The notes beneath the pieces were generated by a model, which searched no databases, was not told the origin of the DNA, and was given only the letters and a program-made list of their open reading frames with translations. From assembly GCA_021774575.1 (NCBI GenBank), contig JAJFIX010000006.1:310001-374000 (forward strand): 64,000 nt of DNA, in the 5' to 3' direction. The translations under genes and the position numbers were made by a program. Positions 1 to 64,000 of the stretch are shown here, piece by piece (the stretch's first letter is position 1; each line of letters begins with the position of its first letter). The DNA comes from Alphaproteobacteria bacterium (GTDB lineage Bacteria; Pseudomonadota; Alphaproteobacteria; UBA6615).

Positions 1-857
1 GCACGCCGAAACAGAAGGCCACCTATTTACCCGGCCTGATTTCAGGTGAGCATGTCGGCGCTTTGGCGATGAGCGAGCCCGGTGCCGGTTCAGATATTGT
101 CTCCATGCGGCTTAAAGCCGAAAAAAAGAGCGATCGATATATTCTTAATGGCAGCAAGATGTGGATCACCAATGGTCCCCATGCCGATACACTCGTCGTT
201 TATGCAAAAACCGACGCGTCGGCAGGCAAGAACGGTATCAGCGCTTTTTTGATCGAGAAAAATTTCGCCGGATTTTCCGCCGCCCAAAAATTGGATAAGC
301 TCGGCATGCGCGGTTCGGACACGTCGGAATTGGTGTTTGAAAATTGCGAGGTGCCCGAGGAAAATATTCTCGGTCAGGTCGGTGGCGGCGTTGCCGTGCT
401 GATGAGCGGCCTCGACTACGAGCGGTCGGTGTTGGCGGCTGGCCCGCTGGGATTAATGCAAGCGGCGCTCGATCTGGTCTTGCCCTATGTTCATGAGCGT
501 GAGCAGTTTGGCGCGCCAATTGGCAGCTTCCAGTTGATGCAAGGCAAGCTCGCTGACATGTACACGAGCATGAATGCCTGTAAAGCTTATGTCTATACAG
601 TTGCCGCCGCCTGCGACCGGGGCGAAACCGCCCGCAAAGATGCCGCTGGTGCAATACTCTATGCGTCGGAACAGGCCACCCAAATTGCCTTGCAGGCGAT
701 TCAGGCGATGGGCGGCATGGGCTATGTCAATGAAAGTGGCGCCGGTCGGCTGCTGCGCGACGCCAAGCTCTATGAGATCGGCGCTGGAACGTCGGAAATC
801 AGGCGCATGCTGATCGGCCGGGAGCTCTTTACGGAGGCGGGTCGTAGGTCGCCCTAG
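1..857 (+). CDS. ivd: Isovaleryl-CoA dehydrogenase, 3' part (5' end outside window)
   Basis: FAD-dependent acyl-CoA dehydrogenase that oxidises isovaleryl-CoA to 3-methylcrotonyl-CoA in leucine breakdown. The frame is open from base 3, so the gene starts upstream of the window. Visible motifs: [17 protein letters not shown] (flavin/substrate region), WITNGP, the middle beta-domain, the C-terminal helical stretch [20 protein letters not shown], and the terminal [16 protein letters not shown] signature. The catalytic-base environment reads [18 protein letters not shown], as in isovaleryl-CoA dehydrogenases, whereas many other acyl-CoA dehydrogenases place the base near the C terminus. The next steps of the same pathway (mccB, hydratase, mccA) lie from 5.4 kb on the same strand, separated by an insert on the opposite strand. 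The family call is secure; substrate specificity is supported by sequence feel and context. Confidence 0.93.
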
Positions 858-889
858 CGGGCGGCCCATTTTCCCGATTTTCGGCTCAA

Positions 890-1993
890 TCAAGTTCTCT
901 TGAGGAGACGTTTTATCCAGTTCTTCAGAGGTAAGGGAAGAATCGTTCTTAGAGCTGCAAAAATTAGCATTTTCGGTAAAGTTATCATGCGACGAAGGTT
1001 TCCCCATACACGCATTTGTACCAGAAAAAACCTACTTTTCATCGTTACCATTGACCATCGCTTGGTCACACTCTTTTCCCCAAAAATTTGTACTGGCACC
1101 GATAAATTGCGGAAATTGTAAGGCGAATGCGCGTTGAGAAAATTATAAGCCTTTCCCCACTCTCCGCGTTTGCAAACGTGCCCAACGTAGTGATCTTGGC
1201 CACTCAGTTCGCAACAAAACATATTGCGACTGTCTTTAACTGTTACAACTTCATCTGCTGTCACACCAAGATTGGCAACTAAATTGTCGTCGATTGTCGT
1301 ATCGAAAGATGCGGTTGTCTTTGGCGTGGAGAGTACAATTGGATAAAGGTGGAAACATCGCGCAATGATGCCCTCGCTGCCAACGCTCCAATACAGATGA
1401 GAAGGATGGAAATTTTCGCCTGATTTCCCATCAACAAAATGCATATCTAAAAGAGAATGACGGTGGCGCAGCCAGATGCCGGCAAGTGAAAGCGACGGTA
1501 CTGATAACACGCCATCCGCATCAAAGGTGTTGTTTTCCTTGAGTTCCTTCAAAAAAGGATCCATCTGAGCGCGCGGCGCGACGACTTGGATAACTTTTTT
1601 TCCCGAGTCTATAAGTTTTGCCGCACAAGAGAAGAACCCGTCTGCAAATATTATATCAGCGTTTAGGGGAACAATTGTTCTATTTCGCTCTGCCGCCCCC
1701 ACAATCGCTTCTCTATATATCACGCTTTTTGCCGCATATTTATCGTCAGTATTCCCGATATCTGAGAATGTAATATTAGCATATTTTGCAAGCCTGCGGA
1801 TAAGAGGATGCGCCTCCATATTGCGCCTGTCCGCAGGCGTTGTATGTATATGATAATTTATACACCTGTCGGAGATGGCTGGAATATTTCCGGGGGATAA
1901 CTGCGACGCCAAGGAGTAATCGACAAAATTCCGAGTGAAAGCATGCCCCCAAACAGGCACAACAATGTCGTATTCAGAACCTCCATTTTTCAT
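890..1993 (-). CDS. Unknown protein, possibly GT-A-fold glycosyltransferase
   Basis: About 367 residues, no family recognised with certainty. The start at 1993 is preferred over an upstream alternative at 2050, because the ATG follows an AAGAAGGTG ribosome-binding site at normal spacing. The protein opens with YDIVVPVWGHAFT and contains PLNADIIFADGFFSCA near the middle, a pattern reminiscent of a nucleotide-sugar transferase with an acidic metal site (inferred, weak). The C-terminal 60 residues are very basic and hydrophobic (MLIFAALRTILPLPLKNWIKRLLKRT-like), suggesting peripheral membrane attachment. It is followed downstream on the same strand by the end of ivd and preceded by two sulfotransferases, which points to surface-glycan synthesis. 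Base composition is visibly more AT-rich than neighbouring genes, suggesting acquisition by transfer. Confidence 0.6.
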   Translation of the reverse strand: MKNGGSEYDIVVPVWGHAFTRNFVDYSLASQLSPGNIPAISDRCINYHIHTTPADRRNMEAHPLIRRLAKYANITFSDIGNTDDKYAAKSVIYREAIVGAAERNRTIVPLNADIIFADGFFSCAAKLIDSGKKVIQVVAPRAQMDPFLKELKENNTFDADGVLSVPSLSLAGIWLRHRHSLLDMHFVDGKSGENFHPSHLYWSVGSEGIIARCFHLYPIVLSTPKTTASFDTTIDDNLVANLGVTADEVVTVKDSRNMFCCELSGQDHYVGHVCKRGEWGKAYNFLNAHSPYNFRNLSVPVQIFGEKSVTKRWSMVTMKSRFFLVQMRVWGNLRRMITLPKMLIFAALRTILPLPLKNWIKRLLKRT

Positions 1994-2142
1994 TTCGGCA
2001 CCTTCTTGGTAAAAATTCCTATAACCTGTGGTTACTCGTGGTACATTCAATTAGTGCTTCATATGGTGTTTTCTATTGAAAGCAACCGGGCTCTGGCGCG
2101 TCCGTTCTTTATCCTGGCCGCCGTTGACGTTGTCCCTTGTGA

Positions 2143-2334
2143 GGGGCGCGAACCTATGCACGGATGGATTGCAACATCTCCAAAGAGTTCTATGAAAAAT
2201 CGGAAAGCTGGTTCACTTATCTTGGGCGGGCGGCACTGAATTTTAACTGTTTGAATGCAGATCGTAGAACCCGATATGAACCGTTGATACAGTTATTCGT
2301 AAATGGCTGGATGAAATCGACATATATACAGTAG
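2143..2334 (+). pseudogene. Possible remnant of a degraded gene
   Basis: In the 360-base gap between the GT-like gene and the first sulfotransferase, a short open stretch reads RMDCNISKEFYEKSESWF and then continues with protein-like composition to a TAG at 2332. It is rich in aromatic and charged residues and unlike random translation. A different frame just upstream (about 2100-2150) reads ILAAVDVVPCEGREPM. The two together look like parts of one protein broken by a frameshift. I do not recognise the family, there is no convincing start, and a chance reading frame is possible. Confidence 0.25.
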
Positions 2335-2354
2335 GCAAGAAAGTCTGCGTTAAT

Positions 2355-3161
2355 TCACTCCCAACCAAAATCTTCCAGTAGTTTCAATCCAATAATATCC
2401 CGACACCGCGCCTTCTGTTTTTGAGTGAATACTGTACGCCATTCATCTTTGGACCCAATGCGAAAGTGATGTTCGGGCGTACGAGCAATTGTGGCGCCCT
2501 CGAAAAGTGATAAATCAATTTCATAATACTCCAAAATCTTTTGAGCAAGCGCGTATTCATCCTGACGCAACATTTCGTGATCAGTAACCAAGATTTGGAA
2601 AGGTAAATTTTTAGTCTCGAAAAGATATTCATGCCACCGGTTAAGCCATTGGCATGCGGATACGAGATGTGTCTCAATGTGCCAGTCGATTTGACGTTCA
2701 AGCGACCATTGGAATATATCGTTCGGCTGTAAATGAATTGTATAATTTTGTTGGCGCACGGCAGAATTTTCTACAAATGGATAGTCCTTGGCATATTGCA
2801 TTGCATGATGAACCCAGGAAAGTGTGGCTTGACGCGGATCGCGCAGGTGCAAGACCATTCGATCCGTATAGCGAGGTAACAGGGCCAAAGTTAGGGCATT
2901 CGCATCGAAATGTTCTTGCCGCAATATGTCTCCCTTTGCAATTTCTGCAATTTTCGCCTGTATTGGGTAATAATTTGGAAAATACCCGTGAAAGGTGTGG
3001 TCTGGTGAGTTTTTAATTCGGAGACCGCGCGCGATATAGTTCGCAAGATATACACTCCCGGATTTTGGTAGAGTAGATATAATAATTCCCGGCAAAACAG
3101 GCTTCTTCACATTGATTTTTTGACGGACAGCCTTCTTTAAGGTGTTTCTTAAGGAGAGCAT
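2355..3161 (-). CDS. Sulfotransferase-domain protein
   Basis: 268 residues, predicted PAPS-dependent sulfotransferase. The 5'-phosphosulfate-binding loop is visible as IISTLPKSGSVYLANYI (residues about 27-43). The 3'-phosphate-binding region is MVLHLRDPRQATLSWVHH (about 102-119), with the Arg and Ser expected for that site. The ATG at 3161 follows AAGGAG-type bases. The acceptor substrate cannot be read from sequence; the neighbours (a second sulfotransferase and a GT-like protein) suggest sulfation of a cell-surface glycan or lipid. AT-richer than the flanking leucine-catabolism genes. Confidence 0.8.
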   Translation of the reverse strand: MLSLRNTLKKAVRQKINVKKPVLPGIIISTLPKSGSVYLANYIARGLRIKNSPDHTFHGYFPNYYPIQAKIAEIAKGDILRQEHFDANALTLALLPRYTDRMVLHLRDPRQATLSWVHHAMQYAKDYPFVENSAVRQQNYTIHLQPNDIFQWSLERQIDWHIETHLVSACQWLNRWHEYLFETKNLPFQILVTDHEMLRQDEYALAQKILEYYEIDLSLFEGATIARTPEHHFRIGSKDEWRTVFTQKQKARCRDIIGLKLLEDFGWE

Positions 3162-3322
3162 CTGTATTTTCTTCCAATTGTGTTTAAGGTAGCCGACATA
3201 GTGATCTGTTCAGCTATGGATGGAGAGGAAACCCGTTACAAAACAAGACCCAAAATTTCACATTCAATGCTGCCAATATAGCGCGCCTCAATGAAAACCG
3301 GGACTGTCATAAACATTTCGGA

Positions 3323-4213
3323 CTAATATCTCGCATACCAAATGGACAGATCACGATCAATGATATCTTCCAGTTCCCGAACCTCATTTTCGTAGTGGAC
3401 CTTAAATACAGCCTTGGCATATTCATCATCGACATTATTTTTTAGGAGTGTTTCTAACAGGCTCAGACGCTCTCTGAGTTCTCTCGTCGGCGCCTTGACA
3501 GAAATATTCAAGTACTTGGCGATATCGGAAAACACCGATACATTGAGGCCGAGCTCCTTCGGGGCAGCGTTAATTAAAAAAGATTTTCGTTGGGTAAAAT
3601 CTAGAAAGCGCTTTCGTCGTGTAGAAATCGGACTCACCCCCAAGAATTGAAACATATTTTTCAGGGTTTCTGCTTGTTTAGATTCGGTGAAATCTTCTTC
3701 TAAAATTAAAAACATCATGTTTTTTCTTGGGAAATACTTTAAGAATTGTTTTATCTGGGTGGCATAATATCCACGTCCGATATAGGATTGACCCTGCCGT
3801 ATTTTGGGATGAAGCGTATACCTAGAAGCTTCCTTTTTTAAGGCTTCCTCAAACGTTTTCATTTCCCGCAACTGTCTTACGGCCATTGAATAATGGGAAA
3901 TGGCCCGATCCACGGGTTGGCGCATAGCAAAAATAAATCTCGTATTCGGCCCCAAATATTCACATATACGCTCTGGAACATGTTCCCCAAACATATTAGC
4001 GGAGAAACAATCACCGATCATCTTTTCGCCATTATAGCCGTTATAATAATGATATTCGTAATATGGCGACCCGTAATGATATTTTTCGTCATAAAAGAAT
4101 CCTATTTCCTTTTCGTCTGGAACAAAGACTTCTGGATGTGCTTTTAGTGCGGCGTGAATCATTGTGGTGCCGGACTTTCCCTGTCCGGGAACCATAAAAT
4201 TTGGCAAAACCAT
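3323..4213 (-). CDS. Sulfotransferase (heparan-sulfate-sulfotransferase-like)
   Basis: 296 residues from the ATG at 4213, which is preceded by GGAG; a longer form from a TTG at 4276 is less likely. The PAPS-binding loop FMVPGQGKSGTTMIHAAL begins at residue 6, followed by HPEVFVPDEKEIGFF, a pattern typical of bacterial carbohydrate sulfotransferases of the NDST/HS3ST type. The 3'-phosphate site is TRFIFAMRQPVDRAISHYSM. This differs in subfamily from the neighbouring sulfotransferase, so the two are unlikely to be a recent duplication. Likely modifies polysaccharide (inference). Part of the AT-richer insert that separates ivd from mccB. Confidence 0.87.
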   Translation of the reverse strand: MVLPNFMVPGQGKSGTTMIHAALKAHPEVFVPDEKEIGFFYDEKYHYGSPYYEYHYYNGYNGEKMIGDCFSANMFGEHVPERICEYLGPNTRFIFAMRQPVDRAISHYSMAVRQLREMKTFEEALKKEASRYTLHPKIRQGQSYIGRGYYATQIKQFLKYFPRKNMMFLILEEDFTESKQAETLKNMFQFLGVSPISTRRKRFLDFTQRKSFLINAAPKELGLNVSVFSDIAKYLNISVKAPTRELRERLSLLETLLKNNVDDEYAKAVFKVHYENEVRELEDIIDRDLSIWYARY

Positions 4214-4359
4214 TTCTAATATATCTCCGTCAAGTTGATCGTTACCGTTTGTCCGACATCGTATAAAGTGGAACAAACAACGGCCTGATCTAGGGGATGG
4301 CCCCGCCCATCCGGTTCAAGATAGTAATCGGCGCATTTGCGGCCTTGCAAGCGTCTCTA

Positions 4360-5352
4360 CTAGCCCGTGTTAAGTACCCGCGCATATTCCGTGCGATCAA
4401 TATTGCCACCCGACAAGATCACGGCTGACTTGCCGCTACTAGGCCGGGCGGTATCGGCAAGCAATCCAGCAAGCGCTGCTGCGCCCGCGCCCTCGGCAAC
4501 ATTGTGCGTATCGGTAAAAATATGGGCCATCGCGTCTTCGATTGCTGCGTCGGACACTTGGATGATCCGGTCGGCGCCTCGATTGATGATGCCAACGGCG
4601 TCGGCCGACGGGCTGCGGCAGGCAATGCCGTCTGCCATGGTCTTGGCGCTCTCTGTCGGGCAAACACGACCGGCCTCAAAGGAGAGGGCGTAGGCAGGCG
4701 CTTGGTCGGAAACGATGCCGACAATGCGAGTTTTCACGTTCAGCGCATCTCGCGCGGCGATCATGCCGCAAATACCCGACCCCATGCCAATCGGTACATA
4801 GGCTGTCGCGAGATCCGGTTGGGCGCGGAAAAGCTCTAGGGCATAAGTGGCGACACCCTCGACTAGGTCCTGCTCAAAAGGGCCGACCAGGGGTAGGCCA
4901 CGGTCTGTGGCCAATTGAGCTGAATATTCCCGCGCCTCTTGGTAATCGCGACCGTGAACAATGAGATCCGCCCCGAGCGCCTTCATTGCTGCGTTTTTCT
5001 CCACTCCATTTCCGTTGGGGACAATAATGGTCGCCTTCAGGCCGTGGCGGCGGGCGGCAAAGGCGATTGATTGGCCGTGATTGCCCCTGGTTGAGGTGAC
5101 CACACCGGCGATATTGGGCGCCCGTGCTTTCAATCTGGACATATAGACCAGGCCGCCACGAACCTTGAACGCGCCAGTTGGTAAGTGGTTTTCATGTTTG
5201 ACCCAAACCGCGCACCCCGCGCGTTGGGCGAGCAACGGCCAGCAATATTGCGGGCTGGGTACCAGGCTGCCATAGACGATTTTGGCGGCGGCTTCGAGTT
5301 TGGTCAGGTCGGGCTGAACGAAACTTGGTGTATCGGGCATTGGTGAGCGCAT
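4360..5352 (-). CDS. Threonine/serine dehydratase family (PLP fold type II)
   Basis: About 330 residues. The PLP-lysine motif [14 protein letters not shown] is present (Lys about residue 63 from the 5352 start), with the asparagine loop [11 protein letters not shown] and a C-terminal SGGNID loop that binds the cofactor. It would deaminate threonine or serine; related enzymes include the ectoine-utilisation dehydratase EutB, and I cannot separate these from sequence alone. No C-terminal ACT regulatory domain follows, so this is a catabolic-type short form. ATGs at 5352 and 5340 are both possible. It is divergent from mccB, sharing a promoter region of about 50 bases. Base composition matches the host, unlike the sulfotransferase genes downstream of it. 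Confidence 0.85.
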
Positions 5353-5399
5353 GGTTGAACTATAAGGTAGGCGGCGAAGAAATGTCACAAAGGTGTTCT

Positions 5400-7007
5400 A
5401 TGTCGCGTCTGCCGACCACTATTCAATCGAATTCGAAAGAATTTAGAGCCAACGCGGCCGCCATGAAGCGGCTGGTTCGTGACCTCAAAAAACTAGTTGG
5501 GGGTATTGAAAAAGGCGGTGGTAGCCGGGCCGCCAAGCGGCACACGGGTCGGGGCAAACTTTTGCCGCGCCAGCGCCTCGACTTATTGGTCGATCCCGGC
5601 GCGCCGTTTCTAGAGTTCTCGGCCCTGGCCGGGCACGAGCTCTACGACGATCCGGTTCCGGCCGGTGGGATCATTACCGGAATTGGCCGGGTTGAAGGGC
5701 GACTTTGCGTCATCGTAATTAATGACGCCACGGTCAAGGGCGGCAGTTACTATCCGATCACGGTGAAAAAACATCTCCGGGCCCAGGCGGTGGCGGCGGA
5801 AAATCACTTACCGTGTATTTATCTCGTCGATAGTGGCGGCGCCTTTTTGCCCGCCCAGGATGAGGTGTTTCCCGATCGCGAGCATTTCGGGCGCATTTTT
5901 TATAACCAGACTCGCATGTCGGCGGCGCGCATTCCCCAAATCGCCGCTGTCATGGGGTCCTGCACGGCGGGCGGCGCCTACGTTCCGGCGATGGCCGACG
6001 AAACGGTGATCGTCAAGGATCAGGGCACCATTTTTCTCGGTGGCCCGCCCCTCGTCAAGGCTGCAACCGGTGAAGTTGTTACGGCGCAAGAGCTCGGTGG
6101 CGCCAAATTACATACGGAAATTTCCGGTGTTGCCGACTATCTGGCCGAGGACGACACAGATGCAATTGCCATCTTGCGCCGCATCGTTTCTCATTTACCG
6201 GCGACGCCTGCGCCCTCATCGCGTTTCTCCAAGCCGCAGCTCCCCGCCTATCCCGCCGAAGAGATCTACGGCATTATTCCCGCCGACCCCAAGCAAACCT
6301 ATGACGTGCGAGAGATCATCGCGCGCATCGTCGACGGCAGTCGGTTTGATGAATTTAAGGCGCTCTATGGCACCACTCTGGTGACCGGCTTTGCCCGACT
6401 GCACGGCATGCCGGTGGGCATTGTCGCAAATAACGGCATTCTGTTTTCCCAGTCGGCGCTAAAGGGCGCGCATTTTATCGAGCTGTGCTGCCAGCGCGAT
6501 ATCCCGTTGATTTTTTTGCAAAACATCACCGGGTTCATGGTTGGCAAGGAGTATGAGGCGGGGGGGATCGCCAAGGACGGGGCAAAACTTGTTACCGCTG
6601 TTGCCTCGGCAAATGTGGCAAAGCTCACGGTCATTATTGGCGGTAGTTTTGGTGCTGGAAATTACGGCATGTGCGGGCGCGCTTATGATCCGAGATTTTT
6701 GTGGATGTGGCCGAATGCGAGAATTTCGGTGATGGGCGGCGAGCAGGCGGCGGCGGTTCTGGCGACGGTGCGCCGCGACGGCGTCGAGGCCAGTGGCAAA
6801 AAATGGACGGCGGCCCAGGAAGAAGCATTTAAGGCGCCGCTCCGCGACCAATATGAAACCCAAGGCCACCCCTATTACGCCAGCGCGCGACTGTGGGACG
6901 ACGGCATCATAGATCCGGCCGAAACGCGAAACGTGCTCACCCTTGGGTTGGCGGCAGCCCTTCAAACACCGTCACCCGAAACGCGTTTCGGCATATTTCG
7001 CATGTAA
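5400..7007 (+). CDS. mccB: Methylcrotonyl-CoA carboxylase beta (carboxyltransferase) subunit
   Basis: 535 residues. Transfers the carboxyl group from biotin to 3-methylcrotonyl-CoA in leucine degradation. The start at 5400 (MSRLPTTI) matches the usual N terminus of the family and follows AAAGGTG; an in-frame ATG at 5382 lies too close to its purine-rich stretch. Seen: [20 protein letters not shown], the CoA-binding [12 protein letters not shown]-like region, [17 protein letters not shown] oxyanion segment, [19 protein letters not shown] and [18 protein letters not shown], all characteristic of MCC-beta. First gene of a three-gene block with the hydratase (17-base gap) and the alpha subunit. 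Confidence 0.95.
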
Positions 7008-7024
7008 CGAGGACAATAGGTTCC

Positions 7025-7819
7025 ATGATCAAGATCGAAAAATCGAACGGTGTGGCCAAGCTGACCTTCGAAAATCGGGAGCGGCGGAACGCCATGAATG
7101 ATCAATTCATTGGCGAGCTGACGCGGGCGATGGGGACGTTGGGCGCGGATCACGATGTCCGGGCAATTATATTGGCCGCCGAGGGCAGTGCATTTTGTGC
7201 CGGTGGCGACCTCAATTGGATGAGGCGCGCCGCCGATTACGATTGGGACGAAAATGTCGCCGACATCCGGGCCTTGGGTGAAATGCTCCAAGCGATCAAC
7301 GAGACCCCGAAACCGGTGATAGCCCGGGTGCAAGGCTCGGCCTTTGGCGGCGGGGTTGGGATGCTGTGTGCTTGCGACATCGTCCTGGCCGTTCCGGCGG
7401 CAAAATTTTCACTCTCTGAAACCCGGCTCGGGCTCATACCCGGCGTTATCTCGCCCTTCGTCCTGGGGGCGTTGGGCCCGCGCCAAGCGCGCCGCTATGC
7501 CCTGACCGGGGAAGTTTTTGATGCGGCGACAGCGTGCGAGATTGGGCTTGTTCATCAGGTGCTTCCGGAAAGTGAACTCGATAGGGCAGTCGAAATGCTT
7601 ATTGTTAATATAAAGAAAGGCGGTCCGAAGGCCGTCGCTGGGTCCAAATCGTTGATGCGCCAAATTGCCTGGCGTCCGATCGATGACGCCCTGATCGACG
7701 AGACGGCGAGTTTGATCGCCGAGGTGCGCGCTGGGGCCGAAGCCAAGGAGGGCGTGTCGGCATTTCTCGAAAAACGAACTGCGTCCTGGATCGCTACAGA
7801 CAACGGGGTTGGGGATTAA
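7025..7819 (+). CDS. Enoyl-CoA hydratase family, probable methylglutaconyl-CoA hydratase
   Basis: 264 residues, crotonase fold. The first oxyanion-hole motif is AFCAGGDLNWMRR and the second is GSAFGGGVGMLCACDIVLA. Placed between the MCC beta and alpha genes, it most likely hydrates 3-methylglutaconyl-CoA to 3-hydroxy-3-methylglutaryl-CoA (LiuC role); that substrate assignment is from context. The ATG at 7025 (MIKIEKSNGV) is the natural start; any upstream extension would overlap mccB out of frame. The stop is 7 bases before mccA. No HMG-CoA lyase gene follows in this block, so the final cleavage step must be encoded elsewhere. Confidence 0.9.
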   Translation: MIKIEKSNGVAKLTFENRERRNAMNDQFIGELTRAMGTLGADHDVRAIILAAEGSAFCAGGDLNWMRRAADYDWDENVADIRALGEMLQAINETPKPVIARVQGSAFGGGVGMLCACDIVLAVPAAKFSLSETRLGLIPGVISPFVLGALGPRQARRYALTGEVFDAATACEIGLVHQVLPESELDRAVEMLIVNIKKGGPKAVAGSKSLMRQIAWRPIDDALIDETASLIAEVRAGAEAKEGVSAFLEKRTASWIATDNGVGD

Positions 7820-7826
7820 ACCGAGC

Positions 7827-9797
7827 ATGTTCGACAGTTTGCTCATTGCCAATCGGGGTGAGATTGCTTGCCGAATTATTGCGACGGCACGCCGTCTCGG
7901 CATTTCGACAATTGCCGTATACTCGGACGCCGATAAAAATGCCGCCCATGTTGCCGCGGCCGATAGAGCCCTGCGCATTGGGGCTGCACCGGCGGCTGAG
8001 AGTTACCTCAATATTCCTGCCGTGCTCAAAGCAGCGGTTAAGTCCGGTGCCTGCGCGGTGCATCCGGGTTATGGCTTTTTGGCTGAAAATGCTGAATTTT
8101 CGTCGGCGGTTGCGGCCGCCGGATTGATTTATGTCGGTCCAAGCGCCCGAGTGATCAACCGCTTAGGCAACAAGTCGAATGCTAAAATACTTGCACGAAA
8201 ATCCGGTGTGCCGGTGGTGCCGGGCTACCATGGTCGTGGCCAAAGCCTAGGTCAGCTTAGCAAAGCGGCAGCAAAAACCGGATTTCCAATTTTAATCAAG
8301 GCGGCCTTGGGTGGCGGCGGGCGCGGTATGCGGGTCGTTGAAACCAGTGATCAAATGGACGCGGCAATCGATAGCGCCGCCCGTGAGGCCGAGGCTTCTT
8401 TTGGTGACCCGACCCTGATAATCGAAAAATATCTGCCCAGCGCCCGCCATATTGAGGTGCAAATATTTGCCGATAATTTCGGCGCTGTCATTCATATGGG
8501 GACGCGCGATTGCTCGGTTCAGCGGCGCTATCAAAAAATAATTGAAGAGGCTCCGGCCCCCGGACTTGCGACAAAAACAGCGGCCGAGATGATTGGCGCG
8601 GCGATAACTCTGGTCACAGCCTCACAGTATCGGGGGGCGGGTACGGTCGAATTCATGCTCGACCGGGACAACAATTTCTACTTCATGGAAATGAATACCA
8701 GACTGCAGGTCGAACATCCGGTGACCGAGGCGATCACCGGCGAGGATCTCGTGGAATGGCAACTGCGCATTGCCGCAGGAGAAAGTTTGCCCAAGCAGGG
8801 TAAAATCGATTTTGCTGGCCATGCCATCGAGGCGCGGCTCTGTGCCGAGGATCCGGCCCAGGAGTTTCTCCCGTCGGTGGGTCGGATCGATCATCTCAAA
8901 TGGCCGGCCGCACCGGTCCGCATCGACACCGGGATCGGTGTTGGCGATACGGTTTCTGTTCATTATGATTCGCTTTTGGCAAAACTGATTGTCGCGGATC
9001 GTTCGCGAAAACGGGCGCTGGCGGCGTTCAAGAACGCCCTGGAGACGGTGCAAATTATTGGGCCGCCGACCAATCTCGATTTTCTCAGACGCGTTGTCGA
9101 GCTGGATCAATTTGCATCCGCACACCACGACACGTCGACGGTCGCCGATAGTTACGATCAGCTGACCGGACCGGCACCAAAACCGGCGGACCAAATTTTG
9201 GCTGCTGCGGCAGGTGCTGCTCTTTGTGTCCGGCTCGACGGCAAAGATGAAAACTGGGTATCGCCTTGGCAGGACCAAGGGGCGTGGCGGCTAACCGGGA
9301 ACCAGCCGATTGATGTTGCCCTGCACTATGGCGGGCGAGACTATGTAGGGTGCGGGTTGCGCGACGCTGAGATGCGCTGGTCGATCACCCTCGACAATGC
9401 CAAAAAATCGTTTCAGGTCTGCCGGGTTGGTGATCAAGAAGATAATATCTTCACCGTTGACGGTCGATCTGTTCAATTGACGACCCTTTTGATCGAGGGT
9501 GTTCGGTATTTCTATTTTGCCGATGGTGGACCAATTATACTCGTTGACCCGCTGGTCCAGGCGAATGGTCCAGCCGAAAAAACTGGCGCCCTGGTCGCTC
9601 CAATGCCCGGTCGCATAGCGCGCATTGCTGTTAGCGCCGGGGCCACGGTTCGCACCGGTGACCTACTGCTGGTCTTGGAGGCAATGAAAATGGAGCATGC
9701 CGTCTCTGCACCCATCGACGGCACCGTTGCTGAAATATTGTTTGGCGAGGGGGATCAAGTTATGGCGGGTGCCGAACTGGCAAGAATTGCCCCATGA
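7827..9797 (+). CDS. mccA: Methylcrotonyl-CoA carboxylase alpha (biotin) subunit
   Basis: 656 residues: biotin carboxylase with biotin carrier. Starts MFDSLLIANRGEIACRI, the standard carboxylase N terminus. The ATP-grasp glycine loop is KAALGGGGRGMRVV, the catalytic region is EKYLPSARHIEVQIFAD and MEMNTRLQVEHPVTE. The C-terminal biotinyl domain has LVLEAMKMEHAVSAP, with the biotin-accepting lysine at about residue 621. It carboxylates biotin with bicarbonate and ATP and works with the beta subunit two genes upstream. The coupling of beta, hydratase and alpha in one block identifies this as MCC rather than propionyl- or acetyl-CoA carboxylase. Confidence 0.95.
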   Translation: MFDSLLIANRGEIACRIIATARRLGISTIAVYSDADKNAAHVAAADRALRIGAAPAAESYLNIPAVLKAAVKSGACAVHPGYGFLAENAEFSSAVAAAGLIYVGPSARVINRLGNKSNAKILARKSGVPVVPGYHGRGQSLGQLSKAAAKTGFPILIKAALGGGGRGMRVVETSDQMDAAIDSAAREAEASFGDPTLIIEKYLPSARHIEVQIFADNFGAVIHMGTRDCSVQRRYQKIIEEAPAPGLATKTAAEMIGAAITLVTASQYRGAGTVEFMLDRDNNFYFMEMNTRLQVEHPVTEAITGEDLVEWQLRIAAGESLPKQGKIDFAGHAIEARLCAEDPAQEFLPSVGRIDHLKWPAAPVRIDTGIGVGDTVSVHYDSLLAKLIVADRSRKRALAAFKNALETVQIIGPPTNLDFLRRVVELDQFASAHHDTSTVADSYDQLTGPAPKPADQILAAAAGAALCVRLDGKDENWVSPWQDQGAWRLTGNQPIDVALHYGGRDYVGCGLRDAEMRWSITLDNAKKSFQVCRVGDQEDNIFTVDGRSVQLTTLLIEGVRYFYFADGGPIILVDPLVQANGPAEKTGALVAPMPGRIARIAVSAGATVRTGDLLLVLEAMKMEHAVSAPIDGTVAEILFGEGDQVMAGAELARIAP

Positions 9798-9897
9798 TCG
9801 CAACGTTTAAGATCTTGAACTTGGTTTCCAGACTTGAAGCGCGGGTCGAGCACCGTATATAGAGTTGTGAGCTTGGCGCGGTTGAAAGAGTGATCGG

Positions 9898-11097
9898 ATG
9901 ATGAGAGCTAAAACAGTGAAGAACGGTTTGTTCGGCTTGGCCTTGACGCTTTTGATTGTGCCGTTTGCCGCCTGTGATTTTTTTGATGGCGACGAAAGGA
10001 CGGCAGATACCGGCGGGGGCACCGCCGGCCCTGCCAATATAGGTGAAGTTTCGAGTGCTGTTGCCGTGGCGATAACCGGAACTGGTGGCCTGCCGACCGA
10101 TCCGGCGCGTGGCAATATCCCGACACTGGCACCGCTGGTCGATATCGTCGCGCCAAGTGTGGTCAATATATCGACGACCGGGACGGTGACAAGGCAACTC
10201 AATCCGCTGATGCAGGACCCATTTTTTCGCCGCTTTTTTGGTGAGTTACCCGACCGGCAGCTTGATCAGGAAACCCATAGTGTTGGGTCCGGTGTGATTA
10301 TTGATGCGGCGGAAGGCTATGTTGTTACCAATAATCACGTCATCCAGAATGCCGACGAAATTGTCGTCACGCTGCGCGACCGCCGCGAATTCGAGGCGGA
10401 ATTGATCGGTACCGACCCGGCGACCGATGTCGCCATTTTGCGGATCGATGCAGAGGAGCTCACAGAAATTCCTCGAGGCAATTCCGAAGAGTTGCGCGTG
10501 GGTGATTTTGTCATCGCAATCGGTAACCCGTTTGGCCTCGGACAGACGGTGACCACGGGCATCATATCGGCCCTCGATAGATCGACGGTCGGCACTGCCG
10601 ACTTGGAGGACTTTATCCAGACCGATGCAGCGATCAATCCCGGTAATTCCGGTGGTGCCCTCATTGACCTTACCGGCCGGTTGATCGGTATCAATACCGC
10701 GATCATCGGCCCCAATGGGGGCAATGTCGGGATCGGGTTTGCCATCCCCGTCGATATAGTGGACGCAAGGATGCGCCAACTGATTGAGTTTGGCTCGGTT
10801 CGTCGGGGGCTTTTGGGCGTGCGCATCGAAGACATGACCCCGCCGATTGCCGAAGCCTTGGGCTTAACTTCGGTAACCGGGGCGATCGTCAACGAGGTTA
10901 CCAAGGGCTCGGCAGCCGCAAATGCCGGCATCCGACCCGGCGATATTATCCTGAGTGTCGACGGAAATTCGGTGACCAATAGTGCCGATTTGCGTAATAA
11001 AATTGGCCTGACGACGCCGGGCAACGAAGTTGAGCTCGAACTAATGCGTCGCGGCGGACTTGAAACCCTCAATGTCATCGTCGGTGAGGCCGGGTAA
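9898..11097 (+). CDS. HtrA/Do-type periplasmic serine protease, one PDZ domain
   Basis: 399 residues. The N terminus is MMRAKTVKNG, then a hydrophobic stretch ending PFAAC, which could be a lipobox-like site (Cys26) or a simple Sec signal peptide. The trypsin-like triad is visible: His147 in VVTNNHVIQ, Asp177 in PATDVAILRI and Ser251 in NPGNSGGALIDL. A single PDZ domain covers about 300-395 (GLLGVRIEDMTP, GSAAANAGIRPGDIILSVDG). With one PDZ it is DegS-like in layout rather than DegP-like, but lacks an obvious retained membrane anchor. Likely envelope protein quality control. An alternative ATG lies one codon downstream. Confidence 0.92.
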   Translation: MMRAKTVKNGLFGLALTLLIVPFAACDFFDGDERTADTGGGTAGPANIGEVSSAVAVAITGTGGLPTDPARGNIPTLAPLVDIVAPSVVNISTTGTVTRQLNPLMQDPFFRRFFGELPDRQLDQETHSVGSGVIIDAAEGYVVTNNHVIQNADEIVVTLRDRREFEAELIGTDPATDVAILRIDAEELTEIPRGNSEELRVGDFVIAIGNPFGLGQTVTTGIISALDRSTVGTADLEDFIQTDAAINPGNSGGALIDLTGRLIGINTAIIGPNGGNVGIGFAIPVDIVDARMRQLIEFGSVRRGLLGVRIEDMTPPIAEALGLTSVTGAIVNEVTKGSAAANAGIRPGDIILSVDGNSVTNSADLRNKIGLTTPGNEVELELMRRGGLETLNVIVGEAG

Positions 11098-11166
11098 TTA
11101 AAACAATCCCCAGATGATTTGAACCGGGGCGTGCAGGCATTGGCCGCCTGCTGATATTATATCCAA

Positions 11167-11625
11167 ATGACAGTTCATATTATCCGGCTTGCCGTTGGTG
11201 TGACTTCGGTCGATCATTTGGCTGAGTTGCAAAAAACCCGTTTGAAAACCGCTCGCAAGGCCGACGGACCCAAGGCGCGTCTAGTCACCTATACCCGCAA
11301 CCGACCACGCCGCGCCGACGAGGTCACTGACGGTGGATCGCTCTATTGGGTGGTCAAGGGGGTGATCAGAGTTCACCAGCGTATCCTGGGCATCGAAGAG
11401 GCGGTAAATTCGGAAGGTCGGGCTTGCTGCGCCCTGGTGCTTGACCCGGTCCATGTGCTGACCGTTCCTCGGGCCAAGCGGGCCTTTCAGGGTTGGCGCT
11501 ATTATACGCCAGAAGACGCTCCCCTCGACCTTGATAAAGCTGGGCTTCGGGCGCTGGCTGCCGCTGACGGCGAGGCGCCGCCGGCGGCACTCTTAGCCGA
11601 GCTTGAGGAATTAGGACTGGTCTAA
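11167..11625 (+). CDS. DUF1489 family protein
   Basis: 152 residues, matching the alphaproteobacterial DUF1489 family by its layout: N-terminal MTVHIIRLAVGVTSVDHL, YTRNRPRRADEVTDGGSLYWVVKG and the C-terminal FQGWRYYTPEDAPLDL. The function is not established. No signal peptide or membrane segment is visible, so it is probably cytoplasmic. The stop overlaps the stop of doxX on the opposite strand. Confidence 0.85.
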   Translation: MTVHIIRLAVGVTSVDHLAELQKTRLKTARKADGPKARLVTYTRNRPRRADEVTDGGSLYWVVKGVIRVHQRILGIEEAVNSEGRACCALVLDPVHVLTVPRAKRAFQGWRYYTPEDAPLDLDKAGLRALAAADGEAPPAALLAELEELGLV

Positions 11626-12086
11626 AACTCTCGGCCGATGGCTCGGTCGATAGAGACAGTCCCACCGCCCCGCAGGGTGATCGCGGTCATTAGCACGGCC
11701 CAGAGCATGACAAACTCATAGCCTCCACCACCGACGAAGAACCCGTTCTGCATGTGAACCGAAAAAGTTGCAATCCACAATACGACGGCCGCCATCAATG
11801 CCGCCGGGCGGGTCAATAGGCCGACGGCAATTAACATGCCGCCAAAAAATTCAGTGCCGCCGACAAGTAGCGCCGAGACATTGCCGGGAATGAATGTGAC
11901 GACGTTGCCGAGAAATCCGGCTGTTCGCTCCAGCCCGCCGCCGCCAAACGCGCCAAAGAGTTTTTGCGCTCCATGGGGGACGAGCATCAATCCGGCAAAC
12001 AGCCGAATGAGCGGATAGGCGAGGCATTGCAAGGGGCTATAAAGTGCAGCCAGGAACGGGATAATGGGTTTTGATGCGTCGCTCAT
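11622..12086 (-). CDS. DoxX family membrane protein
   Basis: 154 residues from the ATG at 12086, which follows GAGGGCC; a longer start at 12104 is possible. Four hydrophobic segments and the family pattern PLIRLFAGLMLVPHGAQKLFGAFGG, then FFGGMLIAVGLLTRPAALMA. DoxX proteins are small inner-membrane proteins linked in some bacteria to redox or oxidative-stress functions; the role here is unknown. Its upstream region is interrupted 76 bases away by the transposon beginning at 12170, so before that insertion it may have been read from the ATP synthase direction. Confidence 0.85.
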   Translation of the reverse strand: MSDASKPIIPFLAALYSPLQCLAYPLIRLFAGLMLVPHGAQKLFGAFGGGGLERTAGFLGNVVTFIPGNVSALLVGGTEFFGGMLIAVGLLTRPAALMAAVVLWIATFSVHMQNGFFVGGGGYEFVMLWAVLMTAITLRGGGTVSIDRAIGREF

Positions 12087-12161
12087 AAGATGGCCCTCAT
12101 ACATATAAATATGTCGAAGGCCAGAGTGTCGCCTTTCGCGGCGCGCCGGATCAAGGAATGC

Positions 12162-12169
12162 CGGGAACG
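12162..12169. repeat. Left target-site duplication of the transposon
   Basis: CGGGAACG at 12162-12169 recurs exactly at 15420-15427, just outside the right terminal repeat. Because the flanking bases are also C/G, the duplication can be drawn as 8 bases with 19-base repeats, or as up to 10 bases (CCGGGAACGG) with 18-base repeats. Eight to nine bases is the size known for IS1-family elements. Confidence 0.85.
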
Positions 12170-12188
12170 GGTAGTGGGTCAGTTTGAA
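12170..12188. repeat. Left terminal inverted repeat
   Basis: Reads G followed by GTAGTGGGTCAGTTTGAA. It matches the complement of the right end (15401-15419) over all 19 bases. Confidence 0.9.
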
Positions 12189-12231
12189 CTTCTATGTAGA
12201 AACCGATGAGATTGAATGTCATATTTGAAAC

Positions 12232-12462
12232 ATGACCGACAGAAAGCTTAAACGCCCTCGTGATCCAAACCAGCTTGCCAAGCTAGTCGTTGATATAGCG
12301 TCCGGTGAGAAAACGGAAGCTGAGAAAACCGTGAATGAAAAACGCGCATCCAAAGCCGGAAAGAAAGGTGGACCCGCTCGCGCCAAAGCCCTCACTCCCT
12401 CACAGCGGTCAGAAATTTCCAGCATTGCCGCACAAGCACGGTGGAAGAAAAAATCTGATTAG
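12232..12462 (+). CDS. Small basic protein, transposon passenger
   Basis: 76 residues, strongly basic. N-terminal KRPRDPNQLAKLVVDIASGE, then a lysine/glycine-rich linker (KAGKKGGPARAKAL) and a C-terminal PSQRSEISSIAAQARWKKK helix. I recall similar small proteins as hypotheticals in many alphaproteobacterial genomes, but cannot name a function. The GKKGGxARAKxL-S-xRxEIxxxAAxARW pattern resembles short nucleic-acid-binding or histone-H1-like tails. Its stop codon overlaps the stop of the convergent unknown gene. It lies 44 bases inside the left terminal repeat, so it travels with the element. Confidence 0.7.
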   Translation: MTDRKLKRPRDPNQLAKLVVDIASGEKTEAEKTVNEKRASKAGKKGGPARAKALTPSQRSEISSIAAQARWKKKSD

Positions 12463-12965
12463 GCTTCCTTTCTGATCTTCATCTGACTTTCTTTATATTT
12501 CAATTTTTCTTCTGCTCTGCGCTCTTCGTAATCTTCGTTAAAGTCCAAATCGAATTGTATCGGATCTTCATCTGGATACTTGGTATTTATGTGAACGACA
12601 TCGGATTTTGCGCGGAAGATGTCCGAAACAATACTATCACGGCGCTGCCTAGCTGCGAGCCTACGAAGCCTGTCTGTTCCGCCGTTGTCGACATCGAAAA
12701 TCATGGTGATCTGTTCACCATCCTCTAAAAGTTTTACGACTTGTTTAGCGCGGTATTCTATACCGTTTTCATCTATTTTCCGAAGTTGACTTACTGCAAC
12801 GCCAAGCTCTTTCCGCATGATCTTGCGAATTGCTTGGGGGCGCGGGCGCCATTTACTATTTTCAAGTGCCCACGTGATCAGATCGTCTGGGTTGACCGCG
12901 TTGTCACCGGTTAGAGCCTCATATTCTTCCAACACTCTAATCAGTTGTTCATTAAAGTTAGCCAT
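12459..12965 (-). CDS. Unknown third gene of the HigB/HigA-ImmA operon
   Basis: 168 residues from the ATG at 12965, which follows a perfect AGGAGG six bases upstream. Acidic and basic stretches alternate, ending in a charged probable coiled coil (EDYEERRAEEKLKYKESQMK). The N terminus (FNEQLIRVLEEYEALTG) and PRPQAIRKIMRKELGVAV look helical; no enzyme motif, signal peptide or membrane segment is visible. It begins 11 bases after the HigA-ImmA stop and reads in the same direction, so the three genes form one transcription unit. It may be a regulator, a second toxin, or a target/chaperone of the ImmA peptidase; none of these is demonstrated. Confidence 0.75.
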   Translation of the reverse strand: MANFNEQLIRVLEEYEALTGDNAVNPDDLITWALENSKWRPRPQAIRKIMRKELGVAVSQLRKIDENGIEYRAKQVVKLLEDGEQITMIFDVDNGGTDRLRRLAARQRRDSIVSDIFRAKSDVVHINTKYPDEDPIQFDLDFNEDYEERRAEEKLKYKESQMKIRKEA

Positions 12966-12975
12966 TTCGATCCTC

Positions 12976-14124
12976 CTATAAGTCAACAGGAGCTACATGC
13001 CCCCATCCATCTATGTGGTCCCATTCTTCAAGATGGCTTCTAATGCTTTTTTGGTATTTCCTAAGCCAAGCCCATTTTTTTGTTTTATTTTGAATCTGCC
13101 CGATAACGATTGCGGGATGGATTTCAATTCTCGCAGCAAACGTCAGAACATCGCGTTCAGAAATGAATGGTGCTTTTCTCCTGTAAAAGGAATCCAATTT
13201 ATCCTGCGGCACTAGAAATTCTGCTGCGGCATTGTTGGCAAGACGCTCCTCTTCGGCAATATTCGGATTCTCGTTGTTCAGGCTTCCCTCTTTCGTATCA
13301 ATTGGAGAAAAGCCCCCATCTTGCCCATCACCATTCAGAATATGTTCAATTTCATGGCGTAAAACGAAACAAAAATTATCCATTCTATCGTGGAAAGTCG
13401 TCATTCCTATAACTGGCTGATTATCTACCCAGACACAAACTCCATCAATTTTTGTATTAGGCAAAGCCTCAACTAGTGTGAAGCGAACGCCACAACTCTT
13501 CAAAATATGAGGAATTTTGCTGATATCTTCTTTTGAAAGCATATGCCGCCGTATTTCTGGCAAGTATTTCAGCAACTTCTCCATGTCAAACAAGGGTGTC
13601 TCAATCGTCTCGGCGATTTTTATTACTCTATGAAGCCACACATATTGAGATGGAGTCGTTTCCAAATAATCAGCCTTTCGGGCGGCATGATGCTGTACCT
13701 CACCAGAACCAACAAAAGGTAATTCTTCAATGCTATTTTTTCCAAAAAACCGCAGCATTTGAGCGTCCAAGAGAGCCGGGTCGGTATCTTGAATAAAACC
13801 CCGTTCAATCATTTTTCTAACAGGAAATTCCGTTGCCCAAGCGGCTCTTCGGCGCACTCCGGCATCCGGTCTTTGCGCATGGCTAAGATCGTATAACTTC
13901 TGCAAATTCGAGAAAAATTCTGCGGGCATATCGAATGCATCCCCCAAAGCCAAAGCAAATTCAGGGGTGATGCTACCTTTGCCATTTAGAATTTTGTTAA
14001 GCTGCTGTGGAACGATATTTAGAATGTAGGCAAGGTCAGCTTGTGTCCATTCCCGTGCCTCAATTTCTTCCGAAATAAAGGTTCCTGGATGGTCAATTAG
14101 TGACTTTGTCGCTTTCATGTTCAT
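12976..14124 (-). CDS. HigA-type HTH fused to ImmA/IrrE metallopeptidase
   Basis: 382 residues. Residues about 10-80 form an XRE/HigA helix-turn-helix (HPGTFISEEIEAREWTQADLA, PQQLNKILNGKGSITPEFALAL). The C-terminal part is an ImmA/IrrE (M78-like) peptidase with the zinc motif HEIEH in FCFVLRHEIEHILNGDG. Such proteins act as antitoxins or regulators; ImmA-type peptidases cleave repressors. The ATG overlaps the TGA of the toxin gene by four bases (ATGA), implying translational coupling. Upstream toxin with downstream antitoxin is the order known for higBA. The fusion of antitoxin HTH and peptidase is a known architecture, here carried on a transposon. Confidence 0.88.
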   Translation of the reverse strand: MNMKATKSLIDHPGTFISEEIEAREWTQADLAYILNIVPQQLNKILNGKGSITPEFALALGDAFDMPAEFFSNLQKLYDLSHAQRPDAGVRRRAAWATEFPVRKMIERGFIQDTDPALLDAQMLRFFGKNSIEELPFVGSGEVQHHAARKADYLETTPSQYVWLHRVIKIAETIETPLFDMEKLLKYLPEIRRHMLSKEDISKIPHILKSCGVRFTLVEALPNTKIDGVCVWVDNQPVIGMTTFHDRMDNFCFVLRHEIEHILNGDGQDGGFSPIDTKEGSLNNENPNIAEEERLANNAAAEFLVPQDKLDSFYRRKAPFISERDVLTFAARIEIHPAIVIGQIQNKTKKWAWLRKYQKSIRSHLEEWDHIDGWGHVAPVDL

Positions 14125-14420
14125 TTGTGATAGTCCTCAACAGACAGAATCGTCGCTATCTGTGGTTCAGTGTCAGAATCAAGCAAGAATACAATCCGAT
14201 AACTATTGTTTACGCGGATGGATCTTTGCCCTTCTCTGTCCCCCTTTAGTTTTTCGTAGTGAAGGCTTTTCCAGTTTCTCAGGCTTCGATCATCTGGAGC
14301 CGCCCTTAAGAGCGTGAGTTTTCGCCGCGCAGACTTAATTACGGCAATTGGCAGTTTGGTTGCCGCCGCATCGTCGGTCTCAATTAGGGCCAAACCTGCA
14401 TCGGCAAACTCAATGTCCAT
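14121..14420 (-). CDS. higB: HigB-family toxin (RelE/ParE superfamily)
   Basis: 99 residues from the ATG at 14420; a TTG six bases upstream is a weaker alternative. The core matches HigB: AVIKSARRKLTLLRAAPDDRS, then SLHYEKLKGDREGQRSIRVN and the C-terminal YRIVFLLDSD plus ILSVEDYHK. HigB proteins are ribosome-dependent mRNA endonucleases. First gene of the minus-strand operon within the transposon, overlapping the HigA-ImmA start. The N terminus (FADAGLALIETDDAAATKLP) is intact, so the toxin appears functional in sequence. Confidence 0.88.
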   Translation of the reverse strand: MDIEFADAGLALIETDDAAATKLPIAVIKSARRKLTLLRAAPDDRSLRNWKSLHYEKLKGDREGQRSIRVNNSYRIVFLLDSDTEPQIATILSVEDYHK

Positions 14421-14473
14421 TCCCAAATATACCTATTGTTTGATGGTGAATCAAGCCAAATAAGCAAATAATG

Positions 14474-14524
14474 TTAAACTGACCTAAATGCTTGACTTGG
14501 TCGTGCAAAGTGATAGTTTGAAAT
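14474..14524. repeat. Internal partial copies of the terminal repeats
   Basis: TTAAACTGACCTA at 14474-14486 contains the core AAACTGACC of the right terminal repeat, in the same orientation. Shortly after, GTGATAGTTTGAA at 14510-14522 contains AGTTTGAA, the inner core of the left repeat. Together they sit immediately before the transposase gene and face as if one element ended and another began there. The matches are short (9 and 8 bases), so this is a suggestion. Confidence 0.4.
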
Positions 14525-14525
14525 T

Positions 14526-15410
14526 ATGAACAAGCTAGACACAAAAGATCGCGCAAGAGTTCTTCACCTTCTCTGTGAAGGTAGCAGCATCCGCTCAATC
14601 GTTCGCGTAACCGGCGCGAGCAAAAACACAGTTTCAAAGCTGTTGATTGATGCTGGTAAGGCTTGCGCTGCGTATCACGAAGCTAATGTTCGCAATCTGA
14701 AAACAACCCGCGTAGAGGTCGATGAAATATGGTCGTTCACCTACGCCAAGCAAAAGAATGTCAAAAACGCGAAAGCGGCCCCAGCCAATTCAGGCGACAC
14801 ATGGACGTGGACAGCGATTGACGCCGATAGCAAAATGATAGTTTCTTATTTGGTAGGTGGACGCGATGCTGAATATGCAATGTGGTTTATGGACGATCTG
14901 CGTAGCCGCCTTGCTAATCGCGTCCAACTAACCAGCGATGGTCACAAATCCTACCTTGAAGCTGTCGAGGGCGCGTTCGGTGCGGACGTGGACTATGCGC
15001 AGCTAATCAAAATTTACGGCAACGCGCCGGAAAGCTTCAAAGGCCGTTACAGCCCCGCCGATTGCACTGGCATCAAGAAGCGCCGGATTGAGGGAGAGCC
15101 TGATAAGAGACTGGTTAGCACTTCCTATGTTGAACGCAACAACCTTACCATGCGGATGCACATGCGCCGATTTACCCGCCTTACAAACGGTTTCAGCAAG
15201 AAGATTGAGAACCACGCCTACGCGGTCGCACTTCACATGATGTATTACAACTTCGTCCGAATGCACAAAACGCTTCGCATGTCGCCAGCTATGGCCGCTG
15301 GTGTTTCTGACAAACTCTGGGATATGACAGATATCGTGAAATTGGTTGAAGATGTAGAAGCGAGTAAATCGACTAAACGGGGTTCCTATAAGAAAGGTAA
15401 TTCAAACTGA
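14526..15410 (+). CDS. IS1-family-type DDE transposase
   Basis: 294 residues. An N-terminal HTH (SIRSIVRVTGASKNTVSKLL, residues 21-40) is followed by a DDE core: Asp66 in VEVDEIWSF, Asp138 in QLTSDGHKSYL and Glu203 in TSYVERNNLTMR. The section after the Glu (RRFTRLTNGFSKKIENH) resembles IS1 InsB. It is encoded in a single frame, without the InsA/InsB frameshift of classical IS1. The reading frame is complete and its TGA (15408-15410) lies inside the right terminal repeat. The start ATG follows a region with partial copies of the terminal repeats. Confidence 0.9.
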   Translation: MNKLDTKDRARVLHLLCEGSSIRSIVRVTGASKNTVSKLLIDAGKACAAYHEANVRNLKTTRVEVDEIWSFTYAKQKNVKNAKAAPANSGDTWTWTAIDADSKMIVSYLVGGRDAEYAMWFMDDLRSRLANRVQLTSDGHKSYLEAVEGAFGADVDYAQLIKIYGNAPESFKGRYSPADCTGIKKRRIEGEPDKRLVSTSYVERNNLTMRMHMRRFTRLTNGFSKKIENHAYAVALHMMYYNFVRMHKTLRMSPAMAAGVSDKLWDMTDIVKLVEDVEASKSTKRGSYKKGNSN

Positions 15411-15419
15411 CCCACTACC
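15401..15419. repeat. Right terminal inverted repeat
   Basis: Exact complement of the left repeat (12170-12188). Contains the transposase stop codon. Directly followed by the second copy of CGGGAACG at 15420-15427. Confidence 0.9.
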
Positions 15420-15427
15420 CGGGAACG
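15420..15427. repeat. Right target-site duplication
   Basis: CGGGAACG, identical to 12162-12169. Only three bases separate it from the stop codon of atpF (15431-15433), so the transposon landed without damaging that gene. Confidence 0.85.
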
Positions 15428-15430
15428 GGA

Positions 15431-16000
15431 TCAGTTGACGTGCGCGGCTACTTCTTTAATAGCGGTGTCGGTCGCGGCGTCACCGGCGCTGCCATCGAGT
15501 TTTTCGATCATGGCCTGGCTGGCAGCGGCAACGGCGATATCGATGGCGCGGCTGCGGACTTCGTTGGCGACGTCGGCTTCGGCATGGGCGATGCGCGCCT
15601 CGGCCAGTTCGCGACGCCTTGTAACGGCGTGTTCGAGGTCTTGTGCAGCTTTTTCGGCGAGGCGTTTGGCCTCCTCGGTCGCGGCGGTAACGATCTGCTC
15701 GGCTTCTTGGGTTGCATCGCGTTGGCGGCGTTTTGATTCGGCCAGCATCACTTGGGCTTCTTCGCGCAGCTCGCGTGCTTCATCGAGCTGGCGCTGTAGC
15801 TTTGCCGCGTGCCCGTCGAGCCCGGAACTGACCGCTTTGGAGATCGGGCGCACTGTTGCCAACACAAAAATCACGAAGGCAATTGCGACCCAAAATTCCG
15901 CCTCGGCCAAAAGCGGGCCATGCTCGGCCGCATGTTCGGTTGCTTCGCCTGCCGCGTGCTCGACTTCTTGTGCGATTGCCTTTGCGATGCCAAAAATCAT
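15431..16000 (-). CDS. atpF: F0 ATP synthase subunit b
   Basis: 189 residues. One N-terminal membrane helix (EAEFWVAIAFVIFVLATVRPI, about 32-52) and a long charged coiled coil (QRQLDEARELREEAQVMLAE) that forms the peripheral stalk. Ends the atpI-B-E-b'-b operon; its ATG overlaps the stop of b' by four bases. Sequence upstream of the membrane helix is unusually His/Ala/Glu-rich (EHAAGEATEHAAEHG). The transposon lies immediately downstream, so any native terminator has been displaced. Confidence 0.93.
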   Translation of the reverse strand: MIFGIAKAIAQEVEHAAGEATEHAAEHGPLLAEAEFWVAIAFVIFVLATVRPISKAVSSGLDGHAAKLQRQLDEARELREEAQVMLAESKRRQRDATQEAEQIVTAATEEAKRLAEKAAQDLEHAVTRRRELAEARIAHAEADVANEVRSRAIDIAVAAASQAMIEKLDGSAGDAATDTAIKEVAAHVN

Positions 16001-16488
16001 GCCTGGCTCCCCTCGACGCTTTTAACGGCAGCATCCATTGTGGCGGCGCTAGCCGCCTCTCCGGTAAGTTTTTCCACCGCCGCTCCAGCCAATTCCGTTG
16101 CTATGGCGCCAATACTTGCCAGAGCAGATTCACGGCTTTCGGCGATCCGAGCTTCCGCCTTGGTAAGTTCGGTCGCAAGGGTGGCTTCCAGCTCCGAATT
16201 TCGCGCAGCTGCCTCATCGGCGGCTTTTTCTTGCACTGCCTTGAGTGCTTCAAGGGCCGTGGCGCGGGACGCGTTGAGTTCAGACTGATAAGCGTCCATG
16301 ACCTCGTCGGCCTCTGATTTTAGCGAGGTTGCTCGCTCTAAATCCTGTTCCATTCGTTCCTGGCGCGTCGTCAAAATGGCGGAGACACGCGGCAACGCGA
16401 TCTTCCACATGACAACGAAGAGCAGGACAAAGGTGATCGTCAGCCAAACGAGCTGGGACGAATAAAACTGAGGTAATAATTGCGGCAT
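15997..16488 (-). CDS. atpG: F0 ATP synthase subunit b' (second b-type subunit)
   Basis: 163 residues. Typical b' start: MPQLLPQFYSSQLVWLTITFVLLFVVMWKI-like membrane helix at 9-30, then an amphipathic coiled coil (EQDLERATSLKSEADEVMDA). Alphaproteobacteria and other phototroph-related lineages have paired b and b' that form a heterodimeric stalk. The symbol atpG or atpX is used for this gene in such genomes; it is not the gamma subunit. Translationally coupled to atpF. Confidence 0.9.
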   Translation of the reverse strand: MPQLLPQFYSSQLVWLTITFVLLFVVMWKIALPRVSAILTTRQERMEQDLERATSLKSEADEVMDAYQSELNASRATALEALKAVQEKAADEAAARNSELEATLATELTKAEARIAESRESALASIGAIATELAGAAVEKLTGEAASAATMDAAVKSVEGSQA

Positions 16489-16513
16489 GGTTCGCCTACG
16501 CTTCCGATATGAT

Positions 16514-16738
16514 CTAGCCGAACAGGATCAAAAGCGCGATGACCAGGGCAAACAGCGCGATGGCTTCAACCAGCGCAAAACCCAGCATCGTCATGGTGAA
16601 AACTTCACCGCGCGCTGCCGGATTGCGTCCGACCGCCAAGATGAAGGAAGAAAAGATATTGCCGATACCGATACCAGCGCCGATCACACCGATGACAGCC
16701 AGTCCGGCGCCGATCACTTTTGCCGCTTCAAGTTCCAT
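16514..16738 (-). CDS. atpE: F0 ATP synthase subunit c
   Basis: 74 residues, two transmembrane helices. The polar loop is GRNPAARGE (Arg38, Asn39, Pro40) and the proton-carrying carboxylate is Glu58 in [12 protein letters not shown]. The first helix has the Gly-rich packing motif [14 protein letters not shown] glutamate with no extra Q/E sodium-ligand pattern in helix 1 suggests proton rather than sodium coupling (inference). Confidence 0.96.
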
Positions 16739-16785
16739 TTCGTAGTCGCCTTTCGCTTAGAGTTTATTGAGTGTTGCGCGCCGCG

Positions 16786-17508
16786 CTAGTGCATGTGGAG
16801 CGCATCGTTGATGTAGAGGCAGGTCAGAATGGCAAAGACATAGGCCTGCAAAAATGCAATCAGTATTTCCAACCCGGTCAGCGCGACAACCAGCGCCAGC
16901 GGCAGAATACCGAAGAAACTCAAGGAATAGATAAAGCCCGCGATCACCTTCAACAGGGTGTGCCCGGCCAGCATGTTGGCAAATAGCCGTACAGAGAGGC
17001 TAATTGGGCGCGATAGGTAGGAGATGATCTCAATCGGAATCAGCAGTGGCCACATGGCAATCGGCGCGCCTGGCGGAACAAAGAAGCTGAAGAAATGCAT
17101 CTTGTGCTTGGCAAAGCCGAGAATTGTGACGCCGATAAAAACCAGAGACGCTAAGGCAAAAGTGACAATAATCTGACTGGTCACCGTAAAGCTATACGGG
17201 ATCATGCCGAGCATATTGGTAAACAGGATGAACATGAATAGCGTGAAGACCAGCGGAAAATACCGGCGGCCTTCGGTCCCAATGGTCTCGCGTATGATGC
17301 CGGCGATAAAATCGTAACTGAGCTCGACCATCGATTGCCAGCGGCCGGGAACCAAAGCATGGCGGCGCGTTCCGCCAAGGACGAAAACAGCGACCCCGGC
17401 CACTGCGATCAGCATGAACAGCGATGCGTTGGTAAATGAAACATCAATGCCGCCGAGCTTTAGCGGCGCATAGGTGTGTATTTCAAACTGTTCGAGCGGA
17501 CTTGCCAC
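16786..17508 (-). CDS. atpB: F0 ATP synthase subunit a
   Basis: 240 residues from a GTG start at 17508, with GGAG six bases upstream. Membrane protein with five or six helices; the essential arginine of the proton channel is Arg174 in SVRLFANMLAGH, and the C-terminal helix contains EILIAFLQAYVFAIL. Upstream, between atpI and this gene, is a three-fold 15-base repeat that carries repeated GGAG-like elements. Works with the c-ring in proton translocation. Confidence 0.95.
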   Translation of the reverse strand: MASPLEQFEIHTYAPLKLGGIDVSFTNASLFMLIAVAGVAVFVLGGTRRHALVPGRWQSMVELSYDFIAGIIRETIGTEGRRYFPLVFTLFMFILFTNMLGMIPYSFTVTSQIIVTFALASLVFIGVTILGFAKHKMHFFSFFVPPGAPIAMWPLLIPIEIISYLSRPISLSVRLFANMLAGHTLLKVIAGFIYSLSFFGILPLALVVALTGLEILIAFLQAYVFAILTCLYINDALHMH

Positions 17509-17509
17509 G

Positions 17510-17554
17510 TTTAACTCCGTTGGGTTTAACTCCGATGGGATTAACCCCGTTGAC
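17510..17554. repeat. Three tandem 15-base repeats between atpI and atpB
   Basis: Units TTTAACTCCGTTGGG (17510-17524), TTTAACTCCGATGGG (17525-17539) and ATTAACCCCGTTGAC (17540-17554). Read on the gene strand, each copy of the form GGAGTTAAA supplies a Shine-Dalgarno-like GGAG. The copy nearest atpB positions it six bases from the GTG start. The third, most diverged, unit covers the atpI stop codon and its last codons. Confidence 0.8.
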
Positions 17555-17909
17555 CTTTATCGTTCGTTTCACTCTTGGCGCGACGTCGCTGCTTCGATTT
17601 CTCCGCCGCCGACGCATTTAATTCTTCGGCCGTCTTAAACACATTTCTTATCCCGGCGGCACTGCCGAGAATGAAAAACAGGATCAACAGCCACGGTCCT
17701 GTTCCCAACCAACGATCGAGTAACCACCCGATAAAGACACCGACAACCAGACCGGAAACCAAATCGACCGAGATCCGCATCGCCGCGCCGATTTCGCCGG
17801 TTTGTTTGGTCTTACCCGCCGGCTTGGCGCGAAGGTTTGCATCCTTCAATCTCGCGTCTAGGTCCCGACCCCGGCCGGGGTCTTCGGAGGGCTCCTGCCG
17901 ATCCTCCAT
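17541..17909 (-). CDS. atpI: ATP synthase protein I
   Basis: 122 residues. Charged N terminus of about 40 residues, then two helices: ISVDLVSGLVVGVFIGWLLDRW and PWLLILFFILGSAAGIRNV, the AtpI pattern. Accessory protein thought to help c-ring assembly or ion loading. First gene of the operon; the 229-base gap up to smc should contain the operon promoter, though I cannot mark it with confidence. Confidence 0.88.
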   Translation of the reverse strand: MEDRQEPSEDPGRGRDLDARLKDANLRAKPAGKTKQTGEIGAAMRISVDLVSGLVVGVFIGWLLDRWLGTGPWLLILFFILGSAAGIRNVFKTAEELNASAAEKSKQRRRAKSETNDKGQRG

Positions 17910-18138
17910 AAAGATTCTTTCTGCTCAGCATTTATAAAGGTGAGCGCTAGATTCGGGCCGAAACCTAGTCTGGGGTGGGACCATAGTCAAGGCGGCATTC
18001 GGCCACATCTTTTGGTGCATTGAAACGCGTATAAATCTGTTTATTATCAGCTGGTTAGTAGTCTAATCGACGGTCTGTCGGTTTAGCGATGCGGCCCGCC
18101 GTCGCGGGTATTTTGTCGCCAACCGGGCTCCATTTGCA

Positions 18139-21100
18139 TCAAGCTGTCTTGCGCAATTCCTGCGCTTGTTGCAGATCGACCGAAACCAGCTGGCTGACGC
18201 CGCGCTCGGCCATGGTAACGCCATAGAGACGGTCCATGCGAGACATGGTCATGCGATGATGGGTGACCAGAATAAATCTGGTCTGGGTCCGCTGAACAAT
18301 GCGGTCGAGCAAATTGCAGAACCGGTCGACATTGGCGTCATCAAGGGGGGCGTCAACCTCATCGAGTACGCAAATCGGTGCCGGGTTGGTCAAAAAGACG
18401 CCGAACAGCAATGCCATTGCAGTCAAAGCCTGCTCGCCACCCGATAGCAATGATAGCGCTTGCAGATTTTTGCCTGGGGGACTGGCATAAATTTCCAGGC
18501 CGGCTTGCAGGGGATCATCGGCCTCAACCAGCTCCAGATGGGCTTCGCCGCCACCAAACAAATGTTTGAATAACTCTTGGAAATGCGTGTTCACATCGGC
18601 AAATGACGCCAGTAGCCGCTGGCGTGCCTCACGGTTTAGCCCTGAGATACCCTGGCGCAGGCGCTCAATGGCACCGACCAGGTCATCGCGCTCGGTGTGC
18701 ATGGTGGTAATTTGCTCAAGCAGCTCGTCGGCTTCCTGTTCGGCCCGCAGATTGACCGCTCCCATATTGTCCCGCTCGCGCACCACCCGCTCAAGGCGGC
18801 GCTCGGCTGTTTCCAGGTCAGGTAAATCCTTCTTCTCGTCCAGCCCAACCGTTTCGAGAATATTTTCCGGGCTACATTGCAAGCGTTCGGTAATTCGCTC
18901 GATGACGGTCTGGCGCGATTGCAAGGCTTGGGCGCAAAGGGATTCGGCCCGCACCCGGGATTCTCTGGCCTCGGCCAGTTTAGTGTCGGCATCCCGCGCC
19001 GCACTTTCCTTGGTGCGTGCGCCGGACTCTGCTGCGGCAAGGTCGTCGGCGGCAAGGCGGCGTTTCTCCTCGGATTTGGTCAGGGTGTCCAGAAGCTGGG
19101 TGCGTTGTTCTTCGATTGCTGCCGGTTTTCCCGCCAGCGCTTGCTTTTCGGTTTCAAGCTGGCCACGGCGGCGACCCAGCTCAACAGTTCTTTCCACCGC
19201 GCCGGTCCGGCGTTTCTCCCAGTTCTGCTGTTCTGCTTCCATCGCAATTCGACGCTGGGCCCGGGACCTAATTTCGTGATCCAGATTGTCGAAGGTGGCG
19301 CGGGCGTCCCGTTGGAAATTGCGTGCCGCGCCAGCCGCCTCCCGGGTCGTCTCTAATTCGGCGCGCCGATCAGCAGGGTCGTCTTGGGCGGTCAGCTCGC
19401 CCAGTTTTTCCTCATGGTTTCTGCCATAGGAGCTGAGATCTTCGTCAATCCGTAATACCGATGTCCGCAATCCTTCTAGCTTTGAAGATTGCTCGGCGGC
19501 ATGGCGTAAAATTGTTGCTTGGCGTTGGCCCGCGGCGGCATGGGCGGTATCGGCAGATTTATTGCGGTCCCGTGCGGCGCGCTCGGTCTCGCGAATTTTA
19601 GCCAGCGCAGTTTCGGCTGCCTGGTAGGCGTCTGCTTCGATGGAGGCCGCTTGTGTCGCCTTAACGATTTCCTCGTCAAGGTCGGCCAGCCGGTTTTTTT
19701 GGCGCAACAGTGCGGCTTCGCGCGGCACGCCATCGGTGCCAAAGCAGTATCCATCCCAGCGCCAATAGTCGCCCTGACGGCTGACGAGGGACTGGCCTGG
19801 CGTGAGCTGAGACGCCAAACGCTCGCCGGTCGCCCGGTCGGCGACAAGACCAATATGGGCAATTGCTAGATCAAGTGCCTGCGGCCCCTGAACGTGACTT
19901 CTGAGCGGCTCGACATCCGCTGGCCAATTGGGCGCAGTCGGATCGTTCGCTGCGGTTCGACGGCTCTTCCAGTGGCGGGTCGGGACGTCATCCGCCCCGG
20001 CGTCAAGCTCTGCAACTGGCGCCTCAAGGTCGGCGCCTAGCGCTGCACCTAGGGCAATTTCCAATCCTGGGGCAACGGTCATTTGGCTGAGCACCGGCGC
20101 CAAATTTGCGCTTTCGGTTTCTTCACCGAAACTTGCGCCGTCATTTTCGGCGCCTTGGGCATGGGTGCCTAGGAGTTCGCGCAATGCTTGGGCCTCTGCC
20201 GATAACTGGCCGAGCCGTTCCTGGGCTCGCTGGCGGGCCTCACGCGCGGTTTGGGTCTTTCCTTCGGCCTCAATGCGTTGCTGTTCGCCCCGGGTCAGGC
20301 ATTCTCTGGCTGCTTCCAGCTGCTGGCGGGTGTCGATGAGCGCTTCTTCGGCGCTGGCGATCGTTTCTTGGGAGAGCGTGCCGGCTTCCAAATTGGTCAG
20401 AGCTTGGGCGGCAGTGGAACGCTGTCCAGTCAGGTTTTCCAGTCGCTTAGCGATTTCGTCGACCTGTTTGACCAGGCTCGTGCGCTGGGCTTCGGCGGTC
20501 GCGACCGCCTCAGTCAAGGCGGCGAGCTCTTTGTCGGCAGTCTCGGACCGGGTATTCGCCTCGTCCATATTGCTTTTGGCCGATGCCAGCGACGTTGCCT
20601 CGTCGGCAGAAAGTGCTCTAATTTCGGCGATGGTGTTTTTCAGACCATCAATTGCCACCTGCGCATCATTTTCCAGCGTCGTCTCGCGGGTATGATCTCC
20701 CGAGATTTGATCAAGGCGGCTGTTGCAAAGCGACATCGCGTCGCGATTACGTTGCAATTCTTCGTCAAGGGCTTCTGAGGCAAGGGTAAGGCGCTGTAGC
20801 TCCGCTGCTGCCACGGCCTCTGCTTCGCGCAAAGGCCCGAGAATCTCGCTGCTTTTTTCCCTCTCGGTCGTTGCCGTTGCGGCGATCCGGGTTTTTTCTG
20901 TCACAGTGGCATCTGCTGTGGTGAATTCGGCCTGGCGCTCTTGCACCGACCCGTCTTCGACTTGCCAACGGCGATGCAGGACTACGGCTTCGGTCTCACG
21001 CAAACGATCAGATAAGCCCCGATATCGTTTGGCCTGCCTTGCCTGCTTTTTTAGTCCGTCGAGCTGGGCTTCGAGCGCCACCACGACATCTTCCAACCGG

Positions 21101-21675
21101 TCTAGATTGGTTTCGGCAGCCCTCAGTTTCAGTTCTGCTTCATGCCGTCTGGTGTGCAGTCCGGTAATACCGGCGGCCTCTTCCAGCAACAAGCGCCGTC
21201 CGGCCGGCTTTGCATTGATCAGTGCCGAGACCCGGCCTTGGCTGACCATGGCCGTCGAACGGGGGCCGGTGGCAAGGTCGGCAAATAGGATTTGGACGTC
21301 CTTGGCCCGCACTTCGTGATTATTGATCCGATAATGGGATCCGCGGTCTCGCTGAATGCGGCGCGAGATTTGTAGCTCGCCCTCGTCATTAAATTCGGCT
21401 GGGGCGGTTCGAGTTGCGTTATCAAGATGGAGTACGACCTCGGCTAGGTCGCGGGCCGGTCGATTGGTGGTTCCGCCGAATATAACGTCGTCCATCTCGC
21501 CGCCACGCATCTGCTTGGCCGACGTTTCCCCCATCATCCATCGCATTGCTTCCACGAGATTGGACTTGCCGCAACCGTTTGGTCCGACGACACCGGTCAG
21601 TCCCGGTGCTATTTCAAGCTCGGTGCTCTCGACAAAGGATTTAAAGCCCTTCAGATGTAGCTTGGTGAAATGCAA
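18139..21675 (-). CDS. smc: Chromosome segregation protein SMC
   Basis: 1178 residues from a TTG start at 21675, placed ten bases after AAGGAG; an ATG further up at 21852 would add 59 unrelated residues and overlap dsbA. Walker A GPNGCGKSN is at 31-39. Two long coiled-coil arms flank a hinge region; the C-terminal head has the signature LSGGEQALTAMALLFG and Walker B PICVLDEVDAPLDDAN. SMC organises and compacts the chromosome with ScpA/ScpB, which are not in the window. Length is normal for bacterial SMC. Confidence 0.95.
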   Translation of the reverse strand: MHFTKLHLKGFKSFVESTELEIAPGLTGVVGPNGCGKSNLVEAMRWMMGETSAKQMRGGEMDDVIFGGTTNRPARDLAEVVLHLDNATRTAPAEFNDEGELQISRRIQRDRGSHYRINNHEVRAKDVQILFADLATGPRSTAMVSQGRVSALINAKPAGRRLLLEEAAGITGLHTRRHEAELKLRAAETNLDRLEDVVVALEAQLDGLKKQARQAKRYRGLSDRLRETEAVVLHRRWQVEDGSVQERQAEFTTADATVTEKTRIAATATTEREKSSEILGPLREAEAVAAAELQRLTLASEALDEELQRNRDAMSLCNSRLDQISGDHTRETTLENDAQVAIDGLKNTIAEIRALSADEATSLASAKSNMDEANTRSETADKELAALTEAVATAEAQRTSLVKQVDEIAKRLENLTGQRSTAAQALTNLEAGTLSQETIASAEEALIDTRQQLEAARECLTRGEQQRIEAEGKTQTAREARQRAQERLGQLSAEAQALRELLGTHAQGAENDGASFGEETESANLAPVLSQMTVAPGLEIALGAALGADLEAPVAELDAGADDVPTRHWKSRRTAANDPTAPNWPADVEPLRSHVQGPQALDLAIAHIGLVADRATGERLASQLTPGQSLVSRQGDYWRWDGYCFGTDGVPREAALLRQKNRLADLDEEIVKATQAASIEADAYQAAETALAKIRETERAARDRNKSADTAHAAAGQRQATILRHAAEQSSKLEGLRTSVLRIDEDLSSYGRNHEEKLGELTAQDDPADRRAELETTREAAGAARNFQRDARATFDNLDHEIRSRAQRRIAMEAEQQNWEKRRTGAVERTVELGRRRGQLETEKQALAGKPAAIEEQRTQLLDTLTKSEEKRRLAADDLAAAESGARTKESAARDADTKLAEARESRVRAESLCAQALQSRQTVIERITERLQCSPENILETVGLDEKKDLPDLETAERRLERVVRERDNMGAVNLRAEQEADELLEQITTMHTERDDLVGAIERLRQGISGLNREARQRLLASFADVNTHFQELFKHLFGGGEAHLELVEADDPLQAGLEIYASPPGKNLQALSLLSGGEQALTAMALLFGVFLTNPAPICVLDEVDAPLDDANVDRFCNLLDRIVQRTQTRFILVTHHRMTMSRMDRLYGVTMAERGVSQLVSVDLQQAQELRKTA

Positions 21676-21736
21676 GGGCCGATTACTCCTTATCGTTGCC
21701 CGATTAATGTCAAACGCGGAGCGCCTACTTGGTGCA

Positions 21737-22384
21737 CTATTGGTCCGTTGCGCTAAGTAGCGGGTCGATGGCTTCGGCAAATTGCTCGAGTGTTTGCGCG
21801 CCTTCGTAAAGGGTTCCATTGATGATGAAGCTCGGCGTTGAACGGACGTCAAATTGATCCTGGCCGCCGGCCTTGATGGCCTCGATCCCTTCGCGCAGCT
21901 CGGTGCTATTGATGCAGGCCTCCATGCGTTCGGTATTCATACCGGCCAGCCGTCCGATGCGACCAAGTTCGAAATTTGGGTTCTGGGCGCTTAGCCAATC
22001 GTTCTGATTATGAAACAGCAGCGAGGCGAGGCCAAAAAATCGTTGAGGGTCGGCACACCGAGCGACAACCGAGGCCAGCAATGCCTGTAAATTCAGGGGA
22101 TAATCCCGATAGATAAATCGGACATTTCCGGTGTCGATATATTGGGCTTTTAGGTCGTCATAGACGTTGGCATGGAACGCCGCACAATGACCGCAACTGA
22201 AGGATTCATAGGCGATAATTTCGACCGGCGCATCGGCGCTGCCGATCATGCGTTCGGCCAAGGCGACGTCCAAATTGACATCTTGATCAGCGTTCTGCGC
22301 GTAAGCCGAAGTTCCGCCAAATACATACATTGGCGCAGCTAAAAGCATCACGCAGACTGCAATTAAAATCCGTATTTCACGCAA
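21737..22384 (-). CDS. DsbA-family thiol:disulfide oxidoreductase
   Basis: About 215 residues. A strong GGAGGTGAT ribosome-binding site lies seven bases before a TTG at 22384; the ATG at 22402 would place this site inside the gene, so TTG is preferred. Signal peptide: REIRILIAVCVMLLAAPMYV to about SAYAQ. Thioredoxin fold with active-site CGHC in SFSCGHCAAFHANV, and the cis-proline region STPSFIINGTLYEG. A periplasmic disulfide-introducing protein of the DsbA/Com1 type. Its position upstream of smc and the DUF721 gene is common in alphaproteobacteria. Confidence 0.9.
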   Translation of the reverse strand: MREIRILIAVCVMLLAAPMYVFGGTSAYAQNADQDVNLDVALAERMIGSADAPVEIIAYESFSCGHCAAFHANVYDDLKAQYIDTGNVRFIYRDYPLNLQALLASVVARCADPQRFFGLASLLFHNQNDWLSAQNPNFELGRIGRLAGMNTERMEACINSTELREGIEAIKAGGQDQFDVRSTPSFIINGTLYEGAQTLEQFAEAIDPLLSATDQ

Positions 22385-22523
22385 AACATCACCTCCAAAC
22401 ACTACATGTTGGGTTGTAAACGATCCGACCCACGAAGTCTATACGCGGGCCGGTCTGAGGCCGAAAGTTATCCACAATTTCAGCCAGTTACTCGTCGGGT
22501 GGATCATTCGTACTGTTGTCATT

Positions 22524-23102
22524 TTAATCCTTGTGGTCGCGACCCTTTTGACTCTCGGTTTCGGTAGCCCGCACAGAGCGACCGAGTTCGATCAAGGCGG
22601 CGCGTAATTCCGGGTCTTCAACCGATGCCGCCCGCGCGACGATATCGTCGGGCGCCTGGCCGATGATAGCGGCATTGCTCCTCGATTTGACCGGCGGTCC
22701 TTTTTTGCGGCCATACTTAGATTGACCGGTTGAAAGTCCGCCTAGTGGAATTTGGCGAAAACTAATTTTTCCGACAGCGCGATAGCCGTAATGGCCGTTG
22801 ATCCGATCAATCAGTTGCGGTGTCATATGTTGCAATTCCAGCGCCAACGGTCCGGCGACGCCCAAGTGTAATGTGCCGTCACGCCCGTCGGCACCACGGA
22901 CCAACCGTTGCGGACTACATTGCTCTGCCAGTGCGTCACCGATAATTGCCGGCCAGGCCCGCATCAGGTCAAATTCGGCAAATCCTTTTTTGCGGCTCAA
23001 TGGCGCTAAAACTTTATCAATATCGAGGCCGACCGACAACAGACCGCTGCCGCGACGCTGGCGTCTCGGGACCTTGGGTTTTGGCGCTGTTTTGTCGCTC
23101 AT
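22524..23102 (-). CDS. DUF721 (DciA-like) protein
   Basis: 192 residues. The basic N terminus (KPKVPRRQRRGSG) is followed by the DUF721 domain (FDLMRAWPAIIGDALAEQCSPQRL, GTLHLGVAGPLALELQHMTPQLIDRIN). DUF721 includes DciA, a loader of the replicative helicase in bacteria without DnaC. The C-terminal tail after residue 130 is extended and charged, as in alphaproteobacterial members. Divergent from mutY with only about 50 bases between start codons. Confidence 0.85.
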   Translation of the reverse strand: MSDKTAPKPKVPRRQRRGSGLLSVGLDIDKVLAPLSRKKGFAEFDLMRAWPAIIGDALAEQCSPQRLVRGADGRDGTLHLGVAGPLALELQHMTPQLIDRINGHYGYRAVGKISFRQIPLGGLSTGQSKYGRKKGPPVKSRSNAAIIGQAPDDIVARAASVEDPELRAALIELGRSVRATETESQKGRDHKD

Positions 23103-23152
23103 CGCCCTAAGGTATGGCCATGTGTGGCCTGAGACAATATCTTCCCGAGATC

Positions 23153-24238
23153 ATGACAAAAAATGCGCCAAATCCGAGAGACCTTCTGGCTTGGTACCAG
23201 GAAAATGCCCGGACATTGCCCTGGCGCCGTCCGCCGGGCTCGGCAAGAAAATCCGACCCTTATGCAATTTGGCTGTCCGAAGTCATGCTGCAGCAGACGA
23301 CGGTCGCTGCGGTTATACCCTATTTCGTCGATTTTATCGAAACATGGCCGACAGTTGCTGCTCTGGCTGCTGCGGAACTCGACGCTGTGCTGACCAAATG
23401 GGCGGGCCTTGGATATTATGCTCGGGCGCGCAACCTGCATAAATGCGCCCAAGTCGTTGCCCAAAATCATCGGGGGCGTTTTCCCGAAACCGAAGCCGAT
23501 TTATTGGACCTGCCCGGTATCGGTCCTTACACAGCAGCGGCGATTGCCGCTATCGCATTTGACTCGCCGGCGACACCCGCCGATGGAAATGTCGAGCGGG
23601 TCATGGCGCGGCTATATGGCATTACCACGCCGCTTCCCGCGGCCAAGGTGGAGCTGAAATCATTGGCGCAAGATTTGACCGCGCGTTTGCCCGCCGGGGG
23701 CAGTCCGGGTGACTATGCCCAGGCGGTAATGGATCTGGGGGCAACAATATGTAGTCCGCGCTCTCCCAATTGTCCTCTCTGTCCTTGGGGTGACGTGTGC
23801 ATTGCCGAAAAATCTTCGCAAGCGGATCGTCTGCCACGCCGCTCGCCGAAAAAGGCGCGGCCCACTCGTCGCGGCTACGCTTATTGGATAACCCAGCCCA
23901 ATGGTGCCGTTTTACTGCGCCGTCGCCCGGAAAAAGGGCTGCTCGGAGGGATGATGGAAGTGCCGACCAGCGACTGGAACACCGGCGAAATGGTGCCGCC
24001 CAAGGGGCAGGCGCCCATGACTGCAGCGTGGCGTCAACTGCCCGGTCGGGTGAGGCACACCTTCACTCATTTTCATTTGGAACTGACCGTGCTGGCGGCG
24101 CATACCGAAAAGAGCGCCGAAATAAAAGTCACCGATAAATGGATCCATCCTGACGGGTTCGGCGCGCAAGCACTGCCATCGGTCATGCAAAAAGTTATTC
24201 GCCATGCGTTAAAACATACCGCTGGCGTATCGGTTTAG
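23153..24238 (+). CDS. mutY: A/G-specific adenine glycosylase
   Basis: 361 residues from the ATG at 23153; earlier ATGs at 23114 and 23120 are possible but would abut the divergent gene. Catalytic Glu43 in IWLSEVMLQQTTV, the helix-hairpin-helix LPGIGPYTAAAIAAIAF, catalytic Asp144 in TPADGNVERVMARL and an iron-sulfur cluster loop with Cys200, Cys207, Cys210 and Cys216 (C-X6-C-X2-C-X5-C). The C-terminal Nudix-like domain recognises 8-oxoguanine (RRRPEKGLLGGMMEVP). Removes adenine mispaired with oxidised guanine. Confidence 0.95.
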   Translation: MTKNAPNPRDLLAWYQENARTLPWRRPPGSARKSDPYAIWLSEVMLQQTTVAAVIPYFVDFIETWPTVAALAAAELDAVLTKWAGLGYYARARNLHKCAQVVAQNHRGRFPETEADLLDLPGIGPYTAAAIAAIAFDSPATPADGNVERVMARLYGITTPLPAAKVELKSLAQDLTARLPAGGSPGDYAQAVMDLGATICSPRSPNCPLCPWGDVCIAEKSSQADRLPRRSPKKARPTRRGYAYWITQPNGAVLLRRRPEKGLLGGMMEVPTSDWNTGEMVPPKGQAPMTAAWRQLPGRVRHTFTHFHLELTVLAAHTEKSAEIKVTDKWIHPDGFGAQALPSVMQKVIRHALKHTAGVSV

Positions 24239-24274
24239 CCGGTATTTCGATTTAGTGAGTGTCCTCAGTCTCGG

Positions 24275-25444
<1,170 letters not shown>

Positions 25445-25642
25445 CTATGTCCAGTACCTGCGCAATATATCCACAATGCCGGGACAGGGAGTCCGGGTCA
25501 ATTCCAATTTTGTTTTCAGAGGGTTAGATGGCTTGCCCACAGGCTATCCCGATGTCACTCACAGGCCGGTCAAGCACACTATCTTGTGGGTCGTTTATAC
25601 TGAACCCGCAACATGTCCGTCGAATTGCCGCCAAAAATTATT

Positions 25643-26176
25643 CTAACGGCCGCAGGCGCGGTCGATATCGGCGAAGGCGGCGGTGGCGCCAACAAGAACA
25701 TATGTATCGGTAAATACGTCGCCGCTGCGATTGGTCGCCTCCAGGCGCATTTCCTCGCCCGCCTTTATCGCTGTGACAATTTCGATCTGCTGTTCTTCGT
25801 CCAAGGAAAAGGCGCTATCACCGCGAATACCGTCCAGGCGCCATTCGCGCCCACCGATAGACAGGGTGACGTCGAGCACATTGTCTTGGGTCACGCCGGT
25901 GTCAAATGTCAACGCGCCAAACAATGAAGTCGCGGGATCATGACCGACAAAAACCACACCGTCGCGGGTTTGGTCGGTGCCGCCCGTCGAGGAAATGGCG
26001 ACTGAAATGGCGACGCAGATCAGGCCACCCCCGGTCGTGTCGGTTATCGCCTGCCAAGCGCCATGGGTTCCGAGCAGCGTCACATCGGAAGTTTGCGAGA
26101 TGCCGGGGGAAGCGGCGGTGACCATTAATATTGCGGCCCAGGCTGCAATCGAAATTCGTCGTATTATTTGGCTCAC
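25643..26176 (-). CDS. Secreted IalB-like protein
   Basis: 177 residues. N-terminal signal peptide (IIRRISIAAWAAILMVTAAS, cleavage near GISQ). The mature part begins GTHGAWQAITDTTGGGLIC and has the beta-rich layout of the invasion-associated locus B family, with two cysteines (one early, one in the C-terminal DIDRACGR) that could form a disulfide. The function of this family outside Bartonella is unknown. Lies between rnhB and ccrM; a 219-base gap to ccrM holds no other gene I can see. Confidence 0.65.
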   Translation of the reverse strand: MSQIIRRISIAAWAAILMVTAASPGISQTSDVTLLGTHGAWQAITDTTGGGLICVAISVAISSTGGTDQTRDGVVFVGHDPATSLFGALTFDTGVTQDNVLDVTLSIGGREWRLDGIRGDSAFSLDEEQQIEIVTAIKAGEEMRLEATNRSGDVFTDTYVLVGATAAFADIDRACGR

Positions 26177-26191
26177 GATTAATCCATTTTG

Positions 26192-26869
26192 TTAGATGCG
26201 ATCTTTGCGCATGACGGCGCGGACGGGTCCGAAACTTTTACGGTGATGACGTGTCGCGCCCAAGTTTGTGAGGGCGTCGAGATGTGCCGGGGTTGGGTAG
26301 CCGACATTGCGCGCCCATCCATATCCCGGCTGTTCTTTGTCGAGGCTTACCATTAACCGGTCGCGAACGACTTTGGCAATGATCGAAGCCGCGGCGATGG
26401 AAATCGACTTGGTGTCGCCCTTGACGACATATTCGGCCGGGCAGGGAAGGTCTTTTGGTATCTTATTGCCGTCAATAAGGGCAAAGCCTGGGACAATACC
26501 AAGGTCTTGGACAGCGCGTTCCATGGCTTTCAGGCTCGCCTGCAAAATATTTATCTGATCGATCTCTTCGACCTCGGCGCGGCCAATGCCAATCCGACAG
26601 CCTTCGGCATTTTGCAAATCATATAGTGCCGCATAAATTTCCTCCCGCCGCACTGCGCTTAGAGATTTTGAATCGTCGATTTTTGCCAGTGGTCCTACCG
26701 TCAGCCCCGTCAAGCTTTGCTCGCTAAAAGTCACGGCGGCGGCGATGACCGGCCCGGCCAGGGGGCCACGTCCGACCTCATCGACCCCGGCGACGGGCGC
26801 TAGGGCGCCGGAATCGAGAGCGATGGTTTCGAGGGAAAAATCCGGATAGGGTCGGCGGCGTTTCGGCAA
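26192..26869 (-). CDS. rnhB: Ribonuclease HII
   Basis: 225 residues. Catalytic DE pair at 30-31 in VAGVDEVGRGPLAGP; further conserved parts IDDSKSLSAVRRE, ALIDGNKIP and SIAAASIIAKVVRDRLM. Removes RNA from RNA-DNA hybrids, including single ribonucleotides and primers. Six bases downstream of the EF-G-like gene, so probably co-transcribed. Confidence 0.95.
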   Translation of the reverse strand: MPKRRRPYPDFSLETIALDSGALAPVAGVDEVGRGPLAGPVIAAAVTFSEQSLTGLTVGPLAKIDDSKSLSAVRREEIYAALYDLQNAEGCRIGIGRAEVEEIDQINILQASLKAMERAVQDLGIVPGFALIDGNKIPKDLPCPAEYVVKGDTKSISIAAASIIAKVVRDRLMVSLDKEQPGYGWARNVGYPTPAHLDALTNLGATRHHRKSFGPVRAVMRKDRI

Positions 26870-26875
26870 AATCGA

Positions 26876-28894
26876 CTAGGCCGCGCCCATGGCTTCTTTG
26901 CGCGCGCTGATCGCCGCATCGGCTTCCCTGCCGACCAATTCAGCGAGATGATCAAATGTGTAGCGATAGGTTCCCGCCCCTTGGGATAGGGACCGCAATT
27001 CGATGATCAAATCGTGCATTTCCGATTGAGGCATATAGCCTTCAACCGTATCCCACGCTTTCCAGCCTTCTTTGGTATCGAACCCGAGAATTTGGCCCCG
27101 TCGGCCGGTGATCAACGTATTGACCTTGCTGGTATGGGCCGAAGGGACATCGATATATACTTTGCAAACAGGCTCTAAAAGCACCGGGCTGCATTTGGGC
27201 ATGCCTTCGCGCATGGCGAGGCTGGCAGCCATTTTGAAGGCCATGTCCGAACTATCTACAGCGTGAAATTGGCCGTCATTCAGACAAACATGGATGTCGA
27301 CCACTGGAAATCCCAGTGGTCCGGCGGTCAAGTAGTCGGTAACCCCATGTTCGACCGAGGGGATATACTGCTTGGGGACTGCGCCGCCGACGATTTTGTT
27401 TTCAAATTGAAAACCAGAACCTCGGGGCAAAGGTCTAATTTCGATATGTACGTCGCCGAATTGCCCATGACCGCCCGACTGTTTTTTGTGTCTTGCATGT
27501 TGGTCGATATGTTTTTTGATTGTCTCTTTGAAGGGGATTTTCGGCGTGTCGCGACCGACTTCAATTTTGTAGCGATCCTTTAAATTATCGAGTGCCGCAG
27601 CCAAGTGAATCTCGCCCTGCCCGTGCAGCACCATTTCGTGGGTGTCGGGGTTATGGTCGAGAATATAGGAGGCGTCTTCTTCGATTAGTTTCCCAATTGC
27701 ACCGGATAATTTAACCTCGTCTTCGCGTTTTTCCGCATGTATGGCCACCGAGTAGACCGGTGGTAAAGTTTCAGGCCAGGACGTATTATCCCGATTGTCA
27801 GGCGTCACTAAGTCACCTGTGTGCAAGTGTTCCATGCGCGCCAGACCGACGATTGTGCCGGGCCCTGCCTTGGAAATCTTGGTTTGGCTCTGGCCGACCA
27901 ATGAATAGAGGCCGCCGACACGGTCTCCGCCTAAGGTGTCGCCTTCTTTAACTTCCCCCGCCCAGATGCGGGCAAGACTAATTTTTCCGGCCTGGAAGGA
28001 ATTATAGGTCTTAAAAACCTGGGCAACGTTCGCCTGGCCGGTATCTATACCCAATCGTTCGGCGGTTTTGGCTACATCCGGAGAATCATGACGCAGCGCT
28101 TTCCACAGGCGGAAGACACCGGATTCGTTCTCGCCACTGCCGATGAGCACCGGCACTGCTTGGTCCGTCGCAACAATGTTGCGCAAATTTTCGTAGATAT
28201 CCGATTTTTCCGGAGTTGTTTCTTCTAATAATTTCTCCAACATATCGTCGTTGAAATCGGCCAGTGTTTCGAGCAATTCCTCGCGCGCCAGCTCGACATC
28301 GTCGGAGAGATTTTCCGGGACGTCAATTTGTTTGGATATCGCGCCTGGCACGTATGTATAGGCGCGCTCCGAAACCAAATCGACATAGCCCGAGATAACA
28401 TCACCTTCGCGAATTGCCATGTGACGCAAGGCTAGTGGGCGCTGGGATGCCGCCTGCAGAGCCGACATGACCTCACCCAAATCGCCGGCTAGGGTGTCGT
28501 CCTTGTTGATGAACAGCATATGGGGAATGCCACCGTCATCGAGAAACTTCAGCAATGGCGCTAAGCTGGCCGCTTTGCTTGGATCGGGATCGCAGACGAC
28601 AACGGCGATATCGGCGACTTGCAACGCGTTGCGGGGATCTTGGGCAAATTCCAACGAGCCTGGGCAATCGAGCAGGGTCCAGGGATCATCCATAAAGGTG
28701 CAATCGGCGGCGGTGATTTCGGTGCTCATCGAACGTGCCTTGGCGACCGGCGACCCGTCGCCGACCATATTGCATTCCTTAACGGTTCCTCGTCGCTTAA
28801 TGGCACCGGCCGCATGGAGCATTGCCTCCATCAGGCTCGTTTTGCCGCTCAAATAGGTGCCGACGATTGCCGCGCAGCGAGGTCCATGAGCCAT
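26876..28894 (-). CDS. Elongation factor G-like GTPase
   Basis: 672 residues. G1 loop GTYLSGKTSL, G3 DCPGSLEF and G4 NKDD. Domains II-V follow as in EF-G (GGAVPKQYIPSVEHGV, domain IV; GRRGQILGFDTKEGW, domain V). The G1 and G3 sequences differ from canonical EF-G (GHVDHGKT, DTPGH), placing it among the EF-G-like paralogues of unknown role that many alphaproteobacteria carry beside the true FusA. Leads a minus-strand run with rnhB, the IalB-like gene and ccrM. Confidence 0.88.
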   Translation of the reverse strand: MAHGPRCAAIVGTYLSGKTSLMEAMLHAAGAIKRRGTVKECNMVGDGSPVAKARSMSTEITAADCTFMDDPWTLLDCPGSLEFAQDPRNALQVADIAVVVCDPDPSKAASLAPLLKFLDDGGIPHMLFINKDDTLAGDLGEVMSALQAASQRPLALRHMAIREGDVISGYVDLVSERAYTYVPGAISKQIDVPENLSDDVELAREELLETLADFNDDMLEKLLEETTPEKSDIYENLRNIVATDQAVPVLIGSGENESGVFRLWKALRHDSPDVAKTAERLGIDTGQANVAQVFKTYNSFQAGKISLARIWAGEVKEGDTLGGDRVGGLYSLVGQSQTKISKAGPGTIVGLARMEHLHTGDLVTPDNRDNTSWPETLPPVYSVAIHAEKREDEVKLSGAIGKLIEEDASYILDHNPDTHEMVLHGQGEIHLAAALDNLKDRYKIEVGRDTPKIPFKETIKKHIDQHARHKKQSGGHGQFGDVHIEIRPLPRGSGFQFENKIVGGAVPKQYIPSVEHGVTDYLTAGPLGFPVVDIHVCLNDGQFHAVDSSDMAFKMAASLAMREGMPKCSPVLLEPVCKVYIDVPSAHTSKVNTLITGRRGQILGFDTKEGWKAWDTVEGYMPQSEMHDLIIELRSLSQGAGTYRYTFDHLAELVGREADAAISARKEAMGAA

Positions 28895-29014
28895 GCCTAT
28901 CTCCCCGATCTAATCTGTCGTCAGAATTCCCCGATTCCGACGCTTAGCGCCGGACGTTTATGGTTCCATTTTGCAGGCAGGTGAGTCCAGAGTAAAAGGC
29001 AAAAAGCTTAACTG

Positions 29015-29869
29015 TCAGTTTCCAAATGCGAGCAATTCCTCGATCACCTTCTCGGGCTCCTCTTCGGCTAAATAGTGGCCGCTTTTTTCAAAGGGCACGC
29101 CGCGGACAAGGTTTTTGGCTTCGGCGCCCCACATCGCCATCAAATCGGCGACCGCCCCGACACCGCCCGAGAGGCCCCATAGCAGCAATAAGGGTTCAGT
29201 TATTTTAAGACCCTTGGCCAGGGCTTCATTATCCAAGGATCGATTTTCGTCAAACATCGCTGTGTAATATTTAAGACCGGCCCTGAGGGCTCCGGGTGCC
29301 GCCATGGCGCTGGCATAGTTGCTGACACAGTCGGCGATGAAGGATTGCGGGTCATGGCATTTATCTTGAAATAAATGGGTCAGAAAAATTTCTTCCCTCC
29401 CTTCGATGAGGTTGGTCGCCATGTCGGTCTTGGCATTAAAGAAAAAATGCCAAAGCCCTCTTGCGGATTGGTCATTGATCCTGCGCAGAGCTTGTTCGTG
29501 GGGGGCCACGTCGAGAATTGCGATGCGGTCGGCCTCGCCAGGAAAATCGAGGGCAAACCGCCGCGCCACCAGACCGCCCCAATCATGGCCTACAATATAT
29601 GGCTTGTTTAGGCCGAGCTCGGCTAATAGGGCGCGAATATCGGCGGCAACTGTTCGCATATCGTAGGGGCCGTCGGGTTTATCGGTCGCCCCCATGCCGC
29701 GTAGATCCGGCGCGATGACCCGATATTTTCTGGCAAGCTCGGGCATGACCTTGCGCCAGGCAAAGGATGTTTGGGGCCAGCCATGAAGCAAAACTATCGG
29801 CCGCCCGTCACCAGCTTCAAGCACTTGATGGTTAATGCCGTTGGCGAAAATGATCCGTGAAATTGTCAT
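29015..29869 (-). CDS. Alpha/beta hydrolase, epoxide-hydrolase/haloacetate-dehalogenase type
   Basis: 284 residues. Oxyanion region LLHGWPQTSFAWRKVMPEL, DLRGMGATDKP and an aspartate nucleophile in IVGHDWGGLVARRFAL. Catalytic His in KSGHYLAEEEPEKV near the C terminus. An Asp nucleophile points to epoxide hydrolase or haloacid dehalogenase chemistry rather than an esterase. The substrate cannot be inferred. Confidence 0.87.
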   Translation of the reverse strand: MTISRIIFANGINHQVLEAGDGRPIVLLHGWPQTSFAWRKVMPELARKYRVIAPDLRGMGATDKPDGPYDMRTVAADIRALLAELGLNKPYIVGHDWGGLVARRFALDFPGEADRIAILDVAPHEQALRRINDQSARGLWHFFFNAKTDMATNLIEGREEIFLTHLFQDKCHDPQSFIADCVSNYASAMAAPGALRAGLKYYTAMFDENRSLDNEALAKGLKITEPLLLLWGLSGGVGAVADLMAMWGAEAKNLVRGVPFEKSGHYLAEEEPEKVIEELLAFGN

Positions 29870-29890
29870 GAGGCATTTTGGGGAAGGGTA

Positions 29891-30349
29891 TTAGGCCTTA
29901 GCCCAGAGCTCCAAAAGTTGGTCAAAACGCTCCGGTCCTTTTTCAAAGACCGTCATGTCTTCGGGTAGCGTGACCCAGGGTTGGGCGCTGCTCGCCCAAA
30001 CCATCGCGACTGGCTTCAACCAGCTTGTGTCGTCAAGAGTGCCCGGACGAAAAACGAAAATGGCATTTGATTGCTCGGGCCGATGATAAATGCGGTTGCC
30101 GCAATCGCCGCAGAAATAGCCAAAAATCCGATTGCCTGCGTCGGAGACCCGCTCGGTTTCTTTTGGTGTTCCCTTGCTGATTTCGAGAGCCGACTGTCGG
30201 ATGATCATCGACATATTAAACGCGCCACCGGCTTGGCGCTGGCATTCGGTGCAGCTACAGGCGTAAACGGTCAGCGGCTCGGCCGTAATCCGGTAACGGA
30301 TAGTGCCGCATTGGCAACCGCCTTCATATGGTGGCGCGGGGATGCTCAT
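29891..30349 (-). CDS. GFA/CENP-V domain protein
   Basis: 152 residues from the ATG at 30349; a longer frame upstream would run into aspartate aminotransferase and is rejected. Zinc-binding cysteines in GGCQCGTIRY, ACSCTECQRQAG and FCGDCGNRIY match the glutathione-dependent formaldehyde-activating (GFA) fold. Such proteins are often annotated as glutathione S-adduct enzymes, though most are of unknown function. Starts six bases beyond the stop of the aminotransferase, so likely co-transcribed. Confidence 0.88.
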   Translation of the reverse strand: MSIPAPPYEGGCQCGTIRYRITAEPLTVYACSCTECQRQAGGAFNMSMIIRQSALEISKGTPKETERVSDAGNRIFGYFCGDCGNRIYHRPEQSNAIFVFRPGTLDDTSWLKPVAMVWASSAQPWVTLPEDMTVFEKGPERFDQLLELWAKA

Positions 30350-30354
30350 GGCCG

Positions 30355-31596
<1,242 letters not shown>

Positions 31597-31663
31597 CTAA
31601 CTTCCGACCCGTCGAGGGGCAAGACGAATACGTGCCGCCAAATGGTCACAATGTCGCAAAGTT

Positions 31664-31680
31664 TTGCCAAGTTTTGGCAA
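31664..31680. promoter_or_regulatory. Palindrome in the leader of the sortase-target gene
   Basis: TTGCCAA at 31664-31670 and TTGGCAA at 31674-31680 form a perfect 7-base inverted repeat around a 3-base spacer. It lies 66 bases before the target gene ATG and 110 bases before the divergent aminotransferase ATG. It could be an operator or a small RNA hairpin; no T-run follows, so it is not a terminator. Confidence 0.35.
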
Positions 31681-31745
31681 TTGTTTCGCCCAGTTGCCGG
31701 AGCTTGATGGCCAGGCTGGGAACTTATGCACGAGAGGGAAACAAA

Positions 31746-34154
31746 ATGAGCAATGTGCTGCGAATGGATGAAAATCAAGTTGCCATGAATATTGACCGCC
31801 GAGAAAAAGCAAACACGAAAGGCCCGCGCCATCGCCGGCGACGAGCGGCCTTACTGGCAAAAATTGGCGGATTGAATATTTTTGTCGTAATCAGCCTGCT
31901 GCTCTATTTCCTCGGCGCAAGTCTCGCTCTCACCCTGTCGGCGCGTTTGGCGCACGCCCAGGAGATCACGCCGCCCGAACTCATCACTCTAGATAAAGTT
32001 GGCCGGGCATCGCTGCTTTATCGAACCACTATTGGCGGCGGTTACCTTTTTGCGCCCGAGATCGAAACCGATGTCACGATAAATATCACCGGCATGACGG
32101 CGCGCACGGTGGTCCGCCAGACTTTCGTCAACCCGACGGAAAGTTGGCTGGAAGGAATTTATGTGATGCCGCTGCCCGATGACAGCGCCATCGACCGATT
32201 GCGTATGCGCATCGGCGACCGGGTTATTCATGCCGAGATCAAGGAACGCGAAGAGGCCCGTAGAACCTATGACGAGGCCGCCGCACAAGGACAACGCACG
32301 GCGTTGATGGAGCAAGGGCGTCCCAACCAATATACAATGTCGGTCGCCAATATTGGCCCAAAGAGTTCGATCACCGTGGAAACCGAATATCAGTCCTTGG
32401 TCAAGGTCGATGACGGGCTGTTTGAAATTCGTTTTCCGATGGCCGTAGCGCCACGCTATTTGCCGCGCAATCCGGGATTGGTGTCGGTATCAACCGATCC
32501 GGGGGTGGAGACCGGTGGTCCCAACGGCAGCGTCGTTTACGCCGATGGTGACGAACCAGATGGCGGCACGCTTCCGGGCGGTCCGGTATTAATCGATGAC
32601 GGGGCGATCAATGTTCACCTGCCGGTGACGATAGCCGTCCATCTCGACGCGGGTTTTGCCCCGTCGGGCCTGATCAGTCCGTTCCACGATATCGATATCA
32701 CCGAGCAGGGCGGCAACGTCTTCGACATTGCCCTTAACGCCGATACGGTAAAAGCAGACCGCGATTTTGTTCTTGAGTGGCAGGTGCCGGTTTCCGGTGG
32801 GCCGACCAGCCATATTTTTACCCAAAACGAAGATGATCAAACCTACATCCTTGGTCTCGTTGTGCCGCCGCAGACAGCAGCTGCGAATGAGACGCCGACC
32901 CCCCGAGATATGATTTTCATTCTCGATAAGTCGGGTTCCATGCATGGCCCGTCACTCGCCCAAGCAAAGTCGGCTCTGGTGACGGCGCTATCGCGCCTGG
33001 GCCAAGGAGATCGGTTCAACTTGATCGCGTTTTCAGACGCAAGTACCGCCGCGTTTCCCGCACCGGTCCCCGCGACGCCGAATAATCTAGCACTTGTTTC
33101 CGGGTTTATCGGTAGCATTGAGGCTGACGGGGGGACTGAGATGGGCCCCGCCCTAGATCTCGCGCTGGCGATGCAATCGGGTAGCGAGCTAAATCACCGG
33201 CTGAAACAAATTGTCTTGCTGACCGATGGGGCTGTCGGCAACGAAGACCAGCTCTTCCAAACCATCGCCGAACGGCTTGGCAATACGCGACTTTTTACCA
33301 TCGGCATTGGATCCGCGCCCAATAGCTGGTTTATGCGTAAAGCCGCCGAAGTCGGGCGGGGAACCTTCACCCATATCGGCAATGTCGATCAGGTCGAAGA
33401 AAAAGTCACTGGGTTGCTGGCAAAACTTGAAGAGCCGGTGCTCACCGATATCGAAGTGACGGTCTCCGGCGACGTGGAATTTGCCATGATCCCGGCGCGC
33501 ATTCCCGACCTATATCGCGGCGAGCCAATTGCGTTTACCGGTGCCCTGGCCGATGCAGGCACCCAAACCATCACGATCAAAGCATTGCTCAACGGTAATC
33601 CGTGGCGAACCTCGCTTGAGCTTGGTCGGCGCGGTGCGGTGGAAAACGACAATGTTGCCCCGATGTGGGCGCGGGCGCGAATTGAACAGGAGCTCGACCG
33701 GCTGATTGACGGGTCGGGCAATGAAACCGATGTCCGCGATACGGTCCTTGCACTGGCGCTCAAATATCATCTAATCAGCCCTTATACGAGTCTAGTCGCG
33801 GTCGAAGAAGAGCGCACCCGGCCCGAGGATGCAGATCTCTTGAGTGTCGATGTGCCACGCAACCTGCCCGAGGGGTGGAGTGCGGAGCATGTATTTGGAA
33901 TTCCCGATCCGAAGCGGGCCGGGAGTGATCGGGCTGACGCTGCCCCGCCACCCTATCAATTGGCGGCCATGGAAATCGCCGATGAAATCGCCGGAGGGCA
34001 AGGCCTTGGTCGAGTTTCGACTGGTGTACCGCAGACGGCAACGGCAGCGGATTTGATGGCGATTATCGGTGGCCTATTGATACTACTAGCCGGTGCGCTG
34101 ACATTGTGGCGTCGCCGACCTGCGGCACCCATGGCTGACGGGAGAGTATCATGA
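31746..34154 (+). CDS. Marine proteobacterial sortase target protein (VIT + VWA)
   Basis: 802 residues from the ATG at 31746, preceded by GAGAGGG. Basic N terminus, then a membrane/signal segment (LNIFVVISLLLYFLGASLAL, cleaved near AHAQ). The VIT domain spans about 65-200 (EGIYVMPLPDDSAIDRLRMR, RRTYDEAAAQGQRTALMEQ). The VWA domain has an intact MIDAS DKSGS at 394-398. The C-terminal sorting signal is VPQTA at 761-765, then a hydrophobic helix and WRRRP. Architecture and adjacency to the sortase match the family known as the sole sortase substrate in Gram-negative genomes. The sorting motif has Val where Leu is expected. Confidence 0.93.
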   Translation: MSNVLRMDENQVAMNIDRREKANTKGPRHRRRRAALLAKIGGLNIFVVISLLLYFLGASLALTLSARLAHAQEITPPELITLDKVGRASLLYRTTIGGGYLFAPEIETDVTINITGMTARTVVRQTFVNPTESWLEGIYVMPLPDDSAIDRLRMRIGDRVIHAEIKEREEARRTYDEAAAQGQRTALMEQGRPNQYTMSVANIGPKSSITVETEYQSLVKVDDGLFEIRFPMAVAPRYLPRNPGLVSVSTDPGVETGGPNGSVVYADGDEPDGGTLPGGPVLIDDGAINVHLPVTIAVHLDAGFAPSGLISPFHDIDITEQGGNVFDIALNADTVKADRDFVLEWQVPVSGGPTSHIFTQNEDDQTYILGLVVPPQTAAANETPTPRDMIFILDKSGSMHGPSLAQAKSALVTALSRLGQGDRFNLIAFSDASTAAFPAPVPATPNNLALVSGFIGSIEADGGTEMGPALDLALAMQSGSELNHRLKQIVLLTDGAVGNEDQLFQTIAERLGNTRLFTIGIGSAPNSWFMRKAAEVGRGTFTHIGNVDQVEEKVTGLLAKLEEPVLTDIEVTVSGDVEFAMIPARIPDLYRGEPIAFTGALADAGTQTITIKALLNGNPWRTSLELGRRGAVENDNVAPMWARARIEQELDRLIDGSGNETDVRDTVLALALKYHLISPYTSLVAVEEERTRPEDADLLSVDVPRNLPEGWSAEHVFGIPDPKRAGSDRADAAPPPYQLAAMEIADEIAGGQGLGRVSTGVPQTATAADLMAIIGGLLILLAGALTLWRRRPAAPMADGRVS

Positions 34155-35035
34155 ATGCTCCCATGAACCTTGCGTGGCACCAAACCCTCGCCCGTCTCTA
34201 TCCGGGAAATGACATTATCGCCTGTACCCTGCGGCGGATCAGGCGGACGCCGCTGCAATGCGCTCTTATCGCCACATTATTTATTGGCGGTGCCGGATTG
34301 GTCGGCGATGCGGTCTATATAAAGGCAAAGGCCGTGGTGGCCCAAGTTCTGCTGCACCGGGCCTGGACCGCAACCCTTGCTGACACGACTAATGGGCCCG
34401 TCAAGCCTTGGCGGCATGCAGATACTTGGCCGGTGGCGCGGCTTGCGGTTGCGCGATTGGGTATCGACCAAATCGTTTTGGCCGGTGCCAGCGGCCGCAC
34501 TTTGGCATTTGGCCCGGCCCATTCCGGCGACAGTGCAATTCCGGGGCGGCCTGGAAATTCTATAATATCGGGTCACCGTGATACGCATTTCAATTTTCTC
34601 GGTGATCTGGAACGAGGCGACGACATCGCGGTAACGACCCGCGAGGGCAAAGCGTTACGATATCGGGTGGTGGCAACCCAGATCGCCCATATCGACGATA
34701 TTGCGATTGATCTGATTACCCCTAGCCGGCAGATGACACTCGTCACCTGCTATCCCCTTGATGCAATCGACCCCGGCACGCCTTGGCGTTACCTGGTCAC
34801 AACTGAATTAATTGCCGACCCCGACCAAATTGCTGACCGACCTTCCGGTAGGACCTGGGACCCAGAGCCCTTTAGGTCTGCTGCTCGCGCCTTCGCCCGC
34901 GCGCCAGCTGATGCCGGAATGCCTCTATTTGGGCAGGACATGGGAGGACTGCCTAATCGTCTGACTCTGCCAGGAGAGCTCGAGCAGACGTTTTATGATG
35001 AGGCCTTCGCCGTACCCCTGGTGAAGGACGGTTGA
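34151..35035 (+). CDS. Class GN sortase
   Basis: 294 residues. N-terminal membrane helix (QCALIATLFIGGAGLVGDAV, about 36-55). Catalytic His142 in SIISGHRDTHFNFL, Cys200 in MTLVTCYPLDAI and Arg213 in PWRYLVTTEL. The ATG overlaps the target-gene stop (ATGA), so the pair is translationally coupled. About 70 residues extend past the core (from IADRP to the end), longer than I expect for this class. It would cleave the VPQTA signal of the upstream protein; the acceptor in a Gram-negative envelope is unknown. Confidence 0.92.
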   Translation: MNAPMNLAWHQTLARLYPGNDIIACTLRRIRRTPLQCALIATLFIGGAGLVGDAVYIKAKAVVAQVLLHRAWTATLADTTNGPVKPWRHADTWPVARLAVARLGIDQIVLAGASGRTLAFGPAHSGDSAIPGRPGNSIISGHRDTHFNFLGDLERGDDIAVTTREGKALRYRVVATQIAHIDDIAIDLITPSRQMTLVTCYPLDAIDPGTPWRYLVTTELIADPDQIADRPSGRTWDPEPFRSAARAFARAPADAGMPLFGQDMGGLPNRLTLPGELEQTFYDEAFAVPLVKDG

Positions 35036-35043
35036 TCAGCAGG

Positions 35044-35130
35044 CCGGCTCGTCTCACTTCTGGCTGACCCCCTCGGCGCTCCTCCACCCCCCCTGGAGCC
35101 TCGAGTTAAAGTCTGGCAGAGACGAGCCGG
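35044..35130. ncRNA. Candidate structured RNA or long hairpin in the sortase-sodC gap
   Basis: In the 303-base gene-free gap 35036-35338, CCGGCTCGTCTC (35044-35055) pairs perfectly with GAGACGAGCCGG (35119-35130). Nested inside, CTCG (35072-35075) pairs with CGAG (35102-35105), and GCTCC (35078-35082) with GGAGC (35095-35099) around a C-rich loop. This gives a branched or interrupted rod of about 87 nucleotides. No T-run follows, so it is not a simple terminator. It could be a small RNA, a 3' stabiliser of the sortase mRNA, or a leader element of sodC. The rest of the gap (35131-35338) shows nothing I can name. Confidence 0.4.
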
Positions 35131-35338
35131 TCACCCCTATTTCACAAGCCGCTGGTTGACGTTGGCGCCGCACTTTTGTTTCCCGGCAGGACGCGGTGGT
35201 GACTTCTTGGTGCGCTCCACATTCTCAGTTTATCGGTCACAATGTTCTGGGCCGAGCTGGAATGTGGGGCGACCTTGCAGCGACGCGCCGAGACGCGCCA
35301 TAGTCTCGAGAGTAATTTAAATTCTATTGGGGCGCGCG

Positions 35339-35908
35339 ATGATACGGGGATTATTAGTAATACTGGCCGGTCTTGTTGTCGGGTGCGCGTCGATAATGGA
35401 CCTCACCTTGGAAGACGCGCTTGGCACGCCCGATATCAATCGGCCTGCACGCGATATGGTGAGCTTTGGGCTATTCGGCCGGGCGGGAGAAACCATCGGT
35501 ATCGCCCAGGCAACCCAAGTATCGGGGGGAATATTCCTAGAGGCGGAAATCACCGGCTTGGCGCCCGGCGAATATGCCATGCATATTCATGAAACCGGCT
35601 ATTGCCAGGCACCCTTCGATGGCGCCGGAGGGCACTTTAATCCGGGTGGAACCGAGCATGGCCAGGATAACCCCCGTGGCGCTCATGTTGGCGATTTGGC
35701 CAATATCCAAGTGCCGGACACGCGCTTTGTAACCATCTCTGCCGTTGCCGCCGGTGCGACGCTGCGGCCCGGTCTAGATGAAAGTCTGGCCGACACCGAT
35801 GGTTCGGCCTTAATCATTCATGATGGGCGCGATGATTATCGCAGCGATCCGGGCGGCAATTCTGGCCCGCGAATTGCCTGCGGCGTGATCTTTCCACCGG
35901 TCGAATAG
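35339..35908 (+). CDS. sodC: Cu/Zn superoxide dismutase, predicted lipoprotein
   Basis: 189 residues from the ATG at 35339. Lipoprotein signal MIRGLLVILAGLVVGC, lipid-bearing Cys16. Metal ligands are complete: His pair in AMHIHETGYC, bridging His in GGHFNPGG, then TEHGQ, AHVGDLANI (His and zinc-binding Asp) and the last Cu ligand in LIIHDGRDDY. The active-site arginine and disulfide partner are in SGPRIACGVIF. Disposes of superoxide outside the cytoplasm; membrane anchoring here would place it beside other envelope proteins such as the sortase target. Confidence 0.92.
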   Translation: MIRGLLVILAGLVVGCASIMDLTLEDALGTPDINRPARDMVSFGLFGRAGETIGIAQATQVSGGIFLEAEITGLAPGEYAMHIHETGYCQAPFDGAGGHFNPGGTEHGQDNPRGAHVGDLANIQVPDTRFVTISAVAAGATLRPGLDESLADTDGSALIIHDGRDDYRSDPGGNSGPRIACGVIFPPVE

Positions 35909-35913
35909 GCAGT

Positions 35914-36321
35914 CTAATCTTTTTGAGAGGGTGGCTCGACGCTTTTGGTTGGGCCTCCGGCCTCTTTCCAGCCGCTAAATCCACCATCGATATGCGCGAC
36001 CGGCCCGAAACCCATATCCTGTAGGGTTCTTGCCGCCAAGGCCGAGCGCCAACCGGCGGCACAAAACAACACATATTTTTTATCCGATTGGGCAAAGACT
36101 TCACGGTGATAGGGGCTCGCCGGGTCGATCCAAAATTCCAACATGCCGCGTGGTGCGTGAACGGCGTCGGGGACCGCCCCCTCGCGCCATAGCTCACGGA
36201 CATCGCGAATGTCGATGAAGACGTGATGCGCGTCCGCGTGCAAGGTGATGGCGTCGGCCACGCTGATCGTCTCAATTTCTTTATTGGCTTCTTCGACTAG
36301 CTTTTCGACCGGGGTAATCAT
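35914..36321 (-). CDS. Rhodanese-like domain protein
   Basis: 135 residues, single rhodanese domain: VFIDIRDVRELWREGAV, HAPRGMLEFWID, the active-site Cys87 in LFCAAGWRSALAA and HIDGGFSGWKEAGGP. Cytoplasmic (no signal). The loop CAAGWR suits a sulfurtransferase. Its start overlaps the stop of the upstream SDR gene by four bases. Confidence 0.9.
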   Translation of the reverse strand: MITPVEKLVEEANKEIETISVADAITLHADAHHVFIDIRDVRELWREGAVPDAVHAPRGMLEFWIDPASPYHREVFAQSDKKYVLFCAAGWRSALAARTLQDMGFGPVAHIDGGFSGWKEAGGPTKSVEPPSQKD

Positions 36322-37100
36322 CGTCCGCCCTTTTCCAGTTCGGCCGGCACACCAGCTCGCCGGCGTAATTCATCATCTTGAACTTTGAGCTCTTGCCCCG
36401 CCAGGTCGTTAGCTTCGGCACTGGTCAACCAGGCAATAACATGTGCGGGCCGGGCCGGGGAATGCAGGGAGGTTTCCGGCAATTTAGCGATTTCGCTGAT
36501 GCCTCGGGCCCGAATATCCTCCTGCATCTTTGTCCAGACTGTGCCCGGCGCAAAGCCGTAAGCGCGGAAGTCTGACCCATGTTCGACATGCAGACATTGG
36601 GTCAGCATAGCCAGGCCCGCCTTGGCCGAACAATAGGCGCTCCAATTTGCCAGGGCGCGATGGGCGGCGCCCGACGTCACATTTATCAGCACACCGTCAT
36701 CGGACGCGCAAAGATGGGCAATGGTCGCCCGCGCCATATAATAAGCGCCGGTCAAATTGATTGCTACGTTGCGGCTCCAAGCGCCGGGGTCGGTTTCAAT
36801 GAGCGGCGATTCGGGCGCAAGAATTCCAGCGTTATTGATCACAATATCGATCCGCCCAAAGGCCGTATGCGTCGCCTCGACAAAGCCGGCAACCTGGCCA
36901 TAGTCGGAGACGTCGCAGGGAAGGGCGATGGCCCGTCCGCCCGCCGTTTCGATATCTGCCGCAACATTGGCGATTTCGGTTATTTTGCGGGCGCATAATG
37001 CAACCGCAACACCCCTTTCGGCCAGCATGCGGGCCGTTTCGGCACCGATACCCCGCCCAGCGCCGGTGATCAGGGCAACACGCGAATTCGGCTGGTCCAT
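36318..37100 (-). CDS. Short-chain dehydrogenase/reductase
   Basis: 260 residues. Cofactor motif ITGAGRGIGAETARMLAERG, NNAGIL, and the catalytic SAYCSAKAG (Tyr-X3-Lys). Classical SDR, NAD(P)H-dependent; the Asp of LPCDVSDYG follows the usual pattern. The substrate is unknown. Coupled to the rhodanese gene downstream. Confidence 0.9.
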   Translation of the reverse strand: MDQPNSRVALITGAGRGIGAETARMLAERGVAVALCARKITEIANVAADIETAGGRAIALPCDVSDYGQVAGFVEATHTAFGRIDIVINNAGILAPESPLIETDPGAWSRNVAINLTGAYYMARATIAHLCASDDGVLINVTSGAAHRALANWSAYCSAKAGLAMLTQCLHVEHGSDFRAYGFAPGTVWTKMQEDIRARGISEIAKLPETSLHSPARPAHVIAWLTSAEANDLAGQELKVQDDELRRRAGVPAELEKGGR

Positions 37101-37118
37101 TGGTCAGTGCTCCAAATG

Positions 37119-37147
37119 AAAACGCCCGAGAGACAAGCTCCCGGGCG
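37119..37147 (-). terminator. Intrinsic terminator of the Bax-inhibitor gene
   Basis: Read on the minus strand: CGCCCG, an inner pairing through GAGCTTGTCTC, then CGGGCG followed by TTTTC. Located 24 bases after the BI-1 stop codon and before the SDR gene, so the two are separate transcription units or only weakly linked. Confidence 0.75.
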
Positions 37148-37170
37148 CTGACGATCAGTATTTCTCTCTG

Positions 37171-37884
37171 CTAGCGATTATTGCCGAACAAGCGCAGGAG
37201 AAAGAGGAACATATTGAGGAAATCGAGATAGAGGGCAAGGGCGCCCATGATTGCCTTTTTGCCCATCACGGCGGCGCCATCACCTTCATAGTAGATCGAT
37301 TTGATCTTCTGGGTGTCATAGGCGGTTAACCCGGCAAAAATAATCACACCGAGGACCGAAATGACAAAATCCATCATTGGGCTGGCGAGGAAGATATTGA
37401 CGACCATCGCGATGATAATGCCAAAAACGCCCATCATCATGAACGTTCCCATGCCGGTCAGGTCGCGCTTTGTCGTGTAGCCAAAGAGGCTCAATCCGGC
37501 AAACATCGTTGCCGTGATGAAAAAGACTTGGCCGATACTACCGAGCTGGTAAATCACGAAAATCGACGACAGAGACAGGCCCATCAATCCGGCAAAGACC
37601 CAATAGGTGATTTGGGCCGCGCCAAAGCTCATCTTATTGATCCGCGCACTCAGGAAAAAGACCATACCGAGCGGGGCAAGTATCACCACCCAGCGCAGCG
37701 GAGAATTAAAAATCATCGCCAATAGTTGGTCTGACTGGGCGACGGTAAATGCGATGGCCCCGGTCAGCGCCAGCCCTAAGGTCATATAGTTATAGACGCG
37801 CAGCATATAGGTGCGCAGTCCCTCATCTATCTCCGCGCCGGCCCGCGAAATGACGCCGGGTTGCGCGCGATAATTGTCTGCCAT
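37171..37884 (-). CDS. Bax inhibitor-1/YccA family membrane protein
   Basis: 237 residues, seven hydrophobic segments. Family features: LRTYMLRVYNYMTLGLALTG at the first helix, SLSSIFVIYQLGSIGQVFF, and the C-terminal AFILFAGLTAYDTQKIKSIYY-like segment with conserved Asp. TMBIM proteins are pH-sensitive calcium-leak channels or protease modulators. Bacterial roles are poorly defined. Followed by an intrinsic terminator. Confidence 0.92.
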   Translation of the reverse strand: MADNYRAQPGVISRAGAEIDEGLRTYMLRVYNYMTLGLALTGAIAFTVAQSDQLLAMIFNSPLRWVVILAPLGMVFFLSARINKMSFGAAQITYWVFAGLMGLSLSSIFVIYQLGSIGQVFFITATMFAGLSLFGYTTKRDLTGMGTFMMMGVFGIIIAMVVNIFLASPMMDFVISVLGVIIFAGLTAYDTQKIKSIYYEGDGAAVMGKKAIMGALALYLDFLNMFLFLLRLFGNNR

Positions 37885-37979
37885 TCTTCTTTCCTCTGGT
37901 AAACGTTACGAAATTCATGCGTTACGGGCGTTATGGGGAAAATATGGCGATTTCCCCGCTCTTAATCAAGTTCCGAGCA

Positions 37980-40532
37980 TTATTCGTTGCGCAACAAAGG
38001 TGCTGCTTTCTGGCTCAATGCTCGGTAAGTCCCGGCCAGCCCCAGTCCGAGCGTTGCCGTGATGCTCGCCAAGACGGTAATGAGGGCCGCAACGGGCAGG
38101 AAAATCCACTCCATATCAAGGATTTGGGTGACTACTGCCCAAGCGGCCAGAGTACCGACGCCCAGTGCTATGAGCGCTGTCACAAAGCCGAGCAAACCAA
38201 ATTCGATGGCGAAGGTCTGGAGAATTTTGAACCGGCTGGCTCCCAGCACTTTGAGAATGACGGCTTCGTATATACGGCGGCGCTGGCCTGCGGCGATGGC
38301 GCCACCGAGTACGAGGATACCGGCGAGCAAGGTTGTCAACGCACTTACCTGCAGGGCCAGAGCAATGCGCCCGATTAACGTGCCGACAGTTTCAATGGCG
38401 TCACGGACACGAACCGCGCTGATATTGGCAAATTCACTGACGATTTTGGTCTGCAGATCTGCTTCGATCTCCGCCTCGGCATAAACAGTGGCGAGGTGGG
38501 TCTGGGGCGCACCGTCGAGAATACCGGGAGAAAAGACCATTAGGAAATTTATACCCAGCGTGCCCCAGTCGATCTGGCGTAAATTGGCAATTTCGCCTTG
38601 CACCTCCCGGCCCAGAATATTGACGGTCATGGTATCGCCAATGCCGACGCCCAATCCGAGAGCGGTCTCCGCGCCCAGGCTGATCAAGGTAGGACCGCGA
38701 TAATCCGATGCCCACCAATCGCCCTCGACGACCTCTGAATTTCTCACCGGGGTCGCCGACCAGGTGATACCGCGATCGCCGCGCAAGGCCCATCGTGCAT
38801 CCGGATCGATGATCGCGTCTTGGGCTCGCACCCCATCGAGGGCGGCAATGCGGCCGCGCAACATCGGTACGGTTTGCAGGTCACTGACCCCGGCATGATT
38901 ATTTACCACCGTCTCAAATCCGGCGAGCTGGTCGGATTGAATATCGATGAAAAAGAACGATGGTGCGGTCTCGGGAATTTGCTCGCGGATGCGATTATCA
39001 AAATTTCCCTCGATCAAGGTGATGGCCACCAATACGGCTAGCCCAAGACCCAAGGACATAACAATCGACGGCGTCGGGGCCCCCGGCCGGTGCAGGTTTG
39101 CGATGGCAAAACGCCAGCTCGTCGACCTAAAACGCGGCAATGACCGGGCACCCCGCATCATTCCGGCGCCACAAAGACGAAACAATATCATCGCCCCGAG
39201 CGCCCCCGAAACAAACCAGATTGCCATGAAACGATTGTCGGCGGTCCCGATGGCAAAACCAACCAAAGCAAGTGCGATGAGCGCAGTGGCAATTATATAG
39301 GCCAAGCGAGGACGCCCGGCGGCAGGCGCGACGAGGTTGCGAAACAGGGTCGCGGCGGGAATTTCCCCGGCCTGAGCGACCGGCCAAACTGTGAAGGTCA
39401 GAGCGGTCAGCAAGCCGAAAACAGCGGCGGTCGCGAGGGGGCGAAAATGGAGACCAATATCGAGAGGCACGGGCAGAAGACGTGACAGGAGGTCGCCGGC
39501 AAGCATCGGCGCCAATGTGCCGAGGGCGGTTCCGAGGATGATGCCAAGCATGGCAATGGCCATAATTTGCAGTAGATATATACGAAAAATTAGGCCCGAA
39601 CTTGCGCCCAGTGATTTGAAGGTCGCAATGACCGCAATTTTGCCTTCAAGATACGCCCGAACGGCATTGGCGACACCGACGCCGCCAACCAGTAGGGCGG
39701 TCAATCCGACAAATGTCAGATATAGAGTCAGTCGACTGACCATGGTTGAAAGGCCTGGAGCCGCATCCTCGAAATTTCGAATGCGCCAGCCAGCCTCGGG
39801 AAAGGTTGCGGTCAGTGTTTCGCCCCAAAGTGCAGGATCTATTTCCGGTCCAAGCAGAACCCGATAATCGTAGGTGATTAAGCTGCCGGGCTGGACCAAT
39901 TCGGTTGCCGCCATGGCGTCACCGGCGATCATTGCTCGTGGGCCGAGGGTAAAACCGCCGCTGGAGATGCGATCGGGCTCGCGGTCGATGACTCCGCGCA
40001 CTTCGAACTTGGCCTCGCCGATATTGATTTGCGAGCCTAATTCGATATCGAGCCGGTCCTTGAGATCAGGCTCGATCACCGCGCCCCAGACGCCGTCGAC
40101 CTGGGCCAGCGCCGCCTGCAAATCACCACCATCCACGAGGGTGACCGCACCGTATAAAGGATAGTTGCCGTCGACGGATTTTAACTCGACCAGGGTGGAT
40201 CGCAAATCTTGGGGTGAGGCGTCGACCCGCGCCATGGCACGCATCGTCAAGGTTTCGGAAACGGTCGCATTCGCACCCATGGTGGAGATTTGTTCGGGCT
40301 CAGCAGGACGATGGATGAGGCGAACCGAGACATCACCGCCTAAAATGTTGCGCGAGTCCGCAGTGATGCCGCTTCTAACCGACTGGGATACGGATCCAAC
40401 CGCGGCGATAGCCGCAACGCCGATGGTCAGGCAGGCCAGAAAAATCCAAAAACCTTTCAGCCCACCCCGCAATTCGCGCCGCGCTAGCTTTGCCGCGAGG
40501 CGCCAGCCTTGACCCTGCACCATTGCGCTCAC
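37980..40532 (-). CDS. ybbP: ABC transporter permease, YbbP/FtsX type
   Basis: 850 residues, about ten membrane helices in two FtsX repeats: one ahead of IGVAAIAAVGSVSQSVRSGI at the N terminus and one near the C terminus (TTLLAGILVLGGAIAAGQRRR). Large extracytoplasmic domains lie between. Overlaps ybbA by four bases (ATGA). With ybbA it forms an MacB/LolCDE-type exporter, which in E. coli neighbours tesA exactly as here. Substrate unknown, possibly a lipid or lipoprotein. Confidence 0.9.
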   Translation of the reverse strand: MSAMVQGQGWRLAAKLARRELRGGLKGFWIFLACLTIGVAAIAAVGSVSQSVRSGITADSRNILGGDVSVRLIHRPAEPEQISTMGANATVSETLTMRAMARVDASPQDLRSTLVELKSVDGNYPLYGAVTLVDGGDLQAALAQVDGVWGAVIEPDLKDRLDIELGSQINIGEAKFEVRGVIDREPDRISSGGFTLGPRAMIAGDAMAATELVQPGSLITYDYRVLLGPEIDPALWGETLTATFPEAGWRIRNFEDAAPGLSTMVSRLTLYLTFVGLTALLVGGVGVANAVRAYLEGKIAVIATFKSLGASSGLIFRIYLLQIMAIAMLGIILGTALGTLAPMLAGDLLSRLLPVPLDIGLHFRPLATAAVFGLLTALTFTVWPVAQAGEIPAATLFRNLVAPAAGRPRLAYIIATALIALALVGFAIGTADNRFMAIWFVSGALGAMILFRLCGAGMMRGARSLPRFRSTSWRFAIANLHRPGAPTPSIVMSLGLGLAVLVAITLIEGNFDNRIREQIPETAPSFFFIDIQSDQLAGFETVVNNHAGVSDLQTVPMLRGRIAALDGVRAQDAIIDPDARWALRGDRGITWSATPVRNSEVVEGDWWASDYRGPTLISLGAETALGLGVGIGDTMTVNILGREVQGEIANLRQIDWGTLGINFLMVFSPGILDGAPQTHLATVYAEAEIEADLQTKIVSEFANISAVRVRDAIETVGTLIGRIALALQVSALTTLLAGILVLGGAIAAGQRRRIYEAVILKVLGASRFKILQTFAIEFGLLGFVTALIALGVGTLAAWAVVTQILDMEWIFLPVAALITVLASITATLGLGLAGTYRALSQKAAPLLRNE

Positions 40533-41290
40533 TCGGCACCATTGATTTGTTCACTGACGATGCGCCCGTCGAGCAAGCGCAATGTGCGCCCGCAGCGCTG
40601 GGCCACCGCTTCGTCATGGGTTATCAGCATCAATGTCGTGCCATGGGCCTTTTGCAGCGCAAACAACCGGTCGATGACAACCAGGCCGGTATCGGCATCG
40701 AGATTTCCCGTCGGCTCGTCGGCAACCAGAAAATCCGGCTGGGGGGAAAACGCGCGAGCGAGCGCCACCCGCTGTTGCTCACCGCCGGAAAGTTGGCTCG
40801 GATAATGGTCAAGTCGATGAGCCAAGCCGACCTCGTCGAGCCGGATGCGGGCAATGTCAAAGGCATCCGCCCGGCCCGCAAGTTCCAGCGGCACCGCCAC
40901 ATTTTCCAGGGCGGTCATGGTCGGCACCAAATGGAAGGCCTGAAAAACGATCCCAATATTATCGCGGCGCAGGGCCGAAAGACCGTCTTCGCTCTTACCG
41001 GCCAAATCCTGTCCCGCCACCCGGACCGTACCGCTACTTGCTCTCTCCAACCCGGCTATCACCATCATCATTGTCGATTTGCCCGAGCCCGACGGCCCGA
41101 TGACGGCTACCGTCTCGCCCTTTTCGATGGCAAGATCAATGCCGCGCAAAATCTTGACATTGCCGCTTGCCGAGGCCAATTCAAGATGTACGTTGCGTAG
41201 CCACACCATATGATCGGCAGAATGATCAGAGGTAGATTTATCTGTCGCCGGGTCGGTAATCATTGTCGATTTCAATCGCTCGTTATTCAT
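40529..41290 (-). CDS. ybbA: ABC transporter ATPase, YbbA type
   Basis: 253 residues from the ATG at 41290, which follows AGGA; a longer frame to 41347 lacks a good site. Walker A GPSGSGKSTMMMVI, Q-loop VFQAFHLVPTMTALENV, signature QLSGGEQQRVALARA, Walker B FLVADEPTGNLDADTG. Partner of the permease that follows. Divergent from tesA with 91 bases between starts, so a shared regulatory region is likely. Confidence 0.93.
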   Translation of the reverse strand: MNNERLKSTMITDPATDKSTSDHSADHMVWLRNVHLELASASGNVKILRGIDLAIEKGETVAVIGPSGSGKSTMMMVIAGLERASSGTVRVAGQDLAGKSEDGLSALRRDNIGIVFQAFHLVPTMTALENVAVPLELAGRADAFDIARIRLDEVGLAHRLDHYPSQLSGGEQQRVALARAFSPQPDFLVADEPTGNLDADTGLVVIDRLFALQKAHGTTLMLITHDEAVAQRCGRTLRLLDGRIVSEQINGAE

Positions 41291-41381
41291 CAAGATCCTG
41301 TTGGCGAGGGTGCAACCATAGTCGATACTAGCTATTATCTGGTGCAAATTGCGCCAAACACCAGAGGCAAGAGTTCACAAT

Positions 41382-42047
41382 ATGCGGAGCAGTATTCACC
41401 CCCTTTTATCCAGGCTGGAAAATGCCATTAAATTGGTCGTTGGCGCCGCTTTTTTCTGTACGCTGATTGCTGCTAACGGGGCGGCAGAGCCAATAGTAGT
41501 CGTCGCACTCGGTGACAGTCTGACGGCTGGTTTGGGGGTCGGACCCGAGGAGGCATTTCCGGCCCAGCTTGAGCAGGCGCTGCAGCAGGCGGGACTTGAT
41601 GCGCGCGTTATAAATGCCGGCGCCTCTGGAGACACGAGTGCAGGTGGATTGGCGCGCCTTGACTGGTCGCTTGGTGACAACCCGGAATTGGTCATTGTTC
41701 AACTTGGCGCAAATGATGGTCTCAGAGGGCTCGACCCGGCCGCGACCCAGTCAAATCTTGATGCAATCCTTGGCCGACTTGCAGAACGCGGCATCAAAAC
41801 GTTGCTGACAGGCATGCTTGCGCCGCCAAATCTCGGTCGCGACTATGGGGACCGTTTCAACGCTATTTATCCTGAATTGGCCACCAATCATGGCCTCGTT
41901 CTGTTTCCGTTTTTTCTCCAAGACGTAGCTGCGGTGCAAGCGCTTAATCAGTCCGATGGTATTCATCCGAATGCAGCGGGTGTCTCGATTGTAGTTGCAA
42001 ACATTCTTCCCTTTGTCCTCCAAGTGCTGGACGCGGAGCTGAATTAA
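41382..42047 (+). CDS. tesA: Arylesterase / multifunctional acyl-CoA thioesterase TesA
   Basis: 221 residues. Signal peptide ending around ANGAAEPI. SGNH hydrolase blocks: I with nucleophile Ser in VALGDSLTAGLGV, III in QLGANDGLRG, V with Asp and His in DGIHPNAAG. Periplasmic esterase/lysophospholipase. Divergent from ybbAP, and two bases before the FIST gene, so probably co-transcribed with it. Confidence 0.92.
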   Translation: MRSSIHPLLSRLENAIKLVVGAAFFCTLIAANGAAEPIVVVALGDSLTAGLGVGPEEAFPAQLEQALQQAGLDARVINAGASGDTSAGGLARLDWSLGDNPELVIVQLGANDGLRGLDPAATQSNLDAILGRLAERGIKTLLTGMLAPPNLGRDYGDRFNAIYPELATNHGLVLFPFFLQDVAAVQALNQSDGIHPNAAGVSIVVANILPFVLQVLDAELN

Positions 42048-42048
42048 C

Positions 42049-43155
42049 ATGGAATTTGCCCACGCCATCGCGGTTGGTGGTAACGCTGTTCACCTAGCCC
42101 AATCTTGCGCCGATCAACTCGCCGGGGCCAAAGGACAGCTTGGTTTTGTCTATGTGACCGAGGCATTGGCCAAGGATACCACAACGATCATTGAGCGTTT
42201 GCGCGCAAGTTTATCGGTTCTCCATTGGTCCGGAGCGGTTGGGCTCGGTATTTGTGCAACCGGGGTTGAGTATTATGAAGAGCCTGCATGCACTGTTCTT
42301 ATTTGTGACGTCGATACGGAGGGGTTCCGCGTTTTTTCTGGCGTGTCGTCCGATGGTGTCGTCAGCCCCCAAGATTGTCAGAGCTGGCTTGCCGACCAAC
42401 AGCAAAAACTCGCCATTGTTCACGCCAACCCATATGCCGAAGGTCTGGCCGACCGGATCGGTGCGCTGGCGACCGCAAGTGGCGCTTATTTGGTTGGCGG
42501 CTTGACCGGCGGGAAAAATACTCTATCGCAAATAGCCGACACGCCGGTTGACGCCAATATGTCCGGGGTCTTTTTTGGCGACGGAATTTCTGTCGCGACC
42601 AATCTTACCCAAGGTTGCTCGCCGATCGGTGAACTTCACGATATAACGGTCGGCGATGAAGATCTCTTGATGGAGCTTGACGGGTTGCCCGCCCTTGAGG
42701 TTTTGCGCCGCGAACTGGGCGATCAGTTCTCCGGTGATTGGCAGTCAATTGCCGGCGCCGTCCATGCCGGCTTGCCGGTCAAGGGTTCGGACACCGGCGA
42801 TTATCTTGTGCGCCCGCTGATCGGTATTGATCCCAATCGGGGCTGGCTGCAAATCGGTGATCGGGTAAAAACCGGCGACCGTTTGGTGTTTGTGCGTCGC
42901 GATGCCACCACAGCGCTGGTAGATTTAGAACGTATGCTGGACCGGCTCGCCGAGCGCTGCGATGGACGTCCCAAGGCCGGACTTTACCACAGCTGTATTG
43001 CCCGAGGCCGCAATCAGTTCGGTCCCGGGGCCGAGGAGCTGGCGACAATCAGAGATCGGCTCGGCGACTTTCCGCTGGTTGGCATGTTTGGCAATGGGGA
43101 AATTTCCTATGATCGGATTTATTCCTATACCGGTGTGCTGACCGTGTTTGTCTGA
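42049..43155 (+). CDS. FIST N/C domain protein
   Basis: 368 residues. N-terminal FIST domain (GFVYVTEALAKDTTTIIERL, GLGICATGVEYYEEPACTVL) and FIST C region (CSPIGELHDITVGDEDLLME, GLYHSCIARGRNQFG, PLVGMFGNGEISYD). These are sensory input domains thought to bind small ligands such as amino acids. No output domain is fused, so it would act alone or with a partner. Starts two bases after tesA, followed by thpR. Confidence 0.9.
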   Translation: MEFAHAIAVGGNAVHLAQSCADQLAGAKGQLGFVYVTEALAKDTTTIIERLRASLSVLHWSGAVGLGICATGVEYYEEPACTVLICDVDTEGFRVFSGVSSDGVVSPQDCQSWLADQQQKLAIVHANPYAEGLADRIGALATASGAYLVGGLTGGKNTLSQIADTPVDANMSGVFFGDGISVATNLTQGCSPIGELHDITVGDEDLLMELDGLPALEVLRRELGDQFSGDWQSIAGAVHAGLPVKGSDTGDYLVRPLIGIDPNRGWLQIGDRVKTGDRLVFVRRDATTALVDLERMLDRLAERCDGRPKAGLYHSCIARGRNQFGPGAEELATIRDRLGDFPLVGMFGNGEISYDRIYSYTGVLTVFV

Positions 43156-43166
43156 GGCGTTTTTTC

Positions 43167-43715
43167 GTGCTGAGGCTGTTCGTCGGATTGGTGCTGCCGG
43201 AGGAAATCCGCAGACCTTTGGCCGAGTTGCGGCGCGCGATGGCTGGCACTCGTTGGATCACGCCGGATAATCTTCACCTGACTCTCCGGTTCATTGGTGA
43301 GGTCGATGTTGGTCAGGCGGCCGATATCGACGATGCGCTATTGGGTTTGCGTGAAAATTGTTTTGATCTGCAAATTCATTCGGTCGGGCAGTTCGGGTCT
43401 TCGCAAGGGCCGCGAATATTATGGGCTGGCATTGCCCCTTGCGCCGAATTAGTTCGTCTGGCGCATGAAATTGACCGGCTGCTGGAAACCCAAACAGATA
43501 TTGCCCGCCGCGCCGAACGCTTCCGCCCACACATCACTTTGGCGCGTTTACGTGATGCCCCCGCCGGACGGGTCGCAGAATTTCTGGCGGCCGAAGCAGA
43601 GTTTGCCCCACCGTTGATCCGTATTGAAACCGTGGCGCTTTTTTCTAGTCGGCTGGCGCCCGACGGCGCAGGTTATCGACTGGAGGCCGAATACCCGCTT
43701 CGTTTAACGGGCTAG
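43167..43715 (+). CDS. thpR: RNA 2',3'-cyclic phosphodiesterase
   Basis: 182 residues, start codon GTG at 43167. Two HxTx motifs, HLTLRFIGEV and HITLARLRD, define the 2H phosphoesterase/LigT family. Opens 2',3'-cyclic phosphate RNA ends. Third gene of the tesA-FIST-thpR run. Confidence 0.92.
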   Translation: MLRLFVGLVLPEEIRRPLAELRRAMAGTRWITPDNLHLTLRFIGEVDVGQAADIDDALLGLRENCFDLQIHSVGQFGSSQGPRILWAGIAPCAELVRLAHEIDRLLETQTDIARRAERFRPHITLARLRDAPAGRVAEFLAAEAEFAPPLIRIETVALFSSRLAPDGAGYRLEAEYPLRLTG

Positions 43716-43732
43716 GCAACTATTCAGATCAT

Positions 43733-45097
43733 CTATTCAGTGGTCATAGCCTGAATTTCATCGATGAATTGGCGGGCAGCGCCGGCCGGGCCCGGGGCGC
43801 CGATTTCCTCAAAAGTTTCGGCGGCAACGCCATAGACGATAACGGCCTGACTAAAATAGTCCTGATTTTGGCTGAGCAAGCCAAGCCCGGAATATGTGTT
43901 GCCGAGATTGAAATTGGTCACGGCAAATTGAAATGGAAGCGCGTCGCGCTCAAAGACCTGAAGGGCTGAATTGAACGCGTCGATCGCACCTTCCAGCCGT
44001 TCTTGGCTTTCTTCCAATACACCCAACCTGGCCAGCACCGTGCCTAAATCGCTATGGGTGGTTCCCCAAAGAAAAGCCGCGTCCTCTTTATTTCTGATTT
44101 CAAGGGTGGCTCGAAACGCTGCTTCTGCTGCCAATAAATGCTCACTCGACTGCTCGCGTGCGCCGATGCCGAGTAAAATTTTACCCAGATTATCTTGCAG
44201 GTCGGCCCACTGAATGGGGGCGTTGGCGCGGGTTTGTATTTCCAGCGCGGCGCGAAAGGCGGTTGCGGCTTCACCCAATCGACTAATATCGTCGTTCGCT
44301 TCACCTAACATGCCGAGGGCAAGGCCAAGATTGGCCTGGCTTTCGGCCCAGGCGATGGGGGTATCGTCGCGACTGCGTATTTGCAAGGCTTCGCGGTAGG
44401 CCGAAATTCCAGCTTCAATCGAGGCAGGGTCGTTGCGAAATTGACCGAGCCTGAACAAAGTAACACCAAGGTCGTTTTTCGATGCCGCCCAGGCAAAAGG
44501 CATGGCCTCGCGCGTGCTCACTTCTAATGCAGCTTCGAACGCCGCTTTTGCCGCTTCGAGCCGGTCCGGCGATTGTTCGTTTTCGCCGAGCAGGCGGAGC
44601 AGATTGCCATGATTATTTTTGACCAAGGCCCAGTTTTCCGGTGCGCTTTCTCGGTCAAAAATTTCCAAGAGGCTGGGAACCAATGTCAACGCCTCCTCCA
44701 GCGCTTGGGTATCTCCCTCCAGATTACCCAGTCGATAGAGAATATCGAGGGCGGCCAATAGATTTACACCCTTGTCATCCAGGGTGTCGGCAGCTGCGCC
44801 AGCTTCTATATATGCCGTTGCTTGTTGTCGAAGGTCCGGGGCTTCTGGGGCAACTGCACCCTGATCTTGGGCCTCAACGGATGAAGAGTTTGTTTCAATG
44901 ATCGGGTCAACGACTGTGGGCGTTTTCTGGTCAGTCCAATAGCGCAGCCCGCCACCAACGACCGCACACAAACAGGCCGCGACAAATAGTGGCGCAAATC
45001 CTCCACGCAGCGCTTTGCGCATTTTTTGTCTTATGACCAAAAGAAGGAGGGCGACCGCCAAGCCACCAATGCCAAGAACCATTGCAACTATATTCAT
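43733..45097 (-). CDS. TPR-repeat protein with N-terminal membrane segments
   Basis: 454 residues from the ATG at 45097 (GGAG just upstream). Two N-terminal hydrophobic segments (MVLGIGGLAVALLLLVI and FVAACLCAVVGGGL) flank a basic loop, then a Pro/Gln-rich linker. From about 150 the protein is built of 48-50-residue TPR units with the signature PxxWAxxxxxLGxxLxxLG and RLEAAxxAFxxALEI. These match the long TPRs often seen in signalling or protein-scaffold proteins, here without a CHAT or kinase domain. Probably a periplasmic or cytoplasmic scaffold; function unknown. Confidence 0.8.
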   Translation of the reverse strand: MNIVAMVLGIGGLAVALLLLVIRQKMRKALRGGFAPLFVAACLCAVVGGGLRYWTDQKTPTVVDPIIETNSSSVEAQDQGAVAPEAPDLRQQATAYIEAGAAADTLDDKGVNLLAALDILYRLGNLEGDTQALEEALTLVPSLLEIFDRESAPENWALVKNNHGNLLRLLGENEQSPDRLEAAKAAFEAALEVSTREAMPFAWAASKNDLGVTLFRLGQFRNDPASIEAGISAYREALQIRSRDDTPIAWAESQANLGLALGMLGEANDDISRLGEAATAFRAALEIQTRANAPIQWADLQDNLGKILLGIGAREQSSEHLLAAEAAFRATLEIRNKEDAAFLWGTTHSDLGTVLARLGVLEESQERLEGAIDAFNSALQVFERDALPFQFAVTNFNLGNTYSGLGLLSQNQDYFSQAVIVYGVAAETFEEIGAPGPAGAARQFIDEIQAMTTE

Positions 45098-45193
45098 TTT
45101 GGGCTCCAAATTGAGCAAATGGCGTCACTGCATCGTTATCTATGCCGACCCAGCCGGGAGAGTCGCAAGGCCGAAATTTCTGGAATTTTACAG

Positions 45194-45658
45194 TCAGTAA
45201 TCCGCTAAATACTGGAAAATATTTTCCACCCCCTTTTGAATGTCTGAAAACATCTCTTCAAAATCGCCAATGTCCCCATAATAGGGGTCGGCGATATCGG
45301 TGTTGGGGTGGCCGACAAAATCCATGAATAGGATTAATTTTGCTGCGGCATTCGGGGGCATCATTTTTTCCAGGGTCGCGTAATGTCCTTGGTCGAGCGC
45401 GACGATCAGATCGAATTTCTGGAAATCGTCTTGCGTGACCGACCGGGCGGCGTGACCGGCCATATCGATGCCGTGGGCTTCGGCAACCTGTACCGCGCGC
45501 TCATCAGCAGGGTCGCCGACATGATATCCATGGGTGCCGGCGGAATCGACGATCGTCTTGGCGAGTTTTCCATGGTTTGCAATTGCCGCTTTCAGCGCCC
45601 AATGCGCAGTTGGTGAACGGCAAATATTACCGGTACAGACAAATAAAACGGCAGCCAT
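45194..45658 (-). CDS. Low-molecular-weight protein-tyrosine phosphatase
   Basis: 154 residues from the ATG at 45658. Active-site loop FVCTGNICRSPTA (Cys8, Arg14) and the general-acid Asp in DIADPYYGDIGDFEEMF. May reverse tyrosine phosphorylation, often linked to exopolysaccharide control. The pattern is complete. Confidence 0.93.
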   Translation of the reverse strand: MAAVLFVCTGNICRSPTAHWALKAAIANHGKLAKTIVDSAGTHGYHVGDPADERAVQVAEAHGIDMAGHAARSVTQDDFQKFDLIVALDQGHYATLEKMMPPNAAAKLILFMDFVGHPNTDIADPYYGDIGDFEEMFSDIQKGVENIFQYLADY

Positions 45659-45689
45659 AGTGGGGAACCTCTTTGGCGTTTGGGAATAT

Positions 45690-46580
45690 TTACTTGAGTG
45701 CTCTACGTTCGCGCTGAAACGTATAGAGGCCGCTTGCAATAATCACAGTCGCGCCGGAGATCGTCCAGATATTTGGAACGTCACCAAAAAACACTAAGCC
45801 GACAAGGGTCGCCCAAGCGACGAGAAAATATGTGTATGGCTGCAAGACGGACGCAGGCGCATGACGAAAGGCTGAAATCAAAAGGTAATGAGCCATCGCC
45901 CCCAATAGTCCGATCAGGGCCATCAGAGTGAGGTCGCGAACCAGCACGTCGCTGGCTGGCCAAACCCAGAAAAACGGGCCGATAATCGTCATGAAGACAA
46001 GTCCGACAATGGCGGTATAGAGGATGGTAACTTCGCCTGTATCGTAGCGGCTCAAAATTCGTGCCTGAATTTGGATGGTCGCGTAAAGACAGGCGGCGAC
46101 AACTGGGATCAACATTGGCCAAGACATTTGCCCGACACCGGGTCGAATAACCAGCAGCGCCCCGGCAAAGCCAATGGCAACCGCCAGCCAGCGGTGCAAT
46201 CCGATACGCTCGGCCAATATCGTGGCGGCGAGAACTGTTACCAGAAGGGGGGTCGCCGCAACAATTGTATGTACCTCGGCAAGGCCGAGATAGCGAAATG
46301 CCGCGACAAAGGCGATCCCCTCAACCAATACAATAGCGGCCCGGGCAAGCTGCAAAACCGGTCGCCCACTGACCAGGGCTTTCCGCCAACCGAGCTTGCG
46401 GCAAACCCACAAGGCAAAAACGATATAGACAAGGTAGCGCACGAAAAAAAGCTGCGCGATGGCATAGTCGCGAACCAGGAATTTTGACACGCCGTCCATC
46501 AGGGCGAAACAGGCCATTGCGCCGATAATTAAGGCGATACCGGTGACCGGTGAGGCCGGGTTTGAGTTGGATTGGGCCAT
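45690..46580 (-). CDS. DMT-superfamily (EamA) transporter
   Basis: About 296 residues, ten predicted helices in two EamA repeats (GAMACFALMDGVSKFLV and SAFRHAPASVLQPYTYFLVA are the family signatures). Start ATG at 46580; a GTG at 46614 would extend it. Substrate unknown. The first of three unrelated EamA genes in the window. Confidence 0.88.
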   Translation of the reverse strand: MAQSNSNPASPVTGIALIIGAMACFALMDGVSKFLVRDYAIAQLFFVRYLVYIVFALWVCRKLGWRKALVSGRPVLQLARAAIVLVEGIAFVAAFRYLGLAEVHTIVAATPLLVTVLAATILAERIGLHRWLAVAIGFAGALLVIRPGVGQMSWPMLIPVVAACLYATIQIQARILSRYDTGEVTILYTAIVGLVFMTIIGPFFWVWPASDVLVRDLTLMALIGLLGAMAHYLLISAFRHAPASVLQPYTYFLVAWATLVGLVFFGDVPNIWTISGATVIIASGLYTFQRERRALK

Positions 46581-46749
46581 GGATATCGAACTATGAAGTA
46601 TCGCTCTGTTCGGCACCAGGGTGAAGCTGTGTCCATGGGCTCCATGTTGAAATAAAAGGAGTTTTTCGAAAATTCTCTTGTTCCGACGCTTTGTGCTGCC
46701 CTAGTCTTTAAGATATTCCGGCGTGCGATACGGAATTTACCGGCGAGAT

Positions 46750-46771
46750 ATTCTTATCAACGAATAAGAAT
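46750..46771. promoter_or_regulatory. Palindrome upstream of the DapC-like aminotransferase
   Basis: ATTCTTAT (46750-46757) and ATAAGAAT (46764-46771) form a perfect 8-base inverted repeat with a 6-base spacer, in the 300-base intergenic region 46581-46880. AT-rich and centred about 120 bases before the aminotransferase ATG. Candidate operator for either divergent gene. Confidence 0.35.
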
Positions 46772-46880
46772 TTCAGGGGATGGATGAGTTGCGAGGGTGG
46801 CTGCGCTATGGGTGCGCGGCGGCGCTTGTTGATGTTTGGTGCCTTTTTTAAGGCGTTATAAGGGTTTGGCCCGTCCATCA

Positions 46881-48092
46881 ATGTTGAACGACCGTCTGAC
46901 ATCACTAACGGATTATCCGTTCGATCGGTTGCGCACACTCCTGAGTGGTGTCGAGCCACCGGCTGGATTAGCGCAAATTGGCATGCATATTGGCGAGCCA
47001 AAACATGCGCCGCCCTCGTTCGTTGCCGATATTTTGGCCGACAATCTAGACGGTTGGGGCCGATATCCGCCGCCGGCGGGGTCGCCGGAATTGGTCGCCG
47101 CCATTGGCGAATGGCTCGGTCAACGCTATGGCTTGCCCGCCGGCATGATCAATGGATCCGATCACATCATGCCGGTTGCCGGCACGCGTGAAGCTCTATT
47201 CCTCGCGGCTTTGGCGGCCATTCCGCGGGCAAAAGCCCATGGCGTCAAACCGCCCCATTGTGCCAAACCGGTGGTGCTGCTGCCCAATCCACTTTACGCG
47301 GTTTATTACGGCGCCGCCGTGATGGCGGGCGCCGAGCCGGTGTTATTACCGGCAACGGTGGAAAATGGTTTCCAGCCCGATATTGCGGCCCTTGATTCCG
47401 AGATTTTGGGTCGTGTTGAAATCGCCTATATTAATTCCCCCTCCAACCCGCAAGGCGCGGTGGCAAGTTCGGATAAAATTCGGGCGGCGATAGAGACGGC
47501 CCGGGCCCATGATTTCGTTATCGCCTTTGACGAATGTTATTCGGAAATCTATGTGAACGATCCGCCACCAGGTGGCTTGGCGGCTTGCGCAGCACTGGGC
47601 GGGTCCCTTGATCATGTTCTGGTGTTTCATAGTCTAAGCAAGCGATCGAGTGCGCCGGGACTGCGATCCGGTTTTGTTGCCGGTGACGCCGATTTTATCC
47701 GGGCGTTCAAAACTTTGCGCCAATATGGCGGGGCGACAATCCCGGCACCGATCCAAGCGGCATCGGCCGCACTGTGGCGCGACGAAACCCATGTGGAAGA
47801 AAATCGCGACCTCTACCGGGAAAAATTTTCCGCCGCGTTGGATATTCTTGATGGCCGACTTGGCGCCAAGCAGCCCGGCGGTGGATTTTTCCTGTGGCTT
47901 GATGTCGGGGACGGTGAAGCCGCGGCGCGCCAACTCTGGGCCGATGGTGGGGTGCGCGTGTTGCCGGGCAGATATTACGCCCGAGATGTAGCGACCAGCA
48001 ATCCGGGTGCAAAATTCGTCCGTGTTGCCATCGTTCACGACACCGACACGGTTCGTGACGGTATTGCTCGAATAGCGAAAATTCTAGGCTGA
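46881..48092 (+). CDS. dapC: PLP aminotransferase, probable succinyldiaminopimelate aminotransferase
   Basis: 403 residues from the ATG at 46881. Class I/II aminotransferase with YINSPSNPQG, the PLP lysine in VFHSLSKRSSAPGLRSGFVAG and LPNPLYAVYYGAAVMAGAEP. The N terminus MLNDRLTSLTDYPFDRLRTLL and overall form resemble DapC-type N-succinyl-L,L-diaminopimelate aminotransferases. dapF lies 8 kb downstream on the same strand. The function is a moderate-confidence inference. Confidence 0.8.
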   Translation: MLNDRLTSLTDYPFDRLRTLLSGVEPPAGLAQIGMHIGEPKHAPPSFVADILADNLDGWGRYPPPAGSPELVAAIGEWLGQRYGLPAGMINGSDHIMPVAGTREALFLAALAAIPRAKAHGVKPPHCAKPVVLLPNPLYAVYYGAAVMAGAEPVLLPATVENGFQPDIAALDSEILGRVEIAYINSPSNPQGAVASSDKIRAAIETARAHDFVIAFDECYSEIYVNDPPPGGLAACAALGGSLDHVLVFHSLSKRSSAPGLRSGFVAGDADFIRAFKTLRQYGGATIPAPIQAASAALWRDETHVEENRDLYREKFSAALDILDGRLGAKQPGGGFFLWLDVGDGEAAARQLWADGGVRVLPGRYYARDVATSNPGAKFVRVAIVHDTDTVRDGIARIAKILG

Positions 48093-48105
48093 AAAGGTTA
48101 GTAAA

Positions 48106-50577
48106 ATGACAGTACCCGCGCAAGATTTTGCCCAACGTAGCTCCCGCCGCGCCAGCCGTGCTCGATGGACAATACCAGCCCCGATAAAGTTCTTTATTTT
48201 GCGCCGATCTAGAGAGGCTTTGGGTTTTGTCTTGGCAGGGCTTGGGTTGTTTCTGGCACTCGCCTTGCTCACGTACAGTCAATCGGACCAGTCGTTAAAT
48301 CATGCCACGGAAATTCCGCCGACAAATATGATGGGTGCCTACGGCGCAATTGCCGCTGATTTTGTCTTGCAATTCTTTGCCACGACGTCGGTTCTACTGC
48401 CGGTGTTCTTTTTGGCTTGGGGGTCATATCTTTTTCGCCATCGCGGCATTGGCCATAAGCGCTGGCGCATCCTTGCATTGCCTGTCGCACTCGTGTTGCT
48501 TGCCGTTATGCTCGGACTGGTTGCCCTGGATCCAGTATTGGCACCCTGGCAGCCGGTTGGGGTCGGCGGCGGTGTTGTCGGCGACCTTTTGGCAATGTCT
48601 TTGGCAACGACACTCATCTCGATCGGGGTACCGCTGTGGGGTGGCGTGATCCTATGCAGCATTTGCGCCTTCGTGTTGGTTGCCTTTTGCATGCCGGTGA
48701 CCCGCCAGCAATGGTCTGGCGGAGTGATTGTCGGGGCAACGGCAATTGGCCGGGGCACTAGTCGGATCGCTGGCCGTGTCTTCCAGCTCTTCGGATTTGG
48801 TTTGCGATCATCGGCCAATCTGATGTCGAGCTCCATTGCCAAGTCGCGAACGAAGATCCCTCCAAGGGCTGAAAGTGGTGAAGATGACCGACCTGCGGCG
48901 ACCCCAAAGAAGGCAAAGCCCGCGCGTCGATCAGCTAAAGCACTCGACACCAAGCGCGTGGCGAAAAAAGAACCGAAGCTGAAGGTTGGCCGCCGCGAAA
49001 AAGAGGCGCGACAGAAAAATCTCGACCTGCCGGTACCGAGCGGCACCAAGGGCGGGCACCATTTGCCGCCTATCGATCTCCTGACCCCGGCGACGCGCTC
49101 CGGCGCGGCCGAGGAAATCGACCGGGAGGCTTTGGAGCAGAACGCCCGCATGTTGGAATCCGTGCTGGATGATTTTGGCGTTCGAGGCGATATCGTTCAA
49201 GTTCGGCCCGGTCCGGTGGTGACCATGTATGAGTTGGAACCGGCACCGGGGACCAAGACCAGCCGGGTCATTAGCCTGGCCGACGATATTGCCAGATCGA
49301 TGAGTGCCGTTTCGGTGCGTATTGCCGTGGTGCCGGGTCGCAACGCGATCGGTATTGAGTTGCCAAACGCCGTCCGCGAGATGGTCAGCTTGAGCGAGCT
49401 ACTGGCCTCGGAGAAATTTGAAAAATCAAAAGGGCTGCCTTTGGCGCTGGGTAAGAATATTGCCGGTGAGCCGGTGTTTGCCGATCTTTCTCGGATGCCC
49501 CACGTGTTGATTGCAGGAACTACGGGTTCGGGTAAATCTGTTGGCGTTAATGCCATGATCATCTCCCTGCTCTATCGGTTCACACCGGCAGAATGCCGGT
49601 TCATCATGGTCGATCCGAAAATGCTGGAGCTTTCCATTTATGACGGCATTCCCCACTTGTTGGCACCGGTTGTCACCGATCCAAAAAAGGCGGTTGTGGC
49701 GTTAAAATGGGTGGTCCGTGAAATGGAGACCCGATACCAGTCGATGTCGAAGCTCGGCGTTCGCAATATCGACGGCTACAATCAAACCCTCGCCCAAGCG
49801 CGTAAGTCAGGCGAAATTCTGAGCCGAAAAGTACAGACCGGGTTCGACGGCGATACCGGCAAGCCGGTTTATGAAGAACAGCCTCTCGATATGAACGCAT
49901 TGCCACGGATTGTCGTCATCGTCGATGAAATGGCCGATCTGATGTTGGTTGCGGGTAAAGATGTCGAAGCGGCGATCCAACGCCTGGCACAAATGGCCCG
50001 GGCGGCGGGTATACATCTCGTGATGGCGACCCAGCGGCCTTCGGTCGATGTCGTCACCGGCACTATCAAGGCGAATTTCCCCACTCGCATTGGCTTCCAG
50101 GTCACATCGAAGATCGACAGCCGGACAATTTTGGGTGAGCAAGGCGCCGAGCAACTGCTCGGCCAGGGCGATATGCTCTACATGGCAGGCGGCGGACGCA
50201 TCACGCGTGTTCATGGCGGTTTCGTTTCTGACGATGAAGTAACCGACGTTACGGCCTTTCTGCGCGATCAGGGTGTACCCGACTACGATGATGCAATCAC
50301 CAGCGACGAGAATATCGCCGAGGGTATACCTGGCTTCGACCCATCGGGATCTGATGACGGGGCAAAATCGAGTGACACCCTCTACGATCAAGCCGTTGCG
50401 CTGGTCGCAAGGGAGGGCAAAGCCTCGACAAGTTTCGTTCAGCGTCACTTGCAAATTGGATATAACCGGGCGGCCCGCATTATCGAGCAAATGGAAAAGG
50501 AAGGCGTGGTCAGCCAAGCAAACCATGTCGGCAAGCGCGAAGTCTTGGTTTCCGATCAGAGCGAGCCGGAATACTGA
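48106..50577 (+). CDS. ftsK: DNA translocase FtsK
   Basis: 823 residues. Four N-terminal membrane helices (ALGFVLAGLGLFLALALLTY first), a charged linker with a Lys/Arg-rich stretch, then the motor domain: Walker A GTTGSGKSVGVN near 470, VDPKMLELSIYDGIPHLL, Walker B region RIVVIVDEMADLM. The C-terminal gamma winged helix (YDQAVALVAREGKASTSFVQ) binds KOPS DNA. Coordinates chromosome segregation with division. Starts 13 bases after dapC. Confidence 0.95.
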   Translation: MTVPAQDFAQRSSRRASRARWTIPAPIKFFILRRSREALGFVLAGLGLFLALALLTYSQSDQSLNHATEIPPTNMMGAYGAIAADFVLQFFATTSVLLPVFFLAWGSYLFRHRGIGHKRWRILALPVALVLLAVMLGLVALDPVLAPWQPVGVGGGVVGDLLAMSLATTLISIGVPLWGGVILCSICAFVLVAFCMPVTRQQWSGGVIVGATAIGRGTSRIAGRVFQLFGFGLRSSANLMSSSIAKSRTKIPPRAESGEDDRPAATPKKAKPARRSAKALDTKRVAKKEPKLKVGRREKEARQKNLDLPVPSGTKGGHHLPPIDLLTPATRSGAAEEIDREALEQNARMLESVLDDFGVRGDIVQVRPGPVVTMYELEPAPGTKTSRVISLADDIARSMSAVSVRIAVVPGRNAIGIELPNAVREMVSLSELLASEKFEKSKGLPLALGKNIAGEPVFADLSRMPHVLIAGTTGSGKSVGVNAMIISLLYRFTPAECRFIMVDPKMLELSIYDGIPHLLAPVVTDPKKAVVALKWVVREMETRYQSMSKLGVRNIDGYNQTLAQARKSGEILSRKVQTGFDGDTGKPVYEEQPLDMNALPRIVVIVDEMADLMLVAGKDVEAAIQRLAQMARAAGIHLVMATQRPSVDVVTGTIKANFPTRIGFQVTSKIDSRTILGEQGAEQLLGQGDMLYMAGGGRITRVHGGFVSDDEVTDVTAFLRDQGVPDYDDAITSDENIAEGIPGFDPSGSDDGAKSSDTLYDQAVALVAREGKASTSFVQRHLQIGYNRAARIIEQMEKEGVVSQANHVGKREVLVSDQSEPEY

Positions 50578-50597
50578 CCAGCTCTATTTGGCCAGCC

Positions 50598-51147
50598 TTA
50601 TTTTAACGGTCGGATAAACGCCAGCAAAACCCAGCTACCCATTTCATAGATCAATGCGCCGCGCACATAGTCCCAGGGCATACGGAACCAGATCGGATCA
50701 CCGAGCTGAATGAACCGCGATCCGATGGACCCGGCAACAAGGACGATGGCGCATCGGCGACCATAGGATGCTTGGCTGCCTGTCGCCAGGGCAAGTAACA
50801 GTGCTGCAAAGCCTGTGACCGCCAGATTATGGAGCGCCCCAAAACGCAAGTTTTTTTGTGATTGGGGGTCGATGCCGTCGCGAATAAAGTACAACTTAAA
50901 GAACGGCCCGGTGCCCGGCATGCCAGCTTGCCTGTGACTCGGGTGAATTGCGCGGCTTGGGATAAAAATAGGTGCCCGTTTCCATGTTGCTTTCGACCAG
51001 GGCTTGGGCCGCCGCCGGGTCGATACCCTGGGGCTGGAACACTTAAATAGGTTCGTAAAGCACTGCCCAAAATAACATGCCCCAGACGAAAAGGGCCGCG
51101 GTTGCGACGGGAATTCCGATGATTGCACGGGTGGCCGGATTGCGCAT
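50598..51147 (-). pseudogene. Broken inner-membrane protein gene
   Basis: The pieces form a recognisable small membrane protein read across two lesions. It begins at 51147 with MRNPATRAIIGIPVATAALF and stops at a TAA (51043-51045); the same frame then continues as VFQPQGIDPAAAQALVESNM to about 50905. A one-base shift near 50903-50930 is needed to enter the C-terminal part (GPFFKLYFIRDGIDPQSQKN, membrane helices and DPIWFRMPWDYV, ending at 50598). Proteins with this layout (short N-terminal helix, periplasmic loop, two C-terminal helices) occur widely as unannotated inner-membrane proteins. Two lesions suggest true decay rather than a sequencing error. Confidence 0.75.
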
Positions 51148-51340
51148 GTCTGAACCTTTCGGTGCAAGCGTAAATGATTTGATCGCCTCGAAATTGCCCT
51201 TTCTAAAGGAGCAAAAACCTATCCTGGGCTTGCGGAACCGGAGATCATCATTAGTCCATTTCTGTTTCATTGGGTTGCATGGATAGGTAAAAATGACTAG
51301 TAAGGATTGAGAAGGTGCTTAATTGATGGGGAGTTGGTCG

Positions 51341-51736
51341 ATGGAAAATCGAAATTTTGTTTTGTGTGCTTTGGCTGTGTTCGCCCTCGGGGCGTGTGCG
51401 GATGGCAGTGTAAAGACGAAGACGGGTATTGAAATTGAGGGCTCGCAGATCGGCGGAAATGTTACTCAGACCACTGGTGATACCTCGACAGCGGCGACCA
51501 ACTCGACATCGGTACCGATCAATATTGCGCTGGATCCCAAATCGATAGCTGCGCTGTTCGGCGCAGGGATAGCACTGCCGGTTGAAGTTGACGATGACAT
51601 TGTTGATGCCGTTAGAGGTGAAATTGCCAACAATAACATCTATTCTGAGGGGCAAGTGGCGCAAATTGAAGATGTACTTGAACAATGTGGAAACGCAGAT
51701 ACGGAGTGCCAGATTACGGAAGATGACGGTAGCTAA
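51341..51736 (+). CDS. Unknown lipoprotein (first of a pair)
   Basis: 131 residues, start ATG at 51341 with GGGGAG seven bases before it. Lipoprotein signal NFVLCALAVFALGAC. The mature part is Thr/Ser/Gly-rich (QIGGNVTQTTGDTSTAATNS) then acidic, ending with a Cys pair (QCGNADTEC). No family recognised. Its TAA shares a base with the ATG of the next gene, so the two are translationally coupled. Confidence 0.75.
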   Translation: MENRNFVLCALAVFALGACADGSVKTKTGIEIEGSQIGGNVTQTTGDTSTAATNSTSVPINIALDPKSIAALFGAGIALPVEVDDDIVDAVRGEIANNNIYSEGQVAQIEDVLEQCGNADTECQITEDDGS

Positions 51737-52380
51737 TGGCTTTTCCCGAGGTTCGCTGGGGTTCGCGAATTTTTTTGATTACACTTCTTGCGTTGACCGG
51801 TTGTACCAAGAGTGTTTTCAAGGTGCGCGAGGAATTGCGGAACAATATCTGTGACATTTCGACCAATCAATCTTCGGTCAGAGTCAGTTTTCAGAGCTTG
51901 AAGATATCAGACAGCATCATTGACGGTAATGTGTCTCAGATACTTGAATCCGGTGAGAAATGGGCAGTGGCGTTGATTACCACCGATGAGTCCAGTGTGC
52001 TGATCGAAGCTGGGGGGCCACGTACTATCCCAGGGTTTTGGACGACGGATGCATACGGTTATCCAATGCCCCTTATTGTTAATGTTGCCGATAAGTATGA
52101 GGGGCTTGGGGGAATTTATGGTGCTGGCCAGGTTCCATTCGGCAATCGATCCAACTTATCGATGGACGATGCAATGGCGCGAGCCTTGGATATAGCCGAG
52201 GATAATTGCGATGCACTGGCCGATGAATTTGCCGAGGCCGAAGGTATTCGCCGCAACCGGCTCAATTGTTCTAGAGAATTAGCTAGGCAGATTTGTACCG
52301 CCCAGAATTTGAATATTGGTTCGGAGGGCCGCAACCGGCACACGATGGGCGCTCATTCTCAGGAGCTGGACGAAATATAG
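51736..52380 (+). CDS. Unknown lipoprotein (second of a pair)
   Basis: 214 residues. Lipoprotein signal RIFLITLLALTGC. Contains SIIDGNVSQILESG, sharing the pattern S-x-I-x-G-N-V-S/T-Q with its neighbour (GSQIGGNVTQ). Central GFWTTDAYGYPMPLIVNV and a C-terminal Cys-containing charged part (EDNCDALADEFAEAEGIRRN, NCSRELARQICTAQ). Several cysteines could form disulfides, supporting an envelope location. No known family. Confidence 0.75.
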   Translation: MAFPEVRWGSRIFLITLLALTGCTKSVFKVREELRNNICDISTNQSSVRVSFQSLKISDSIIDGNVSQILESGEKWAVALITTDESSVLIEAGGPRTIPGFWTTDAYGYPMPLIVNVADKYEGLGGIYGAGQVPFGNRSNLSMDDAMARALDIAEDNCDALADEFAEAEGIRRNRLNCSRELARQICTAQNLNIGSEGRNRHTMGAHSQELDEI

Positions 52381-52405
52381 TTGAGCTGATGATGTGGTGT
52401 TCGCG

Positions 52406-53263
52406 CTAATGCTTCTGGCGCCGTGATTCGGTTCGCAGGTTTAGAGAAATTCCGGCAAAAATTATCGCCGCACCGAGGAGGACGGTTGCGTCGAAAGCCT
52501 CTTGATAAGCGAAGTATCCGATAACCGCGATGAGCGGCAACCGCAAGAAGTCCATCGGTGTGACGATGGTCGCATCGGCAAGTTTTAGCGCCCGCGAAAA
52601 ACTGTAATGTGCGGTCAAGCCGGAAACCCCAGCCAATATGGCCCATAGCCATTGACTGCCGACCGGCCAGTTCCAGTCCGCAAGGCCGCCAATCAATGCT
52701 AACGGCATTTGCATGAGAGTCATATAAAACATAATCGCCAGAGGCGTGTCGGTGTTGACCAGTGTTTTCGTAAAAACGTAGGAAGAGGCATAGCAGACGG
52801 CGGCTCCGAGAACTGCTAATTGGGCGAGCTCAATAGTCTGAAAGCCGGGTTGCAGGATGATCAATATTCCGGCAAAACCAAGCCCTAATGCGGCAATTCG
52901 CGTTCGCGTAATTGCTTCACCCAAAAACAGGGCGGCGATCAGCATGACCCATATCGGCGTGGTAAATTCGATAGCGAATACTTGGGTCAGGGGGATCACC
53001 GAAATACCAAAAAACCAGCCATATTGCCCGGCAAAATGGATCACATTTCGACCGAGATGAGTGGTTAGGCGGTGGGTGCGCACCGCCGGCCATCCGATAA
53101 TCGAAAAAAGCAGTGAAACGGCGATGAGGCCGATCAAGCTGCGCCAAAAAAGGATTTGAAAAGTTGTGAGTGCCCCCGATAGCTCGCGTCCGGATACAGC
53201 CATAATGGCAAAGGAAATCAGGGTTCCGGCCATCCACAGGGCAGCGCTAAAAACTGGGTTCAT
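52406..53263 (-). CDS. DMT-superfamily (EamA/RhaT) transporter
   Basis: 285 residues, about ten helices, EamA repeats beginning ALWMAGTLISFAIMAVSGRE and AAVCYASSYVFTKTLVNTDT. Substrate unknown. Convergent with the lipoprotein pair and 10 bases after the esterase start region on the same strand. Confidence 0.88.
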   Translation of the reverse strand: MNPVFSAALWMAGTLISFAIMAVSGRELSGALTTFQILFWRSLIGLIAVSLLFSIIGWPAVRTHRLTTHLGRNVIHFAGQYGWFFGISVIPLTQVFAIEFTTPIWVMLIAALFLGEAITRTRIAALGLGFAGILIILQPGFQTIELAQLAVLGAAVCYASSYVFTKTLVNTDTPLAIMFYMTLMQMPLALIGGLADWNWPVGSQWLWAILAGVSGLTAHYSFSRALKLADATIVTPMDFLRLPLIAVIGYFAYQEAFDATVLLGAAIIFAGISLNLRTESRRQKH

Positions 53264-53273
53264 TAGGCTGGTC

Positions 53274-53987
53274 CTATTCGGCCAGGCCGAGCAATATATC
53301 GGTCAGCTCTGCAGGCATGTCGAGCATTGCAATATGACCGCAGTCCAGCGTGTGGCAGGCCCAATTCGGATCGTGTCCCAGCCGCTCGGAAATGGCACCG
53401 AATGGCGAGGGTTGGTTTTCCAAACAGTGAATATATGAAAGGCTATCGACATTCTTCCAGGCCGAATTATGAATGATCGGCTGTTCCATACACCCGATCG
53501 GTTGGCCGACCGACTGGCGGTCGAGCCAGGCCGCGTCGCTGGCGTCACGGATGCCAAAGACTTTGGCCGTTCGGCCCGGAAATCGCCAACCATCACCTTT
53601 CTCTTCGACCAGTTTGCGAACTGCTTTTGCCCGGTCTTCATCCATATGCGAAAATGAAGACTCGCCGCTTTCCGGCAGAAAGGCATCAAGATATACCAGG
53701 GCTTTGATGCGCGAGGCGACGTGCTCGGTAACCCCAGTGATAACCCGGCCACCGTAGGAATGACCGACAAGGATAAAGTCTTCCAGTTCTTCGGTTTCAA
53801 TTACGCCCAGAATATCTGAAATATGGGTATCAAGATTGACCCCTGCATGGCCTAGATGGGCGCGATCACCAAGGCCGGTGAGCGTCGGTGAGAACACGTC
53901 GTGTCGGGCGGCGCGCAGTCGGGTGGAGATTTTGTTCCAAACCCAACCGCCCAACGAAGCACCATGAACCAGTACGAAAGTCGTCAT
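53274..53987 (-). CDS. Alpha/beta hydrolase, EstC/salicylate-esterase type
   Basis: 237 residues. LVHGASLGGWVWNKI (oxyanion), PTLTGLGDRAHLG, nucleophile Ser in LVGHSYGGRVITG, catalytic His near HTLDCGHIAMLD. Resembles plant-type methylesterases and bacterial EstC esterases. Substrate not inferable. Confidence 0.85.
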   Translation of the reverse strand: MTTFVLVHGASLGGWVWNKISTRLRAARHDVFSPTLTGLGDRAHLGHAGVNLDTHISDILGVIETEELEDFILVGHSYGGRVITGVTEHVASRIKALVYLDAFLPESGESSFSHMDEDRAKAVRKLVEEKGDGWRFPGRTAKVFGIRDASDAAWLDRQSVGQPIGCMEQPIIHNSAWKNVDSLSYIHCLENQPSPFGAISERLGHDPNWACHTLDCGHIAMLDMPAELTDILLGLAE

Positions 53988-54656
53988 CGCCCTTTTTCCG
54001 ATCAGCCTCTGTATTCGTTCATTCCTAATACCGACTATCGTCTCTCGTCGCCATGAGGAACATATATGCCGATCAACGGACGGCGACGTTAATGGGCCCG
54101 CCGGTTTAAAAGTTTCACCATTTGGACGCGCACCGGGTCCAATGGAGAAAATGGCCTAAAAATAGCCTCTCAAGCGCCTACCCGCCCACCTTTCAAAGTT
54201 ATCGTTGATCGGCGGTAATAAGTAGATTCTCTGAGAAAAACGCCAAAATCAGTCAATTTTGGGAATTAGGCGCGCTTTACTGTGACGTTCAATATTTTTG
54301 CAAGCGGGGTGCGGCAAAATCTTATTCATTATAACTTTATTAAAGGTTGCAAAAATTGGTGTGACATGCTCTGGTTGCAATCGTGATTGCCTTCATTCAG
54401 GCTATAGGCATAAACTGTTTTTTTATTCCGTAAATGACGCGCCAAACCTAACGGGGGCTCCCCGGCAGGTGCTGAGAAATGCCTTATTACTTCCGTCGGT
54501 TCGGAAGGTCATCATTAACAGGAGCCTTGGCAAAAGCTCTGCCGAATAGGTTCCTAAAGCATATCGTGCCCTGATATGTCTTCGCGGCGCAGCGGGGGGT
54601 TCCCGAGAGACGCGGCGCCATTTAGTCCACTGACTCACATGAAGGGGGAGTCAATA
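53988..54656. other. Long intergenic region upstream of the XRE regulator
   Basis: About 670 bases with no supported gene; a weak frame at 54298-54549 lacks a ribosome-binding site and protein-like composition. The middle is AT-rich. It contains a 6-base-pair hairpin (CTTCCG/CGGAAG around 54495-54512) and three GANTC sites (54225-54229, 54632-54636, 54648-54652), which a CcrM enzyme would methylate. Probably a long regulatory leader for the downstream regulator. Confidence 0.5.
54631..54653. promoter_or_regulatory. Inverted repeat with two GANTC sites at the regulator ribosome-binding site
   Basis: TGACTC (54631-54636) and GAGTCA (54648-54653) are exact complements with an 11-base spacer. 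Each half contains a GANTC site, and the right half overlaps the GGGGGAG ribosome-binding site directly before the ATG. Could be an autoregulatory operator or a methylation-sensitive switch. Confidence 0.4.
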
Positions 54657-55037
54657 ATGCCTCATCCAGTAGATACACATGTAGGAAAGCGCATGCGCCA
54701 GCGGCGCGAATTGCGGGGAATGCCACAAAAGGAACTGGCAAAAAAACTCGGCATCAGCTTTCAGCAAATCCAGAAATATGAAAGCGGCGCTAATCGCGTT
54801 AGTGCGAGTAAAATGTGGGAGCTTTGCGGGGTTTTAAGCGTTGAACCCAGCTATTTTTTCGAAGGGCTTGATCACGGCAAGCGCCGTGGCCGTGGCGCAT
54901 CGGAGCGCAAACAGGACCAATACGAGCCTGATCCCCATAGTGCGCGCCAAGTTCTTGATCTCAATCAGAATTTCCAGAAAATCAAAGACCAGAATGTACG
55001 GCGCCAGCTGGTTCAACTGGTGAAATCACTGTCTTAG
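54657..55037 (+). CDS. XRE-family HTH transcriptional regulator
   Basis: 126 residues from the ATG at 54657. HTH: VGKRMRQRRELRGMPQKELAKKL and GISFQQIQKYESGANRVSAS. Then ELCGVLSVEPSYFFEGL and a charged tail ending NVRRQLVQLVKSLS. A common single-domain regulator in alphaproteobacteria, of unknown target. Followed 30 bases later by a strong intrinsic terminator, so it is monocistronic. Confidence 0.9.
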   Translation: MPHPVDTHVGKRMRQRRELRGMPQKELAKKLGISFQQIQKYESGANRVSASKMWELCGVLSVEPSYFFEGLDHGKRRGRGASERKQDQYEPDPHSARQVLDLNQNFQKIKDQNVRRQLVQLVKSLS

Positions 55038-55067
55038 CACCTTACGCCGATATTTTTAGTCATTGAT

Positions 55068-55100
55068 AGCCGGATCGCCACGTTCGATCCGGCTGTTTTA
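55068..55100 (+). terminator. Intrinsic terminator after the XRE regulator
   Basis: AGCCGGATCG (55068-55077) pairs perfectly with CGATCCGGCT (55085-55094), loop of 7, followed by GTTTTA. It ends just at an ATG at 55100, which supports a later start for dapF. Confidence 0.9.
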
Positions 55101-55129
55101 TGCTGGACGCACCAAGGCAGGCAGCTTAT

Positions 55130-56050
55130 ATGCCGACCATGAGCCAGCCGTCACACATTAGATCACCGGGTCGATCGCCGGGCCGGACCACGGCTGATGC
55201 GCTTCCCTTCGTCAAAATGCATGGATTGGGCAACGATTTTGTTGTTCTTGATCTCCGATCATTCGAGGTCGGCGAGCAACCGCGGATCGATGCCGGTGCA
55301 GCCCGAGCAATTGCTGACCGTCGCCAAGGTGTGGGATGCGATCAACTCATCGCGCTGGAGCAGCCCCATGACGAGGATGCCGATATATTTATGCGGATCA
55401 TCAACGCCGATGGTGGTGAAGTAGGGGCCTGCGGCAACGCGACCCGCTGTGTTGCCCATTTATTATTTGAAGAATTGGCGCGCGATCGCGCCGTCATTGA
55501 AACCCAAGCTGGGTTGCTCAGCGCCCATCGTTCCGGCGACGATCAAGTTTGCGTCGATATGGGCCTTGCGCGAACCGGTTGGCAGGACCTGCCATTGGCG
55601 CGCGAGACCGATACCCTTGACCTGCCGTTGGTGGCCGGGCCACTCGACCATGGAGTGGGCGTCAATATGGGCAACCCCCACGCGGTGTTCTTTGTCGACC
55701 GTGCCGAGGATGTGGATCTTGCCGCTTGGGGGCCAAAACTTGAACATGATCGTCTGTTTCCCGAACGCGCCAATATCAGTGTGGCTCAAATTATTGGACC
55801 CAAGACAATTCGGAGCCGAACCTGGGAGCGTGGCGTCGGCATTACTCAGGCCTGCGGATCGGGCGCTTGTGCGGTGGCAGTTGCGGCCGCTAGGCGCGAT
55901 CTGACGCCACGCACCGTAACCGTTCGCCTTGACGGCGGGGATTTGGAAATTAACTGGCGTGAAGACGGGCATGTTGAGATGACCGGTCCGGTGGCGACGA
56001 GCTTTAGTGGTACCCTCAATCGCGACTTGGCCCTCGATCGAGGCTCATGA
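55130..56050 (+). CDS. dapF: Diaminopimelate epimerase
   Basis: 306 residues from the ATG at 55130, which follows AAGGCAGG; 55139 is also possible. FVKMHGLGNDFVVLDL, first catalytic Cys101 in GACGNATRCVAHL, second Cys242 in QACGSGACAVAVAAARR. Converts L,L- to meso-diaminopimelate for lysine and peptidoglycan. The N-terminal 25 residues are extra compared with typical DapF. Followed seven bases later by mtaB. Confidence 0.94.
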   Translation: MPTMSQPSHIRSPGRSPGRTTADALPFVKMHGLGNDFVVLDLRSFEVGEQPRIDAGAARAIADRRQGVGCDQLIALEQPHDEDADIFMRIINADGGEVGACGNATRCVAHLLFEELARDRAVIETQAGLLSAHRSGDDQVCVDMGLARTGWQDLPLARETDTLDLPLVAGPLDHGVGVNMGNPHAVFFVDRAEDVDLAAWGPKLEHDRLFPERANISVAQIIGPKTIRSRTWERGVGITQACGSGACAVAVAAARRDLTPRTVTVRLDGGDLEINWREDGHVEMTGPVATSFSGTLNRDLALDRGS

Positions 56051-56056
56051 TCGACA

Positions 56057-57304
56057 ATGGTGGATGCTCCAAAAGTCGTGACCCTCGGCTGCCGACTGAA
56101 TAGCTTCGAGAGCGAAATTATGCGGCGTCAGGCTGCCGATGCGGGACTGACCGATGTTATCTTAATCAATAGCTGTGCGGTCACGGCCGAGGCCGAACGC
56201 CAGACACGCCAGTCAATCCGGCGGGCACGTCGCGATAATCCGACATCGCGTATTATCGTGTCGGGATGTGCCGCTCAAATCGACCCGGCCAAATTTGCGG
56301 CCATGGATGAAGTTGATTTCGTCGTCGGCAATCAGGAAAAATTGCAGGCGGAAACTTATGTCGACCTGCCCAAAATGCCCATTTGTGTCGCCGATATTGG
56401 GAGTGCAAACGAAGCTATCCCCGACATTGTTGATGGGCTTGAAAATCGAACGAGGGCTGTTATCGAGGTGCAAACCGGCTGCGACCATCGTTGCACATTT
56501 TGCATCATACCCTTTGGTCGTGGCCCCTCGCGCAGCGTGTCGGCGGATCGCATAATCGTACAATTGCAGCGTTTGGTCGACCTTGGCTGCAGGGAAGTCG
56601 TGGTGAGTGGCGTTGATATTGCGTCCTATGGTGACGACCTTCCAGGCGCGCCGCGCCTTGGCGAAATGTTGCAACAAGTTTTTGCCGCCGTGCCCGATTT
56701 GCCGCGGCTCCGGCTTTCGTCCCTCGACCCAGCCGCGATCGACCCGGCACTGCTCGACTTGATCGGTGGCGAGCCGCGATTGATGCCTCATTTGCATCTC
56801 AGCATCCAGGCCGGGGATGACATGGTCTTGAAACGCATGAAACGCCGTCATAACCGTGATCAGGTGATCGAACTCGTTAATGAAACGCGTCGCCGCCGAC
56901 CCGATATCGTGTTCGGCGCCGATTTTATCGCCGGATTTCCGACCGAAACCGATTTGATGCACGAAAACGGTATGGAATTGGTTCGCGAGTGCGACCTCAT
57001 CTATTTGCACGTATTTCCATACAGTGAACGCAACGGCACACCGGCAGCGCGAATGCCGTCGGTTCCGGTTCCAATACGCCGGATCCGCGCCGCCGAAATG
57101 CGGGCGTTAGGGGCGATGCAACTCAAGAATTATCTGACGCGCCAGACCGGCGCGCGCATCGAAATTCTCGCCGAAACCGAGACCCGAGGCCGGAGCCGCC
57201 ATTATGCCTCGGTCAAGCTTGCACACCCTGTCTTGCCGGGTCGTTTAGTGGCAGTTGATATTATCGGCACCGAGGACGGTGCGTTAGTGGGTGCGCCAGC
57301 ATGA
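56057..57304 (+). CDS. mtaB: tRNA t6A37 methylthiotransferase MtaB
   Basis: 415 residues. N-terminal cluster ligands Cys12 (LGCRLNSFE), Cys40 (INSCAVTAEAERQTRQ) and Cys71 (SGCAAQ); radical SAM CxxxCxxC at 142-149 in TGCDHRCTFCIIPFGRGPSR. Lacks a long TRAM domain but keeps the C-terminal ILAETETRGRSRHYA part. Adds methylthio to tRNA. ATGA overlap with ftsY. Confidence 0.93.
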   Translation: MVDAPKVVTLGCRLNSFESEIMRRQAADAGLTDVILINSCAVTAEAERQTRQSIRRARRDNPTSRIIVSGCAAQIDPAKFAAMDEVDFVVGNQEKLQAETYVDLPKMPICVADIGSANEAIPDIVDGLENRTRAVIEVQTGCDHRCTFCIIPFGRGPSRSVSADRIIVQLQRLVDLGCREVVVSGVDIASYGDDLPGAPRLGEMLQQVFAAVPDLPRLRLSSLDPAAIDPALLDLIGGEPRLMPHLHLSIQAGDDMVLKRMKRRHNRDQVIELVNETRRRRPDIVFGADFIAGFPTETDLMHENGMELVRECDLIYLHVFPYSERNGTPAARMPSVPVPIRRIRAAEMRALGAMQLKNYLTRQTGARIEILAETETRGRSRHYASVKLAHPVLPGRLVAVDIIGTEDGALVGAPA

Positions 57305-58245
57305 ACGAAGTGATTACGGAACAAAAGCGTGGCTGGCTCGGGCGGCTGCGGTCCGGACTGTCGAAAAGCTCCGGTCGGCTCGCCCAGGGTGTCGGTGACA
57401 TTTTCACCAAGCATAAACTCGATGAGACATCGCTCGCCGACCTTGAAGAATTGCTGATTTCAGCCGACCTCGGTGTGAATACCTCGGCAAAACTTGCGGG
57501 CCAGCTCGCAGATCATCGTTTTGAAAAAGATGTCACTGGCGACACTGTGCGCCAAGCGTTGGCTGGCGATATCGCCGCTATTCTGTCACCGGTCGCTGTG
57601 CCGCTGACGATAAAGGCGAGTAACAGGCCTCAGGTAATTTTGATGGTCGGCGTGAACGGCACGGGTAAAACCACCACCGTCGGCAAGTTGGCTAAAATAT
57701 ATAAGGAGCAGGGCCTGAAGGTTATGCTCGCCGCGGCCGACACGTTCCGCGCTGCGGCAATTGATCAACTCGTTCAATGGGGAACGCGTACCGGCGTTGA
57801 AATATTTACCGATGCGCCCGGTGCCGATCCTGCTGCGGTAGCTTACCAAGCATTGGAAAAAGCACGCAATGAGGGGATGGACTTGCTCCTCATTGATACT
57901 GCGGGGCGGTTGCATAACAAGGCGAATTTGATGGCCGAGTTGCAAAAAATCTGCCGCGTATTGACCAAGTTGGACCCCGATGCACCTCACGACGTCATTA
58001 TGGTGCTTGATGCGACCACCGGGCAAAATGCGCATACCCAAGTTGAAATGTTTAAACAGCTGGTGGATATCACCGGTCTCGTTGTGACAAAACTCGATGG
58101 TACGGCAAAGGGCGGCGTTGTAGTGGGTCTTGCTGATCGTTTTGGCTTGCCTATACATGCAATCGGTGTTGGCGAAGCGGCGCAAGATTTGCAGCCATTT
58201 GACGCTGGCGATTTTGCCTCGGGTCTGCTCGGTCTGGACCGTTAA
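57301..58245 (+). CDS. ftsY: Signal recognition particle receptor FtsY
   Basis: 314 residues. NG domains: LADLEELLISADLGVNTSAK, P-loop GVNGTGKTTTVGK at 117-129, AADTFRAAAIDQL, DTAGRLHNK, TKLDGTAKGGV. The acidic N-terminal A domain is very short, as in alphaproteobacteria. Docks ribosome-SRP at the membrane. Coupled to mtaB. Confidence 0.96.
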   Translation: MNEVITEQKRGWLGRLRSGLSKSSGRLAQGVGDIFTKHKLDETSLADLEELLISADLGVNTSAKLAGQLADHRFEKDVTGDTVRQALAGDIAAILSPVAVPLTIKASNRPQVILMVGVNGTGKTTTVGKLAKIYKEQGLKVMLAAADTFRAAAIDQLVQWGTRTGVEIFTDAPGADPAAVAYQALEKARNEGMDLLLIDTAGRLHNKANLMAELQKICRVLTKLDPDAPHDVIMVLDATTGQNAHTQVEMFKQLVDITGLVVTKLDGTAKGGVVVGLADRFGLPIHAIGVGEAAQDLQPFDAGDFASGLLGLDR

Positions 58246-58317
58246 TTGGGGTGTCTCTATTTAAAGAGGATTGCGATATAGTCTGGCTTTGGTGCCGGGT
58301 AGCTGGAAGGAACGACA

Positions 58318-59793
58318 ATGAATTCGCAAGATGACCCGGTCATGTTTGGCGAAGCGAGCGGTCTAGAGGCGTTTGACGATGCCGCCGCAGCGGTTAGTCG
58401 GATTTCGGAAATTTATAATAATGCCGTAATTTCTGTGAATGACCGCTTTGCTCGGTTTGCCAAAGGTGAGCGAAATCTTGGGGTGAGTGACGCCAGGTAT
58501 CCATATATTGGTATCGAGGCCGGGCACGGAGATTTTAATATCGATGCCAGAAGCGCCTTTGGCGTACTGGCTAAACCTGGCCTTTACGGCGCCACCCTGA
58601 CGCGGCCCGATATTTTTACCGATTATTATCGCGAGCAAATCGGCCTGCTGATGCGAAATCACGGCACGCCTGTTTGGGTCGGTACCAGCCATCGGCAAAT
58701 ACCGCTTCCTTTCGTCGTTGAGGATGCCACCGCAGATGTAACTTCGGACGATGTTCGCGATTTGCATGCCGAGTTTGAATTACCCAACCTGGCAACGATC
58801 GACGATAGCATTGCCAACGGAACCTATAGTCCGGGTCCCGGCAATGCCGCGCCACTGGCCCTGTTTTCAGCCGAGCGTGTTGATCTGGGGCTGTTGCGAT
58901 TGGCCCATTACACCGCCACCAACCCAAAATATTTCCAACGCTTTGTGTTGTTTACAAATTATCAGCGTTATGTCGAAGAATTCGTCGCCTATGGCAAGGC
59001 AGAGGTTGCCGGCGATGGTGACTATGAATGTTTCGTCGAACCCGGCGATGTCGTTACGCCAAGTAAAAAACCCGGTGGCGAGCCGGTGGGCGCGGCCCCC
59101 GTCCATCTTCCGCAAATGCCAGCCTATCATTTGACGCGCAAAGACGGACTTGGCATCACCCTGGTCAATATCGGTGTCGGGCCATCCAATGCTAAAACAC
59201 TGACCGATCATCTTGCCGTGCTACGGCCCCATTGCTGGATGATGATCGGCCATTGCGGTGGATTGCGTTCCAGCCAGCAGCTTGGCGATTATGTGCTCGC
59301 CCATGCCTATGTCCGCGAAGATCATGTGCTCGATCAAGACCTGCCCGTCTGGGTGCCGGTGCCGCCCATTGCCGAAGTGCAAGTTGCCCTGCAAGAAGCG
59401 GTGGCGGAAATCACCGGCGATAGCGGGCGGAATTTAAAAAGCCGGATGCGCACCGGTACAGTTGCCTCCACCGATGACCGCAATTGGGAATTGCGCCACC
59501 GCGACTATGCGCTGCGGTTCAGTCAATCGCGGGCCATTGCCGTCGACATGGAAAGTGCAACCATAGCCGCCAATGGGTTTCGGCTCCGCGTTCCCTATGG
59601 CACACTTCTTTGCGTCTCGGATAAGCCGATGCATGGCGAAATTAAGTTACGCGGCATGGCTAACGCGTTTTATCGGGAACGGATCAGTCAGCATTTAAAA
59701 ATTGGCATCGCGGCAATCGACCGATTGCGCAAGGATGTCGATGCCGTTCATTCGCGCAAACTTCGCAGCCTCGACGAGCCGCCGTTCAGATAA
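58318..59793 (+). CDS. amn: AMP nucleosidase
   Basis: 491 residues, start ATG at 58318 after GGAAGGAACG. The N-terminal AMN regulatory part (NDRFARFAKGERNLGVSDAR) is followed by a nucleoside phosphorylase fold (NIGVGPSNAKTLTDHLAVLR, MMIGHCGGLRSSQ, VDMESATIAANG). Cleaves AMP to adenine and ribose 5-phosphate. Directly followed, without a gap, by the EamA gene. Confidence 0.93.
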   Translation: MNSQDDPVMFGEASGLEAFDDAAAAVSRISEIYNNAVISVNDRFARFAKGERNLGVSDARYPYIGIEAGHGDFNIDARSAFGVLAKPGLYGATLTRPDIFTDYYREQIGLLMRNHGTPVWVGTSHRQIPLPFVVEDATADVTSDDVRDLHAEFELPNLATIDDSIANGTYSPGPGNAAPLALFSAERVDLGLLRLAHYTATNPKYFQRFVLFTNYQRYVEEFVAYGKAEVAGDGDYECFVEPGDVVTPSKKPGGEPVGAAPVHLPQMPAYHLTRKDGLGITLVNIGVGPSNAKTLTDHLAVLRPHCWMMIGHCGGLRSSQQLGDYVLAHAYVREDHVLDQDLPVWVPVPPIAEVQVALQEAVAEITGDSGRNLKSRMRTGTVASTDDRNWELRHRDYALRFSQSRAIAVDMESATIAANGFRLRVPYGTLLCVSDKPMHGEIKLRGMANAFYRERISQHLKIGIAAIDRLRKDVDAVHSRKLRSLDEPPFR

Positions 59794-60645
59794 ATGGAAT
59801 TCTCCCTCGTCGCCATTGTCGTTTTGACAGGGTTTCTGCATGCCAGTTGGAACGCCATCGTCAAAGGCGGTCCGGATAATTGGGTGAGCGCCGGCATCGT
59901 CATGGGAACTGCGGCAATTATTGGAGCCGTTACGGTATCGTTTTTCCCTTGGCCTCGCACCGTAGCCTGGCCGTGGATTATTTATTCGGGAATTGTTCAT
60001 ACCGCTTATTTGGGCATCCTCGTGGCCACATATCGCATTGGCGATCTTGGTCGGGTTTATCCGATTGCCCGGGGCTCGGCGCCCGCACTTGTCGTGATTG
60101 CGTCGGTGCCTTTGCTGGCCGAAACGCTCTCCCTATCAATCTATATCGGTGTTTTCGTCATTATCGCCGCCATTTTGAGCTTTGCCCTAGAGCCGTCCAA
60201 AGGGGCAAAATTTCACCGTCGTTCGCTCCTATTTGCCTTATTGACCGGTGGCTTTATCGCGTCTTATTCGATGATTGACGCCGTTGGCATCCGCGTCGCA
60301 CAGGCATCGGGTCACGACACGGTGATGTATATTATGTGGCTGTTCGTCTTTGGCAGCGGTCCTTTTGCGGCCTATATTTTGTGGACCCGCCGTAGCAAGC
60401 TCCATCTATATCGCGGACGCCACGGGTTAATTTCTGTTGGCGGAGGGCTTATCGCCCTTGTTGGCTACGGGCTCGTTCTCTGGTCTTATGGCCAAGGTGC
60501 TACCGCACCTATCGCGGCGCTGCGTGAATCCGGGGTGATATTTGCCGCGCTCATCGGTAGTCTGGCATTTGGCGAAGGACATTGGCGCCGACGAGCTGCC
60601 GCCTCCTGTCTGTTTGTTGCAGGTGCAGTGGCAATTCAGCTATGA
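59794..60645 (+). CDS. DMT-superfamily (EamA) transporter
   Basis: 283 residues, about ten helices. Starts in the base after the amn stop (TAA then ATG), so translation is likely coupled. EamA-type pattern with LGRVYPIARGSAPALVVIAS and SYGQGATAPIAALRESGVIF. Pairing with AMP nucleosidase suggests a nucleobase or related solute, but this is only context. Confidence 0.86.
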   Translation: MEFSLVAIVVLTGFLHASWNAIVKGGPDNWVSAGIVMGTAAIIGAVTVSFFPWPRTVAWPWIIYSGIVHTAYLGILVATYRIGDLGRVYPIARGSAPALVVIASVPLLAETLSLSIYIGVFVIIAAILSFALEPSKGAKFHRRSLLFALLTGGFIASYSMIDAVGIRVAQASGHDTVMYIMWLFVFGSGPFAAYILWTRRSKLHLYRGRHGLISVGGGLIALVGYGLVLWSYGQGATAPIAALRESGVIFAALIGSLAFGEGHWRRRAAASCLFVAGAVAIQL

Positions 60646-60679
60646 AGACCGATCACCAAATTTATATAAAGAAAGCATT

Positions 60680-61261
60680 ATGCAGCAACTGATCAAATTT
60701 CTCGTCGAAATCGGCCCTCTGATGGTGTTTTTCGCCGGCTACTTTATTGCCGACGATCTGATTGTTGCGACCGGTGTTTTCATGGGAGCGACGGTTGCGG
60801 CGCTGATTTATGCCAAGTTGCACCAGGGGCGGGTGCCGCCGATGCTTTTGATTTCGGCGTTGATCGTCACGGTTTTCGGCGGGCTGACCATTGCCTTGGA
60901 CAATGAAATCTTCATCAAAATGAAGCCGACCATTGTTTACTGTATTTTCTCGGTAATTTTGCTGGGCGGGCTGGCGATGGGACGCACCTGGATCGCCGTT
61001 CTATTTGGCAGTTCATTTCAGCTGACCGATGCAGGGTGGCGGGTGATGACCCTTCGCTGGGGGGTGTTCTTTCTCGTCATGGCGGCGCTGAATGAGGCCG
61101 TTTGGCGTAATGTCTCGACCGACCTATGGGTTACTTTGAAGGTCTTCGGGTTTTTGCCCCTAACTTTCATTTTTGCCCTGGCGCAGACACCGCTTATGTT
61201 ACGCCACCAAATTGAAGAGGACGAAACAGCGTCCCCGACAGAATCAGATAAAGATGCCTAG
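60680..61261 (+). CDS. yciB: YciB/IspZ inner-membrane septation protein A
   Basis: 193 residues from the ATG at 60680. Five or six helices; KFLVEIGPLMVFFAGYFIA and the conserved MKPTIVYCIFSVILLGG, NEAVWRNVSTDLWVTLKVFG. Intracellular septation/lipid-related protein, usually beside ftsY in alphaproteobacteria; here amn and an EamA gene intervene. Its stop overlaps that of pgk. Confidence 0.93.
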   Translation: MQQLIKFLVEIGPLMVFFAGYFIADDLIVATGVFMGATVAALIYAKLHQGRVPPMLLISALIVTVFGGLTIALDNEIFIKMKPTIVYCIFSVILLGGLAMGRTWIAVLFGSSFQLTDAGWRVMTLRWGVFFLVMAALNEAVWRNVSTDLWVTLKVFGFLPLTFIFALAQTPLMLRHQIEEDETASPTESDKDA

Positions 61262-62460
61262 TTTTCCAGGGCGGTGACCCCTGGCAGGGGCTTTCCTTCG
61301 AGCCATTCTAAAAATGCGCCACCGGCGCTAGAGACATAACTCATCCGGTCGGCGACACCGGCATGGCGCAACGCGGCGACCGTATCGCCGCCCCCGGCAA
61401 CCGATAGCAGCGTCCCAGCATCGGTCAAGGCGGCAACATGTTTTGCCAGCGCAATGGTTCCTTCATCGAAAGGGGAGAGCTCAAACGCACCCAGCGGTCC
61501 ATTCCAGACCAAGGTGCGGCAGGCTTTAAGCCGGGTGGCCAAAACCGACACCGTCGCCGGGCCGATATCGAGGATCATTTGGTCGGGGCCGACTTGGCTG
61601 GCTGGCGCTATGGAATGGGCGGCACCGGCGGCAAATTCGCCCGCCACCACGACGTCTTCGGGCAGCAGAACTTCACAATTTTGCCTTTCGGCCTCGGCCA
61701 ATATGTCTCGGGCCGTCTCGGCCAGATCGTGCTCGCACAGAGATTTCCCGACCTCCGTACCGATAGCGTTCAGAAATGTATTGGCCATGCCGCCGCCGAT
61801 CACCATGAGATCGGTTTTGGCTGCGAGGTTGCCGAGCAGATCGAGCTTGGAGGATATTTTTGCGCCACCGACGATAGCGGCCACAGGACGTTTGGGATCC
61901 CCCAAGGCCCGTGCTAACGCGTCGAGTTCGCGCTCCATCAATCGTCCGGCCATGGACGGCAGGAGTTTTGCCAGCTTGTGGGTTGAGGCATGGGCCCGGT
62001 GGGCCGCCGAAAAAGCATCGTTGACGTAAATATCGCCAAGGGCGGCAAGGGAGGCGGCGAAGTCGCCATCATCTGCCTCTTCGCCCGCATGAAAACGCAA
62101 ATTCTCCAAAATCAAAATTTGGCCGTCCTGCAAACCGGAAACAGCGGCGGCGGCGGCCGGGCCGACACACTCTTCGACAAAGCCGATCGGCTGCCCGTCC
62201 ATGATTCTTGTCAATGCCGAGACAATTGGCGCCAAGGACATATCAGGGACCCGTTGACCCTTGGGTCGGCCAAAATGAGATAATAAAATAACTCTCGCAC
62301 CGGACTTGCTCAGTTCATGCAACGTCGGTGCCAGGGCTTCCAGTCGAGCCGTATCGGATACTTTACCCGCTGCCATTGGCACGTTGAGGTCGGCCCGAAC
62401 CAGCACCTTTTTTCCCGCAACGTCCAGCTCACCTAGTCTTTTGAATTTGCCCGAAGTCAT
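61258..62460 (-). CDS. pgk: Phosphoglycerate kinase
   Basis: 400 residues from the ATG at 62460, overlapping the upstream gene stop (ATGA). N-terminal VLVRADLNVPMAAGKVSDTAR, LLSHFGRPKGQR, VNDAFSAAHRAHAST, KISSKLDLLGNL, and the C-terminal nucleotide-binding VWNGPLGAFELSPFDEGT and GGGDTVAAL. Full length and complete. Confidence 0.96.
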   Translation of the reverse strand: MTSGKFKRLGELDVAGKKVLVRADLNVPMAAGKVSDTARLEALAPTLHELSKSGARVILLSHFGRPKGQRVPDMSLAPIVSALTRIMDGQPIGFVEECVGPAAAAAVSGLQDGQILILENLRFHAGEEADDGDFAASLAALGDIYVNDAFSAAHRAHASTHKLAKLLPSMAGRLMERELDALARALGDPKRPVAAIVGGAKISSKLDLLGNLAAKTDLMVIGGGMANTFLNAIGTEVGKSLCEHDLAETARDILAEAERQNCEVLLPEDVVVAGEFAAGAAHSIAPASQVGPDQMILDIGPATVSVLATRLKACRTLVWNGPLGAFELSPFDEGTIALAKHVAALTDAGTLLSVAGGGDTVAALRHAGVADRMSYVSSAGGAFLEWLEGKPLPGVTALEN

Positions 62461-63341
62461 GATTTTTGATCCTGGTAAATTTTTATCAGAGCCGAATGGT
62501 CCATAGCGCCGTGGCCCATATCGATTAACTGTTCCCACAAGCCTTTATTGAGCGAAAGCGACGGCATGTCGAAACCGACTTGGTCGGCAAGTTCGAGCGC
62601 CTGTTCGACGTCCTTTAGCTGTATCGTCGACCGGCCACCATCGGGAAATTTGTCACTGACCATCCGTTCACCATGCAGCTCGAGGACGGTCGATGAGGCA
62701 AATCCGCCGCGAATGGCCGCCCGCACCGTTGTCGGATCCGCCCCGGCCTTTTCGGCCAATGACAGGGCCTCGGCAACCGCGGCTATGGTCAGAGCGACAA
62801 TCGACTGGTTGGCAATCTTGGCAATTTGTCCGGTCCCCACGGCGCCGACATGGGTCAGGTTTGCTCCCAACTGGGCAAATACCGGGCGGGCGCGCTCAAA
62901 AGCAGCGACACTGCATCCAGCCATGATCGAGAGGGTTGCCGCTCGCGCGCCGCCAATGCCCCCCGAGACCGGCGCGTCGATAAATTCGCAGTTTTTTGTG
63001 GCAATTTCCGCAGCCCAGGCGCGGGTTTCGCGCACTTTCGTCGTGCCCATATCAATGACCAGGCTGGATGGCGCGAGGCCGGCGATGACCCCATCGGGGC
63101 CATGCAGGATTGCGTCTACCGCCTGGGTGTCGGTGGCGCAAATAATGGTAATTTCCGATCTGGCGGCAGCTATTGCCGGTGTCGCCATCGGGTGCAGGCC
63201 TTGGGCGGCGAGCTTTCCGACAACTTCTTGGCTGCGATTGGCAATACCGATATCGGCCCCAGCCTTATGCAGGTTCAAGGCCATTGGCCGCCCCATAGCT
63301 CCGAGCCCGATAAACCCGATCTTGGCGCCAGCAAGTGTCAT
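62457..63341 (-). CDS. 3-hydroxyisobutyrate dehydrogenase family oxidoreductase
   Basis: 294 residues. NAD-binding IGFIGLGAMGRPMALNLHKAG, substrate region FIDAPVSGGIGGARAATLSIMAG, catalytic Lys in GTGQIAKIANQ. May be 3-hydroxyisobutyrate, tartronate semialdehyde or related beta-hydroxyacid dehydrogenase. Coupled to pgk. Confidence 0.9.
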   Translation of the reverse strand: MTLAGAKIGFIGLGAMGRPMALNLHKAGADIGIANRSQEVVGKLAAQGLHPMATPAIAAARSEITIICATDTQAVDAILHGPDGVIAGLAPSSLVIDMGTTKVRETRAWAAEIATKNCEFIDAPVSGGIGGARAATLSIMAGCSVAAFERARPVFAQLGANLTHVGAVGTGQIAKIANQSIVALTIAAVAEALSLAEKAGADPTTVRAAIRGGFASSTVLELHGERMVSDKFPDGGRSTIQLKDVEQALELADQVGFDMPSLSLNKGLWEQLIDMGHGAMDHSALIKIYQDQKS

Positions 63342-63349
63342 AGCGGCAA

Positions 63350-63754
63350 TTATTCAGTGACGTATCTAGCCGCTGCGGCCCGCTCAATCGCTGCTGCCGA
63401 AAGGCGCGGCACTTCGAGCCCATAGCGCAGTAGTTCTAAAAACCGCAGCTCTTCCTGTGCGATAATTCCGTCGGCGGCGGCGACGTCACAGGCAAGGGCG
63501 TAAGCGGTTTCGATCAGCCTCTCGGGCAGCGACTGTTTAATCAAGTCGATGGTGCCGTCTAGCCCTTCGTCCTGGCCGAGCATTTGGGCGCATTCGGCAG
63601 CAATTGACGGCAGGGTCTCTTCATCAAAGCCACTAAAAATGGGTAAATGACCGACGATGTCGCCAATCACGTTTAATTCCGCATCGGTCATATCTGAATC
63701 CGCGGCCGAGGCAAGAACCATGGTGTAAATCAAGGCTGAATGGTGATCGATCAT
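63350..63754 (-). CDS. TerB-like tellurite-resistance-fold protein
   Basis: 134 residues, all-helical, two-repeat TerB form: LASAADSDMTDAELNVIGDI and ACDVAAADGIIAQEELRFLELL, each with an acidic metal-like loop. TerB proteins bind metal ions and act in stress responses; resistance itself is not implied. Confidence 0.82.
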   Translation of the reverse strand: MIDHHSALIYTMVLASAADSDMTDAELNVIGDIVGHLPIFSGFDEETLPSIAAECAQMLGQDEGLDGTIDLIKQSLPERLIETAYALACDVAAADGIIAQEELRFLELLRYGLEVPRLSAAAIERAAAARYVTE

Positions 63755-63848
63755 CTCTCATTTCCTATTGTTTTCGTGAGCCGGGGTACTGTGCCATCAC
63801 CCCAACGTCAAGGGATTTGGGGTTGCAGGCCAGTCTATTCAACCGGTT

Positions 63849-64000
63849 CTATTCAATATGCGGCGGCTCAATACCGCGAATTCGACAGGCAGCGGTCAAT
63901 GTATTGACCAGCAGGCAGGCGATGGTCATTGGCCCGACACCGCCGGGGACGGGGGTGATGGCGCCGGCCACAGCTGCCGCGGTATCGAAATCGACATCGC
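63849..64000 (-). CDS. folD: FolD C-terminal part (5' end outside window)
   Basis: The last 50 residues are visible: the signature [20 protein letters not shown], ending [11 protein letters not shown] and a TAG at 63849-63851. Bifunctional methylenetetrahydrofolate dehydrogenase/cyclohydrolase. Continues beyond the right edge. Confidence 0.93.

What the first reader, a model, noticed from the sequence alone, without database searches (positions are those of the whole stretch)
31746..35035. Complete Gram-negative sortase pair with coupled translation
Sortases are rare in Gram-negative bacteria, and the acceptor and purpose of this single-substrate system are unknown. Target and sortase overlap by ATGA, and the MIDAS motif and all catalytic residues are intact, so it seems functional.
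Basis: partly seen in the sequence, partly recalled or inferred. Interest (0 to 1): 0.5.

Follow-up and report, generated by a model that had tools for sequence, protein, structure and literature searches.

The report
Known Gram-negative sortase and sole substrate
This is an intact copy of a known two-gene set in which a membrane enzyme (a sortase) probably trims the tail of one partner protein and fixes it to the cell envelope; it is ordinary in kind, although what the protein is fixed to is still unknown.

Summary
Window 31746-34154 (+) encodes a VIT-VWA protein (TIGR03788, 683 bits, cut-off 552) and 34151-35035 (+) a class GN sortase (TIGR03784, 198 bits, cut-off 158), overlapping by ATGA. 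Catalytic and MIDAS residues are intact. The genome has one sortase; one protein carries the matching tail signal, within the limits of the profile. The type is in print: PMC3237569 (section 12 read) reports this dedicated Gram-negative sortase with its adjacent vault-like target, and homologues with PEP-CTERM or GlyGly-CTERM tails instead. It is not very rare: 42 of 385 alphaproteobacterial genomes, each with the target, and 37 of 388 in an overlapping phylum sample. Added here: the signal is roughly [L/F/Y]-P-x-[T/G]-A-T (window VPQTAT); the four exosortase T genes over cut-off sit beside the same cargo, with PEP-CTERM-like tails and no GN sortase in the genome; a type II secretin passes its cut-off in 1 of 13 GN-sortase genomes, not in the window's. 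I favour anchoring to periplasmic diaminopimelate peptidoglycan; the acceptor is unproven.

The parts
30355..31554 (-). aspartate aminotransferase-like gene, divergent neighbour found upstream of the pair in many alphaproteobacterial loci; probably not part of the mechanism
   Evidence: NF004769 580 bits, below its 617 cut-off; divergent and upstream in 19 of 34 class-survey loci with 2.5 kb or more upstream, within 400 bases of the target frame in 9 of them
31746..34154 (+). VIT-VWA sortase target (802 aa from this ATG; frame open from 31527)
   Evidence: TIGR03788 683 bits, cut-off 552; VIT and VWA in Pfam
31746..31958 (+). N-terminal export signal with long Arg-rich n-region; likely cleavage after LAHA
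   Evidence: read by eye; helix 28-69 in the model; no signal-peptide program run
32064..32390 (+). VIT domain
   Evidence: PF08487 E 1.4e-34, residues converted to the 31746 start
32907..33365 (+). VWA domain; MIDAS DxSxS at 32925-32939, Thr at 33135-33137, Asp at 33225-33227
   Evidence: PF13768 E 2e-17; invariant columns
34026..34043 (+). sorting motif VPQTAT (P4 to P2'), predicted cleavage Thr764/Ala765
   Evidence: P762, A765, T766 at 90% or more in A6; A4; motif table
34044..34118 (+). hydrophobic helix and WRRR tail of the sorting signal
34151..34154 (+). ATGA stop/start overlap
34151..35035 (+). class GN sortase (294 aa): N-terminal membrane helix, sortase barrel
   Evidence: TIGR03784 198 bits, cut-off 158; model, blocks 31-220 at mean pLDDT 86-97; matches to solved sortases of several classes, Z up to 18.9
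34574..34576 (+). catalytic His142
   Evidence: invariant
34748..34750 (+). catalytic Cys200
   Evidence: invariant; Ser in one relative outside that set, L163
34787..34789 (+). catalytic Arg213
   Evidence: invariant; 90% or more
34817..35032 (+). about 72-residue C-terminal tail of the sortase, mostly low-confidence in the model
   Evidence: 96 residues follow from TC.P to the end, against at most 50 in the other frames measured except L207 with 95; model

Best explanation
A dedicated class GN sortase system. The VIT-VWA protein is exported by Sec and held in the inner membrane by its C-terminal helix and Arg-rich tail. The membrane-bound sortase attacks the carbonyl of Thr764 in VPQT/AT with Cys200, releases the tail helix and transfers the protein to a primary amine. 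I think the likeliest acceptor is the side-chain amine of meso-diaminopimelate in lipid II or peptidoglycan, leaving a periplasmic, wall-bound MIDAS protein; expression from one operon keeps enzyme and sole substrate in step. Shown by sequence: family membership of both, intact catalytic and MIDAS residues, matched tail signal, strict pairing, one detectable substrate. Inferred: cleavage site, transpeptidation, acceptor, periplasmic location, ligand binding, co-expression. Confidence in 'dedicated sortase-substrate pair' about 0.97; in the diaminopimelate acceptor about 0.45.
For: Family scores. All 42 genomes of 385 with a clear GN sortase (E 1.7e-35 or better) carry the target: 41 adjacent on one contig, one (G370) split by contig ends; in two of the 42 (G071, G242) only target fragments at contig edges. 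75 of 80 named loci have the target on the same strand just upstream; of the other five, three lie at contig ends and two keep an orphan sorting signal beside the sortase. Catalytic and MIDAS residues. Tail motif: P762 nearly invariant in both target alignments, A765 and T766 in the second. Nearest solved sortase by sequence is 2ln7, B. anthracis class D; that organism's SrtC (class D by PMC4498605, passages) cuts LPNTA between Thr and Ala and uses m-Dpm as nucleophile (PMC3297441, passages). GspD passes its cut-off in 1 of 13 GN-sortase genomes, not in the window's, which speaks against surface delivery by T2SS there. In gammaproteobacteria the pair often has PdsO nearby; the one example scanned matches Pal/OmpA models in its C-terminal half (146 bits to pdsO, just under its cut-off of 152).
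Against: Homologous cargo sits beside exosortase T elsewhere and, in print, carries GlyGly-CTERM tails (PMC3237569); the rhombosortase product VesB in Vibrio cholerae carries glycerophosphoethanolamine (PMC6219818, passages). That points to a lipid, not the wall. Similarity to class D is below the class D cut-offs (79 of 165 and 78.6 of 140 bits), and structure does not single class D out; a second class D enzyme prefers LPQTGS (PMC4498605). The window signal has Val at P4, alone among 111. Lack of GspD does not exclude other export routes, and one of the two relatives from the same family tested (G208) has it. No experiment on any member was found (open-licence papers only); one transcript change in Ensifer is listed (PMC6637203).
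Confidence: 0.5

Rival explanations
1. Same sortase chemistry, but the acceptor is the amine of an aminolipid such as phosphatidylethanolamine, so the sortase makes a lipid-anchored protein held in the inner membrane, or carried onward to the outer membrane.
For: The same cargo family lies beside exosortase T in all four genomes where exosortase T passes its cut-off, and carries GlyGly-CTERM in others (PMC3237569). Rhombosortase product carries glycerophosphoethanolamine (PMC6219818); archaeosortase is modelled to use archaetidylethanolamine (PMC7157517, passages). If the job is the same, the anchor may be too.
Against: The nearest characterised sortases use peptidoglycan amines (PMC3297441). 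Surface display through T2SS is unlikely in 12 of 13 genomes tested, though an inner-membrane lipid anchor would not need it. Cargo homology does not prove a common anchor.
Confidence: 0.27
2. The sortase acts mainly as a processing protease: it cuts the tail and the protein is released free into the periplasm or medium (water or a small amine as acceptor).
For: No acceptor has been identified; in the alphaproteobacterial loci I saw no conserved gene likely to make one.
Against: The catalytic set is kept across 42 rows, and sortases as a class are transpeptidases (established knowledge); simple release would need no dedicated sortase.
Confidence: 0.15
3. The window copy is decaying or inactive.
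For: P4 is Val where the family has mostly Leu, Phe or Tyr (1 of 111); the sortase has a long, disordered tail. Decay does occur in the class: G300 has a split target and Cys for the catalytic Arg, G200 keeps only a sortase remnant beside the aminotransferase gene, and L163 has Ser for the catalytic Cys.
Against: Both frames are open, scores are over cut-off, all catalytic and MIDAS residues are intact; P4 is variable in the family.
Confidence: 0.06

Closest known systems
Class GN (marine proteobacterial) sortase TIGR03784 with target TIGR03788
   Same: Both members over curated cut-offs, adjacent genes, VIT-VWA cargo, one detectable substrate, tail signal; described in PMC3237569 section 12
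   Different: Val at P4 of the signal; long sortase tail; no dedicated histidine kinase or PdsO over cut-off in the genome
Pds cassette of gammaproteobacteria and some others (TIGR03785 kinase, TIGR03787 regulator, TIGR03789 PdsO)
   Same: Same sortase and target
   Different: The window has no such neighbours; in the clusters they fall almost wholly outside the alphaproteobacterial class survey, where a divergent aminotransferase gene is common instead
Exosortase T (NF033770) with PEP-CTERM-like VIT-VWA protein
   Same: Homologous cargo, dedicated adjacent membrane enzyme, tripartite tail
   Different: Unrelated enzyme family and PEP instead of LPxTA motif; no GN sortase in those four genomes
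Class D sortases (B. anthracis, 2ln7)
   Same: Nearest solved structure by sequence; LPNTA cleaved T/A
   Different: Below class D cut-offs; Gram-positive, sporulation-linked substrates
Inter-alpha-trypsin inhibitor heavy chains and PARP4 VIT-VWA region
   Same: VIT-VWA arrangement; best solved matches by sequence (PARP4 261 bits, ITIH4 232 bits) and by fold (ITIH1)
   Different: Animal proteins; the heavy chain's C-terminal ester link to a polysaccharide (recalled, no call) is a different chemistry

Membership tests
Class GN sortase (TIGR03784) | score over curated cut-off 158.25 | tested here: met
   198.2 bits
Class GN sortase (TIGR03784) | His-Cys-Arg catalytic set | tested here: met
   H142, C200, R213
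Class GN sortase (TIGR03784) | dedicated adjacent target | tested here: met
Class GN sortase (TIGR03784) | transpeptidase activity | not testable with these tools
   needs experiment
Marine sortase target (TIGR03788) | score over curated cut-off 551.65 | tested here: met
   683.4 bits
Marine sortase target (TIGR03788) | VIT and VWA domains | tested here: met
Marine sortase target (TIGR03788) | C-terminal sorting signal, only one in the genome | tested here: met
   E 4.9e-13; five weaker matches lack the motif; the profile missed known tails at E 1e-4 in 7 of 30 GN-sortase genomes, so a divergent second substrate is not excluded
Pds cassette | dedicated histidine kinase TIGR03785 | tested here: not met
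   best 149 bits, cut-off 612
Pds cassette | PdsO TIGR03789 | tested here: not met
   best 54.7 bits, cut-off 152
Pds cassette | response regulator TIGR03787 | not tested
   genome searches went to other questions
Class D sortase | score over NF033746 cut-off 165 or NF058671 cut-off 140 | tested here: not met
   79 and 78.6 bits
Class D sortase | LPxTA-type substrate motif | tested here: met
   commonest family motif LPQTAT, window VPQTAT
Exosortase/PEP-CTERM | exosortase in the genome (PF09721) | tested here: not met
   no match in G000

The most novel reading that the evidence does not exclude
Class GN sortases make lipid-anchored proteins: they put VIT-VWA proteins on an aminolipid, which is why exosortase T and rhombosortase can take over the same cargo. 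Specificity would rest on P-x-[T/G]-A-T, with the P3 Pro and P2' Thr as fixed points and not the classical P4 Leu or P1 Thr.
Probability: 0.22. Interest if true: 0.65.

Novelty: new member of a known kind. Interest (0 to 1): 0.27.

Why it matters
What a Gram-negative cell fixes with a sortase, and to what, is open. This locus is a clean one-enzyme, one-substrate case without the dedicated kinase or PdsO and without a type II secretin over cut-off, so a single knockout plus mass spectrometry could answer it. The exchange of sortase and exosortase T around one cargo gives a natural comparison that could also bear on the unknown exosortase acceptor.

Tried and rejected
Considered that the pair might belong to an anti-phage or RNA-related element: no PADLOC match for either protein, no Rfam match over threshold at 28000-38000.

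Considered that the sortase-exosortase swap was new: it is not. PMC3237569 section 12 (read) shows LPXTG, PEP-CTERM and GlyGly-CTERM tails in this very family. The pairing with exosortase T in Alphaproteobacteria was not found in print, which cover open-licence PubMed Central papers only; a 2012 exosortase paper is not held, and NCBI's own note to NF033770 was not seen.

Considered regulation by the dedicated two-component system: no kinase over cut-off. Promoter scan no better than shuffles, 2 found against 2.1; 7 terminator-like sites against 4.0.

Considered that the -4 overlap proves translational coupling: rejected.

The first tail alignment (A3) was badly cut, the window row lost its motif; replaced by A4. 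A4 rows other than the window's were picked by the pattern P.[TGS][AGS][TS], so its constant P and T are partly by construction. The motif table also rests on a regular expression that allows only P or A at P3, T, G or S at P1, A, G or S at P1'; three of 114 tails (L113, L142, L144) did not fit. The full-length alignments are the independent support.

Literature: listings. PMC3237569 was already in the listing and was opened only later; searches gave nothing on this family. Passages only: PMC6219818, PMC1569441, PMC11980579, PMC7157517, PMC3297441, PMC4498605, PMC6637203. PMC6637203 lists an Ensifer adhaerens homologue of Sinorhizobium meliloti SMc01580, annotated as marine proteobacterial sortase target, among genes with changed expression.

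Fold comparison did not single out class D: classes A, C, D, E and F all appear at Z 16 to 19.

Tree: 46 targets; L111, L114, L115 and L124 dropped beforehand as split or truncated; quick search, SH-aLRT only, midpoint root, and a warning of long branches among the four unpaired homologues, so the direction of the swap is not established. A5 used 51 and A6 39 of 70 and 62 rows at hand (plus the window; 11 of the 80 loci had been left out as cut, duplicate, without target or, for L163 and L191, without TC.P). A4 used 35 of 114 tails. The 13 genomes were chosen from the 42 for completeness and spread, not at random.

Controls (14 named genomes): TIGR03788 rang below cut-off in 9, over it in 0; TIGR03784 in 3, over it in 0; exosortase T in 0; GspD in 6, over it in 2. 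Exosortase T also gave many weak matches below cut-off (31 and 62 genomes with any match at E 0.001 in 385 and 388, of which 3 and 1 over cut-off), some in GN-sortase genomes; I read these as other exosortases and did not examine them. G211 has a GN pair and a further exosortase (PF09721).
Full report
What is there. The window lies in one contig of a 3.5 Mb, 46-contig genome, 96.9% complete. I call it alphaproteobacterial because contigs from its class survey (G372, G087) reappear in the named collection under alphaproteobacterial titles (L167, L212). On the plus strand, 31746-34154 encodes an 802-residue VIT-VWA protein and 34151-35035 a 294-residue sortase; stop and start overlap as ATGA. 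NCBIfam names them marine proteobacterial sortase target (TIGR03788, 683 bits, cut-off 552) and class GN sortase (TIGR03784, 198 bits, cut-off 158). It is the only sortase-domain match in the genome.

Are they intact? Sortase His142 and Cys200, and K60-A61, W87 and D91 ahead of the barrel, are invariant over 42 rows, Arg213 in 90% or more. In a second set of 51 rows all of these are invariant, with the selection noted in the observation check; one relative left out of it, L163, has Ser for the Cys. The AlphaFold2 model is confident in its core and aligns to solved sortases of classes A, C, D, E and F. The target's MIDAS (D394, S396, S398, T464, D494) is invariant over 38 and 39 rows; its model (mean pLDDT 78.9) matches inter-alpha-inhibitor heavy chain 1 best, and its profile matches PARP4 and ITIH4.

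How common and how strict is the pairing? In 385 genomes of the class the GN sortase occurs clearly in 42 (E 1.7e-35 or better; 35 over cut-off; two further genomes with fragments at E 4.5e-5 and 7.9e-4) and the target over cut-off in 41. Forty genomes have both by these two measures; the 41st target genome, G007, has its target running into a contig end; the other two sortase genomes, G071 and G242, hold target pieces at contig edges beside the sortase. In the phylum sample, which shares some genomes with the class sample, 37 of 388 match at E 0.001, 33 over cut-off. Of these 80, 75 have the target just upstream. Of the other five, L145, L171 and L194 end at contig edges; L184 and L217 keep an orphan tail signal next to the sortase, and in L217's genome the target body lies elsewhere.

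The signal. Among 114 distinct targets, 111 fit the motif pattern: P4 L 77, F 14, Y 9, G 5, others 6; P3 P 107; P1 T 76, G 33, S 2; P1' A 99; P2' T 101 (the pattern itself limits P3, P1 and P1'). Independently, P762 is nearly invariant in both full-length alignments and A765 and T766 in the second. The window's VPQTAT is the only Val at P4. A profile of 35 tails, run on 32 genomes, gives 23 matches with E below 1e-4, each in a different genome; in the window's genome the only match that includes the motif is the target. Seven of the 30 GN-sortase genomes gave no such match, so the profile has limits. The two exosortase T genomes in the set had nothing better than E 0.137.

A swap of the sorting enzyme. 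Three genomes without GN sortase (G091, G112, G237) hold a VIT-VWA homologue at 457-463 bits, below the TIGR03788 cut-off, directly beside exosortase T. Their tails look like PEP-CTERM by eye; the profile TIGR02595 recognises one of them, L117. Exosortase T passes its cut-off in exactly those 3 of 385 genomes. In the phylum sample it passes in 1 of 388 (G624), again beside such a protein (435 bits, PEP-like tail by eye) and without GN sortase. On a tree of 46 targets, 39 sortase-linked rows form one side of a branch (SH-aLRT 96) and the three exosortase-linked rows another (100). The principle is in print (PMC3237569 section 12).

Neighbourhood. Clusters of kinase-like, regulator-like and PdsO-like neighbours occur in 32, 23 and 17 loci, mostly of the named set; one example of each was scanned and gave TIGR03785 and TIGR03787 over cut-off and TIGR03789 just under; the rest of the clusters were not checked. 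The window genome has no kinase or PdsO over cut-off. In the class survey a divergent aspartate aminotransferase-like gene lies upstream in 19 of 34 testable loci, within 400 bases of the target frame in 9 and about 2 to 5.3 kb away in the other 10, as well as in the window; I take this as inherited order. G200, of the same genus as G087, keeps that gene and only a sortase remnant beside it.

Where does the product go? T2SS is the way out in the rhombosortase model (PMC6219818). GspD passes its cut-off in 1 of 13 GN-sortase genomes, G208, a relative of the window's own family; the window genome's only match is a 135-bit partial secretin. I therefore favour a periplasmic product. The nearest solved relative is a class D sortase, and B. 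anthracis SrtC cleaves LPNTA between Thr and Ala and uses diaminopimelate (PMC3297441); Gram-negative peptidoglycan offers the same amine (established knowledge). Hence the wall is my first choice of acceptor and an aminolipid, suggested by the exosortase and rhombosortase parallels, the second. Neither is shown.

Verdict. A sound observation of a known system: new member of a known kind, with two small additions (motif statistics, clean exosortase T exchange in these samples) and one constraint (no T2SS secretin over cut-off in 12 of 13 genomes).

Noticed in passing
window 34817-35032: The sortase ends in a long tail (96 residues from TC.P to the end), disordered in the model; the other frames measured have at most 50, except L207 with 95 (the two tails were not aligned). 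Codon-position GC there is 0.73/0.53/0.57 against 0.63/0.51/0.60 in the core, so whether it is selected is unclear.
   Followed up: partly
L163 (Kiloniellaceae MAG, sortase beside a target with LPRGAT): The catalytic Cys is Ser (TSYP for TCYP) in an otherwise complete sortase: decay, sequencing error or an odd enzyme.
   Followed up: partly
window 35044-35130: Perfect 12-base inverted repeat with 63 bases between the arms just after the sortase stop; not a typical terminator.
   Followed up: partly
window 35327-35908: Cu/Zn superoxide dismutase gene with a lipoprotein-like start (by eye) downstream of the pair; no match to it in the other fetched loci (tblastn E 1e-6).
   Followed up: partly
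L284 4082-5432 (genome G550): A second, class D-like sortase (125 bits to NF058671, cut-off 140) overlapping a small protein without NCBIfam match that ends in LPSTAS, a helix and RRRK: another one-to-one sortase pair in a proteobacterium, without VIT-VWA.
   Followed up: partly
L111 (genome G300): The pair looks degraded: target split, catalytic Arg of the sortase replaced by Cys.
   Followed up: partly
L184 5333-6513; L217 5539-6609: Sortases beside an orphan sorting signal without the VIT-VWA body; for L217 the body is elsewhere in the assembly (G386:C7), so rearrangement or misassembly. Part of L184 is masked.
   Followed up: partly
L119 10111-12225; L122 8193-10400: More distant VIT-VWA homologues in genomes that also have the GN pair (G211, G079), ending in a Gly-rich stretch, helix and Arg cluster, like a further sorting-signal type.
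   Followed up: no
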